Positions 1-38,917 of a stretch of 38,917 nucleotides of DNA are shown in pieces. Position numbers and translations under genes: made by a program. This stretch comes from a virus: positions 1 to 38,917 of IMG/VR virus record IMGVR_UViG_3300033148_000558; one strand, given 5' to 3'. Each line of letters opens with the position of its first letter. Positions within the stretch are counted from its first letter, which is position 1. Below the pieces are notes generated by a model. That model was not told the origin of the DNA. It worked only from the letters and a program-made list of their open reading frames with translations, and did not search any database.

Positions 1-1
1 T

Positions 2-841
2 AGCTCTCCTGACCCTAACTCATTAGTTGGTCTTCAGAAGTTAGCTGCTTTAAATTCTAATGTAGCAACAAGACATATATTAAATGGTAGTCTATTTATA
101 GCTAAGAGTTTAGCTGAAGCTATGACTTATAGAGTTGCAGATATATTACAATACTCTGACTTTAAAGATGAGTTTATAAACCAAATAGGTAAATACAATG
201 TAGCTATCTTAAATGAGATTAGTGAATTGTATATTTATGACTTTGGTATATTCCTTGAGTTGGCTCCTGATGAAGAACAAAAACAACAATTAGAAGCTAA
301 TATTCAAATGGCATTAAGCAAAGGAGATATTAACCTTGAAGATGCAATTGATATAAGGGAAATAAAAAATATCAAACTTGCTAATCAACTTTTAAAACTC
401 AAAAGAAAAGCCAAACAAGAAAGAGAAGAGAAGATGAAAATGCAACAACAAGCTATGGCTGCTCAACAACAATTAAAGTCTCAAGAGATGGCAGCACAAA
501 TGGCACAACAAAAACTTCAAATGGAGACTCAAGCTAAATTGCAGTACAGACAAGCTGATATTGCTTTTGAAATTGAGAAAATGAATAATGAAGCTATGTT
601 AAAATCTCAATTAATGGATAAAGAGTTTCAATTAAATGTTGAGTTGGCTAAATTAAATAATCAAGGTTTATCAGATAGAGAAATGCAAAGAGAAGATGCT
701 AAAGCTAAAAGAATAAGTCAAGCAAATACTCAGCAATCAAAAATGATTAACCAAAGAAAAAACAATTTACCACCAATGAACTTTGAATCTAATGAAGATA
801 GTTTAGATGGGTTTGATTTAGCAGAATTTAACCCTCGTTAA
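2..841 (+). CDS. Portal protein, C-terminal part (cut by window edge)
   Basis: The frame is open from base 2, so the start lies outside the window; the first internal Met is at base 122. The visible C-terminal 279 residues end in a long Gln/Met/Lys-rich coiled coil (bases about 400-720, repeated AQQ/MAAQ/KLQ patterns) and a short acidic tail. Portal proteins of podovirus-like phages often have such a helical, Gln-rich C-terminus. The call rests mainly on position: the gene lies directly upstream of a scaffold-like gene and the capsid gene, the usual portal-scaffold-capsid order. A portal would form the dodecameric DNA channel at one capsid vertex. The terminase is presumably just outside the left edge. 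An internal head protein is the main alternative. Confidence 0.6.
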   Translation, partial: SSPDPNSLVGLQKLAALNSNVATRHILNGSLFIAKSLAEAMTYRVADILQYSDFKDEFINQIGKYNVAILNEISELYIYDFGIFLELAPDEEQKQQLEANIQMALSKGDINLEDAIDIREIKNIKLANQLLKLKRKAKQEREEKMKMQQQAMAAQQQLKSQEMAAQMAQQKLQMETQAKLQYRQADIAFEIEKMNNEAMLKSQLMDKEFQLNVELAKLNNQGLSDREMQREDAKAKRISQANTQQSKMINQRKNNLPPMNFESNEDSLDGFDLAEFNPR

Positions 842-870
842 TACTGTCTAAAACATTAATAAATTTTGTG

Positions 871-878
871 TAACTTTG
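871..878 (+). promoter_or_regulatory. -7 promoter element TAACTTTG
   Basis: TAACTTTG fits the Bacteroidota -7 consensus TAnnTTTG and lies 18 bases before the ATG at 897. A TTG at the ideal -33 position is not visible. A TGTCTAA at 845-851 resembles a sequence in the leftward promoters at 36.1 and 38.7 kb. It is likely to drive the scaffold/capsid unit. Confidence 0.45.
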
Positions 879-896
879 TAATATAAATAAAATCAA

Positions 897-2015
897 ATGG
901 AAATTAAAGTAAGAGAAGTAACAAATGTTGAGGAAAAATCAACACAACAAGTCGAACAAGAATTGCTTGAAAAGCACGAGAATAAGTTCGAGGATGCAAA
1001 ACCTGAAACAACTGAGACTCCAAAGGTTGAAGTAGAAGTTCAGACAGAAACAAAAGTTGAAACTCCTAAAGAGGAAGTTACTCTTGAGAAAAAAGAATTA
1101 AACGAAGAAGAAGTTCTTCGATATATTGGAGATAGATACGGAAGAGAAATAAAATCTTTCGATGAATTAAATCAACAGAGAGAGGAAGAACCTTTACCTG
1201 AAGATGTTTCAAAGTATCTACAATATAAAAAAGAAACAGGTAGAGGATTCAGTGACTTTGCAAAACTGCAAAAGAATTATGATGAAATGGAACCTGATAC
1301 ATTGCTAAGAGAATATTTATCTGCAACTGAAAAAGGTTTAGATGCAGATGATATTGAAGACTTAATGGAAGATTATCAATATGATGAAGATATAGATGAT
1401 GATAAAGCCATTAAGAAAATAAAGTTAGCAAAGAAAAAGACTATTGCGAAAGCCAAAGATTACTTTGAGCAACAACAAGAACAATACCGAGTACCTCTTG
1501 AGTCGAGCAGGGAATCGAGTTCGGAATATAGCGAAGAAGAAATTGAAGGTTATCGTAAATATATAGCCGAAGCAAAGACATCACAGGAAGGTCTCAAACG
1601 TAAGAATGAGGTATTCCACAAGAAAACTGACGATGTGTTTAGTGAGTTCAAAGGTTTTGAGTTTACGTTAGATGACAACAAAGTTTATTTTTCACCCGGT
1701 GATTCTGCTGAATTGAAGAAGTCTCAACTTAATCCACAGAACTTCGTTAATAAGTTCTTAGATGATGATGGGGTTATGGTAGATGCAGCAGGTTATCACA
1801 AGTCATTAGCAATGGCGATGCATCCTGAAAAGTTTGCTAAGTTTTTTTATGAGCAAGGGAAGTCTGCTGCTGCAGATGAAACTATGCGTGAGTTGAAAAA
1901 TATAAAGATGGATACTCGCACTGCTCCTGAAGTAACTAAAACAGATGGTGGGATGCAAATTAGAGCTTTAGATTCCGACTCAGGTCGTGGTTTAAAGATT
2001 AGAAAAAGAAAATAA
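897..2015 (+). CDS. Scaffold-like acidic head-assembly protein
   Basis: This protein of 372 residues has a very acidic, Glu/Lys-rich, probably disordered N-terminal third, acidic helical segments (around residues 155-175 many Asp/Glu) and a basic C-terminus ending in KIRKRK. That charge pattern, with a basic tail that can dock on the inner capsid surface, is typical of phage scaffolds, and the gene sits immediately before the capsid gene. No sequence motif proves the role. It would organise capsid subunits during procapsid assembly and then leave or be degraded. It follows a -7-like promoter. A non-scaffold internal head protein is the alternative. Confidence 0.55.
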   Translation: MEIKVREVTNVEEKSTQQVEQELLEKHENKFEDAKPETTETPKVEVEVQTETKVETPKEEVTLEKKELNEEEVLRYIGDRYGREIKSFDELNQQREEEPLPEDVSKYLQYKKETGRGFSDFAKLQKNYDEMEPDTLLREYLSATEKGLDADDIEDLMEDYQYDEDIDDDKAIKKIKLAKKKTIAKAKDYFEQQQEQYRVPLESSRESSSEYSEEEIEGYRKYIAEAKTSQEGLKRKNEVFHKKTDDVFSEFKGFEFTLDDNKVYFSPGDSAELKKSQLNPQNFVNKFLDDDGVMVDAAGYHKSLAMAMHPEKFAKFFYEQGKSAAADETMRELKNIKMDTRTAPEVTKTDGGMQIRALDSDSGRGLKIRKRK

Positions 2016-2048
2016 ATAATTAATAACAAAACTTAAAAATTAGAAAAA

Positions 2049-3497
2049 ATGGCTGGACAAGTTAATACTACACCCGGTTTTGATTTACAACCAAGTGCTC
2101 AGAGAGTGCCGTTGAAAACAAACTACATTACTAATTTCGACTTTATGAATCAGTATCTACCTGATACTTATGAAAAAGAGTTTGAAAGATATGGTAATAG
2201 AACAATCTCTTCATTCTTAAGAATGGTGGGAGCTGAAATGCCTTCTAACTCTGACTTAATCAAATGGGCAGAGCAAGGAAGATTACATACTAAATATAAG
2301 AAATGTACAACTGCTGCATTAATTAATGCTGATGAAGCAGAATTTACTGTAGGAGATGACCCTAACGCAGGTATTTCTACTGCAAGTGCTTTTGGTGCTA
2401 ACAGTGGTATTGCAATTAGAGTTGGACAAACAGTTCACGTTTCTGACAACGCAGGTGGTGGTGCTGAAAAAGGTATCGTTATCGAAGTTGATTATGCTAA
2501 CAGTAAATTTAAAGTTGCTTTCTATGCTGCTTCAGGTTTACCGGTTGCAGGTGCAGGTAAAGAATTTACAGTATTCATTTATGGTTCTGAATTTAAAAAA
2601 GGAACTGAAGGAATGGCTAATTCTTTAGAAGCTGATGATTTCATTTACGAGAACTCTCCAATTATCATCAAAGATAAGTACCAAGTATCAGGTTCTGATA
2701 TGGCACAAATCGGATGGATTGAAGTAACTACTGAGAATGGAGCTTCAGGATACCTTTGGTATTTAAAATCTGAGCACGAAACAAGGTTAAGATTTGATGA
2801 CTACCTTGAGACTTCAATGATTGAAGCAGTTCCTGCTGAAGCAAATGGTGGTGTGAAAACACAAACTACTGCTGACAATGTTGGAGACAAAGGTTCTGAA
2901 GGAATCTTCTACGTTGTAGGACAGAGAGGAAACGTATGGGGTGGTGGTAATCCAACTACTTTAGCTGAGTGGGATTCTATCATTTCAAGACTTGATAAGC
3001 AAGGTGCGATTGAAGAGAACGTAGTATTCGTTAATAGAGATTTCGGTTTCGATATTGATGATATGCTTTCTAAGCAATCTTCTAATGCTGCAGGTGGTGT
3101 TTCTTATGGTCTATTTGACAATGAGAAAGAAATGGCACTTAACTTAGGATTCACAGGATTTAGAAGAGGTTATGACTTCTACAAATCTGATTGGAAATAC
3201 TTAAACGACCCAACTATGAGAGGTGGTTTAGGTTCAGGAGAAATCAACGGACTATTAGTTCCTGCAGGTTCAACTTCTGTATATGACCAAATCTTAGGTA
3301 AGAACGCTAAGAGACCATTCTTGCACGTTAGATATAGAGCTTCTGAAACAGAAGACAGACGTTACAAGTCTTGGATTACAGGTTCTGCAGGTGGTGCTGA
3401 AACTTCAAGCTTAGATGCAATGGAGGTTCACTTCTTATCTGAAAGAGCAGTATGTACTTTAGGTGCAAACAACTTCTTCTTATTCCAAACGGCATAA
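2049..3497 (+). CDS. Major capsid protein (HK97-like fold expected)
   Basis: This 482-residue protein is the best candidate for the shell protein: its length is right, it directly follows the scaffold-like gene and is followed by a strong terminator. The N-terminal region (residues about 30-85: YLPDTYEKEFERYG, then WAEQGRLH) looks like capsid proteins of Bacteroidota podoviruses, including crAss-like phages; this is recalled family resemblance, not a search. Residues about 115-195 form a Gly/Val-rich beta segment that may be an inserted surface domain. Codon use looks more GC-rich than in neighbours (many AAC, TTC, GGT), as expected for a highly expressed gene. Start: ATG after an A-rich leader. 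Confidence 0.75.
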   Translation: MAGQVNTTPGFDLQPSAQRVPLKTNYITNFDFMNQYLPDTYEKEFERYGNRTISSFLRMVGAEMPSNSDLIKWAEQGRLHTKYKKCTTAALINADEAEFTVGDDPNAGISTASAFGANSGIAIRVGQTVHVSDNAGGGAEKGIVIEVDYANSKFKVAFYAASGLPVAGAGKEFTVFIYGSEFKKGTEGMANSLEADDFIYENSPIIIKDKYQVSGSDMAQIGWIEVTTENGASGYLWYLKSEHETRLRFDDYLETSMIEAVPAEANGGVKTQTTADNVGDKGSEGIFYVVGQRGNVWGGGNPTTLAEWDSIISRLDKQGAIEENVVFVNRDFGFDIDDMLSKQSSNAAGGVSYGLFDNEKEMALNLGFTGFRRGYDFYKSDWKYLNDPTMRGGLGSGEINGLLVPAGSTSVYDQILGKNAKRPFLHVRYRASETEDRRYKSWITGSAGGAETSSLDAMEVHFLSERAVCTLGANNFFLFQTA

Positions 3498-3511
3498 GAG
3501 TATAAATAATG

Positions 3512-3544
3512 GGGGAGTGTCTTTGAAGACACTCTCCTTTTTTT
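3512..3544 (+). terminator. Intrinsic terminator after the capsid gene
   Basis: A stem built around the 16-bp palindrome is extended by flanking G/C pairs (GGGGAGTGTCTT against AAGACACTCTCC, with one G-U pair) and followed by seven T. It lies 15 bases after the capsid stop codon and has the form of a classic rho-independent terminator. Confidence 0.85.
3517..3532. repeat. Dispersed palindrome copy 1 (GTGTCTTTGAAGACAC)
   Basis: First of 11 copies of GTGTCTT-YR-AAGACAC in the window. Here it forms the core of the terminator after the capsid gene. The centre is TG. Confidence 0.95.
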
Positions 3545-3566
3545 AAATCAAATTAAATTATATAAA

Positions 3567-4316
3567 ATGGCAAAAAAGCAAAACAAAGCGTTTGTAGATA
3601 AGAACTACAAACTAAAGAAGGCAGTAGCACCTTTATCTTATATGCTACCAACAAAACATTCTTCAAGATTTCCTTTATTACACTTTGATGATAGCGAAGG
3701 TATAAACAGAGAACTTAGATATGCAAGAAACCAAAAGTCTCCATTTGTGGATGAGCAAGATGGGAATGCAATTTTGGAACCTGTTATATTTGAGGAAGGA
3801 TTTCTTCACGTTAATAAAACCAATCAAGTATTACAACAATTTTTACATTATCATCCTTTAAATGGTAAAACATTTGTAGAGGTAGATAAAGCAAAAGATG
3901 CTTCTGAAGAAATAGAAGACTTAATGATTGAAGCTGATGCATTAGTGGAAGCTAAAAAATTATCTATTGAGCAATTAGAAAACATCTGTAGAGTTTTATT
4001 TGGTTCAAATGTAGCTACAATGTCTACTGCTGAATTAAAAAGAGATGTATTAGTATTTGCTAAAACAAACCCTGAAGACTTTTTAGATGTAGTTAATGAC
4101 CCTGAATTAAAAATTATGGGTACAGTTGAGAGATTCTTTTCTGAAGGAATCTTAGCTTACAGAAAAAGTGGAAAGGAAGTTTGGTTTAATACTGCTACCA
4201 ATAAAACTAAAATGCTGAATGTTCCTTTTGGACAGGATGCTAATGATTTGGTTGTGTCTTACCTCAAGAGTGATGATGGTGTAGAGGTACTTAAGCACTT
4301 AGAATCTTTATTATAA
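3567..4316 (+). CDS. Putative head protein of unknown function
   Basis: This 249-residue protein begins with a conserved-looking N-terminal block (residues 20-75) containing LPTKHSSRFPLLHFDD, then RYARNQKSPFVDEQDG, FEEGFL and FLHYHP. I recall similar sequences among structural genes of Bacteroidota and other large phages, but I cannot name a function. The middle (residues 105-150) is helical and acidic; the C-terminus has FFSEGILAYRKSGKEVWFN. It lies between the capsid gene and small virion genes, after the capsid terminator, so it has its own or a read-through transcript. A head completion or capsid-associated role is inferred from position only. Confidence 0.7.
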   Translation: MAKKQNKAFVDKNYKLKKAVAPLSYMLPTKHSSRFPLLHFDDSEGINRELRYARNQKSPFVDEQDGNAILEPVIFEEGFLHVNKTNQVLQQFLHYHPLNGKTFVEVDKAKDASEEIEDLMIEADALVEAKKLSIEQLENICRVLFGSNVATMSTAELKRDVLVFAKTNPEDFLDVVNDPELKIMGTVERFFSEGILAYRKSGKEVWFNTATNKTKMLNVPFGQDANDLVVSYLKSDDGVEVLKHLESLL

Positions 4317-4322
4317 TAATTG

Positions 4323-4330
4323 TATCTTTG
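4323..4330 (+). promoter_or_regulatory. -7 promoter element TATCTTTG
   Basis: TATCTTTGTA is an exact TAnnTTTG match, placed right after the stop of the preceding gene and 60 bases before the next ATG. The same TATCTTTGTA string recurs at 4947 and 13542, also in gaps before virion genes. No clear TTG is visible at -33. Confidence 0.55.
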
Positions 4331-4340
4331 TAGGGTTAGT

Positions 4341-4366
4341 CGCTAATTAATTAATTAGTGTTTTTT
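4341..4366 (+). terminator. Hairpin followed by T-run (terminator or leader hairpin)
   Basis: CTAATTAATTAATTAG (4343-4358) is a perfect palindrome, extended by C-G and G-U pairs, followed by TTTTTT at 4361-4366. The stem is AT-rich and therefore weak. It lies downstream of the -7 element at 4323, so it would sit in the leader of the next gene and could attenuate it. Confidence 0.4.
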
Positions 4367-4389
4367 ATTAACCAATTAAAAATATAAAA

Positions 4390-4881
4390 ATGGTAAAATT
4401 ATTAAAACTTCCTATTACCACTGCAGTAGATAGTGGAACAACAACTGCTACAAGCACAGGTCAAATAGTTGACTCAGGACAAAACTTTGAAACTACAGTT
4501 AGAATTGGAGACAAAGTTAAAATGACAGTTTCAGGAGAAACTGCTTTAGTAACTAAAGTTATAGATGATGACACTTTAGATATCAGTGCTGATATCGCAG
4601 TTTCAGGAGAAGCTTTTACTATCTCAAGAATAGACCACTTATTTGCTCCTGTAGGAGAAGGTATTCTTTGTGATATTAAGTCAGCTACTTTAGTTGAATT
4701 ATTTAACGCAGGTCACTATAGTCATCATATTAAGATTACTGCAACAGGTGCTAATAGCTTATTAGCTGATGCAGTTAATGCAGCTCAAGTAAGAGCAGCA
4801 GAAACAATATGGACTGATGTTGTGGTAGATGTTGTTGTACCGGAAGGAACAGTCTTAACGGAATATACAACTGCAACATAA
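4390..4881 (+). CDS. Small beta-rich virion protein (capsid decoration-like)
   Basis: This 163-residue protein has no recognised family. Residues about 14-76 form a compact beta segment with the pattern VDSGQNF...VRIGDKVKM...TALVTKV...GEAFTI. The same pattern occurs in the following gene (residues about 124-194), suggesting a shared domain. Residues 80-163 are a second beta/alpha part ending in WTDVVVDVVVPEG. Its position between capsid and connector genes, small size and separate promoter (4323) and terminator (4909) fit an abundant decoration or head-stabilising protein. That role is inference. Confidence 0.65.
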   Translation: MVKLLKLPITTAVDSGTTTATSTGQIVDSGQNFETTVRIGDKVKMTVSGETALVTKVIDDDTLDISADIAVSGEAFTISRIDHLFAPVGEGILCDIKSATLVELFNAGHYSHHIKITATGANSLLADAVNAAQVRAAETIWTDVVVDVVVPEGTVLTEYTTAT

Positions 4882-4908
4882 TTAGAGTATAATCCCAATC
4901 AAAACGAG

Positions 4909-4943
4909 AGACCTCTTCAAAAACTGAAGGGGTCTTTTTTTTT
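4909..4943 (+). terminator. Intrinsic terminator
   Basis: AGACCTCTTCA pairs with TGAAGGGGTCT (11 bp with one G-U pair, five-base loop) and is followed by nine T. It lies 28 bases after the stop of the small virion gene and immediately before the next -7 element. Confidence 0.9.
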
Positions 4944-4946
4944 CAT

Positions 4947-4954
4947 TATCTTTG
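4947..4954 (+). promoter_or_regulatory. -7 promoter element TATCTTTG
   Basis: Exact TAnnTTTG match, starting just after the T-run of the terminator and 16 bases before the next ATG at 4971. The transcript leader would be very short. Twenty bases upstream there is CTG rather than TTG. Confidence 0.55.
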
Positions 4955-4970
4955 TATTAAAAGAAGACAG

Positions 4971-5984
4971 ATGATAAATTCAGTTAGACAAACAGTGATG
5001 TCTGTTTTGAATAAAAATAATTATGGATATATCTCTCCATCTGATTTTAACTTGTATGCGAAACAAGCTCAGTTAGATTTATTTGAAGATTATTTTTATC
5101 AGTACAACTATCAGCTTAATAAAGAAAATAAAAGAATGTCAGGAACAGGATATGCTGACATTACTAAAGGGTTAGAGGAAGTAATTGATTCATTCTCTTC
5201 TTATAATCCTCTGCAACAATATGACCCTGCAAACAAAGGAATATATGCAAGTGAGTATATTGCACCTTCATTAGTTACTACAGGAGATGAATATTATCTT
5301 TTAAATAAACTATTAGTTTATTCTACCCTTAGAAAAAATGGAACAACTAACAGTATTTTAAGTAGTGGATTATGGCTTGTTGATACTACACAAGACTTTA
5401 ACGCATTGGGTGTACAAGTAGGAGACCACGTTGTTACTATAGTTAATAACGTAGAGACTGCAGCTATTGTTTTAAGTGTTAGTACAAATGGACAAGCAGT
5501 TCAAACTACTGAACCAATATTTATTGTAGCAGGTCAAGAGTATTCAATATTTGATGGAAGTAAAGTTAAAGAAGCAGAACAGGTTAATAACAGTAAGATT
5601 ACAATGTTAAATAATTCTATATTAACCAAACCAACTTTACAGTATCCTGCGTATACAGAAAGGTCAGGAAGTGTATCAGGTAGTTTAAGTGGGTTTGATA
5701 TTCTAAGTATGTATCCGAACAATCAAATAAATACATTAGGACAAGTAATGTGTCAGTATATAAGATTTCCATTTGCACCTAAATGGACTTATCTTTCATT
5801 AACCAATGGAGAACCATCATTTGACCCAACTCAACCTGATTATCAAGACTTTGAATTACCGAATGATGATGAGGTAAATTTAGTAAACAAAATATTGCAA
5901 TACGCAGGAATGTCAATAAGAGAAATAGCAGCTACTCAATTTGGTCAAGCTGAAGAACAAGAAAGCGTAGCAGAAGAAAAATAG
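4971..5984 (+). CDS. Putative head-tail connector (ring) protein
   Basis: This 337-residue protein opens with a helical segment (VRQTVMSVLNKNNYGYISPS, then DFNLYAKQAQLDLFEDYF) that I recall from connector-region proteins of crAss-like and flavobacterial podoviruses. Residues about 124-194 contain a beta module (LVDTTQDF...VQVGDHVV...ETAAIVLSV...GQEYSIF) shared with the preceding gene. The C-terminus is acidic (EEQESVAEEK). It lies three bases before the gp4-like adaptor gene, so the two are co-transcribed. A role in joining portal and tail is inferred from position. Confidence 0.6.
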   Translation: MINSVRQTVMSVLNKNNYGYISPSDFNLYAKQAQLDLFEDYFYQYNYQLNKENKRMSGTGYADITKGLEEVIDSFSSYNPLQQYDPANKGIYASEYIAPSLVTTGDEYYLLNKLLVYSTLRKNGTTNSILSSGLWLVDTTQDFNALGVQVGDHVVTIVNNVETAAIVLSVSTNGQAVQTTEPIFIVAGQEYSIFDGSKVKEAEQVNNSKITMLNNSILTKPTLQYPAYTERSGSVSGSLSGFDILSMYPNNQINTLGQVMCQYIRFPFAPKWTYLSLTNGEPSFDPTQPDYQDFELPNDDEVNLVNKILQYAGMSIREIAATQFGQAEEQESVAEEK

Positions 5985-5987
5985 ATT

Positions 5988-6911
5988 ATGGCTTATATAA
6001 CTCAATATCAATATTACGAAAATGGAGGTTTAGCTCCTGAGAATAAAAATTGGGGTTCGTACCAATATGTTTCACTTGAAGATATCGTTAACAACTTTAT
6101 GTTAATGTACTATGGAAACCACAACTTGATTAACAATGTTGAAAGGTTTAAAGTTTTATTCCACGCAAAGAGAGCTATACAGGAACTTAATTACGATGCA
6201 TTTAAAGAAATCAAAATATTAGAGCTATCTGTTTGTGATAGTTTAAGGTATGTTTTACCATCTGATTATGTGAATTGGGTAAGAATATCTTTATATAAAG
6301 ATGGATTACTTATGCCACTTACAGAAAATATTCAAACGAATTGGGCATCAGCATATCTACAAGATAATGATTGTAGAATACTTTTTGATTTAGATGGTAA
6401 TGCACTAAGTCCACAAGATTCTACTATAGATTATGACAGGATAACAGGTAGTAAGAAAAGTATATACTTAAACTCTAACTCTCCTTACAATAATACATAT
6501 GGATATTGTTGTGATGGGGATTGGTACTTTGATTACGAAATAGGTGCAAGATATGGTCTTAACACGGAGACTGCTAATAGTAACCCTACATTTAAAATAA
6601 ACCCTAAAGGTGGTGTGATAAATTTCAGTTCAGGTATGTCAGGAGAGTTATGTATTCTTGAGTATGTATCTGATGGAATGGAGAATGGAGATAATAGTTT
6701 GATAACTGTAAATAAATTATTTGAGGAATTTATTTATGCTTACATTGAATTTGCTATCTTAAATTCTAAAGTTGGTGTACAAGAATATATTGTTAATAGA
6801 ACAAGAAAAAGAAAGTCAGCTTTATTAAGAAATGCAAAGATTAGAATTTCAAACATCCATCCGGGTAGATTACTACAGAATCTAAGGGGTAGGGATAAAT
6901 GGATAAAATAA
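5988..6911 (+). CDS. Head-to-tail adaptor, P22 gp4 / T7 gp11-like
   Basis: This 307-residue protein has the layout of phage tail-adaptor proteins: helix-rich N-terminus (VERFKVLFHAKRAIQELNYD at about residues 51-70), the segment LRYVLPSDYVNWVRISLYKDG that is typical of this group, a beta-rich middle and a C-terminal basic helix (VNRTRKRKSALLRNAKIRIS). Adaptors bind beneath the portal and seal DNA after packaging. Its place between the ring-like protein and the gp10-like protein supports the call. The start is three bases after the previous stop, so translation is probably coupled. Confidence 0.65.
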   Translation: MAYITQYQYYENGGLAPENKNWGSYQYVSLEDIVNNFMLMYYGNHNLINNVERFKVLFHAKRAIQELNYDAFKEIKILELSVCDSLRYVLPSDYVNWVRISLYKDGLLMPLTENIQTNWASAYLQDNDCRILFDLDGNALSPQDSTIDYDRITGSKKSIYLNSNSPYNNTYGYCCDGDWYFDYEIGARYGLNTETANSNPTFKINPKGGVINFSSGMSGELCILEYVSDGMENGDNSLITVNKLFEEFIYAYIEFAILNSKVGVQEYIVNRTRKRKSALLRNAKIRISNIHPGRLLQNLRGRDKWIK

Positions 6912-6912
6912 A

Positions 6913-9900
6913 ATGGCAAATTTTACAAGAAACTTTACATTAGGTAAAATGAACAAAATGGTTGATGAACGACTCGTTCCAAATGGGGAGTACATTGATG
7001 CATTAAATGTTCGTATGGGTTCAACAGAAGCTGCTGAGATAGGAGTTATTGAAAACTCAAAAGGTAATGAACAACTTACTAATATCTTATACGAGAACAC
7101 ACCTTTATCATCTGATGCAAGATGTATAGGAGCTTTTGAAGATGGAGTAAATGAAACTATATATTGGTTTATACACGACAAAAACTTTCCTAACACTCCA
7201 ACTAAAAAATTAGATTTGATAGTATCATTTGATACTAAAACAGGGATAGTTGTTTACCACGTTATAAGTATTAATGATGGTACTAATGTAAATACTACTT
7301 TAAATTTTGATGAGAAGTATTTAATTACAGGAGTTAACAGAGTAGAGGATTTATTATTCTTTACTGATAACTTAAATGCTCCACGAAGAATTAATGTAAA
7401 AAAGAATTACGCAGACCCTGTTAATAATGTAGATGGTTTTTTAGAAGAAGATATTTTAGTTATTAAAAGACCACCGGTTTCTTCTCCAACAATAAACTTA
7501 GTTCAAACAGGTGGACAAGAAAACTTTTTAGAAGAAAGATTTATATGTTTTGCATATAGATATAAGTATGAAGATGATGAGTATTCAGCTACATCACAAT
7601 TTTCTAACCCTGCTTTTATACCAAATGCATTTGCCTTTACTCAAGCAAGTTACTTGAATGAGGGTATGACTAACTTTTATAATACTGCAGAGATTACTTT
7701 CAACACAGGTGGTCCATTAGTAAAAGGAATTGATTTATTATTCAAAGATGCTAATAGTCCTGTTGTTAAAATAATAGAAAAATTAACCAAAGCTGACAAT
7801 GGTTATACTGACTATCAAGATGTAACTTATCAGTTTAAAAACAGTAAGATATTTACTATTCTTCCTGAAGCTGACATCTTAAGATTATATGATAATGTTC
7901 CTCGATACGCACAAGCTCAAACCATTATGGGTAATAGACTTATGTATGGTAACTATGTGGAAGGTTATGATATGCTTGATAAAGACAATAACCCTGTTAG
8001 GTTAGACTTTACTGTAGCACAAGAAAACACAGGGTTTGAACCTGATGAAGCCGATGGAGATAAGTCTTCTTTTTCATATACCATAGATGGAACTGTAAGC
8101 GTACCATCATCAAAAGCTACTTTTGATATGACAGGTCTTGATTTAGTTGAAGGAGCTTTGATAGGATTTTCATTTACATTTCTACACGATAGTTGGTCAG
8201 GTACTACTCCTATACCAACCTCAAGCACTATAAACGAACCACCTTTAAATTTATCATTTGCATTTCTATTAGTTAAGGATTATGCATCCGTATATGAGTG
8301 GGTTACATCTCCTGAGTTTATATCTTTAATAGGTACAGATTTACCGAGTGGTACAATTCAACCTATGGCTACTGCAGACAATGGAACAACAATGACTGAT
8401 GTGTATAATCAACAGTTCATAGGTAGTCTTACTCTTGATGGTATTCTTTGTACAAAATTTGATAGTGGTATATCAGGAGGTGGTCAGGCAATAATTGCAA
8501 ATGCAAGTCCTGCAAATAGTAATATTGAATTTGTGTTTCCTGCAGTTCAGTATAAAGATACTGCCGGTAGTTCAGGTAGATTAAACACAGAATACTTTAC
8601 CACATCTCAAGCTGAATTATTATATAGTAAGTCAGGTAATGGTTCAAGCTTACATAGTAATAGAGGTTATGAAGTTGGTATGATTTATATGGATGACTTT
8701 AGTAGAGCAACTACTGCTTTAGTAAGTCAGTACAATACAGAACATATAGATTGCTCTGCATCTGCCACAAGAAATCAATTAAAGGTAACTATACCTCCAA
8801 CTCAGATTGCACCTAAATGGGCAACAAGATATAAGTTTGCAATAAAACCTGACAAAGAAACTTACGATACTATTTTTAGTAACATCTTTTTTACTGACCC
8901 TGATACTAATGATACATACTTTTTATTAGAAGGAGAGAACTCTGCAAAGATTACAGATGGTCAAAGATTAATAGTTAAAGCAGATACATCAGGACCAACT
9001 ACCAATTGTGTTTTTTCAACAGTATTAGAAAAACAAGCTTATAATTCCGATGCTTTTCAACCTGTAGATAGTTCAGGTAATGACCTTAAATTTTTAGCAG
9101 GTACCTATATGAAGTTAAAAGCTAATAACTTCTCTGTTGAAAGTTCAGCTAATGCAGTGGTAGATACAGGAACTGCAGAACAGACTGCTAAAAAAAGAGA
9201 CACTTACCCTGAAATTGGATTAAAAGTTTTTTACACAGGAGATGGTTCTACTGCTGACCCTTATACTCCAATTACTATTCCCGGTGGTTCAAGAATTGAG
9301 TTTGATTTTGAAATGAACAGAACAGGAACAAAAGATGGAGATGGAAGATGTGAATTAAGAAATTATAAATTACAAAAAACAGTTACTGCATCTCAAGACT
9401 ACGATAGTTTTTATGAATTTTTTGTCGGAGATAATATGCAGAATGTTATCACTCAAGGAACTCAAACTGTTGGAGCAGGTGGTGGAACTATAGAAAATGA
9501 ATTTAAGACTGCTATATATGGTAGTACAAGTTCAAGTGGTGCACCGGGAAATGGAAGTTTAGGTGTTAACTATTGGCAGTTTGCAACTCCAAGAGTTGTG
9601 GCTGATGGAAGTACCTTACCACTATATTTATACGTTTCAGGAACAAGAGCTTGTGAACAAGCTAAACATAGTAAAAAAAGAAGGTCATCTATAAAAGGTA
9701 GAATAATTGTGTATAGAGCAGAATCTACTTTAATATTTGAAAGCGAACCTCTTGATGCATCTCCTGATGTATGGTATGAAAGTGAAGATTCATTTGGTAT
9801 AGTAAGAGGAGATGGCTTCTGTGAATACACTATAAGTGTGGCAGCATCAGAACCAAACCCAATAGTTATAGACTATCAAGATACAAGTGACTTACCTCAA

Positions 9901-11631
9901 CAAGCGACTTGTGCTCCCGGAAAAACTATAACCTTTGTAGCTGAATGTAATTCGGCAGCTATCAACTCAAGTACACCACCACAATCTGCAGCGAATGTTA
10001 CAGGATTGAATAGTGCAATAACTGTAGATGATGGTACTCATTTAGGAGATGTACAGAATCAAGTATTATCAGGTAATGCTACGCAACCTGCAATATCTAA
10101 TTCAGGATTCTATAACTGTTATGCATTTGGAAATGGATGTGAAAGTTATAAAATTAGAGATAGTGTTTTAGGAAAAGATTTTAAACTTGGAAATAGAGTT
10201 ACATCAACTGCAGCATTAGATTATAAAGAAGTAAGAAGATTTGCAGACATTACTTATAGTGGTATATATAACGATGAGTCTAATGTAAATAGACTTAACG
10301 AGTTTAATGGTGGTCTATTAAACTTTAAACCATTAGAAGAATCTTTTGGTCCAATACAAAAATTATTTGCAAGAGAAACAGATGTACTTACACTACAAGA
10401 AGACAAGGTATCTTATGTTCTTTCAGGTAAGAACTTATTATCTGATGCAGGTACAGGTAGTCTACTACAATCTGTTCCTGAAGTTTTAGGAACTCAGATT
10501 GCAAGAATAGAAGAATTTGGAATCAGTTTTAATCCTGAAAGTTTTGCTCAATGGGGTGCTGATAAATACTTTACTGATGCTAAAAGAGGTTCGGTACTTA
10601 GATTAGTGGGAACTTCTTATAGTAATGAACAATTAGAAGTTGTATCATCATATGGTATGAGAACTTGGTTTAGAGATTTATTCTTAACAAGTTTTGAAAC
10701 ACAGAAGCTTGGAGGTTTTGACCCTTATATGAATGAGTATGTACTTTCAGCTAACCAACAAAAACTACCAATACCAAAAGATTGTGTAGCTTGTGGAGTC
10801 CAACAGGAGATAACAATTACTACAGAGAATCCATTTGATAACTGCTTTGAGTTTGGGCAAGAGGTAGGACAAGTTGTTATTTCTTGGGAAGTTAATGGAC
10901 CAATTAGAGGTTCTTTTGATGTACTTGCAACATATGATGGTGTTACTGTTTCAAATAGTAACAATTCCTCAAGTGGTCAATTGATTTTTGATAAAAATAA
11001 AATAAGTGTAACTGAAGCTAATATTCAAATTATACCTGACCAATCCAATACAGAGGTTACTATAACGCTTACTGTTCCGTGTCCGGAAGCTAAGAGCATT
11101 ACTATAATAGAAGTATGTGCTACGACACCTAATGAAGCAGGTTTATTAGTACATAACGAGCATAGATTTGTAGATGGAACGTATGTGTCTCCATTACAAT
11201 CTACGCAAGTTCAGTATGGTCAAGGTGCTTCTCAACCAATTGTAACTTTCTATAGTTCTATAGCAGGAACAACAGGTTCAGGACCAATACCTACACCGGG
11301 TTCAAATATTACTTTAGCATTTAATAAATTTGGAGGAGATACTGCAGTATTTGATTTAGCTTCTAATAGATTTAGATGGTTAGTTACTACGCAAAACTAC
11401 GCAAACACACAAGCTTCAGTTGGTGCTTTGTTAGCTGCATCTATTCCGATGGCAACTGCATCAGCAGGTGCTCCTAATTATTACACAGGTACGTTTACTA
11501 TGCCACCTGTAAATGATGGGGATTATTTGTATATTATTTACGATTACAGAAAACCAACTTTAATAGATTTATGTTACGATGAACGAGATGTTACGGATGC
11601 TTGTTGTGATTGTGATTTAACAGGAGATTAA
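6913..11631 (+). CDS. Large tail stabilisation protein, P22 gp10 / T7 gp12-like
   Basis: This 1,572-residue protein starts with a block seen in tail tube/stabilisation proteins: NFTLGKMNKMVDERLVPNGE, then YIDALNVRM and VIENSKGN (residues 5-55). The remainder is beta-rich with many Ser/Thr/Gly turns, consistent with repeated beta-propeller or Ig-like domains. P22 gp10-type proteins are much shorter, so over 1,000 residues have been added. Around residues 1130-1290 (FNGGLLNFKPLEESFGPI, YVLSGKNLLSD, GADKYFTDAKRGSVLRL) the sequence looks like the second half of the propeller. The C-terminus is Cys-rich (DACCDCD). The gene begins one base after the adaptor gene. Confidence 0.7.
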   Translation: MANFTRNFTLGKMNKMVDERLVPNGEYIDALNVRMGSTEAAEIGVIENSKGNEQLTNILYENTPLSSDARCIGAFEDGVNETIYWFIHDKNFPNTPTKKLDLIVSFDTKTGIVVYHVISINDGTNVNTTLNFDEKYLITGVNRVEDLLFFTDNLNAPRRINVKKNYADPVNNVDGFLEEDILVIKRPPVSSPTINLVQTGGQENFLEERFICFAYRYKYEDDEYSATSQFSNPAFIPNAFAFTQASYLNEGMTNFYNTAEITFNTGGPLVKGIDLLFKDANSPVVKIIEKLTKADNGYTDYQDVTYQFKNSKIFTILPEADILRLYDNVPRYAQAQTIMGNRLMYGNYVEGYDMLDKDNNPVRLDFTVAQENTGFEPDEADGDKSSFSYTIDGTVSVPSSKATFDMTGLDLVEGALIGFSFTFLHDSWSGTTPIPTSSTINEPPLNLSFAFLLVKDYASVYEWVTSPEFISLIGTDLPSGTIQPMATADNGTTMTDVYNQQFIGSLTLDGILCTKFDSGISGGGQAIIANASPANSNIEFVFPAVQYKDTAGSSGRLNTEYFTTSQAELLYSKSGNGSSLHSNRGYEVGMIYMDDFSRATTALVSQYNTEHIDCSASATRNQLKVTIPPTQIAPKWATRYKFAIKPDKETYDTIFSNIFFTDPDTNDTYFLLEGENSAKITDGQRLIVKADTSGPTTNCVFSTVLEKQAYNSDAFQPVDSSGNDLKFLAGTYMKLKANNFSVESSANAVVDTGTAEQTAKKRDTYPEIGLKVFYTGDGSTADPYTPITIPGGSRIEFDFEMNRTGTKDGDGRCELRNYKLQKTVTASQDYDSFYEFFVGDNMQNVITQGTQTVGAGGGTIENEFKTAIYGSTSSSGAPGNGSLGVNYWQFATPRVVADGSTLPLYLYVSGTRACEQAKHSKKRRSSIKGRIIVYRAESTLIFESEPLDASPDVWYESEDSFGIVRGDGFCEYTISVAASEPNPIVIDYQDTSDLPQQATCAPGKTITFVAECNSAAINSSTPPQSAANVTGLNSAITVDDGTHLGDVQNQVLSGNATQPAISNSGFYNCYAFGNGCESYKIRDSVLGKDFKLGNRVTSTAALDYKEVRRFADITYSGIYNDESNVNRLNEFNGGLLNFKPLEESFGPIQKLFARETDVLTLQEDKVSYVLSGKNLLSDAGTGSLLQSVPEVLGTQIARIEEFGISFNPESFAQWGADKYFTDAKRGSVLRLVGTSYSNEQLEVVSSYGMRTWFRDLFLTSFETQKLGGFDPYMNEYVLSANQQKLPIPKDCVACGVQQEITITTENPFDNCFEFGQEVGQVVISWEVNGPIRGSFDVLATYDGVTVSNSNNSSSGQLIFDKNKISVTEANIQIIPDQSNTEVTITLTVPCPEAKSITIIEVCATTPNEAGLLVHNEHRFVDGTYVSPLQSTQVQYGQGASQPIVTFYSSIAGTTGSGPIPTPGSNITLAFNKFGGDTAVFDLASNRFRWLVTTQNYANTQASVGALLAASIPMATASAGAPNYYTGTFTMPPVNDGDYLYIIYDYRKPTLIDLCYDERDVTDACCDCDLTGD

Positions 11632-11635
11632 TAAA

Positions 11636-11651
11636 GTGTCTTTGAAGACAC
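11636..11651. repeat. Dispersed palindrome copy 2 (GTGTCTTTGAAGACAC)
   Basis: Lies four bases after the stop of the 1,572-residue gene and 13 bases before the next ATG, followed by seven A. It would form a hairpin just upstream of the next start. No T-run follows, so it is not an obvious + strand terminator. Confidence 0.95.
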
Positions 11652-11664
11652 AAAAAAATAAAAT

Positions 11665-12672
11665 ATGAGTGCTCAATATTATATAGATGGAACAACATTA
11701 GCTAATTCAACTGCAATATATTCAGATGCAGCATTGACTCAGTGTGCTCCACAAGGACATTATTCAGATGGTGTTAATACAAGATACCAAGTTTTGACTG
11801 CAACAGGTTGTTATTTACAAGCGTTACAACCTTGTCCATCCTGTGCTGAACCTTGTGGTGGTTCTATAAATGGTTCAGGTGGAGAAGGTATATATATTAT
11901 AGACTTAGATGTAGGTGGAACTACTTCCGATGTAGGTGCAATTGTAGTGTTTATGAATCCGGCATCTGTTCCTGATGGTGTGTTAGTAGAATATAATGGA
12001 GTTACATATAACAAAGGTGTTAGAGCAACCGGAACTGCAGGTTCAACTGACTTAGGAGGAGGTACCTCAAACTCAGGAGGTTTAGCTCAAGGTTCTTCAG
12101 GTAACTATACTATGGTTGGTGTTAATCTTTCAGGTTGTGGATTAACTACTTTCCCTAAGACCTCTGATTTTGATGTGTATAATTACGTTGGTGGAAGTTT
12201 TGTTGCTTCAGGAACTACGGAAACTGCTACTATAACTAATGCAGATTTAGTTCTTCAACCACAAGGCACAGGGGGTGTTCCCGGAAACTTTGTAATAGTA
12301 GTGCCAAAACCATATGCTGCTCCAAATACTATTAGAATTAAAATAATTGGTCCTTGTGGTGGTACAGGATGGAGTGCAGGAGTTACTTGTCCTACTTTAT
12401 TAACGCAATTTAGTTCTCAACTTACACCTTTAAGTGCATCTAATGAAGCTTGTTCTCGTCAAAGAAACGATAGCTTATATTGTGTAAGTACATCCACAAG
12501 AGCAGCTACACAAACTCCTCAAGTTAGAGACCAAGTTTTTGAAGATGCTTATGGATTAGTGTCTGTTACTGATGGATGGAGAAGTTATCAAGACCCAAAC
12601 AATCCTGCAGATTTTTATAGATACGAAACTAATCAAGGAGTTGTAATAACTTTAGAGCTTTGCACATCTTAA
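11665..12672 (+). CDS. Tail fibre/spike-like protein, Gly- and Cys-rich
   Basis: This 335-residue protein starts with AQYYIDGTTLANSTAIYSDA, a motif I recall from tail-associated proteins of Bacteroidota phages. It then has a Cys cluster (CPSCAEPCGG at about residues 58-67), a Gly/Ser-rich linker and a beta-rich remainder (VTYNKGVRATG; FVIVVPKPY). A C-terminal segment (DQVFEDAYGLVSVTDGWRSY) resembles the domains that cap tail fibres. It follows palindrome copy 2 and precedes another tail protein gene. Host-recognition function is inferred from context only. Confidence 0.6.
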   Translation: MSAQYYIDGTTLANSTAIYSDAALTQCAPQGHYSDGVNTRYQVLTATGCYLQALQPCPSCAEPCGGSINGSGGEGIYIIDLDVGGTTSDVGAIVVFMNPASVPDGVLVEYNGVTYNKGVRATGTAGSTDLGGGTSNSGGLAQGSSGNYTMVGVNLSGCGLTTFPKTSDFDVYNYVGGSFVASGTTETATITNADLVLQPQGTGGVPGNFVIVVPKPYAAPNTIRIKIIGPCGGTGWSAGVTCPTLLTQFSSQLTPLSASNEACSRQRNDSLYCVSTSTRAATQTPQVRDQVFEDAYGLVSVTDGWRSYQDPNNPADFYRYETNQGVVITLELCTS

Positions 12673-12689
12673 TTTTTAAAAAATAAAAT

Positions 12690-13535
12690 ATGTTTATATC
12701 TGATACTATACCGGCAAGTGAAACCACTAAAGGACAAAACTACACTTTAACATTTGATAGTGGTCAAGTGAAAGGGTGGACATCTTTTTATTCTTACTTT
12801 GCAGATTGGATGATTGGAATGAATAATTACTTTTATACTTTTAGTGGTGGTAATTTATACAGGCACAATACAAACTCTGTAAGGAATCAATATTATGGTG
12901 TTAACTATCCATCTACTCTAACTTCTGTTTTTAATGACCAACCATTAGAAAATAAACTATGGAAAACCATTAACTTAGAGGGAAGTGACAGTTGGAAATT
13001 AACTTTAGTTAGTGATATACAGACCACAGGTTTTATAGAAAAGGAATACTTTGAACCAAAAGAAGGTAGTTGGTTTGCTTTTATGAGAAATGCAGGTACA
13101 ACACCGGCAGATTCAAAACAAGAATATCCACTACGTTCATTAAATGGTTTAGGTACTACATCTGCAGTTTCAACTGCAGCAGGTATTGTAACACTTGACT
13201 TCCCACTTGACTTACAAATAGGCAACATAATAAGTGTAGGAGATATAGTTTATTTTGGTGTTCCTTCAGGTACACCTCCTGTAATGATACCTAATTTAAT
13301 GGGTCAAATAACTCAATTACAACTTGATGTTAGGTCAGGAATAAATAGAATTTTAGTTCAAGTACAGGGTTCAGCACCTGCAAATCAAAACACTTATATA
13401 CTTTATTTAAAGAACGCAGTTGCAGAGTCTCACGGAATCTTAGGACACTATGGAGTTTTCCATATTGAAAATGATAACACAGAAAAAGTAGAATTGTTCG
13501 CAGTTGAGACTGAAGCTATGAAATCATTTCCTTAA
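12690..13535 (+). CDS. Tail protein of the Bacteroidota podovirus type
   Basis: This 281-residue protein has an aromatic-rich N-terminal half: GWTSFYSYFADWMIGMNNYF, then YTFSGGNLYRHN, NQYYGVNYPS and LWKTINLEG (residues about 30-105). I recall this pattern from tail or structural proteins of crAss-like and flavobacterial phages, where it follows the fibre-region genes. The second half is beta-rich with VGDIVYFGV near residue 187. No catalytic motif is visible. The gene lies 17 bases after the previous stop and is followed by a -7 promoter element. Confidence 0.6.
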   Translation: MFISDTIPASETTKGQNYTLTFDSGQVKGWTSFYSYFADWMIGMNNYFYTFSGGNLYRHNTNSVRNQYYGVNYPSTLTSVFNDQPLENKLWKTINLEGSDSWKLTLVSDIQTTGFIEKEYFEPKEGSWFAFMRNAGTTPADSKQEYPLRSLNGLGTTSAVSTAAGIVTLDFPLDLQIGNIISVGDIVYFGVPSGTPPVMIPNLMGQITQLQLDVRSGINRILVQVQGSAPANQNTYILYLKNAVAESHGILGHYGVFHIENDNTEKVELFAVETEAMKSFP

Positions 13536-13541
13536 ATTTAG

Positions 13542-13549
13542 TATCTTTG
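13542..13549 (+). promoter_or_regulatory. -7 promoter element TATCTTTG
   Basis: TATCTTTGTA, identical to the elements at 4323 and 4947, ends only ten bases before the ATG at 13560. A transcript starting about seven bases downstream would be almost leaderless. No TTG is seen 20 bases upstream. Confidence 0.5.
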
Positions 13550-13559
13550 TAGGAACCCT

Positions 13560-13979
13560 ATGGTAGATAAAATATTAGACATTAGACCACTAAAGGAGTC
13601 AGATTATGATACTTATTTAGTTAAGTGGTGGAATGATTGGGGATGGGAAGCACCACAAAAAGACTTCTTACCTCAAGATGGTACAGGTGGAATGATGGTA
13701 TTAGATGATGAAACTCCTATATGTGCAGGGTTTGTATACTTCACAAATTCAGGAGTAGCTTGGGTGGATTGGATAATATCTAATAAAGATTATAAAAAGA
13801 AACCTGAAAGGTCAAATGCAATAGGTTTATTAATAGAGACATTAACTAATCTATGTAAGACAAAGGGAGCAAAGTATTGTTATGCTTTGATAAAACATAA
13901 AGGGTTAGTTGAAACGTATAAAACATTAGGATATACAGAAGCAGATTCTTATACAAGTGAAATGATAAAAAAATTATAA
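13560..13979 (+). CDS. GNAT-like N-acetyltransferase
   Basis: This 139-residue protein has the order of a GNAT fold: an N-terminal strand (ILDIRPLKESDYD), a central strand pair (MMVLDDETPICAGFVYF; AWVDWIISNKDY), then a helix (AIGLLIETLTNLCKTKGAKY) and C-terminal strands (ALIKHKGLVETYKTLGYTEA). The pattern ...GLVETYKTLGY matches the typical GNAT C-terminal motif. The classic Q/RxxGxG/A acetyl-CoA loop is not clear (KPERSNAIG sits there), so the substrate and even activity are uncertain. It stands between tail and ejection genes with its own promoter element, which suggests a late role. Confidence 0.6.
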   Translation: MVDKILDIRPLKESDYDTYLVKWWNDWGWEAPQKDFLPQDGTGGMMVLDDETPICAGFVYFTNSGVAWVDWIISNKDYKKKPERSNAIGLLIETLTNLCKTKGAKYCYALIKHKGLVETYKTLGYTEADSYTSEMIKKL

Positions 13980-13980
13980 T

Positions 13981-14880
13981 ATGGCAGCAGTAACGGCAGC
14001 AGTTGGAGGTTTAGTTATATCAGGTGTTAGTGCCGGTGTATCTTTCTCTCAAGCTAATAAACAAAAGAAAGCTCAACAGAGAGCAGAAGAAGAAGCTGAT
14101 AAAGCAATGGAAGCAGCAAGGGGTAAGTTAGATGTTAACTTTGCTGAACAAATGTCTATTAAAAAAGAAGCTTACGATTTAGAAAGAGAAGCAATGTTAA
14201 GTGCAGGTGCTCAAGCAACTGAAGCAGGTATTGAAAGTGAAAGAGGTTCTGCTGCTACTGCCGGTAGAGTATATGCAGCACAACAACAAGGTCAAGCCGG
14301 AATTAGAGGTGCAATGGCAGATGAGATGACTAACATTGAAAATGCAATCATTGAAGAAGATTCAAGACTTAGAGACTTAGATGTGGCTTTAGACTTAGAA
14401 GAGGTTGCCGGTAATCAACAGGCAGCAGCAGATGCACAACGTGCAGCACAAGCAGCAAGACAACAAGGTGTCCAATCAACATTAGCATTTGCACAACAAG
14501 GTTTAGCTATGGCTCCACTTTATAGCAAGAACACTGCAGCTCAAAAGTCAGCAATGGGAGAAGCACAGGGTTCAACTGCAACTGCAGCAGATGTAAAGGC
14601 AGGTAGAGCAAAAAATATTGGAGATTCTATGAACCCATACTCAGGTAAGACAGTTCCAACTAAAAATTCTAATATATTTAACAAAAAACAACAACAGTAT
14701 TTTGGAAAAGATATAGGTCAATTGGATTTTGATGCTATGAGCAATAGAGACTTTAGAGCATTTAATAGAGCAGTAGGAAAACAAGGTGGTTTTGATTTAA
14801 GAAGTAATCAACAGTATATTGATGCATACCAAAACCAAATGCAACAACCAACTTATAATTACTTCGGGTACAATCCTTAA
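13981..14880 (+). CDS. Internal virion (ejection) protein, gp14-like
   Basis: This 299-residue protein has an N-terminal small-residue hydrophobic helix (AAVTAAVGGLVISGVSAGVS, residues 2-21), a long Ala/Gln/Glu coiled coil (residues 25-175) and a Gln/Asn/Tyr-rich C-terminus (QNQMQQPTYNYFGYNP). This layout is characteristic of the small ejection proteins of podoviruses, such as T7 gp14, which leave the head and build a channel in the cell envelope. It starts one base after the GNAT stop and is followed by two larger internal-protein candidates, as in the T7 gp14-15-16 series. Recognition is by layout, not by a sequence match. Confidence 0.65.
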   Translation: MAAVTAAVGGLVISGVSAGVSFSQANKQKKAQQRAEEEADKAMEAARGKLDVNFAEQMSIKKEAYDLEREAMLSAGAQATEAGIESERGSAATAGRVYAAQQQGQAGIRGAMADEMTNIENAIIEEDSRLRDLDVALDLEEVAGNQQAAADAQRAAQAARQQGVQSTLAFAQQGLAMAPLYSKNTAAQKSAMGEAQGSTATAADVKAGRAKNIGDSMNPYSGKTVPTKNSNIFNKKQQQYFGKDIGQLDFDAMSNRDFRAFNRAVGKQGGFDLRSNQQYIDAYQNQMQQPTYNYFGYNP

Positions 14881-14892
14881 AAAAAATAAATT

Positions 14893-16935
14893 ATGGCAAC
14901 TAAGTACGGATACGTTCAGAGAGACCCTCAAGACACTCAATTAAATTGGAATCAGATAGCTACTGACACAGTAGATATGCTGAATAATGAGGTAAAAGTT
15001 AGAGAAGAAAAAAAAGCTGCAATTGATAAAGCCACTCAGGATTATCAAACCATTCTTAATAATGTTCCTCAAGGAGAAAATACTCAACTAAACGAATTTG
15101 CCTTAAATGCTGCCGATAAATTGCAGAAACAAATGTTAATGCAAGAGACTTTACTTAAGTCAGGTCAATTGAATCCCAAACAATATACCATAATGAGACA
15201 GAATCTTTCTGATGGTACAGACCAAGCTTTTAGTTTGATACAAGATTATAATGATGAGTACGCAACTAAGATGTCAATGATGAGTTCTGATTTACCTGTT
15301 AATGAAAGACTGTCAAGAATGGATGCTTGGATGATGGAGCAGGTAGAAGGGTTTGCTAATTTCACTGAAACTGAATTAGTTGTTAATCCACAAACAGGTA
15401 TTATGTCTATGGCAAAATTAATTGATGACCCTAATAATCCCGGTCAACTTATTCCTGACCCTGACCCAAATAACTTAGTAACTGTACAACAACTTCAAAA
15501 TAGAATAAAAAGTAAGAAGACTCAGTATGATGTTATTGGTGGTGCTAAAAATTACATTGATGCTTTAGGAGAGCAAAAGGTTGTGATGGAAAGATTAGGT
15601 AATAAATATAAAGCAGGTATATTTAAAACCATAGAAGATATTAGAGCAAGAGAGGGTGGTTTTGAAGGTAAGAGTGATGCTGAGTTACAGGTATTAGCCA
15701 CTGAGATGGGTGTTGATTTACAAGATTTAAAAGGTTATGACTTATTCCAACAGTCTCAGAACACATTTATAGAAGGAGAGTTAAACTCCAATCCTGATTT
15801 TGGTTGTAGTGTATTAGTGGACTTTGTTAATGAGACTCCTGATGGTAAAGAATACGATATGACATTTAACCCTAATGATGTATTTATTGGTGGAGACCCT
15901 GCTAATGGTAGAATACCGGGTACTGAAAATATTATATTAATGGAAAGCAAGGGTGGTAGACAAATACCAAACTTAAGTGATGAACAAAAAGCAGTTGCAA
16001 GAGAAGCTTATAAAGCACAAATAGATATAGGATTAAACTATAAAGAAAGTGTAAATGTTCAGCAGGTATATAAAGAGAAGAGACCAAAAACTGCAATAGA
16101 AGTTAAGCAAGGTAAGACAGAGAAGAAACAGGCAAATGTAATGACTAATATTGCCAAGCTTTACTATGGAGATAAAGCACAAATACAAGAAGCTGAAGCT
16201 GCAATTAGAGCAAGTAATCCAAATATAATTGGTCTTGATAGAAGTGGAGAAGATGTTATTATAGAATACAAGGATGGAAGAAGAGAAACCATTCCTTTCT
16301 CAATTGATGGTCAAACTCAAACTCAAGAACAATGGGTTAAAGGTAACGCTAACTTCTTCTTGAATGAAGACGACAAAATTGATGATATAAACAGTGTACT
16401 TAAAAAGGTAAGTGTTGACTTCTCAAAACCATTAAATACAACTGATAGTGTTGTCAACGTAGGAGAAGAGGAATCTACAGTATATCAGACTAAAGATGGA
16501 GAAACAAGGTCATTTAATGAAATGGTTGAATATGACATTCAACAACAAGTTAATAAAGTAGATACCGAACTGTCTGTTCCTTTAGATAATGAAAGTCAAG
16601 CAGCTAAAAATATAAATGAACAGTTAATAGGAACAGGATATCGAGCTGAAGTATCAGGTGCTTTTGATAATGTTTCATTTTATGACAAGAATAATAATTT
16701 TATGGTTGAAATTAATTTAGATGGTGGAGCTACCACAGGACCATATGAAGTTAGAAAATTAGTTAAGAAGATTAAAAAGGAAATGTTAAATAGTAAGTCT
16801 GCTGAAGATAAAGCTATGATGATAACAAAATATAAAAAAGATATTAAGACTAAAAAGAACCTAAGAGCTAATCAAGGTGGTGGTAATAATCAAGGTGGTG
16901 GAGGAGTTAATGGTGGTCAATATAACAATCCGTAA
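14893..16935 (+). CDS. Internal virion (ejection/cargo) protein, gp15-like
   Basis: This 680-residue protein is largely alpha-helical and charged, with no signal peptide or membrane segment. It opens with KYGYVQRDPQDTQLNWNQIA, has long amphipathic helices at residues 20-150 and ends in a Gly/Asn-rich tail (NQGGGNNQGGGGVNGGQYNN). Its place between the gp14-like protein and the giant protein suggests the middle member of an ejection set, like T7 gp15. No enzymatic motif is visible. It starts 12 bases after the previous stop. A palindrome copy follows its stop. Confidence 0.55.
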   Translation: MATKYGYVQRDPQDTQLNWNQIATDTVDMLNNEVKVREEKKAAIDKATQDYQTILNNVPQGENTQLNEFALNAADKLQKQMLMQETLLKSGQLNPKQYTIMRQNLSDGTDQAFSLIQDYNDEYATKMSMMSSDLPVNERLSRMDAWMMEQVEGFANFTETELVVNPQTGIMSMAKLIDDPNNPGQLIPDPDPNNLVTVQQLQNRIKSKKTQYDVIGGAKNYIDALGEQKVVMERLGNKYKAGIFKTIEDIRAREGGFEGKSDAELQVLATEMGVDLQDLKGYDLFQQSQNTFIEGELNSNPDFGCSVLVDFVNETPDGKEYDMTFNPNDVFIGGDPANGRIPGTENIILMESKGGRQIPNLSDEQKAVAREAYKAQIDIGLNYKESVNVQQVYKEKRPKTAIEVKQGKTEKKQANVMTNIAKLYYGDKAQIQEAEAAIRASNPNIIGLDRSGEDVIIEYKDGRRETIPFSIDGQTQTQEQWVKGNANFFLNEDDKIDDINSVLKKVSVDFSKPLNTTDSVVNVGEEESTVYQTKDGETRSFNEMVEYDIQQQVNKVDTELSVPLDNESQAAKNINEQLIGTGYRAEVSGAFDNVSFYDKNNNFMVEINLDGGATTGPYEVRKLVKKIKKEMLNSKSAEDKAMMITKYKKDIKTKKNLRANQGGGNNQGGGGVNGGQYNNP

Positions 16936-16950
16936 TTAATTTGTAAATTA

Positions 16951-16966
16951 GTGTCTTCAAAGACAC
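16951..16966. repeat. Dispersed palindrome copy 3 (GTGTCTTCAAAGACAC)
   Basis: Lies in the 46-base gap between the 680-residue gene and the giant gene, 15 bases after the stop and 15 before the ATG. The centre is CA. No T-run follows. Confidence 0.95.
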
Positions 16967-16981
16967 CAATAAATATATAGT

Positions 16982-19900
16982 ATGAACGAACAGGCATTTG
17001 ATGATTTATATAAAGAGTTTGTAAGAACAGGATACAGAAAGTCAAAAGAAGATTTCAAGATTCTTATGAGCACTAATCTTGATGCATTTACAGATGGCTT
17101 TAACCAATTCGTAAATACAGGATACAATGGAGATGAAGCAGCTTTTGCTGAGTTGATTGGTGTAGAAGTACCTGTAAAAAAAAAAGAAGAAACTCAAGAC
17201 GCTTCTACGGATTTGTTATTGGCAGGTGGTTCTTTGGAGCCAGTCGAGTCGTCTGACTCCGACCCTTACATAGTTCCTGTAGAAGACCCTCAAACACAAA
17301 GTGATAGCACGTTCAACGAATATGCTGACTATCTTAATACCTATCAAGGAACTCCCGAATTTGACCAAAGTAAAGCTGACTCTTTAGGAAACGCATCTAT
17401 GAGTCAACAGTTTCAAGAACTCTCTCAAGGATACCAAGAAAACTTTGAAAAAACCGGATTCTATGGACCACCTGTACAAGGAAGAGATACAAGAGAGGAT
17501 GATTACGTTGCTCCTACAATAGGTATGTACCCTGATGAGCAAACACTCAATAGATATTATGACCAACAACTTGCTGACAGGATGTTCACGTTAGAACAAA
17601 TAGCTAAAGAGGAACCTAAACTGCAAGAGCAACTTCATAATGAACAGTTAGTTATACAACAACAACAAGATATTGATGCTGCTATAAATGCACAAGTTAT
17701 AGAAGAAGAGGGGTTCAAAAAAGCTTTAGCTACCATAGATAGTAGTTTAGTAGACCAAGAAGAGGAAGAGGTTGTTCCTTTTTTAACAACCCAATTTAAA
17801 GGTTATGGTTTTATATTTCAAGAAACAGGTGTAGGAGATTCAATGATAGTATCTGCACCTAATGGAAAGACTATTACTATTGATTTAGACCCCTTTACAA
17901 CTGCAACAGAAGTAGCTGAGTCACAGAAGTTGAGAGACTTTATGCTTACTAATGCTACATTAAAACCAACTGCACCTATATCAGGAGAGGTTCAGAACTC
18001 TATGAGAGCAAAACAAATAAGACCAACCTATAGAATGAATTGGGATGGTTCGGTATCTACTCATAAGTTTGCTTCATATGAAGAGGATGGTAAGTTTAAG
18101 GTTATCCCAACTATATTCCCATCTTCTACGAATGCTGCAGATATGTCCACAAATCCTGATGATTGGATTGAACCTTTTAGATTTAGTGAAGCAATTGCAG
18201 AAGCAGAAAAAAGGGGAGAGGTATTTGAGTTTGATACTGCCGAAGAAGCTGAAGCTTTTGCTCAAGGTAGTTGGAAAGATATATCTACTCACGATGCTGA
18301 AGGGTTAGACTTTTATCAAAAGAGAGGATTAGACTACAATAGAGAAAAGAAAATATACGATGCCTATATGGAAGCTACAGATATAATGTACTTCTTAGAC
18401 CCCGATAGAGATGGTATAGCATACGCACCATTTAGACAAGAAAATTTAACTGAAGAACAAAAAAAATTATTAGGAGATAGTGTAGGTAAATTTTACATAG
18501 ATGGTAAATTAAGGAATGATACTCAAGATATGCTAAGAAATGCTGAAGGAGTTGCTGAAAATTATGTAGATGATTTTATGAACGAAGACTCTCAACTTGC
18601 AAGAGAAGAGTTTGATTTATACTTAAATAAAAGACATCAAGTAGAAGCAGTTAATGCTATTAAATTAAATAGAAGAGTAAAAGCCATAGAGGATGATGTA
18701 GTGCAAAGTTCATTAATGGAGTTTGGTGTACTACCTGAACAATTAATAGGTGCCACTTTTGAAGACCCTATTCAGAATCAAAGAGCAAAGAATATAGTTC
18801 AAGCATATGATGAAGCAAGTGTTTATAAAGACATAGCAGCAGACAAATATTATAAAGCCAATACTTATTATGATATGAAGCATAATAAGGCAGCAACAAA
18901 AGAGTACGCTGATAATTGGGAATCATTTACAACTGAATGGTCAGGTGGTTTAGCGAGAGGTAAAGCAGGTAATGTTATTTTAGCAGGAGCTTTGTTCCCT
19001 GAAATATTAGGTGGTTATGATTTAGATGATGAAGAGTCAACAGAAAAAATGGCAGCAAAACTTGTTCAGTATTTGTCTGATGAACCTGAAAAAGTGTCTC
19101 GTATAATGACAAGATATAGTATGGCGAGAACATCTGATGAAATAGCATATACTATATGGAGTGACCCTTTTGAATGGGCAACAAGTTTAGCAGCCGGAAG
19201 TATATCTCAAATGCTACCTTATGGTTGGAAGATTGTACTCGGTACAACTGCAACAGGTGCAGGTACAGGAGCAGCGATTGGTTCAGCCGGATTTGCCGGT
19301 GGTCCTACAGGTTTTGCTACAACGAGTGCCGGAGCAGTAACAGGAGCTACTTGGGGATTTAGAACAGGTATGGCAGCTACATCAATGGCTATGGAATATA
19401 CCAATGAAATGATAAGTGCTATTGATAATTTCTGTAGAGAGAATGGAGGGAGTATTAATGACCCACATATGGTTGCTGAAGCATTACAACATCAATCAGT
19501 TTGGGATGAAGGTAGAAGAAGAGGTTTAGCGAGAGGTATACCAATTGCAACTGTAGATTTACTTACTGCAGGTTTAGCAGGTAAAATGTTAAAGGTAGGT
19601 ACAATAGCAAATAAAGGTAAAAGAGTAGCTGCACTTGCAACAGAAAGAATTGTTGCTGACCCTTTCTCAGAAGGTGTTGGAGAATATCTTGCACAAGTAA
19701 ATGTAGGGGATGACATAAATTGGAAAGAAATATATGCTGAGATGGGTGGTGCTATGGGTAACAATACTTCTAATATGGCTATTAACCTTGCAAAGGAAAC
19801 TATATTTACTAACAACATAGAGAAAGCATCATTACTCACTGACCTAAACTACTTATCAACAGAAGCAACAAGTGACTCAAGGATATCTGAGTGGGGTAAT

Positions 19901-22900
19901 AATATGGAAAGACTTGGACAAATTACTCCTCAACAAAATAAACGTATTCAAGATAATGTTGGTTTAAGAAAGACTGCTAATGAGTTACTTAAAACAGGTA
20001 GATTAGGAAGAAAGTTTCAGGGCAAAAACTCACAAGCAGTAACCACAAGAGTTATGCAATTGCTTGGAGCAAAGGCAGAGCTATCATCAACTACAAATAG
20101 AAAAGAATTATTTGGTAAAAAAATTGGAGAAATTAATGATGAGTTAAATGACATCATTACAACTAAGTCACTTAGACCAAAGAATGAGCAAACAATTTTA
20201 GCAGGTACAGGTGTATTAGGAGTGCAAGAACAAGCTGCACCAATGGATGTGAGAACTGCTTTACCGAGCTACAGTATTAAAAAGAATAAATTTAGCAAGA
20301 CAAGAAAGGTATCTAAAGAGGAGTTCTTAAAATATGTAAAAAGTTTAGATGCCACAAGACTACTGAAGCTTAATGCATCAGTGGTAAATGATGAGGAGAC
20401 ATCTACCTTTGTTCAAGAAAAACTATTAGAAGCTAAATTAAAAAATAAGTTAAATGAAACTTCAGCAGGTAATGTTGAATCTACAGAGTCTGTATCTGTA
20501 TCTGATGGTGTATCTACGGCAACAGAAACTGAAACTACTGAAGCTCCTGTTGAGCAAACACAATTACAAAGTGATGTTGCTGAAACAATAGAGGAAGATG
20601 GAGTGTCTTCAAAGACACTTGAAACTACCGAAGCAGTTGTTGATAATCAACAGGCAGCACAGACTATGGAAAATACAGAGGTATCAGACTTAGAAGCTAC
20701 TCTACAAGAACAAGAGAGTGGTACTCAACCTAAAGTAGATTTCAGAATGAAAACTGTAGAAGAAACCGACCAAGAATTTGGACCTTCTGCAGAGGAGACT
20801 CAAGATATAACAAGACAAATAAACCAACAAGAGTCAGGGAATGTAGCTACAGAAATTAAGTCAGGAGTTACACAAAAGATAGATGTGGAAGAGTTAGGTA
20901 ATAGAACTAAGAAACCTTTTAAAACTGTAAAGATGTCAGTGGTAAAAGGTATACCATCTGTATTTACTATCTCAGACCAACTCACAACAGGAGATGTTGT
21001 TAATCCAAACACAGGAAATACTATAAACGAATTGAAAGGTGGTTTAGGATTTACAAATACTGAAGGCAACGAACAAGCTGCTTGGGCAAACACAACTGAA
21101 AAAGAAGCTGCCGATTTATATGTAAAAGCTGAAAGAGTTTACAATCAAAACAAAAAATTGTTTGATGATTGGTGGACTGCTAATCCTGAGTATAATGGTT
21201 TAGTACCTATGAATGTAGTTAAGATGGGAGAGGGTTCTATTCTATCTAATGAAGCCACGTTTAGAGTGTTGTTAGATAACTTAAGTAAGATACCTGCAAA
21301 GAATAAAAAGAATGCATTAAAAGTTCTAAGACAAAGTTTAAATAAAGTAATAGCTGATAGACAAAAGTCACTTAAAGAAGGAGGTAAAGCTGAATCAACT
21401 ATGAAGCAGTACACTAAGCAATTAAATAATGCAAAGGATGCCTTGACTTTATTAGAGGGTGCAAAAACAATTGAGGATGTTATAGCTATAGAAAAGATTA
21501 AAGAACTTACTTTACCTGCAAGAAGAGAACTGATAGAGTTAATAGGTTATAGTCAACCTAATAGACATAATGAAACTAAAGGAGTGTCTGCTCCAAACTC
21601 TGCAGTATCTAAAGCTTTGATTGATGGTATGGGTAAAGATGCAAGGAAGCTAATAAATCTCGGTGTAATTACAGATTTAATTACAGACAAACAAATGGCT
21701 AAAGTTCCCCAAAGAAGTATCGTAGCTATTCAAGGTATTGATGTTTTAAATGGTGGTGTAATTGAAACGAATCATCCTAACTACAAGTATGGAGTTAAGG
21801 GTAAAACTATTGGTATATTAGATGAGTCTATCGCAATACAAGATGCGTATGGAACTGCATTTAATAATGCGTTAGTTGGTTTAACAAAAGCAGAAGCGAA
21901 TCCAAAAAAAGTTACAAAGAAACAAGCAGAAGCAAATCAAGAAACATTTGATAAAGCTCAAGAGAAAATAAAAAAGAAAGAAAAGTTAAATAAAAAAGAG
22001 ACTGCTGCAGTTGAAGAAGGTAGATTAACAGAGGGTCAATTAAAGGCAGCAAGTCTTGGTACTATATTAACTGAAACCATTGGAGTACAGAATGGTTTAC
22101 CGGGTCTTGAGTTTATCGGAGCAATTGCTGAAGGTAATGTAGATAACGTAAACAAGCTTGTAAACTTTATGAACACTGCTTTCCCAAGTGTTAACATATC
22201 AACAGACAGTCAAACTTTTAGTACAGTTATAGAGTCTGAGGGTGTAAAGAAATACCTAAAAGGAGATGAGGTTATATATGGTGTTACTGTAGATGGAGAT
22301 GTATATATTAATCCTGATGTACATAACAGTCAGTCTTCTATTTACAATACTGCTATTCACGAGATGGGTCACGTTTGGACTGACTACTTACAGACCACTA
22401 AGCAAGGGAAGAAGATATATAAAAAAGGTGCAGAATTAGTGCAACAAACTGAAGAGTTTAAGAAGCAACTAAAAGCTTTCAATGGAGATGTAACTAAAGC
22501 CACTAATGAAGCTATGGCGATTTTGATTGGTAACAAAGGTCAAACCATTGCAGATGCATCAATCAAATCTAAGTTTCAAGAATGGTTGCTTGGGATGTGG
22601 AAATATATTAAGAGTCAATTCAAATTATCTAAAGACTTAACTGCAAAAGATATTCAGAATATGAACCTTGATACTTTCTTAGGTACTGCATTAGCAGATA
22701 TATTTTCAGGAAAAGAAATAAAACTTACTGACCAACAATTAAAACAATTAAAGAATCCTGATGCAGCTTTCAGACAATCTATGTCTATTGACAGTATAAT
22801 TCAAACAGGTAGAGCAAATGGCTTTAGTGATGCATCAATAAAAGTTGTACTACAGAACAGAGGATTTAAAGCTAAAGCTATAAAAGATGCAATGACTGTT

Positions 22901-25900
22901 CAGATTGATATGGTTACTCAAATGCCATCAGAGTTTTCAAACATTGAAGGTGGTGTAAATGTTGGTTTAAGATTATTTAATGAAGTTAGAAATGCAGTAA
23001 ACGCTTTCTCTATAGAAGGACCAAGAGGAGGTAGAGGTAGAGCAGGAGTAAGAACAAAAACATTTGCAGAAGTTAGAGAAAAGGCAATTGAACTAATGAA
23101 ACAGAATCCAATATGGCAGGTTCAAGATGAGCAAACCCAAATGGAATTAATAAATGCATTTGATAGAGCACTTGGTATTAGAAGTAATCCAAGAGTTAGA
23201 CAACAGATAGCAGACATTAGAGCTAAGTTGAAACAAAGAAGAATAGGAGCTAAGAATCTTAAGGAAGCTCAAAGAAGAATGCGAATGAGAATAAGACAAT
23301 TACTTCCTAAGTCTAAGAATTATTCTAATACTTCATTAAATAAATTACTTAAGATAGTTAATGACACAACAGTTAAAAACTTTGATGGTCAAATGGAAAG
23401 AGTTCTTGATGAGGTAGAAGCACAAAGAACTGTATTAAGAAATAAAGTTATACTTAAGATACAAGATTTAGTAGCTAAAAAAGCTAAGACTATTAAGACA
23501 CAATCAGGTAAGAGAAGGTCTGCAGGTTTAGATGCAATAGGTCAAAGTTATTTTGCTGAAGTCAAAAAAGTTTTACAGGCAGCAATAAAACAAGATATGG
23601 ATTCTATGTTGGAGTTACAAAACAGTATAGATGAGAACCTGTATAACGAGGGTGTACAAGCTATTGAAGAGGGTGGAAAGCCAACAAGAAAACAACAGGT
23701 AATGCTTGATAGACAGTTAGCTTTAGATACATTCGCAGATGTTCTTACAATGAACCTTGAAGAGGTTAATGCTTTATTTGAAGAAGTTAAAAAGACAAGA
23801 GGAGAATCCATTGCGAGATTAAATAATCGTAGACAACTTAGAAAGATGATGAGTCAATCTATTAAAGACTCTATTAATGAACAAATACGACAAGACTTTA
23901 AAGAACTTTATGATGCAAATGGTAATCCATTAAATGAAAACCAATTAGCAAAACGTAAAGATAGAATTAGGTTAGCTTTTAAAAACAACGGAGTCTTTGC
24001 TGCGTTAAGTGAATGGGGTAAACAATTTAAAAGTGAGGGTAGAAAATATAAAGTAAACAAACTTACTCAGTTTTTTTACAACAACCTTGCTCATCTTGGA
24101 ACTATAACAAACATATTAGACAGAGGTAAGAAAGGAATGTTTACAAAGGTATTCTATGATAACTTAAATAATATGGATGAGAATACTTTAAATGGTATTA
24201 GAAGAGTTACACAAGAAATGAATGCCATCACTGAATCAGTTACAGGAAAGACTTGGTTAGAGTGGAAGTATTCATTAGGTAATGATATAATAGAACTAAG
24301 TGGTATAAAGAATAGTAAGACAGGAGCAGTGTACACTGAAGCTATGAATAAAGACCAAGCTATGAGAGTTATCGCTTTATCTTTAAATGATGTACAGAAT
24401 GATAAATTAGTAGAGCAAGGGTTTACAAAAGAAAAAATAGACCAACTGAAAGATTTTGTAGGAGCAGAGAACGTAAGCATAATTGAACAGACTGTTGACT
24501 TTTTATCTAATAAATACTATGAACAAACTAATGCAGTATTCTCTCAGGTTAATGATGTTAACTTAGGTTTTGTAGAAAACTATTTCCCTACTCAAACATT
24601 ATCTCAATCTAAGGTAACTGCATCTATGCTTGATGGAAATGAAATACAAAAAATATTTACTGCAGATTTCTCTCCTGCACTTAAAGAAAGAACAGACCAA
24701 AAGAGTGATGTTAAGTTAGGTTTATCTTTTACTGATGTGATGGAAGAACACACTAAACAAATGGAGAAGTATAAAGCTTATGCGTTAGGTGTTAAAGAAA
24801 TTGATTCTGTATTAAAAGATGAAGGGGTTAAAAACCTTTTACAAGAAACAGGAACTGAAAGTATATTTAAGTCTGCATTGAACTATGCCATCAATCCTGA
24901 CTCAGGTCCGGCAGTTAAAGAAACTATAATTGATGTACTACAAAGAAAGTTTACAGGTTTTGCATTAGCATTTAAGTTAATCCAAATACCTAAACAGATG
25001 ACTTCATTTATACAAGCATACGATAGTTATGCCGGTGGTAAAACAAAAGTTCCCGGATTCAAGCTTATGAGTTTTATGTATGACTATGCGAAAGTATTAG
25101 CTATGGTTAGGTCAGAAATAAAAGAAGCAAGAGAAGTTTCAGCTACGTTTGATAATCGTATCAAGCAGGGGTTAGAGGGAGATATATATGGGTTAGAATC
25201 AGGTACAAGAACATTCAAGAAAGGTACTGCACAACAAGGAAAGACAGGTAAATTTAGAAGAGGTTTTAGAAAAGCCACAGGTTTAGCTACAGTGACAGGG
25301 GATATACTTGGTGTACTTGGATACAAAGCAGTGTACAATCAAGCCATTAGAAATGGTATGAGTAAAGCTGAAGCACTTAGATTGTTTAATGATTATAATG
25401 CAACTCAGCAAACTCGTAGAGCTACGGAAAAAAATCCACTACAACAAAGTAAAGATTGGAGTAAAAGGTTCTTCACTATGTTTGGTAGTACATTATTCTT
25501 ACAACAGAATAAAGTGTATCAATCAATGAACAGTATGATTAATGATGTTAGTAGAGGTAAAGTTCCTTCAAGTAAGGATGCAAAAACTTTTGCTTTAAAC
25601 TTTGCCGTAGCCAATGTATTATTTACAATGGCAAGTTACTCTGCATCTTTAATATCAGGTAATAGTGATGATAGAGACAGAGCAATGAAAGCAATAATGG
25701 ATGCAGCAATGGGTAAGAATTTAATATTCCAAATCCCTTTAATTGGTGCAGGATTAGAGCAGTTAGAAAACACTATAACAGGTTCAAGAAAACCTATTAG
25801 TGAGGGTGTTAATCCTTTTAATTCTGTTATATATAAAGTTAAGAAAGCATACGATGGGTTAAGTTCAGAGAGTATAATCAAAACTGCTCAACCATTTTTA

Positions 25901-26218
25901 GAAATAATGATTGGTGCTCAAGTTGATTCTCCAATAGCTTTAATTAAATTATTAGGAGGAGATACTTCTGAAGAAAACATAATGCAAACAATTGGTATCT
26001 CTAAATCTTACAGACCGGGATATGGACAGAAGCAAGGTAAGAGTAAAACTACCACACCTAAACCTAAGAAAACAAGTAAGAAAGACCTTAAGATAATTGA
26101 TGAAGACTTGTATAATGATTTGTATGGGAAAGATTCAGAAATATATAAGATTAAACAAGAACAAAGACAAATTAAAAAAGACATTCAAAAAGAATTAGAT
26201 GACGCTTTAAATATGTAA
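16982..26218 (+). CDS. Giant 3,078-residue ejected polyvalent protein with metallopeptidase motif
   Basis: Residues about 5-28 and 34-58 are a tandem repeat (LYKEFVRTGYRKSKEDFKIL; FNQFVNTGYNGDEAAFAELI). A Gly/Ala-rich hydrophobic stretch at about 723-806 could insert in membranes, followed near 896 by EGVGEYLAQ, a pattern I recall from large phage ejection proteins. Residues about 1160-1250 are acidic, Thr/Ser/Glu-rich and likely disordered; a palindrome copy sits there. IHEMGHVWTDY (HExxH at 1793-1797) is a zinc-peptidase signature. Helical, Arg/Lys-rich segments follow (1990-2300), then FALAFKLIQIPKQMTSFIQA near 2656, a hydrophobic segment near 2870 and a Lys-rich tail. It is the last large late gene and resembles the 'polyvalent' proteins delivered with phage DNA. 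No RNA polymerase DxDGD motif was seen. Confidence 0.75.
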   Translation: MNEQAFDDLYKEFVRTGYRKSKEDFKILMSTNLDAFTDGFNQFVNTGYNGDEAAFAELIGVEVPVKKKEETQDASTDLLLAGGSLEPVESSDSDPYIVPVEDPQTQSDSTFNEYADYLNTYQGTPEFDQSKADSLGNASMSQQFQELSQGYQENFEKTGFYGPPVQGRDTREDDYVAPTIGMYPDEQTLNRYYDQQLADRMFTLEQIAKEEPKLQEQLHNEQLVIQQQQDIDAAINAQVIEEEGFKKALATIDSSLVDQEEEEVVPFLTTQFKGYGFIFQETGVGDSMIVSAPNGKTITIDLDPFTTATEVAESQKLRDFMLTNATLKPTAPISGEVQNSMRAKQIRPTYRMNWDGSVSTHKFASYEEDGKFKVIPTIFPSSTNAADMSTNPDDWIEPFRFSEAIAEAEKRGEVFEFDTAEEAEAFAQGSWKDISTHDAEGLDFYQKRGLDYNREKKIYDAYMEATDIMYFLDPDRDGIAYAPFRQENLTEEQKKLLGDSVGKFYIDGKLRNDTQDMLRNAEGVAENYVDDFMNEDSQLAREEFDLYLNKRHQVEAVNAIKLNRRVKAIEDDVVQSSLMEFGVLPEQLIGATFEDPIQNQRAKNIVQAYDEASVYKDIAADKYYKANTYYDMKHNKAATKEYADNWESFTTEWSGGLARGKAGNVILAGALFPEILGGYDLDDEESTEKMAAKLVQYLSDEPEKVSRIMTRYSMARTSDEIAYTIWSDPFEWATSLAAGSISQMLPYGWKIVLGTTATGAGTGAAIGSAGFAGGPTGFATTSAGAVTGATWGFRTGMAATSMAMEYTNEMISAIDNFCRENGGSINDPHMVAEALQHQSVWDEGRRRGLARGIPIATVDLLTAGLAGKMLKVGTIANKGKRVAALATERIVADPFSEGVGEYLAQVNVGDDINWKEIYAEMGGAMGNNTSNMAINLAKETIFTNNIEKASLLTDLNYLSTEATSDSRISEWGNNMERLGQITPQQNKRIQDNVGLRKTANELLKTGRLGRKFQGKNSQAVTTRVMQLLGAKAELSSTTNRKELFGKKIGEINDELNDIITTKSLRPKNEQTILAGTGVLGVQEQAAPMDVRTALPSYSIKKNKFSKTRKVSKEEFLKYVKSLDATRLLKLNASVVNDEETSTFVQEKLLEAKLKNKLNETSAGNVESTESVSVSDGVSTATETETTEAPVEQTQLQSDVAETIEEDGVSSKTLETTEAVVDNQQAAQTMENTEVSDLEATLQEQESGTQPKVDFRMKTVEETDQEFGPSAEETQDITRQINQQESGNVATEIKSGVTQKIDVEELGNRTKKPFKTVKMSVVKGIPSVFTISDQLTTGDVVNPNTGNTINELKGGLGFTNTEGNEQAAWANTTEKEAADLYVKAERVYNQNKKLFDDWWTANPEYNGLVPMNVVKMGEGSILSNEATFRVLLDNLSKIPAKNKKNALKVLRQSLNKVIADRQKSLKEGGKAESTMKQYTKQLNNAKDALTLLEGAKTIEDVIAIEKIKELTLPARRELIELIGYSQPNRHNETKGVSAPNSAVSKALIDGMGKDARKLINLGVITDLITDKQMAKVPQRSIVAIQGIDVLNGGVIETNHPNYKYGVKGKTIGILDESIAIQDAYGTAFNNALVGLTKAEANPKKVTKKQAEANQETFDKAQEKIKKKEKLNKKETAAVEEGRLTEGQLKAASLGTILTETIGVQNGLPGLEFIGAIAEGNVDNVNKLVNFMNTAFPSVNISTDSQTFSTVIESEGVKKYLKGDEVIYGVTVDGDVYINPDVHNSQSSIYNTAIHEMGHVWTDYLQTTKQGKKIYKKGAELVQQTEEFKKQLKAFNGDVTKATNEAMAILIGNKGQTIADASIKSKFQEWLLGMWKYIKSQFKLSKDLTAKDIQNMNLDTFLGTALADIFSGKEIKLTDQQLKQLKNPDAAFRQSMSIDSIIQTGRANGFSDASIKVVLQNRGFKAKAIKDAMTVQIDMVTQMPSEFSNIEGGVNVGLRLFNEVRNAVNAFSIEGPRGGRGRAGVRTKTFAEVREKAIELMKQNPIWQVQDEQTQMELINAFDRALGIRSNPRVRQQIADIRAKLKQRRIGAKNLKEAQRRMRMRIRQLLPKSKNYSNTSLNKLLKIVNDTTVKNFDGQMERVLDEVEAQRTVLRNKVILKIQDLVAKKAKTIKTQSGKRRSAGLDAIGQSYFAEVKKVLQAAIKQDMDSMLELQNSIDENLYNEGVQAIEEGGKPTRKQQVMLDRQLALDTFADVLTMNLEEVNALFEEVKKTRGESIARLNNRRQLRKMMSQSIKDSINEQIRQDFKELYDANGNPLNENQLAKRKDRIRLAFKNNGVFAALSEWGKQFKSEGRKYKVNKLTQFFYNNLAHLGTITNILDRGKKGMFTKVFYDNLNNMDENTLNGIRRVTQEMNAITESVTGKTWLEWKYSLGNDIIELSGIKNSKTGAVYTEAMNKDQAMRVIALSLNDVQNDKLVEQGFTKEKIDQLKDFVGAENVSIIEQTVDFLSNKYYEQTNAVFSQVNDVNLGFVENYFPTQTLSQSKVTASMLDGNEIQKIFTADFSPALKERTDQKSDVKLGLSFTDVMEEHTKQMEKYKAYALGVKEIDSVLKDEGVKNLLQETGTESIFKSALNYAINPDSGPAVKETIIDVLQRKFTGFALAFKLIQIPKQMTSFIQAYDSYAGGKTKVPGFKLMSFMYDYAKVLAMVRSEIKEAREVSATFDNRIKQGLEGDIYGLESGTRTFKKGTAQQGKTGKFRRGFRKATGLATVTGDILGVLGYKAVYNQAIRNGMSKAEALRLFNDYNATQQTRRATEKNPLQQSKDWSKRFFTMFGSTLFLQQNKVYQSMNSMINDVSRGKVPSSKDAKTFALNFAVANVLFTMASYSASLISGNSDDRDRAMKAIMDAAMGKNLIFQIPLIGAGLEQLENTITGSRKPISEGVNPFNSVIYKVKKAYDGLSSESIIKTAQPFLEIMIGAQVDSPIALIKLLGGDTSEENIMQTIGISKSYRPGYGQKQGKSKTTTPKPKKTSKKDLKIIDEDLYNDLYGKDSEIYKIKQEQRQIKKDIQKELDDALNM
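20603..20618. repeat. Dispersed palindrome copy 4, inside the giant gene
   Basis: GTGTCTTCAAAGACAC in frame encodes V-S-S-K-T, followed by L, within the disordered linker (about residues 1208-1212). Being in the middle of a 9-kb coding sequence, it cannot be a terminator or leader element, which argues for a DNA-level role. Confidence 0.95.
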
Positions 26219-26221
26219 TGT

Positions 26222-26386
26222 ATGAATGAGAGATTCCCTTGCACAGATGAGCACGTTCCAAAGGAAAGTATTGTCGAAAGGATAAATAAAAAGAATAGAG
26301 AGATGTGGGGTCCGATATGTAAGAAGTGTGATTTGTATGACCACTTCTGTAGATGTAAACCAACAGTGTCTTTGAAGACACAATAA
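26222..26386 (+). CDS. 54-residue Cys-rich protein (zinc-knuckle-like)
   Basis: The ATG lies three bases after the stop of the giant gene and runs to TAA at 26384-26386. The product contains CKKCDLYDHFCRC (C-x2-C-x6-C-x-C), which could bind zinc, preceded by FPCTDEH and REMWGP. I do not recognise a family. The last codons (T-V-S-L-K-T-Q) are written by palindrome copy 5. Close spacing to the giant gene and the clean Cys motif support a real gene. Function is unknown. Confidence 0.6.
   Translation: MNERFPCTDEHVPKESIVERINKKNREMWGPICKKCDLYDHFCRCKPTVSLKTQ
26366..26381. repeat. Dispersed palindrome copy 5 (GTGTCTTTGAAGACAC)
   Basis: Covers the last codons of the 54-residue gene and ends 16 bases before the next ATG. 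The centre is TG. Read in frame it encodes V-S-L-K-T. Confidence 0.95.
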
Positions 26387-26396
26387 ATAAATAGTT

Positions 26397-26579
26397 ATGC
26401 CATTTAAAAAAGTAGGTAAAAATAAAAACGTAAGTCCAAGTGGTAAAATGTTTACTGACAAGCAAGTTAAGATGTACTACGCTACAGGTGGGTTCAGTCC
26501 TGAAAAGATAAAGAAGTATCAACTTGACAAGAAAAAGAAAAAGAAGTCAAAGCTTACCAAGAGGAAGAAGAGAAAGTAA
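26397..26579 (+). CDS. 60-residue very basic protein
   Basis: The product starts PFKKVGKNKNVSPSGKMFTD, continues KQVKMYYATGGF and ends in a Lys/Arg run (about 17 basic residues in the last 22). I recall similar short proteins with a PSGK...QVKLYYAT-type core in phages. The basic tail suggests nucleic-acid binding or a virion-internal role. It is the last gene of the rightward block and its final 33 bases overlap the end of the convergent leftward gene. The start follows an A-rich leader ten bases after the preceding stop. Confidence 0.7.
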   Translation: MPFKKVGKNKNVSPSGKMFTDKQVKMYYATGGFSPEKIKKYQLDKKKKKKSKLTKRKKRK

Positions 26580-26972
26580 ATCTATACCTTGACTAATGTT
26601 GAGGTAAGTTACTTCTTTACTAACCTTATCTTTATTCCATTGGGTTGTTTGAGGTAGGTCTCTGTGAGACCAATCGTATTGTTTACCTAATAAATAGAAT
26701 GCCCACACTCCAAGTGGTGTAGAGTTCACATACACCGGCAGCATATCTAAAGCATTACTCCTTTCAATTATTGAGTCATACTTTTTCTTCTCCAACATTA
26801 AATCATTGTAATGTTTTCTTCTGCATTTTAATTCAAGATTAAGTTTATACTTTTTAGAATAGCAATCGAATCTTGCTGACTTTGCAGTTGGTATTAAATC
26901 ATCTATGAAATGTTTCTTAAGGAAATGATACAGTTGTTTTTCAGAATGAAACTGCGTATACTTATAAGTCAT
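26547..26972 (-). CDS. PD-(D/E)XK-like nuclease, possible
   Basis: This 141-residue protein contains SARFDCYSKKYKLNLELKCR (residues about 32-52): Asp followed about 12 residues later by E-L-K is the core pattern of PD-(D/E)XK nucleases, and HYNDLMLEKKKYDSIIE follows as the usual supporting helix. I recall this arrangement in small phage proteins of Bacteroidota. It would act on branched or broken DNA, but substrate specificity cannot be read. It is the last gene of the leftward operon; its start overlaps the upstream gene by 11 bases and its end overlaps the convergent basic-protein gene by 33 bases. Confidence 0.6.
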   Translation of the reverse strand: MTYKYTQFHSEKQLYHFLKKHFIDDLIPTAKSARFDCYSKKYKLNLELKCRRKHYNDLMLEKKKYDSIIERSNALDMLPVYVNSTPLGVWAFYLLGKQYDWSHRDLPQTTQWNKDKVSKEVTYLNISQGIDLLSLLPLGKL

Positions 26973-27153
26973 CTTCTACAGAAAGTGAGATGTCCTTTAG
27001 TAATGTTTGAAGATTACTAACTGTACTTTGCAGGGTGTCAAAGTCTCTATCAACAAGGCACTCATAAATTTCATTTGTAGAGTTATGAATTTTATCCATC
27101 AAGTTATTGATGTGAATTAATCTTTCCTTGTCGTATGAGCTTTGTGTTTGCAT
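26962..27153 (-). CDS. Hypothetical 63-residue helical protein
   Basis: No family recognised. The product is predicted to be mostly helical and charged (LIHINNLMDKIHNSTNEIYE, then FDTLQSTVSNLQTLLKDI), ending in an acidic SVEDDL. It overlaps the nuclease-like gene by 11 bases and starts five bases after the upstream stop, so it fits a tightly packed early operon. Its small size limits confidence. Confidence 0.55.
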   Translation of the reverse strand: MQTQSSYDKERLIHINNLMDKIHNSTNEIYECLVDRDFDTLQSTVSNLQTLLKDISLSVEDDL

Positions 27154-27158
27154 CTCGG

Positions 27159-27398
27159 TTACTTCTTATCATCCATACATTGTAAGAACAAAGTTCCTAA
27201 GTCGGAGTTTATTGATTTGATTGCAAGATATATTTTTCTTGAAGCTACTCTGACTTCTTGCTTTTCTTTTTTAGAGGAGTCACAACCTAAGTGTGCATAC
27301 ATATTACAGTCCATATGCAGTAGCTCATCTTCTTTTCTTTTTACGCACCAAGCTTGGTTGGTTAGCACTTGCTCTATATCAGTAGTCGTATACACCAT
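27159..27398 (-). CDS. Hypothetical 79-residue protein
   Basis: No family recognised. The product has four Cys spread along it (WCVKRKEDELLHMDCNMYAH, LGCDSSK, FLQCMDD), without a regular zinc-finger spacing. Its start overlaps the end of the DnaA domain IV-like gene by 20 bases and it lies five bases before the next gene, consistent with the packed leftward operon. Confidence 0.55.
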   Translation of the reverse strand: MVYTTTDIEQVLTNQAWCVKRKEDELLHMDCNMYAHLGCDSSKKEKQEVRVASRKIYLAIKSINSDLGTLFLQCMDDKK

Positions 27399-27921
27399 TG
27401 TAAAAAGTATTAAGTTTTTTTAGGATATCATCTTCACTGCCTACTCGTGTTCTTTCTTCTATTAATGAGAATATATTACGCAGTCTTTTGTTTTTAGTTT
27501 TCTCTTCAGCGAGTTCTGAAGTTAGAAATTGTTTAGCCGAATATAGTTTTTTATTTTGAGTCCTCAAAGAGAATAGTTCTTTTTTTAATTCCGTATCACT
27601 CATCTCGTAGATAGGGTCGTAGTCTTTTCTATACTCTCTTTTTATCTTTTCAAAGTTCTCTTTAAGTTGTTCATCTGATTGTATGTACCATTGAAACTGT
27701 TTGAAATAATGAAGTATAGTTGCGTGGTTTTTGCGTATTGACTTTGCTATTATGCTACAACCGAACCCTTGTTCCTTTAGTATGTTAGCATATATTATTC
27801 TTGCGTTAACGATGTCTTGTCTCCTACTTCTCTCATCTCTTACATTGATGCCTAACATTGCTTCAATTAAAACTCTAAGATGTTGAAACTCCTTCCTTTG
27901 TATTTGATTGTATTTGTTCAT
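27379..27921 (-). CDS. DnaA domain IV-like DNA-binding protein with coiled-coil tail
   Basis: Residues about 15-95 resemble the C-terminal DNA-binding domain of DnaA: a helix with VNARIIYANILKEQGFG, then IIAKSIRKNHATILHYFKQF, which lines up with the DnaA signature around GRDHTTVLHA (NHATILHY here). There is no AAA+ ATPase part. Residues 105-165 form a coiled coil (MSDTELKKELFSLRTQNKKL). The family would bind short duplex boxes. In a phage operon this could be a replication initiator accessory, a regulator, or a decoy for DnaA boxes; the sequence does not decide. It overlaps the upstream gene by 47 bases. Confidence 0.65.
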   Translation of the reverse strand: MNKYNQIQRKEFQHLRVLIEAMLGINVRDERSRRQDIVNARIIYANILKEQGFGCSIIAKSIRKNHATILHYFKQFQWYIQSDEQLKENFEKIKREYRKDYDPIYEMSDTELKKELFSLRTQNKKLYSAKQFLTSELAEEKTKNKRLRNIFSLIEERTRVGSEDDILKKLNTFYNGVYDY

Positions 27922-28240
27922 TTGTATAATATTTAATGTGTTGATTGTTGATTATGTAGTCAAGGTAATCATCTACATCAATTGTCTCTATGTCAACTAA
28001 TATAGGTACCTCTTGTTCTTGGTTTAAAAATTCTATGGCAAAAAATACAGGGTCATTTCCCTCACATACTCCGGCTACTTTCTGACTCCATCCATTTATC
28101 TTTGGAAGTTCCGGGAGTATCTCAATTATCTGACCGATTATATCAGCAGCGATGGTCAATCTATAACCTTGCAGTTGAGAGAAGAACCAATCATCTATCT
28201 CATATAAACTATCCTCTATATACTTCTGTTTTAAATCCAT
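27875..28240 (-). CDS. Hypothetical 121-residue protein
   Basis: No family recognised. The N-terminal part is helical with aromatic residues (YEIDDWFFSQLQGYRLTIAA), the middle has INGWSQKVAGVCEGND followed by strands (PVFFAIEFLN; VPILVDIETIDVDDYLDYII). Its start overlaps the VRR-NUC gene by 32 bases and its end overlaps the DnaA-like gene by 47 bases. Both long overlaps suggest coupling, or that the true start is further in. Confidence 0.55.
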   Translation of the reverse strand: MDLKQKYIEDSLYEIDDWFFSQLQGYRLTIAADIIGQIIEILPELPKINGWSQKVAGVCEGNDPVFFAIEFLNQEQEVPILVDIETIDVDDYLDYIINNQHIKYYTNEQIQSNTKEGVSTS

Positions 28241-28448
28241 ATTCTTCTAATTCTTTTAAACGAAACTCCTGAAGTTTAGATACAGAACCTTTACCTGTTT
28301 TTACTTCTGAAAAAATTACATTTGAATTAGGTGCGATAGCTATTATATCAGGGATTCCATTCTTGTTAGTTAGCTTAGTTTTTATAACGTAATATCCTTC
28401 CTTTTCTAACTCTTTAATTCTTTGAGATTGTAGTTTTGATTCAGTCAT
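28209..28448 (-). CDS. VRR-NUC domain nuclease
   Basis: This 79-residue protein is essentially one VRR-NUC domain (PD-(D/E)XK superfamily): an N-terminal helix (RIKELEKEGYYVIKTK), then NKNGIPDIIAI with the catalytic Asp, VIFSEVKTGKGSVSKLQEFR with the E-x-K pair, and the following helix/strand (LKELEEYGFKTEVYR). The family cuts flap or branched DNA and is often found next to SNF2 or DEAD helicases in phages, as here. The start is 17 bases after the helicase stop, with a -7-like element in between. Confidence 0.85.
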   Translation of the reverse strand: MTESKLQSQRIKELEKEGYYVIKTKLTNKNGIPDIIAIAPNSNVIFSEVKTGKGSVSKLQEFRLKELEEYGFKTEVYRG

Positions 28449-28465
28449 ATAATTACTAAGTTGTA

Positions 28466-29953
28466 TTACAAAGATAATAAATCCTTTTTGAAGTGATTGA
28501 TAGTGTAGTCTTTCTTCTTACTAACGGCTGAATAAATTTGTTTTTCTATTCCACCTTTAGAAAATACCCAATAGACATCTGACTCTAATCTTTCTTTAGT
28601 TGTCATCCTATCTCTACTCTGCCAATAAGAAGTTGCACTGAAGTCTATATTAAAGTATACTAATGCATCAGCTTCACGAAGTGATATACCCTCTCTTCCA
28701 CTAACTATCTGCAACGCAATAGACTTGTCTGTGTCTTTGAAGACACTAAGTTCTGTACATAAATCATCTCCAAATACTTCCTGTAAAGTTTTTAGTTCTT
28801 GAGTAAACTTATAGAATATCCCTATCTTCTTACCTTTAAATCTTTCTTTAATAAACTTTGCTTTGGTATCATCCACAGTCATCTTAGCTCCTGATTCAAA
28901 CTTAATAGTTCCTGAGAATAATTGATGTAACTTATTCATTAACTTAACAGGTGTGTCTCCAAGTATTAACTCTTCATTACCTTCTACGAGTCTATCTTTT
29001 TTAAGTTGCTTAGTTAGCTTGTAAGTTATTGGCTTCATATCCACCTCAAGTATATGCTCTCTTGTGTCTACTTTAAATCCGGCTTCACGTTGAGTGTATG
29101 ATATAGTATATGGTTTCATTTTATCTATGATTGCAAAGCTACCATCGTTGTAATCATTTATCCTCAATCCGTTTATCATCTTTTGTTTTATATTGATAAA
29201 CTTGTGAGCAAACTTATAGAATGTTTTATACTCAGAGAATGGATTGTTTTGTATTCCATATACCTGATGATACATTTGACTATACGATTCAGGTGTCGGT
29301 GTTCCTGACAATAATACTACATATGGATTGTGAGCTATTGCTTTCTGTACAAGCTTTGCTCTTCTACTTGGTTTAGGGAAAGCTCCCATTCCGTGAGCTT
29401 CATCCAATACAAAGAAGTCATACTGTCTTGTATTCTCTACCTTATGAAGTGACTCGTAGTTTATAACAGTTAACTTGAAGTCAGGATTCAATGCAGTATA
29501 ATCATCTACTATACTGCTGATAGCTTTCTTTTTAGTTACGAATAAAACATTCTTAGCATTAAGTAAGCTACCTATTCCCATACTTGTTAATGTCTTTCCT
29601 GTTCTAACCTCCATCGTTAGGTAAAGGAAGTGATGGATTAATAATATTTCACTACCTTTTCTGATTATCTCTTTCTGATAATCTCTGAATTTAATTTTAG
29701 TTGGTGTCATCATTTTAGTTTTATAATATTCTAAACTCGCAATTGCTTTGCGTTCTGTTAGTTCATCGGTTGACCATTTCCTTTCTTCTACATACTTAGC
29801 ATTCTTACCTCTACCTACTTTTACCATTTCGGTAGCAAAAATAATATCGTGTAATCTCTTACACTGCTCATACATTTGTTGGTCAGAATAACCTGCGATG
29901 CGTGGTCTTATTAGTTCATCTTCTCCTGAAGATAGTTTCTCAGTCTTATGCAT
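28466..29953 (-). CDS. SNF2/DEAD-type superfamily 2 helicase
   Basis: This 495-residue protein has the full motor set: FRDYQKEII (residues 89-97, Q-motif region), Walker A EVRTGKT (115-121), VLFVTKKKAI, DEAH at 184-187, LLSGTPTPES (motif III, about 214-223), and near residue 455 YWQSRDRM (motif VI) after VSGREGISLREADALV. This matches phage SNF2-like ATPases that translocate on DNA, often in replication or recombination. It sits between the primase-helicase and the VRR-NUC nuclease. A palindrome copy encodes S-V-F-K-D-T within the second lobe. The chosen start overlaps the upstream gene by 43 bases; a later Met is possible. Confidence 0.85.
   Translation of the reverse strand: MHKTEKLSSGEDELIRPRIAGYSDQQMYEQCKRLHDIIFATEMVKVGRGKNAKYVEERKWSTDELTERKAIASLEYYKTKMMTPTKIKFRDYQKEIIRKGSEILLIHHFLYLTMEVRTGKTLTSMGIGSLLNAKNVLFVTKKKAISSIVDDYTALNPDFKLTVINYESLHKVENTRQYDFFVLDEAHGMGAFPKPSRRAKLVQKAIAHNPYVVLLSGTPTPESYSQMYHQVYGIQNNPFSEYKTFYKFAHKFINIKQKMINGLRINDYNDGSFAIIDKMKPYTISYTQREAGFKVDTREHILEVDMKPITYKLTKQLKKDRLVEGNEELILGDTPVKLMNKLHQLFSGTIKFESGAKMTVDDTKAKFIKERFKGKKIGIFYKFTQELKTLQEVFGDDLCTELSVFKDTDKSIALQIVSGREGISLREADALVYFNIDFSATSYWQSRDRMTTKERLESDVYWVFSKGGIEKQIYSAVSKKKDYTINHFKKDLLSL
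28469..28476 (-). promoter_or_regulatory. Leftward -7 element TATCTTTG
   Basis: On the minus strand this reads TATCTTTGTA, the same string as the late -7 elements, 20 bases before the VRR-NUC start and overlapping the last codons of the helicase gene. No TTG occurs 20 bases upstream, so its use is uncertain. Confidence 0.4.
28731..28746. repeat. Dispersed palindrome copy 6, inside the SNF2-like helicase gene
   Basis: GTGTCTTTGAAGACAC on the + strand. In the helicase frame it encodes V-F-K-D-T within S-V-F-K-D-T-D, in a different reading frame from the V-S-S-K-T copies. Confidence 0.95.
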
Positions 29954-30162
29954 TTTTCAAAGTCTTCTATTGAATTAAAGTAAAATAATAATGTGTCTAC
30001 AAGTTGAAGTTCTACTACTCGTTTGGCAGGATTATGTGCAAAGAAATTATCTTCTTCTTGAAATATCTCTTGCCAATCTTCTCCAAGAACAATAACTCGG
30101 TATGAATTTGTACACGCTATGTGTAATAACTCTTCTTCACTGTAATTGTCTTGCTTGTTCAT
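29911..30162 (-). CDS. Hypothetical 83-residue acidic protein
   Basis: No family recognised. The product includes YRVIVLGEDWQEIFQEEDNF, then NPAKRVVELQLVDTLLFYFN and FEKCIRLRNYLQEKM. It starts with an ATGA overlap on the stop of the primase-helicase gene and overlaps the SNF2 gene by 43 bases. Both signs suggest translational coupling, and it may be a partner of one of these motors. Confidence 0.6.
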   Translation of the reverse strand: MNKQDNYSEEELLHIACTNSYRVIVLGEDWQEIFQEEDNFFAHNPAKRVVELQLVDTLLFYFNSIEDFEKCIRLRNYLQEKMN

Positions 30163-32582
30163 ATACTTAGTTCACTTTGTGTTGGTTGTTTAACTTTAGG
30201 AGAATGCATAATGAACCATCTACCACTTGAGTCTCTTCCCTCTTCAGGTTTAGTTCCTGTTATGAATTGTCCGTATGCAAGTAACCATCTATAGAATCTT
30301 GTTCTACTTATTGTCATCTTAGCTTTCGGTCCATAGTCAGGATACTCAGATATAAACTCAAAGTATAAGTCTTGCATTATCAATCTTGAATCTTTCTCAA
30401 GCTTATCATTTTTATTATGTCCTTCAATTAGTCCACACCATTCAATGAAGTCGTGACAAGTCTGAGCAGATAGTTGTCTAATCTTAAGGTTAACAAACTT
30501 ACTCTTAACTAATCCTGTTTCTAAGAAGTCTTGTAAGCAGTACACCATATAGTTATCGAACAAGCACCACTCTTCCTCATCCCAATCAGCAAAGAAATGT
30601 TTACCAAACTCATCCAATGGAGTAAAGTTTTTATTGTAATGCTGATGTAACTCTATCTCCCACTTTCTACGTTCAAAAGAATTTCCTGTTCCCTTGATTG
30701 CATAGTTAGTTGTGATTGCAATTTTTGGAGACTTACTGAATGGTATCTTGATTGCATCCTTATTCTTTTTCTCTAATGTCAAACCCTCAGTTACTACACT
30801 AAACAACCTTTCAAAGTCAAAATGTTTTTTAACATCATCAAAGCACAGTAGCTGAGTATCTGCAGATACTAATTGATATGGGAATGATTTCTCAAATGCA
30901 AACGCTTTACCATCTATTACTACAAGTTTCTTCATTTGTGATAGAGCATTCATAAATAAACCTTTACCTGTACCACCTTCAGGATTGTCTGAAATGACCT
31001 CATCATTTAAGATGATTGCCGGGCAGTAACTTAGGTTCTTGTATCCGTGCATCATATATCCAATCGTAGACTCCATTGTCTTAACCCTGTCCTGTTCGTT
31101 ACCACAAATGTTTGCTATAAATACTGAGTAGTCACATCTTCTCTCATCACATATTTTAAACTTACGATTTATTATATGGTCTTTCCAAACGTAACCACCT
31201 AAGTCAAGGTAGTCAATAGGTTCAATCATATTCTTAGTTATCTTGACTGCACAATTCTGATAGTACAAGTAAGCTGAATCTTTTGTGTCTTCAATAAAGT
31301 AGATATCAATTGTATTTAATAATGTAAGAAACTCTTCTCTAAAGAATCTAACTTGGTCTGCAAAGTAATTGTATACTGACAAGTCATCTAAGTCTCCTAA
31401 GTAATTAAGTATAAAATCTTTTATTTCTTTTGTCGAAGTATGGTCTATTAAGTTATTAGTTACTTTAACAAACACAAAGTTCTTACCACCTTCAGGACAA
31501 TACTTGTAGAATCCATTGTCTTCTAAAAACTTTTTGAATGAGAAGTGAACAATAGTTACTTTACCTTTCTCTGATTTCTCCCAAAAGGTTTTCTTTGATT
31601 GTTCCTTTTCTATTCTTTGGACAACCATCTCAATCTCCTCAGAGTCTAAACCTGTGTCCGAAAGTTGACTCCTAATTTCTTTTTTTGATACACCTCTCCT
31701 TAACTTATCCTTGACCTGTGTCAACTTCTCTTCATCTTCATAATACTTAGTTCCGAAGTTCGCAGTATTAACGTAAGCACTTTCAATAGTCCTGTTGATT
31801 TCTGATATTGGAAAGTCTTTAGTTGCGTAGTTGTTTAGTATATATCCTGCGAGTGATTTAGCTACACCATAATCATTGAATGCCATTGCAAGTACATATA
31901 CATTTTGATTTCGTTGTCCTTCAACCATTGGAAATTTTTTCTCCCACCACTTAACAAGTATCTCAACTATCTTATTCTCATCTGAGATTGGAATTGTTGG
32001 AGGGTCTCTATGAACATCAACCTCTTTGTACTCTTGTTCAGTAATGGTATCCCAAACTACTGATGTATTATTAATATGAATCAATGGGTCGTAAGACTCA
32101 TAACAAACTCTTGATACATTCTTACATACCTTATCGAAGTATGGAGAATCAAAATACTTTCCTAATGAATGAAAGTAACTCGTGTGATTGTCTGCTCCCT
32201 CACTTGGTATCTTAACAAGAACCTTTAACCCATTACCACTTGGAGATATAAAGCAAGAGTAAACGTAGTTGTCTTTTGTTAACTTCTCTTTATGCTCAAG
32301 TAAAAGTTTTTTCTTTTCGTATCCATCAAAGTCCAAACAGATAAGTCCTGAATGTTCTATTAAAGAAGCATCGCTTCTCTTATTGAATACACCACTAAAA
32401 CAAATTGCCGGGAGTCTTTTCTTTAACTCGTTTCTTTCTGTCTTGTCTTTAGTTTGTCTGATGCTCTTCACTAAATTTTTAGTAGCACCATCTTTAATTC
32501 TTTGGAGCACCAAGTCTACATCCCTGTGGAATGGAGTGTCTGTGTCCTTAATATTTTTGAAGATTGTTACCTTAGATGTCAT
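30159..32582 (-). CDS. VirE_N-type primase / SF3 helicase fusion
   Basis: This 807-residue protein joins two parts. Residues 1-180 look like the VirE N-terminal/BT4734-like domain found in Bacteroidota mobile elements: GLICLDFDGYEKK (Asp 84 and 86) and ISPSGNGLKVLVKIP (113-125), a primase-polymerase-like pattern. Residues 520-660 are a superfamily 3 helicase: Walker A in EGGTGKGLF (about 534), LLCFDDVKK (Walker B, about 577) and AITTN (motif C, about 622), then FERRKWEIEL. It would prime and unwind at the phage origin. It lies downstream of the SSB gene after a terminator and 229 bases of non-coding DNA. Polymerase activity of the N-terminal part is inferred. Confidence 0.85.
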   Translation of the reverse strand: MTSKVTIFKNIKDTDTPFHRDVDLVLQRIKDGATKNLVKSIRQTKDKTERNELKKRLPAICFSGVFNKRSDASLIEHSGLICLDFDGYEKKKLLLEHKEKLTKDNYVYSCFISPSGNGLKVLVKIPSEGADNHTSYFHSLGKYFDSPYFDKVCKNVSRVCYESYDPLIHINNTSVVWDTITEQEYKEVDVHRDPPTIPISDENKIVEILVKWWEKKFPMVEGQRNQNVYVLAMAFNDYGVAKSLAGYILNNYATKDFPISEINRTIESAYVNTANFGTKYYEDEEKLTQVKDKLRRGVSKKEIRSQLSDTGLDSEEIEMVVQRIEKEQSKKTFWEKSEKGKVTIVHFSFKKFLEDNGFYKYCPEGGKNFVFVKVTNNLIDHTSTKEIKDFILNYLGDLDDLSVYNYFADQVRFFREEFLTLLNTIDIYFIEDTKDSAYLYYQNCAVKITKNMIEPIDYLDLGGYVWKDHIINRKFKICDERRCDYSVFIANICGNEQDRVKTMESTIGYMMHGYKNLSYCPAIILNDEVISDNPEGGTGKGLFMNALSQMKKLVVIDGKAFAFEKSFPYQLVSADTQLLCFDDVKKHFDFERLFSVVTEGLTLEKKNKDAIKIPFSKSPKIAITTNYAIKGTGNSFERRKWEIELHQHYNKNFTPLDEFGKHFFADWDEEEWCLFDNYMVYCLQDFLETGLVKSKFVNLKIRQLSAQTCHDFIEWCGLIEGHNKNDKLEKDSRLIMQDLYFEFISEYPDYGPKAKMTISRTRFYRWLLAYGQFITGTKPEEGRDSSGRWFIMHSPKVKQPTQSELSI

Positions 32583-32760
32583 ATGTATGTTGTTTTTATG
32601 TTGATTTTTTTTAGCTAACTCACTGATAATCAGTGGGTGTGTTGATTATGTTGATTTTTTTCTCTTATTCAGAGGAGAAAAAGAAAATATAAAGATAATA
32701 ATAAAAGAGAGTATTGATACTAAAAGTTTGTAATAATTAACATTCTTTTTTGAAAAAGAA
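32583..32760. other. AT-rich gap with direct repeat and hairpin (origin or leader candidate)
   Basis: This non-coding stretch lies just upstream of the primase-helicase gene. It holds a 16-bp direct repeat (TTATGTTGATTTTTTT at 32596-32611 and 32646-32661), three TGTTGAT copies (32599, 32640, 32649) and, between the repeats, a 7-bp hairpin CACTGAT-A-ATCAGTG (32621-32635). The rest is A/T-rich. A replication origin beside its initiator, or a regulated leader, are both possible. I see no good -7/-33 promoter here. Confidence 0.4.
32596..32661. repeat. 16-bp direct repeat pair flanking a hairpin
   Basis: TTATGTTGATTTTTTT occurs twice, 50 bases apart start to start, with the CACTGATAATCAGTG hairpin between them. 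The TGTTGAT part is present a third time at 32640. Confidence 0.7.
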
Positions 32761-32778
32761 AGGGAACACTTGGTTCCC
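32752..32778 (-). terminator. Leftward intrinsic terminator after the SSB gene
   Basis: On the minus strand GGGAAC, loop CAAGT, GTTCCC is followed by TTTCTTTTTC. It lies 33 bases after the SSB stop and just beyond palindrome copy 7. It would separate the recombination unit from the primase-helicase unit. Confidence 0.7.
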
Positions 32779-32793
32779 TCTCTGTTATCAATG

Positions 32794-32809
32794 GTGTCTT
32801 TAAAGACAC
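32794..32809. repeat. Dispersed palindrome copy 7, perfectly symmetric variant (GTGTCTTTAAAGACAC)
   Basis: The only copy with a TA centre, so it is fully symmetric. It lies two bases after the SSB stop codon and before the terminator stem. Confidence 0.95.
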
Positions 32810-32811
32810 TA

Positions 32812-33117
32812 TTAGAATGGTAAGTCATCATCATCATCTGATTCAACTAATACCTCTGCTTTCTTAGTTACCTTAGTATTCGCAGTTGTATTATTATTAG
32901 TGTTGGTCTTAGGAGATTCCCAAGTATCTAACTCACAGTAATAGTTACCACCTCTCGCTTGTTTGATGTCAAGATTAACCCAACCATTTTTAGCGTGAGC
33001 TTTTAACCAAGCTACTGCTTCATCTACTTTAATAGATTGTCTACCTACAACGAACTCAGGTGCGTTGTCTCTTCTCTTAAATGAGAACCCTTCTGCAAAG
33101 ATTTTTTCTTCTGCCAT
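32812..33117 (-). CDS. Single-stranded DNA-binding protein with acidic tip
   Basis: This 101-residue protein has a short beta-rich core (IFAEGFSFKRRDNAPEFVVG; WVNLDIKQARGGNYYCELD, residues 6-65), a Thr/Asn-rich flexible linker (NTNNNTTANTK) and an acidic C-terminus DDDDDLPF. The tip matches the SSB C-terminal peptide (acidic residues then x-P-F) that docks partner enzymes. It lies directly downstream of the exonuclease and annealing genes, a standard recombination set. The core is shorter than bacterial SSB, so the fold assignment is tentative, but the tip is strong evidence. An 88-base leader with a 12-bp stem precedes it. Confidence 0.75.
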   Translation of the reverse strand: MAEEKIFAEGFSFKRRDNAPEFVVGRQSIKVDEAVAWLKAHAKNGWVNLDIKQARGGNYYCELDTWESPKTNTNNNTTANTKVTKKAEVLVESDDDDDLPF

Positions 33118-33156
33118 TTTTATTTGTTTTAAATTTGCTCCATTGAAATGTATATG

Positions 33157-33196
33157 TACGGAGCCAAGCCATAGGAACTTAAATCTTGACTCCGTA
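33157..33196 (-). promoter_or_regulatory. Strong leader stem-loop before the SSB gene
   Basis: In the leftward transcript TACGGAGTCAAG pairs with CTTGGCTCCGTA (12 bp, one G-U pair) around a 16-base loop. It lies 40 bases before the SSB start, with no T-run after it. The descending arm can also pair with GGAGC just downstream (GCTCC...GGAGC), so two mutually exclusive folds are possible. It may process, stabilise or regulate the SSB message. Confidence 0.55.
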
Positions 33197-33205
33197 TATC
33201 TTTAA

Positions 33206-34021
33206 TTAAAATAATAAATCCTGAATGTAAAATTCATTGATGTCTTCAGTAGCATTCTCACTAAAGAACTTCTCATAGACAGTGATAGCTTTCATAACTT
33301 TCTGCTCTCCTCTTTCTAAGAACTCTTGTGATGGTTTAAATATACCAAGTTGCTTTGTTGTTTTATCTACAACATAGAACTCCAATGGCTTACCAAATAA
33401 CTCTTGATATATAAAGCACTGACTATCGTAGTTATATTTTCTTGCTGACCATTTGAAGTCTGAGATTGAACTCGTAGTCTTAAGGTCAATAAGTTTATCT
33501 TCACATACAATATCTGCTTTACCTTTCCAATCAAGTCCGTGTATGTTCTTAATAGATGGTACCTCATACTCATTGCCATCTTGTCTGATACCCTCAAAGA
33601 AAGGTAGGTTCTGCATCATTGCATCAACGCAGTCTCTTATCTCTTGACCTTCCTTCTCCAACATAATGATTCCATTAGTTGCCTGTTCTTTGTAAGCTTT
33701 AGTATTTCTTGAACTCACATCTATAAAAGGAACTTGTTCTGCCTTCTCAGGTTCAAGGATTAACTGATGGAAGTATCTTCCTTTATGGAAGTTTACATTA
33801 TCATCCTGTGGTTTCCTGAACTCAGTTGGATTAGTTAGTAATGTACCTATGTCTGAATTAGATAGGTATTGCTTTCCAAATGCTCCGTAGTATTCAGAGT
33901 CATCTCTTAGTTTTTCGATTGTTGTGTTTAATGTTTCCATTTGATTTGAATTTATATTGTTTAAGTATTCGGCTTGGGTTATCTCTCCCAAGATAACCTT
34001 TTGCCAACCTTGTAACTCCAT
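33206..34021 (-). CDS. RecE/YqaJ-like PD-(D/E)XK exonuclease
   Basis: This 271-residue protein has the order typical of phage recombination exonucleases: YLSNSDIGTLLTNPTEF (residues 52-68), KGRYFHQLILEPE (80-92, with the conserved His), GLDWKGKADIVCEDKLIDLK (162-181) giving the D...D-x-K catalytic set (Asp170, Asp179, Lys181), then YDSQCFIYQELFG, the usual Gln-containing helix. It would chew 5' ends to give ssDNA for the annealing protein encoded just upstream. Its ATG overlaps the upstream stop as TAATG. A second Met at residue 28 is a possible start. Confidence 0.85.
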   Translation of the reverse strand: MELQGWQKVILGEITQAEYLNNINSNQMETLNTTIEKLRDDSEYYGAFGKQYLSNSDIGTLLTNPTEFRKPQDDNVNFHKGRYFHQLILEPEKAEQVPFIDVSSRNTKAYKEQATNGIIMLEKEGQEIRDCVDAMMQNLPFFEGIRQDGNEYEVPSIKNIHGLDWKGKADIVCEDKLIDLKTTSSISDFKWSARKYNYDSQCFIYQELFGKPLEFYVVDKTTKQLGIFKPSQEFLERGEQKVMKAITVYEKFFSENATEDINEFYIQDLLF

Positions 34022-34698
34022 TACTTAATTATGTTTTTGATTTCGTTCTTGATTGTCGCTGATAAAGAATACTTTGTTCCAATCTTGTCGCAAAGTTTCT
34101 TGTATCCAAGTGACTTGTTAGCTTCACAGAACTTCTTCATTGCATCCCACTTCTCGCTTTTGATTTCAAGAACAGGTTTCTCATCTGTAACTTCTTTAGT
34201 AGTTGGTGTCTTTGAAGACACAACAGGTTCATCAACCACAGGTAAGTCTTCTCCTGCGTAGATATAAATACCTAACCCAAACATCGCAAGGTTCTTAACC
34301 AAACATCTCATCATTGTTTTGTTGATGTCGAATGATGTCGCTGATTCAACCTCTTTCTCTCCATACCTTGTCGGGTAAGTGTACTTGTGTTTCTTCATTG
34401 ACTTGTTCTTCCCATCCATTACAGGTAGCCACATAGATAATGTCTCGTTGTCAATAGTAACTGATGTATGACACATAAAACCTGTAGCTTCATCGTACTC
34501 AGTTTCTCCAATCTCATAGGTAGCTGAAGGACAATTCTTTTTTACTTCACTCCAAGCATATGCCCAAGATAAGTAAGTCAATCCGTTCTTCTTCTCAACG
34601 TACTTGTTAACATTAATGGCAGATAATTTCTCAAAGGTAGTCTGCACTTTCTTCCTTGTTGTCGTTGGCTTTTTAGCCGTAGCTTTTACTTCACTCAT
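34021..34698 (-). CDS. Sak3-type ssDNA annealing protein (DUF1071)
   Basis: This 225-residue protein matches the DUF1071/Sak3 pattern: NGLTYLSWAYAWSEVKKNCP (residues 38-57), then YEIGETEYDEATGFMCHTSV, LSMWLPVMDGKNKSM and SFDINKTMMRCLVKNLAMFG (122-141), GLGIYIYAGEDLP. These proteins anneal complementary strands during phage recombination and pair with an exonuclease, here the next gene. After residue 150 a flexible linker carries a palindrome copy (V-S-S-K-T at 160-164), then a short C-terminal helical domain. Start overlaps the upstream stop as ATGA. Confidence 0.85.
   Translation of the reverse strand: MSEVKATAKKPTTTRKKVQTTFEKLSAINVNKYVEKKNGLTYLSWAYAWSEVKKNCPSATYEIGETEYDEATGFMCHTSVTIDNETLSMWLPVMDGKNKSMKKHKYTYPTRYGEKEVESATSFDINKTMMRCLVKNLAMFGLGIYIYAGEDLPVVDEPVVSSKTPTTKEVTDEKPVLEIKSEKWDAMKKFCEANKSLGYKKLCDKIGTKYSLSATIKNEIKNIIK
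34206..34221. repeat. Dispersed palindrome copy 8, inside the annealing-protein gene
   Basis: GTGTCTTTGAAGACAC on the + strand. Read on the coding strand it encodes V-S-S-K-T, followed by P, in the linker between the conserved core and the C-terminal tail. Confidence 0.95.
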
Positions 34699-35096
34699 TT
34701 GATTTGATTTAATTTATAATTTAATTCACTGTATTTCAAGAGCACTTGCTCTCGTTTTGTTTTTAATATCCCCAATTGCTTTTGACTATTTCTACCTGTC
34801 AATTCCTTTTGGATTTTCCTTTCGATTAAGTCAAGCTTTGTACGATAGTTAGACAAAGATAAGACATAAACTCCATATCTCCAACCTTTTTTTAAGAAAG
34901 TTTCATAATCTTTTTCAGTTATGTTAGAGTAGTAATTACCTCCTATCATTGTGTTTAATATCTGCACTTGCTTTGTCATATTATCTCTAACGATTTTGAT
35001 TCCGTATATCATTCTTGATTCGTAACCTCTACCATCTAAAGATATAGCAACGTGGTCATCTTCTGCTTGTTGATATACTTCTTCAAGACTGTACAT
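34695..35096 (-). CDS. Hypothetical 133-residue protein with C-terminal coiled coil
   Basis: No family recognised. The N-terminal half is beta-rich (DDHVAISLDGRGYESRMIYG, then IKIVRDNMTKQVQILNTMIG); the C-terminal half (residues 82-133) is a basic coiled coil (YRTKLDLIERKIQKELTG). It overlaps the upstream DnaA-like gene by 14 bases and the downstream annealing gene as ATGA, so it belongs to the recombination operon. A leftward promoter-like sequence lies within its coding region at 34854-34884. Confidence 0.6.
   Translation of the reverse strand: MYSLEEVYQQAEDDHVAISLDGRGYESRMIYGIKIVRDNMTKQVQILNTMIGGNYYSNITEKDYETFLKKGWRYGVYVLSLSNYRTKLDLIERKIQKELTGRNSQKQLGILKTKREQVLLKYSELNYKLNQIK
34854..34884 (-). 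promoter_or_regulatory. Leftward promoter TTG–20 bp–TATCTTTG (inside a gene)
   Basis: On the minus strand TTG (34884-34882), 20 bases, then TATCTTTG (34861-34854): an exact Bacteroidota-type match. The 22 bases 34848-34869 differ by one base from 38640-38661, where another promoter lies. It would drive the annealing-exonuclease-SSB genes, starting about 155 bases upstream of the annealing gene. Confidence 0.65.
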
Positions 35097-35385
35097 TCAT
35101 TATAGATTCTATGGTTTCAACATAGTCTGCATCCTGATTGTCAAGTCTCTTCTTAACCTGTGCTATTCCGTGATGAATAGAAGAGTGAGGGATATCGTAT
35201 CCTCTCTCTGCCATATACTCCTGAATGTAAACCAGTCTCATTGGTCTAACTGAACACAAGTAATAAAGAAGATGTCTTGCATCAACGCAGTCTCTTCTTT
35301 TTGTTTTTGTGAATAGCATTTCATCTTCAATGCCATACAACTTACAGACCTCATCTGCATACTTTTTAAATATCTTCGCCTTCAT
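35083..35385 (-). CDS. Second DnaA domain IV-like DNA-binding protein
   Basis: With the ATG at 35385 the product has 100 residues. It is almost entirely a DnaA C-terminal domain: ADEVCKLYGIEDEMLFTKTK, then VDARHLLYYLCSVR, VYIQEYMAERGYD and IPHSSIHHGIAQVKKRL, where PHSSIHHG corresponds to the DHTTVLHA signature of DnaA. No ATPase domain is present. The frame continues 18 codons further upstream, but those lie over the overlapping 56-residue gene, and the ATG at 35385 has the A-rich leader AATCAAATCAAA seen at neighbouring starts. Binding boxes and role (initiator helper or regulator) are not shown. Confidence 0.7.
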   Translation of the reverse strand: MKAKIFKKYADEVCKLYGIEDEMLFTKTKRRDCVDARHLLYYLCSVRPMRLVYIQEYMAERGYDIPHSSIHHGIAQVKKRLDNQDADYVETIESIMNVQS

Positions 35386-35536
35386 TTTGATTTGATTTAG
35401 TAACCCTTTTAACTCCGTAGATTTCTCCCCAAGCTTCAAAGATTTCGTTTAACATTTGTCTCTGTTGTTCGTGGTACTCTTGTTGTTGTACCTCTTGTTC
35501 TCTTATCTCAGTGAACACTTCTTTTGTCTTTCCCAT
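35366..35536 (-). CDS. 56-residue Gln/Glu-rich protein, coupled
   Basis: The ATG overlaps the upstream stop as TAATG, a strong sign of coupled translation. The product starts MGKTKEVFTEIREQEVQQQE and continues through YHEQQRQMLNEIFEAWGEIY to EGEDI, a helical, Gln/Glu-rich protein with no recognised family. It overlaps the DnaA-like start by 20 bases. The alternative is that the DnaA-like protein starts earlier, but the TAATG overlap and the Gln/Glu composition favour this reading. Confidence 0.6.
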   Translation of the reverse strand: MGKTKEVFTEIREQEVQQQEYHEQQRQMLNEIFEAWGEIYGVKRVTKSNQNEGEDI

Positions 35537-35787
35537 TACGCTAATTTTTGAAATTCTAATTCAGGTACTTCAATAACATCTCCTACAATAACTTGGTCAG
35601 CAATTTCTGATGCCATTTGATTGACAGGTAAACTTATTATAAGTCCTTCCTCATTTACAATTAAAACTATTTTCTTTTCAGTGTATACAAACTCAATGTA
35701 TCCACCTACTAATTCTTGCATCTCTTTCAACGTATTGATGCTGACGTTTGGAAGTATCTCTCCACTTGCTTTTAATAGTCTTGCCAT
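35536..35787 (-). CDS. DUF3846-like small protein
   Basis: This 83-residue protein starts MARLLKASGEILPNVSINTL and continues KEMQELVGGYIEFV, VLIVNEEGLIISLPVNQMAS and IVGDVIEVP. That pattern (VGGYIE, NEEG, LPxNxxAS, GDVIxVP) is what I know from DUF3846 proteins of phages and mobile elements, whose function is unknown. It starts one base after the upstream stop and ends in a TAATG overlap, so it is part of a coupled early gene chain. Confidence 0.75.
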   Translation of the reverse strand: MARLLKASGEILPNVSINTLKEMQELVGGYIEFVYTEKKIVLIVNEEGLIISLPVNQMASEIADQVIVGDVIEVPELEFQKLA

Positions 35788-35788
35788 T

Positions 35789-36046
35789 TTAATTTGATTT
35801 AGTTAGTGTCTTTGAAGACACTTGATTGTACATATATTCTTCTACTATCTCCAACTCCTTAGACCTCTTACCTCTGCCCACACCTGTCGGTCTGTACAAA
35901 AAGTATTTGTTCTTAAGCATCTCGATGTAATGTCCACCTCGATACATAATAATCTCCGTTGTTAGTTCGTGAAGTTTGTCTTGGTCGGGTGCCATATCTT
36001 TCTTAGATATCAACCCTGTGTTTGTGAATGATTTGAAATCTCTCAT
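35789..36046 (-). CDS. Hypothetical 85-residue protein, first of its unit
   Basis: No family recognised. Segments are DKLHELTTEIIMYRGGHYIE, then MLKNKYFLYRPTGVGRGKRS and ELEIVEEYMYNQ. The C-terminal tail V-S-S-K-T-L is written by palindrome copy 9. It is the first gene after the promoter at 36081-36111 and has an A-rich leader (TTAAATTAAATCAA) before its ATG. Confidence 0.6.
   Translation of the reverse strand: MRDFKSFTNTGLISKKDMAPDQDKLHELTTEIIMYRGGHYIEMLKNKYFLYRPTGVGRGKRSKELEIVEEYMYNQVSSKTLTKSN
35806..35821. repeat. Dispersed palindrome copy 9, at the end of the 85-residue gene
   Basis: GTGTCTTTGAAGACAC on the + strand. On the coding strand it encodes V-S-S-K-T, followed by L, five codons before the stop. 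Confidence 0.95.
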
Positions 36047-36080
36047 TTGATTTAATTTAATTGATTGTTAATAATTTATA

Positions 36081-36111
36081 CTAAAGTACGAAATAATTTA
36101 GACACTACCAA
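36081..36111 (-). promoter_or_regulatory. Leftward promoter TTG–20 bp–TACTTTAG
   Basis: On the minus strand TTG (36111-36109), 20 bases containing TGTCTAAATTAT, then TACTTTAG (36088-36081; one mismatch to TAnnTTTG). The 12-mer TGTCTAAATTAT is at the same place in the promoter at 38.65 kb. It overlaps the stop of the upstream gene and precedes the 85-residue gene by 35 bases. Confidence 0.6.
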
Positions 36112-36403
36112 ATTTAATGTCATTATATTTTACAAAAAAATAGCCGTTGATTTTTATTTTCTCTGCCTTGTGCCACCACTTCTGTTTCTGTTCAGGTTCC
36201 AAGAACCCAACCTCCATACACACCTTGAGTCCAAGCTTTATTGCTTCATCTACCTCCTCTTCAGACTCTAATAGTTCTTCACTATCATCATCAAAGACTG
36301 CATACAATTCGTGACCAAGCCACTTCCATTTTTCTCCGTTGATTAATTTATCTGTAAGGTCTAACCATACAAACTTATCTTCTTTTGTTACATATATTCC
36401 CAT
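36098..36403 (-). CDS. Hypothetical 101-residue acidic protein
   Basis: No family recognised. The product begins MGIYVTKEDKFVWLDLTDKL and contains NGEKWKWLGHELYAVFDDDS, ELLESEEEVDEAIKLGLKVC, then PEQKQKWWHKAEKIKINGYF. It is rich in Trp and Asp/Glu. Small Trp-rich acidic proteins are common in early phage operons. It starts two bases after the 40-residue gene stop. Confidence 0.6.
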   Translation of the reverse strand: MGIYVTKEDKFVWLDLTDKLINGEKWKWLGHELYAVFDDDSEELLESEEEVDEAIKLGLKVCMEVGFLEPEQKQKWWHKAEKIKINGYFFVKYNDIKFGSV

Positions 36404-36405
36404 TG

Positions 36406-36528
36406 CTATTTGATTTTAATAAATTTTCTAATTACCTTGTTACGCTTCATTCTGAAATACCTCTTCACTACCTGTGATATTTGGTCTTCTTGTTCCTGTG
36501 AAAGTTGTATGTGTTTTAAACTATCCAT
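36406..36528 (-). CDS. 40-residue basic protein, coupled
   Basis: Its ATG overlaps the end of the upstream gene by eight bases (ATGGATAG) and its TAG lies two bases before the next gene. The product starts MDSLKHIQLSQEQEDQISQV and continues VKRYFRMKRNKVIRKFIKIK: an acidic/Gln half and a strongly basic C-terminal half. No family recognised. The packing at both ends supports a real gene; without it this would be a 117-base gap. Confidence 0.5.
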   Translation of the reverse strand: MDSLKHIQLSQEQEDQISQVVKRYFRMKRNKVIRKFIKIK

Positions 36529-36823
36529 TGGTCTTAAGTATTTTACAAACATTACAAGTAGTCATTCCAACTATCTGTTTTTTGCCTGTTGGTTTTATAT
36601 ATCCTGATTCAATTAATGCATTCTCTATGCCTTCATTTTCTGAGTAGTCTTTTATAACTACCTCATCATCTCTCATTGGTTCTACATTAATTGTTGCAGT
36701 ACACCACTGCTCTCCATCTGTAGTTATCAAAGTGATTGCAGTATTTCCATTTAAGTATTTGTCAAACATCGGAGCTAACTTTTCTCCATTGTGTGTTACA
36801 TCAAAGTTGATTGTCGTTTTCAT
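36521..36823 (-). CDS. DUF4313-like small protein (tentative)
   Basis: This 100-residue protein has MKTTINFDVTHNGEKLAPMF at the start, then TAITLITTDGEQWCTATINV, DDEVVIKDYSENEGIENALI and ESGYIKPTGKKQIVG. The run DGE-W-TATINV...KDYSENEG resembles small proteins of phages and Bacteroides mobile elements annotated as DUF4313; I am not certain of the family. A CNVC pair near the C-terminus could bind metal. It overlaps the upstream HTH gene by 23 bases. Confidence 0.6.
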   Translation of the reverse strand: MKTTINFDVTHNGEKLAPMFDKYLNGNTAITLITTDGEQWCTATINVEPMRDDEVVIKDYSENEGIENALIESGYIKPTGKKQIVGMTTCNVCKILKTNG

Positions 36824-37061
36824 ATTTTAAATTTAATTTGCCGTACATCATTTCATCTTGGTAGTATGATTCGTTTTTATATCCAAGAAAAACAGGTACG
36901 TTGTGAAACATTAGTTTTTGTTCTTTACATTTTATAAACTGTTTAGTCAGTCCAAACCTCTCGCATATAGTTCTCATTGGAACATCTCTCTTAAGCATTA
37001 GTGCTATCATTATCCTGTCCTTGTGCGTAAGTATATGCTTGTATTTATATTCGCAGTTCAT
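36801..37061 (-). CDS. Small helix-turn-helix protein
   Basis: This 86-residue protein carries DRIMIALMLKRDVPMRTICE followed by RFGLTKQFIKCKEQKL (residues 16-51), which reads as a helix-turn-helix with the recognition helix near LTKQFIKC. The C-terminal part (NVPVFLGYKNESYYQDEMMY) is unrecognised. It starts with an ATGA overlap on the 43-residue gene. A phage-encoded HTH protein is a candidate binder of repeated operators in this genome, but nothing links it to a particular site. Confidence 0.6.
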   Translation of the reverse strand: MNCEYKYKHILTHKDRIMIALMLKRDVPMRTICERFGLTKQFIKCKEQKLMFHNVPVFLGYKNESYYQDEMMYGKLNLKYENDNQL

Positions 37062-37189
37062 TTCTTATTTCTTCCTACCCATCTTACATACATCTTAGAT
37101 GCTATTGCTCTACGTTGTGGTTCAAACGGATACCTTGTTAATAATCTCGCCATTGCGATTCTCATAAATTGTTCTTGCTGATTCTCCAT
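37058..37189 (-). CDS. 43-residue basic protein, coupled at both ends
   Basis: The ATG overlaps the upstream stop as TAATG and the TGA overlaps the downstream start as ATGA. The product begins MENQQEQFMRIAMARLLTRY, continues PFEPQRRAIASKMYVRWVGR and ends NKK. It is helical and basic, with no recognised family. The double overlap is strong evidence that it is translated. Confidence 0.6.
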   Translation of the reverse strand: MENQQEQFMRIAMARLLTRYPFEPQRRAIASKMYVRWVGRNKK

Positions 37190-37452
37190 TAGTCTATTTT
37201 TTTTTCGTGGTCATTACTTGAACATACCTCATCAATTATCTCAAAGATTGTGGATGTTGTGTAATCTAATTGCATTGCTCTATTAAGCATCTCATATGCT
37301 TGTTCATCAGTGATGTCGTAGTTCTGTTTTACATCATCAATATGCCAAAGGTTATCTGTGTAGTAGCCATACATCTTAAGTATCTTTTTTGCATCGTTAA
37401 GTCTGTCGTTCTCTGTTCTGTAGTGTGCGAATATTTCGTTATCTATTGCCAT
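37189..37452 (-). CDS. Hypothetical 87-residue protein
   Basis: No family recognised. Two helical parts are visible: FAHYRTENDRLNDAKKILKM (residues 8-27) and YDITDEQAYEMLNRAMQLDY (45-64), then STIFEIIDEVCSSNDHEKK. I recall ITDEQA-type helical segments in small phage proteins, without function. It is the first gene after the palindrome-containing hairpin at 37468-37495. Confidence 0.6.
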   Translation of the reverse strand: MAIDNEIFAHYRTENDRLNDAKKILKMYGYYTDNLWHIDDVKQNYDITDEQAYEMLNRAMQLDYTTSTIFEIIDEVCSSNDHEKKID

Positions 37453-37467
37453 TGTATTTAAGTTTGT

Positions 37468-37495
37468 GGGATTGTGTCTTCAAAGACACAACCCC
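37468..37495 (-). promoter_or_regulatory. Extended hairpin around palindrome copy 10
   Basis: In the leftward transcript GGGGTTGTGTCTT pairs with AAGACACAATCCC (13 bp, one G-U pair), extending the 16-bp palindrome by six pairs. It lies between the amidotransferase stop (37511) and the next ATG (37452). No T-run follows, so it may be a processing or stabilising hairpin rather than a terminator. Confidence 0.6.
37474..37489. repeat. Dispersed palindrome copy 10 (GTGTCTTCAAAGACAC)
   Basis: Intergenic copy, 22 bases upstream of the 87-residue gene on the minus strand, forming the core of a longer hairpin. Confidence 0.95.
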
Positions 37496-37510
37496 TGATT
37501 TATATTTATT

Positions 37511-38584
37511 TTAATAATGATTCTTTAATATTTCTGTCTCAGTAAACCAACCACCACAAGCAGAGCAGTAGTAGTTAGCAAACCCATCGTGTTCTACATC
37601 ATTGTAACATTCAATGCAGTAAGGTGTAGTCTCTGTAGGAAAGTCATTGTCATCCCAACCTATCTCATAGGTGTTATGCGTTTCATTCTCATTAACTACT
37701 TCAACCTCTCTCTCATCAAAGTCAAATAAAGATGCAAAGTTATTCTGCTCATAAGACTTATGCAAGATGGTGTCTGATGTTAGTTGCTTTGGATTGAAAT
37801 ATATCCAAGCTTTGACAAGCTTACCATTTACTTTTACAGGGACTTGCTTTCGTTGGTACCAATTCGGGTGTGATTCTAATTGGTCTATCCTGTCAAGTTG
37901 TTGGTCATTCACTTTGAATACATCCACCACCACATTGTGACCTGTACCTTTCTTGTCTACCATATAAGGTAAACCCTGTACGATTAAAGGATACTTCTCT
38001 TGTGTGTTACCTCTGCCTAAGTAAGTTGCTTTGGTTAAGTAGTTGAAGTAATTGTTAAACCCTTTCTTTAAGGTGCCATATACTGCAATGATATTGTCTT
38101 GCAGTACGTTAGCTTTTGAATACCAAATACCATCTCTATATGTATACAGATTCCTGTTGTATATCTGAAATGATTTAGTCTTTAGATTGATAGTCACAAA
38201 ACGTGAGTCGTGTTTCTCTAATTCTTTCTTCCACTGACTACGCTTCACATCTCCAAGTGAGATTGCTAACTCTTTACTATCGCACATCTCGTGACAACCC
38301 ATACCTTTGATTGTTCCGTTCATCATTAGTAACTCATCTTTGTTAGAGCCACATACAAATGGATGCGTATTGGACAACCCAACCTTACCTACTGTCGCAT
38401 ATCGAAAGTGAGCAATGAATGGTCTGTCTGTTAATAATAGTTTGTACTCTTCTGATTTGTGATACGTTACCTCAAATGTATCAAGCCATACTATACCTAA
38501 TCCGTGAGGATTAATTCTTGCTGATGACTTCGCCACATCTTTTGGCATCCTGTTGTTCTTTTGTTTTATTATGATTACACACAT
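37511..38584 (-). CDS. Class II amidotransferase–gamma-glutamylcyclotransferase–zinc ribbon fusion
   Basis: I place the start at 38584 so that Cys2 becomes the N-terminal nucleophile after Met removal; the product has 357 residues. Residues 1-155 are an Ntn-type class II glutamine amidotransferase: MCVIIIKQKN, HFRYATVGKVGLSNTHPF (59-76) and MMNGTI (88-92). Residues 165-265 are a GGCT/AIG2-like domain: AVYGTLKKGFNNY (167-179), DVFKVND and DQLESHPNWY with a Glu (237) at the catalytic place. Residues 323-343 are a zinc ribbon (CIEC...CSAC). The family chemistry is release of ammonia from glutamine and cyclisation of gamma-glutamyl groups. The real substrate is unknown; nucleotide or DNA modification, or host metabolite diversion, are guesses. 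Confidence 0.8.
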   Translation of the reverse strand: MCVIIIKQKNNRMPKDVAKSSARINPHGLGIVWLDTFEVTYHKSEEYKLLLTDRPFIAHFRYATVGKVGLSNTHPFVCGSNKDELLMMNGTIKGMGCHEMCDSKELAISLGDVKRSQWKKELEKHDSRFVTINLKTKSFQIYNRNLYTYRDGIWYSKANVLQDNIIAVYGTLKKGFNNYFNYLTKATYLGRGNTQEKYPLIVQGLPYMVDKKGTGHNVVVDVFKVNDQQLDRIDQLESHPNWYQRKQVPVKVNGKLVKAWIYFNPKQLTSDTILHKSYEQNNFASLFDFDEREVEVVNENETHNTYEIGWDDNDFPTETTPYCIECYNDVEHDGFANYYCSACGGWFTETEILKNHY

Positions 38585-38600
38585 AATTGATTTGTTTTTT

Positions 38601-38616
38601 GTGTCTTCAAAGACAC
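38601..38616. repeat. Dispersed palindrome copy 11 (GTGTCTTCAAAGACAC)
   Basis: Lies in the leader of the amidotransferase fusion, 17 bases before its ATG and about 30 bases downstream of the promoter -7 box. Confidence 0.95.
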
Positions 38617-38645
38617 TGATTAATAATAGTTGTTGTATTGTTAGA

Positions 38646-38676
38646 CAAATATAAGACATAATTTAGACATATCCAA
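38646..38676 (-). promoter_or_regulatory. Leftward promoter TTG–20 bp–TATATTTG with inverted TTAGACA boxes
   Basis: On the minus strand TTG (38676-38674), 20 bases, TATATTTG (38653-38646): exact consensus and spacing. Around it are TTAGACA at 38641 and 38663 and the inverse TGTCTAA at 38681, a possible operator set. The start would be about 55 bases before the amidotransferase ATG. Confidence 0.7.
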
Positions 38677-38694
38677 ATCCTGTCTAATTTTTTT

Positions 38695-38917
38695 TTACAG
38701 GTGTCCTCCCTGATTTTTTTCTTTCCACTCCCATCTGTATTCTGATTCAGCATCTCGCATATCAAAGTTGGTTTTGTAATGTTTGTTTGCATCTGCATCG
38801 CATCCCATTCCAAATTCATAATCTGCCTGTGCCATCTTCTCATCAATCTGTTCTGCCCAAAGATGTTCGTTCTCTAATAGGTAGTCATCCATCCCTGTGA
38901 ATTTACCATTGTCAAGT
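38695..38917 (-). CDS. Hypothetical protein, frame open to the right edge
   Basis: The frame is open from the window edge, with a possible internal start at 38892 giving 65 residues (starting MDDYLLENEHLWAEQIDEKM). The tail is acidic and Trp/Tyr-rich (DFEM-like GMGCDAD, EYRWEWKEKN). No family recognised. It ends eight bases before the inverted TTAGACA/TGTCTAA boxes. It may be the C-terminus of a longer protein. Confidence 0.5.
   Translation of the reverse strand, partial: LDNGKFTGMDDYLLENEHLWAEQIDEKMAQADYEFGMGCDADANKHYKTNFDMRDAESEYRWEWKEKNQGGHL

Follow-up and report, generated by a model that had tools for sequence, protein, structure and literature searches.

A phage GATase-GGCT-zinc-ribbon fusion and a divergent upstream amidoligase as a probable two-gene gamma-glutamyl cassette of Bacteroidota podoviruses

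We describe a phage gene in which a class II glutamine amidotransferase (GATase), a gamma-glutamyl cyclotransferase (GGCT) and a zinc-ribbon-like tail form one polypeptide. Together with an amidoligase gene found upstream of it in related phages, it probably makes up a compact two-gene cassette for gamma-glutamyl or amide chemistry in podoviruses of Bacteroidota. The stretch of DNA analyzed here, called the window, is the entire virus record IMGVR_UViG_3300033148_000558 (38,917 bases). It is most likely a fragment, because the contigs of many relatives reach approximately 59 to 64 kb and because the window starts within a portal gene. Its carrier is a virus of Bacteroidota-type bacteria, and the phage group consists of podoviruses akin to the Flavobacterium elemo phages, Cellulophaga and Maribacter phages and MW202828.

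Table 1. Features of the fusion gene, its upstream region and the recurrent palindrome in the window
Feature	Position	Strand	Basis
GATase-GGCT-zinc-ribbon fusion, complete gene, 357 aa + stop	37511..38584	(-)	ORF; shared Met-Cys start; AlphaFold2
Class II (Ntn) GATase domain, residues 1-160	38105..38584	(-)	Pfam, VIA, conserved residues
Nucleophile Cys2	38579-38581	(-)	96/96 aligned sequences
GGACT-type gamma-glutamyl cyclotransferase domain, residues 163-285	37730..38098	(-)	PF06094, VIA
Catalytic-position Glu237	37874-37876	(-)	Alignment to human GGACT
Low-confidence, fast-evolving linker, residues 286-317	37634..37729	(-)	pLDDT, identity
Four-Cys zinc-ribbon-like tail, residues 318-357 (C323, C326, C340, C343)	37514..37633	(-)	Conserved Cys
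Bacteroidota-type promoter-like site TTTG-N20-TATATTTG	38646..38677	(-)	Conserved upstream of orthologues
Leader hairpin GTGTCTTTGAAGACAC	38601..38616	(-)	Between promoter-like site and ATG
TGTCTTYRAAGACA copies	3518, 11637, 16952, 20604, 26367, 28732, 32795, 34207, 35807, 37475, 38602

The gene maps to the replication/recombination part of the window and starts with ATG-TGT at 38584. The resulting Met-Cys start, which Ntn chemistry requires, is common to all 96 aligned sequences. A longer in-frame ATG at 38659 (382 aa) was rejected because it falls within the conserved promoter-like stretch and because the relatives, 96 of 96, start with Met-Cys at the position of 38584. The sequence-only reading of this DNA had placed a three-part fusion at 37511-38584, with Cys2 as nucleophile if translation began at 38584; its coordinates were exact, its start was right, and both active domains fold as it had named them (VIA Z 12 and 18). 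The twelve key residues that we tested, several of which it had listed for the GATase and GGCT domains, are kept in 95 to 96 of the 96 sequences, and the four ribbon cysteines in 90. With 96 sequences and invariant residues, a chance match was rejected. That reading had also proposed looking for loss of Cys2 or of the GGCT glutamate in homologues and predicting the structure. Neither residue was lost (C2 in 96/96; E237 in 95/96, the exception being a gap), and in an AlphaFold2 model built on 78 sequences of the fusion's own family (mean pLDDT 87.8) both active domains fold as members of the GATase and GGACT families. Mean pairwise identity was 0.66 in the GATase domain, 0.57 in the GGCT domain, 0.51 in the ribbon and 0.19 in the linker; conserved enzyme domains together with a barely conserved linker would be the pattern expected if two functional enzymes were held by a flexible tether. 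Elsewhere in the replication region, two separate proteins (27379-27921 and 35083-35439) show weak matches to the DnaA C-terminal helix-turn-helix, and an 807-aa BT4734-N/DUF5906 protein (30159-32582) is primase/helicase-like, its best match being a PHROG of unknown function.

The N-terminal domain carries its cysteine directly after the initiator Met in all 96 sequences, as class II GATases do. The Arg/Thr, His, Asn-Gly and Asp set for glutamine binding and the oxyanion is also present, with C2, R61, T64, H74, N89, G90 and D102 found in 96 of 96 aligned sequences. Pfam GATase_4/6 matched weakly over residues 49-95 of the window protein; GATase_4 in that protein alone gave E=2.8e-4 and 20.4 bits, under the curated cut-off of 23 bits. 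Among the relatives, 77 of 78 had a Pfam GATase match at E<=0.01 (best 8.9e-7). In the predicted structure, residues 2-161 adopt the Ntn GATase fold, with VIA Z scores of 12.2 to EgtC and 11.9 to the glutaminase domain of GlmS. These two share with the phage domain the class II Ntn fold and the Cys2-R-H-NG-D set, and the phage domain is shorter. EgtC is the gamma-glutamyl hydrolase of ergothioneine synthesis, which strips off a gamma-glutamyl group, and GlmS yields ammonia. Because EgtC and GlmS tie, the modelled structure cannot choose between ammonia supply and hydrolysis of a gamma-glutamyl amide.

The second domain belongs to the GGACT family by both fold and curated sequence score. Pfam GGACT (PF06094) matched residues 167-278 with E=3.2e-24 and 86.2 bits, against a cut-off of 22.8 bits, and residues 163-283 superimposed on gamma-glutamylamine cyclotransferase (1vkb/3jub) with Z 18 and an rmsd of 2.3-2.4 A over approximately 120 residues. 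The human and mouse enzymes (3jub, 1vkb) share with the phage domain this fold, the YGTL motif and the position of the catalytic Glu; they differ in being stand-alone animal enzymes, with 30-32% identity to the phage domain. The YGTL loop (Y169-L172) is present in 96 of 96 sequences, and E237 falls at the Glu position of human GGACT (3jub) in an alignment of the DDFES/IDQLES stretch. The score to ChaC (Z about 9-10) is far under that to GGACT, which, as judged from the model, points to gamma-glutamylamines rather than glutathione as substrates.

The linker is predicted to be disordered, with AlphaFold2 pLDDT <50 over residues 288-317. The tail that follows contains two CxxC pairs, CIEC and CSAC. 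It was modelled as a block with pLDDT 81-92, structural matches cover none of it, and no significant Pfam match to it was found in the window protein. The ribbon is absent from a second fusion clade and hence is not essential to the chemistry.

In relatives of the window phage, the strand of the fusion also encodes a protein of approximately 310 aa, a median of 1.9 kb upstream. No convincing Pfam match was found for it: none of 78 members scored above the family cut-off of Amidoligase_2 (PF12224), and that family was found in 0 of 22 searched genomes of the ribbon clade. We therefore call the protein a divergent relative and do not file it in PF12224. It contains the motifs GxEIE, ERDSSCGYEA, CGGHI and EFR. 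Its GxExE, Glu, His and E-x-R motifs are invariant in 78 sequences; this conservation suggested an amidoligase, and three tests agree. HHalign aligned the protein with canonical phage amidoligases (94%, E about 1e-7), with the motifs GxExE, D.S..E.V/IT, CGGH and EFR in register. Its AlphaFold2 model (pLDDT 95) shows a glutamine-synthetase (GS) fold, and nearly all of the top PDB matches are glutamine synthetases, gamma-glutamylmethylamide synthetase (GmaS) and YbdK, which share this fold (Z 8-9) at 8-14% identity. In BFVD, the named viral matches are mostly amidoligases. On these model-based comparisons, the upstream gene of the relatives is a divergent GS-fold amidoligase that forms a distinct branch.

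The two genes occur together throughout the loci that can be scored. Of the fusion loci, 64 extend 5 kb or more upstream, and each of these has an amidoligase there, the divergent type in 63 and the canonical PF12224 type in one (phage C75C1). As the window ends before the position of this gene, we infer its presence in the window phage itself from the relatives. The idea that a gamma-glutamyl group is first added and then trimmed, put forward from the sequence of the fusion, thus gained an adding enzyme, albeit as a separate amidoligase; the target is one that we infer. A search for the same domain order and its neighbours, suggested in that reading, showed relatives that have this order with the amidoligase as neighbour, and a second clade that does without the ribbon. 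In distance correlations, the amidoligase tracked the fusion domains no more closely than it tracked the primase, so these values do not separate co-evolution from common ancestry. Cultured elemo and Cellulophaga phages were not among the matches listed for the fusion, and the amidoligase was unmatched in them; at tblastn sensitivity, the pair seems to be absent together there.

The second, distant clade (phage C75C1 and L202-L213) has the same GATase-GGCT fusion with low identity to the window clade, and a canonical amidoligase lies upstream in 10 of the 10 loci with enough DNA. Its member from phage C75C1 (OQ984151; WJE88161.1) is 40% identical to the window protein and, without ribbon, follows an amidoligase of canonical PF12224 type. 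The fusion of MW202828 (UOF82491.1) is 44% identical, and the amidoligase upstream of it is annotated as hypothetical. Both fusion proteins are annotated only as 'gamma-glutamyl cyclotransferase', the GATase being unnamed in either record. MW202828 also contains, at 7964-9854 and 26251-26925, GroES/GroEL-like genes and a FAD-dependent thymidylate synthase.

Pieces of the cassette recur in other combinations. On contigs from Tannerella and from two Paludibacteraceae MAGs, a GATase from this subfamily is unfused and comes immediately after an amidoligase. In two loci (L095 and L105, 8984-9948), the Paludibacteraceae amidoligase is split into two overlapping frames just before the class II GATase, which may reflect a broken gene, an assembly error or a programmed frameshift. 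Scanning the genome contigs with the fusion sequence as single query gave no match, and a profile scan gave 23 loci; for the Gammaproteobacterial GATases among these, HMMs found neither amidoligase nor GGCT in the flanks examined. The stand-alone Tannerella GATase had no match in viral contigs. Arthrobacter phages Salgado and Ottawa have only amidoligase and GATase, Geobacillus GR1 and a Faecalimonas phage only amidoligase and GGCT, and UFV-P2, phiEco32 and Zobellviridae have amidoligase, GATase, GGCT, ATP-grasp and a second ligase. Since cassettes free of GATase or of GGCT exist, not every part is always needed, and the independent recurrence of the pieces argues for a functional link over inherited synteny.

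Phage amidoligase cassettes have been linked to peptidoglycan modification (Iyer et al. 2009, as cited in PMC10580990; PMC5498523) and were proposed to modify the side chains of peptidoglycan and to restrict superinfection (PMC5498523, PMC10580990). In phiEco32, LUZ24-like phages and PSA-HP1, a GS-like amidoligase, a class II GATase and a GGCT are close together near replication genes, and the three components cluster likewise in the relatives of the window phage. The phiEco32/LUZ24-type cassette consists of separate genes and includes an ATP-grasp and a COOH-NH2 ligase, whereas in the window clade GATase and GGCT form one polypeptide with a zinc ribbon, and the amidoligase is of a branch missed by Pfam. 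RimK-type ATP-grasp (PF08443) was found in 0 of 23 genomes, with the control positive in 13 of 14, so we regard the cassette as a reduced variant of the phiEco32/LUZ24 type and not as a full member. COOH-NH2_lig (PF14395) likewise gave 0 of 23, its controls giving no match either. Within the open-access text that a literature search reached, phage GATase-GGCT fusions were not found, the match obtained concerning an archaeal Pyrococcus genomic island. The ingredients and the idea of the cassette were thus known already; what is new is the single-polypeptide GATase-GGCT(-ribbon), its fixed pairing with a Pfam-invisible amidoligase branch and the lack of a RimK-type ATP-grasp.

Upstream of the fusion gene, the window contains a site resembling the Bacteroidota promoter consensus. 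By itself, the single match in the window does not exceed chance (expectation 0.41). Across the family, however, 42 of 96 sequences have TTTG-N17-22-TAnnTTTG ahead of the gene, where shuffles would give 0.35, and 80 of 96 have the downstream half, TAnnTTTG, where shuffles would give 7.4. From this sequence enrichment, the fusion gene very likely has its own promoter. The early promoter claimed for it from the sequence is therefore borne out as a conserved promoter-like site, while its class as 'early' is unproven. Several TGTCTAA/TTAGACA-like half sites lie in the promoter region (38620-38700), as they do in relatives, and may represent an operator.

In 60 of 96 sequences, the 70 nt preceding the gene contain a hairpin with a stem of at least 7 bp (2.4 in shuffles). 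The hairpin often reads GTGTCTTCAAAGACAC and is mostly located 19-23 nt before the ATG, and in orthologues the stem shows compensatory changes (GAGGG/CCCTC, GTCCG/CGGAC) around a TTCAAA-like centre. The palindrome TGTCTTYRAAGACA occurs in eleven exact copies in the window, compared with about 0.015 expected from mononucleotide shuffles, several of them 14-22 nt ahead of start codons. Many genes of the phage group seem to have it in common as an RNA hairpin in their leaders. At 3508-3550, one copy is embedded in GGGGGAGTGTC..GACACTCTCC followed by seven T, which has the shape of an intrinsic terminator.

The GATase and GGACT families both recognize the gamma-glutamyl group, and the two genes can be arranged in a plausible reaction scheme. 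The first gene product, the divergent GS-fold amidoligase, would couple an amine or ammonia to a carboxylate at the expense of ATP; this carboxylate is probably the gamma-carboxyl group of glutamate, or else one on a peptide. In the second, Cys2 of the Ntn domain would attack the gamma-glutamyl group and free ammonia from glutamine for the ligase; alternatively, this domain may act like EgtC and hydrolyze a gamma-glutamyl amide. The GGACT-type domain would release gamma-glutamyl groups from amines as 5-oxoproline via Glu237. Having both domains in one chain would hold supply and removal within a single pathway, and the zinc ribbon probably serves to anchor the protein on a partner or substrate. 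We consider, with moderate confidence, that the target would most likely be a small amine or a host cell-envelope peptide, namely a peptidoglycan precursor. A more specific and tentative proposal starts from the presence, in one polypeptide, of two chemically different gamma-glutamyl-releasing sites, one acting by Ntn hydrolysis and one by cyclization. With the divergent GS-fold ligase, these could possibly run a gamma-glutamyl protection and editing cycle on a host or phage amine, and the reduced gene set might then be the minimal form of the cassette, in which the product would be easiest to find.

Two other explanations appear unlikely. The enzymes might serve auxiliary nitrogen metabolism, recycling glutamine, glutamate and glutathione-type gamma-glutamyl compounds to provide more amino nitrogen with no specific target being modified. 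Planctomycetes phage ZRK32, which has an amidoligase, a GATase, a glutathione synthase and a GGCT, was reported to promote growth on nitrate or ammonium; the effect was ascribed to these genes, although on correlative grounds (PMC10945688). The likeness of the phage domain to GGACT (Z 18), far above that to ChaC, speaks for gamma-glutamylamines over glutathione, and since the host already has a glutamine synthetase, a divergent amidoligase suggests another substrate.

It is similarly improbable that the cassette tags peptides or proteins, in which case the amidoligase would add gamma-glutamyl or amide groups to protein lysines or carboxylates and the fusion would edit them in the course of host takeover, with the ribbon docking on the target. 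Human GGACT, the nearest solved relative and best fold match, acts on gamma-glutamyl-epsilon-lysine, 90 of 96 sequences retain the zinc ribbon, and the gene sits in the replication/recombination region; yet the second clade lacks the ribbon, which argues that it is not essential to the chemistry. Hypermodification of DNA or nucleotides with a gamma-glutamyl or amidated base, which the sequence-only reading had entertained, is highly improbable: class II GATases such as PurF act in nucleotide pathways and the gene lies beside replication genes, but no positive link emerged, a scan of genes on the window's fusion side recognized no base-modification enzyme, ThyX is present in one relative, and similar cassettes turn up in phages whose replication modules differ greatly and are unrelated.

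Our preferred reading thus remains a compact amidoligase-fusion cassette. Cassettes of amidoligase, GATase and GGCT are widespread among phages, those infecting E. coli and Pseudomonas included, and their role in the cited literature is a sequence-based proposal. By Rosetta-stone logic, the GATase-GGCT fusion ties both enzymes to one pathway, and it exposes a hidden amidoligase branch overlooked by standard annotation. With the two-gene version, the product could be sought by mass spectrometry from two expressed proteins.
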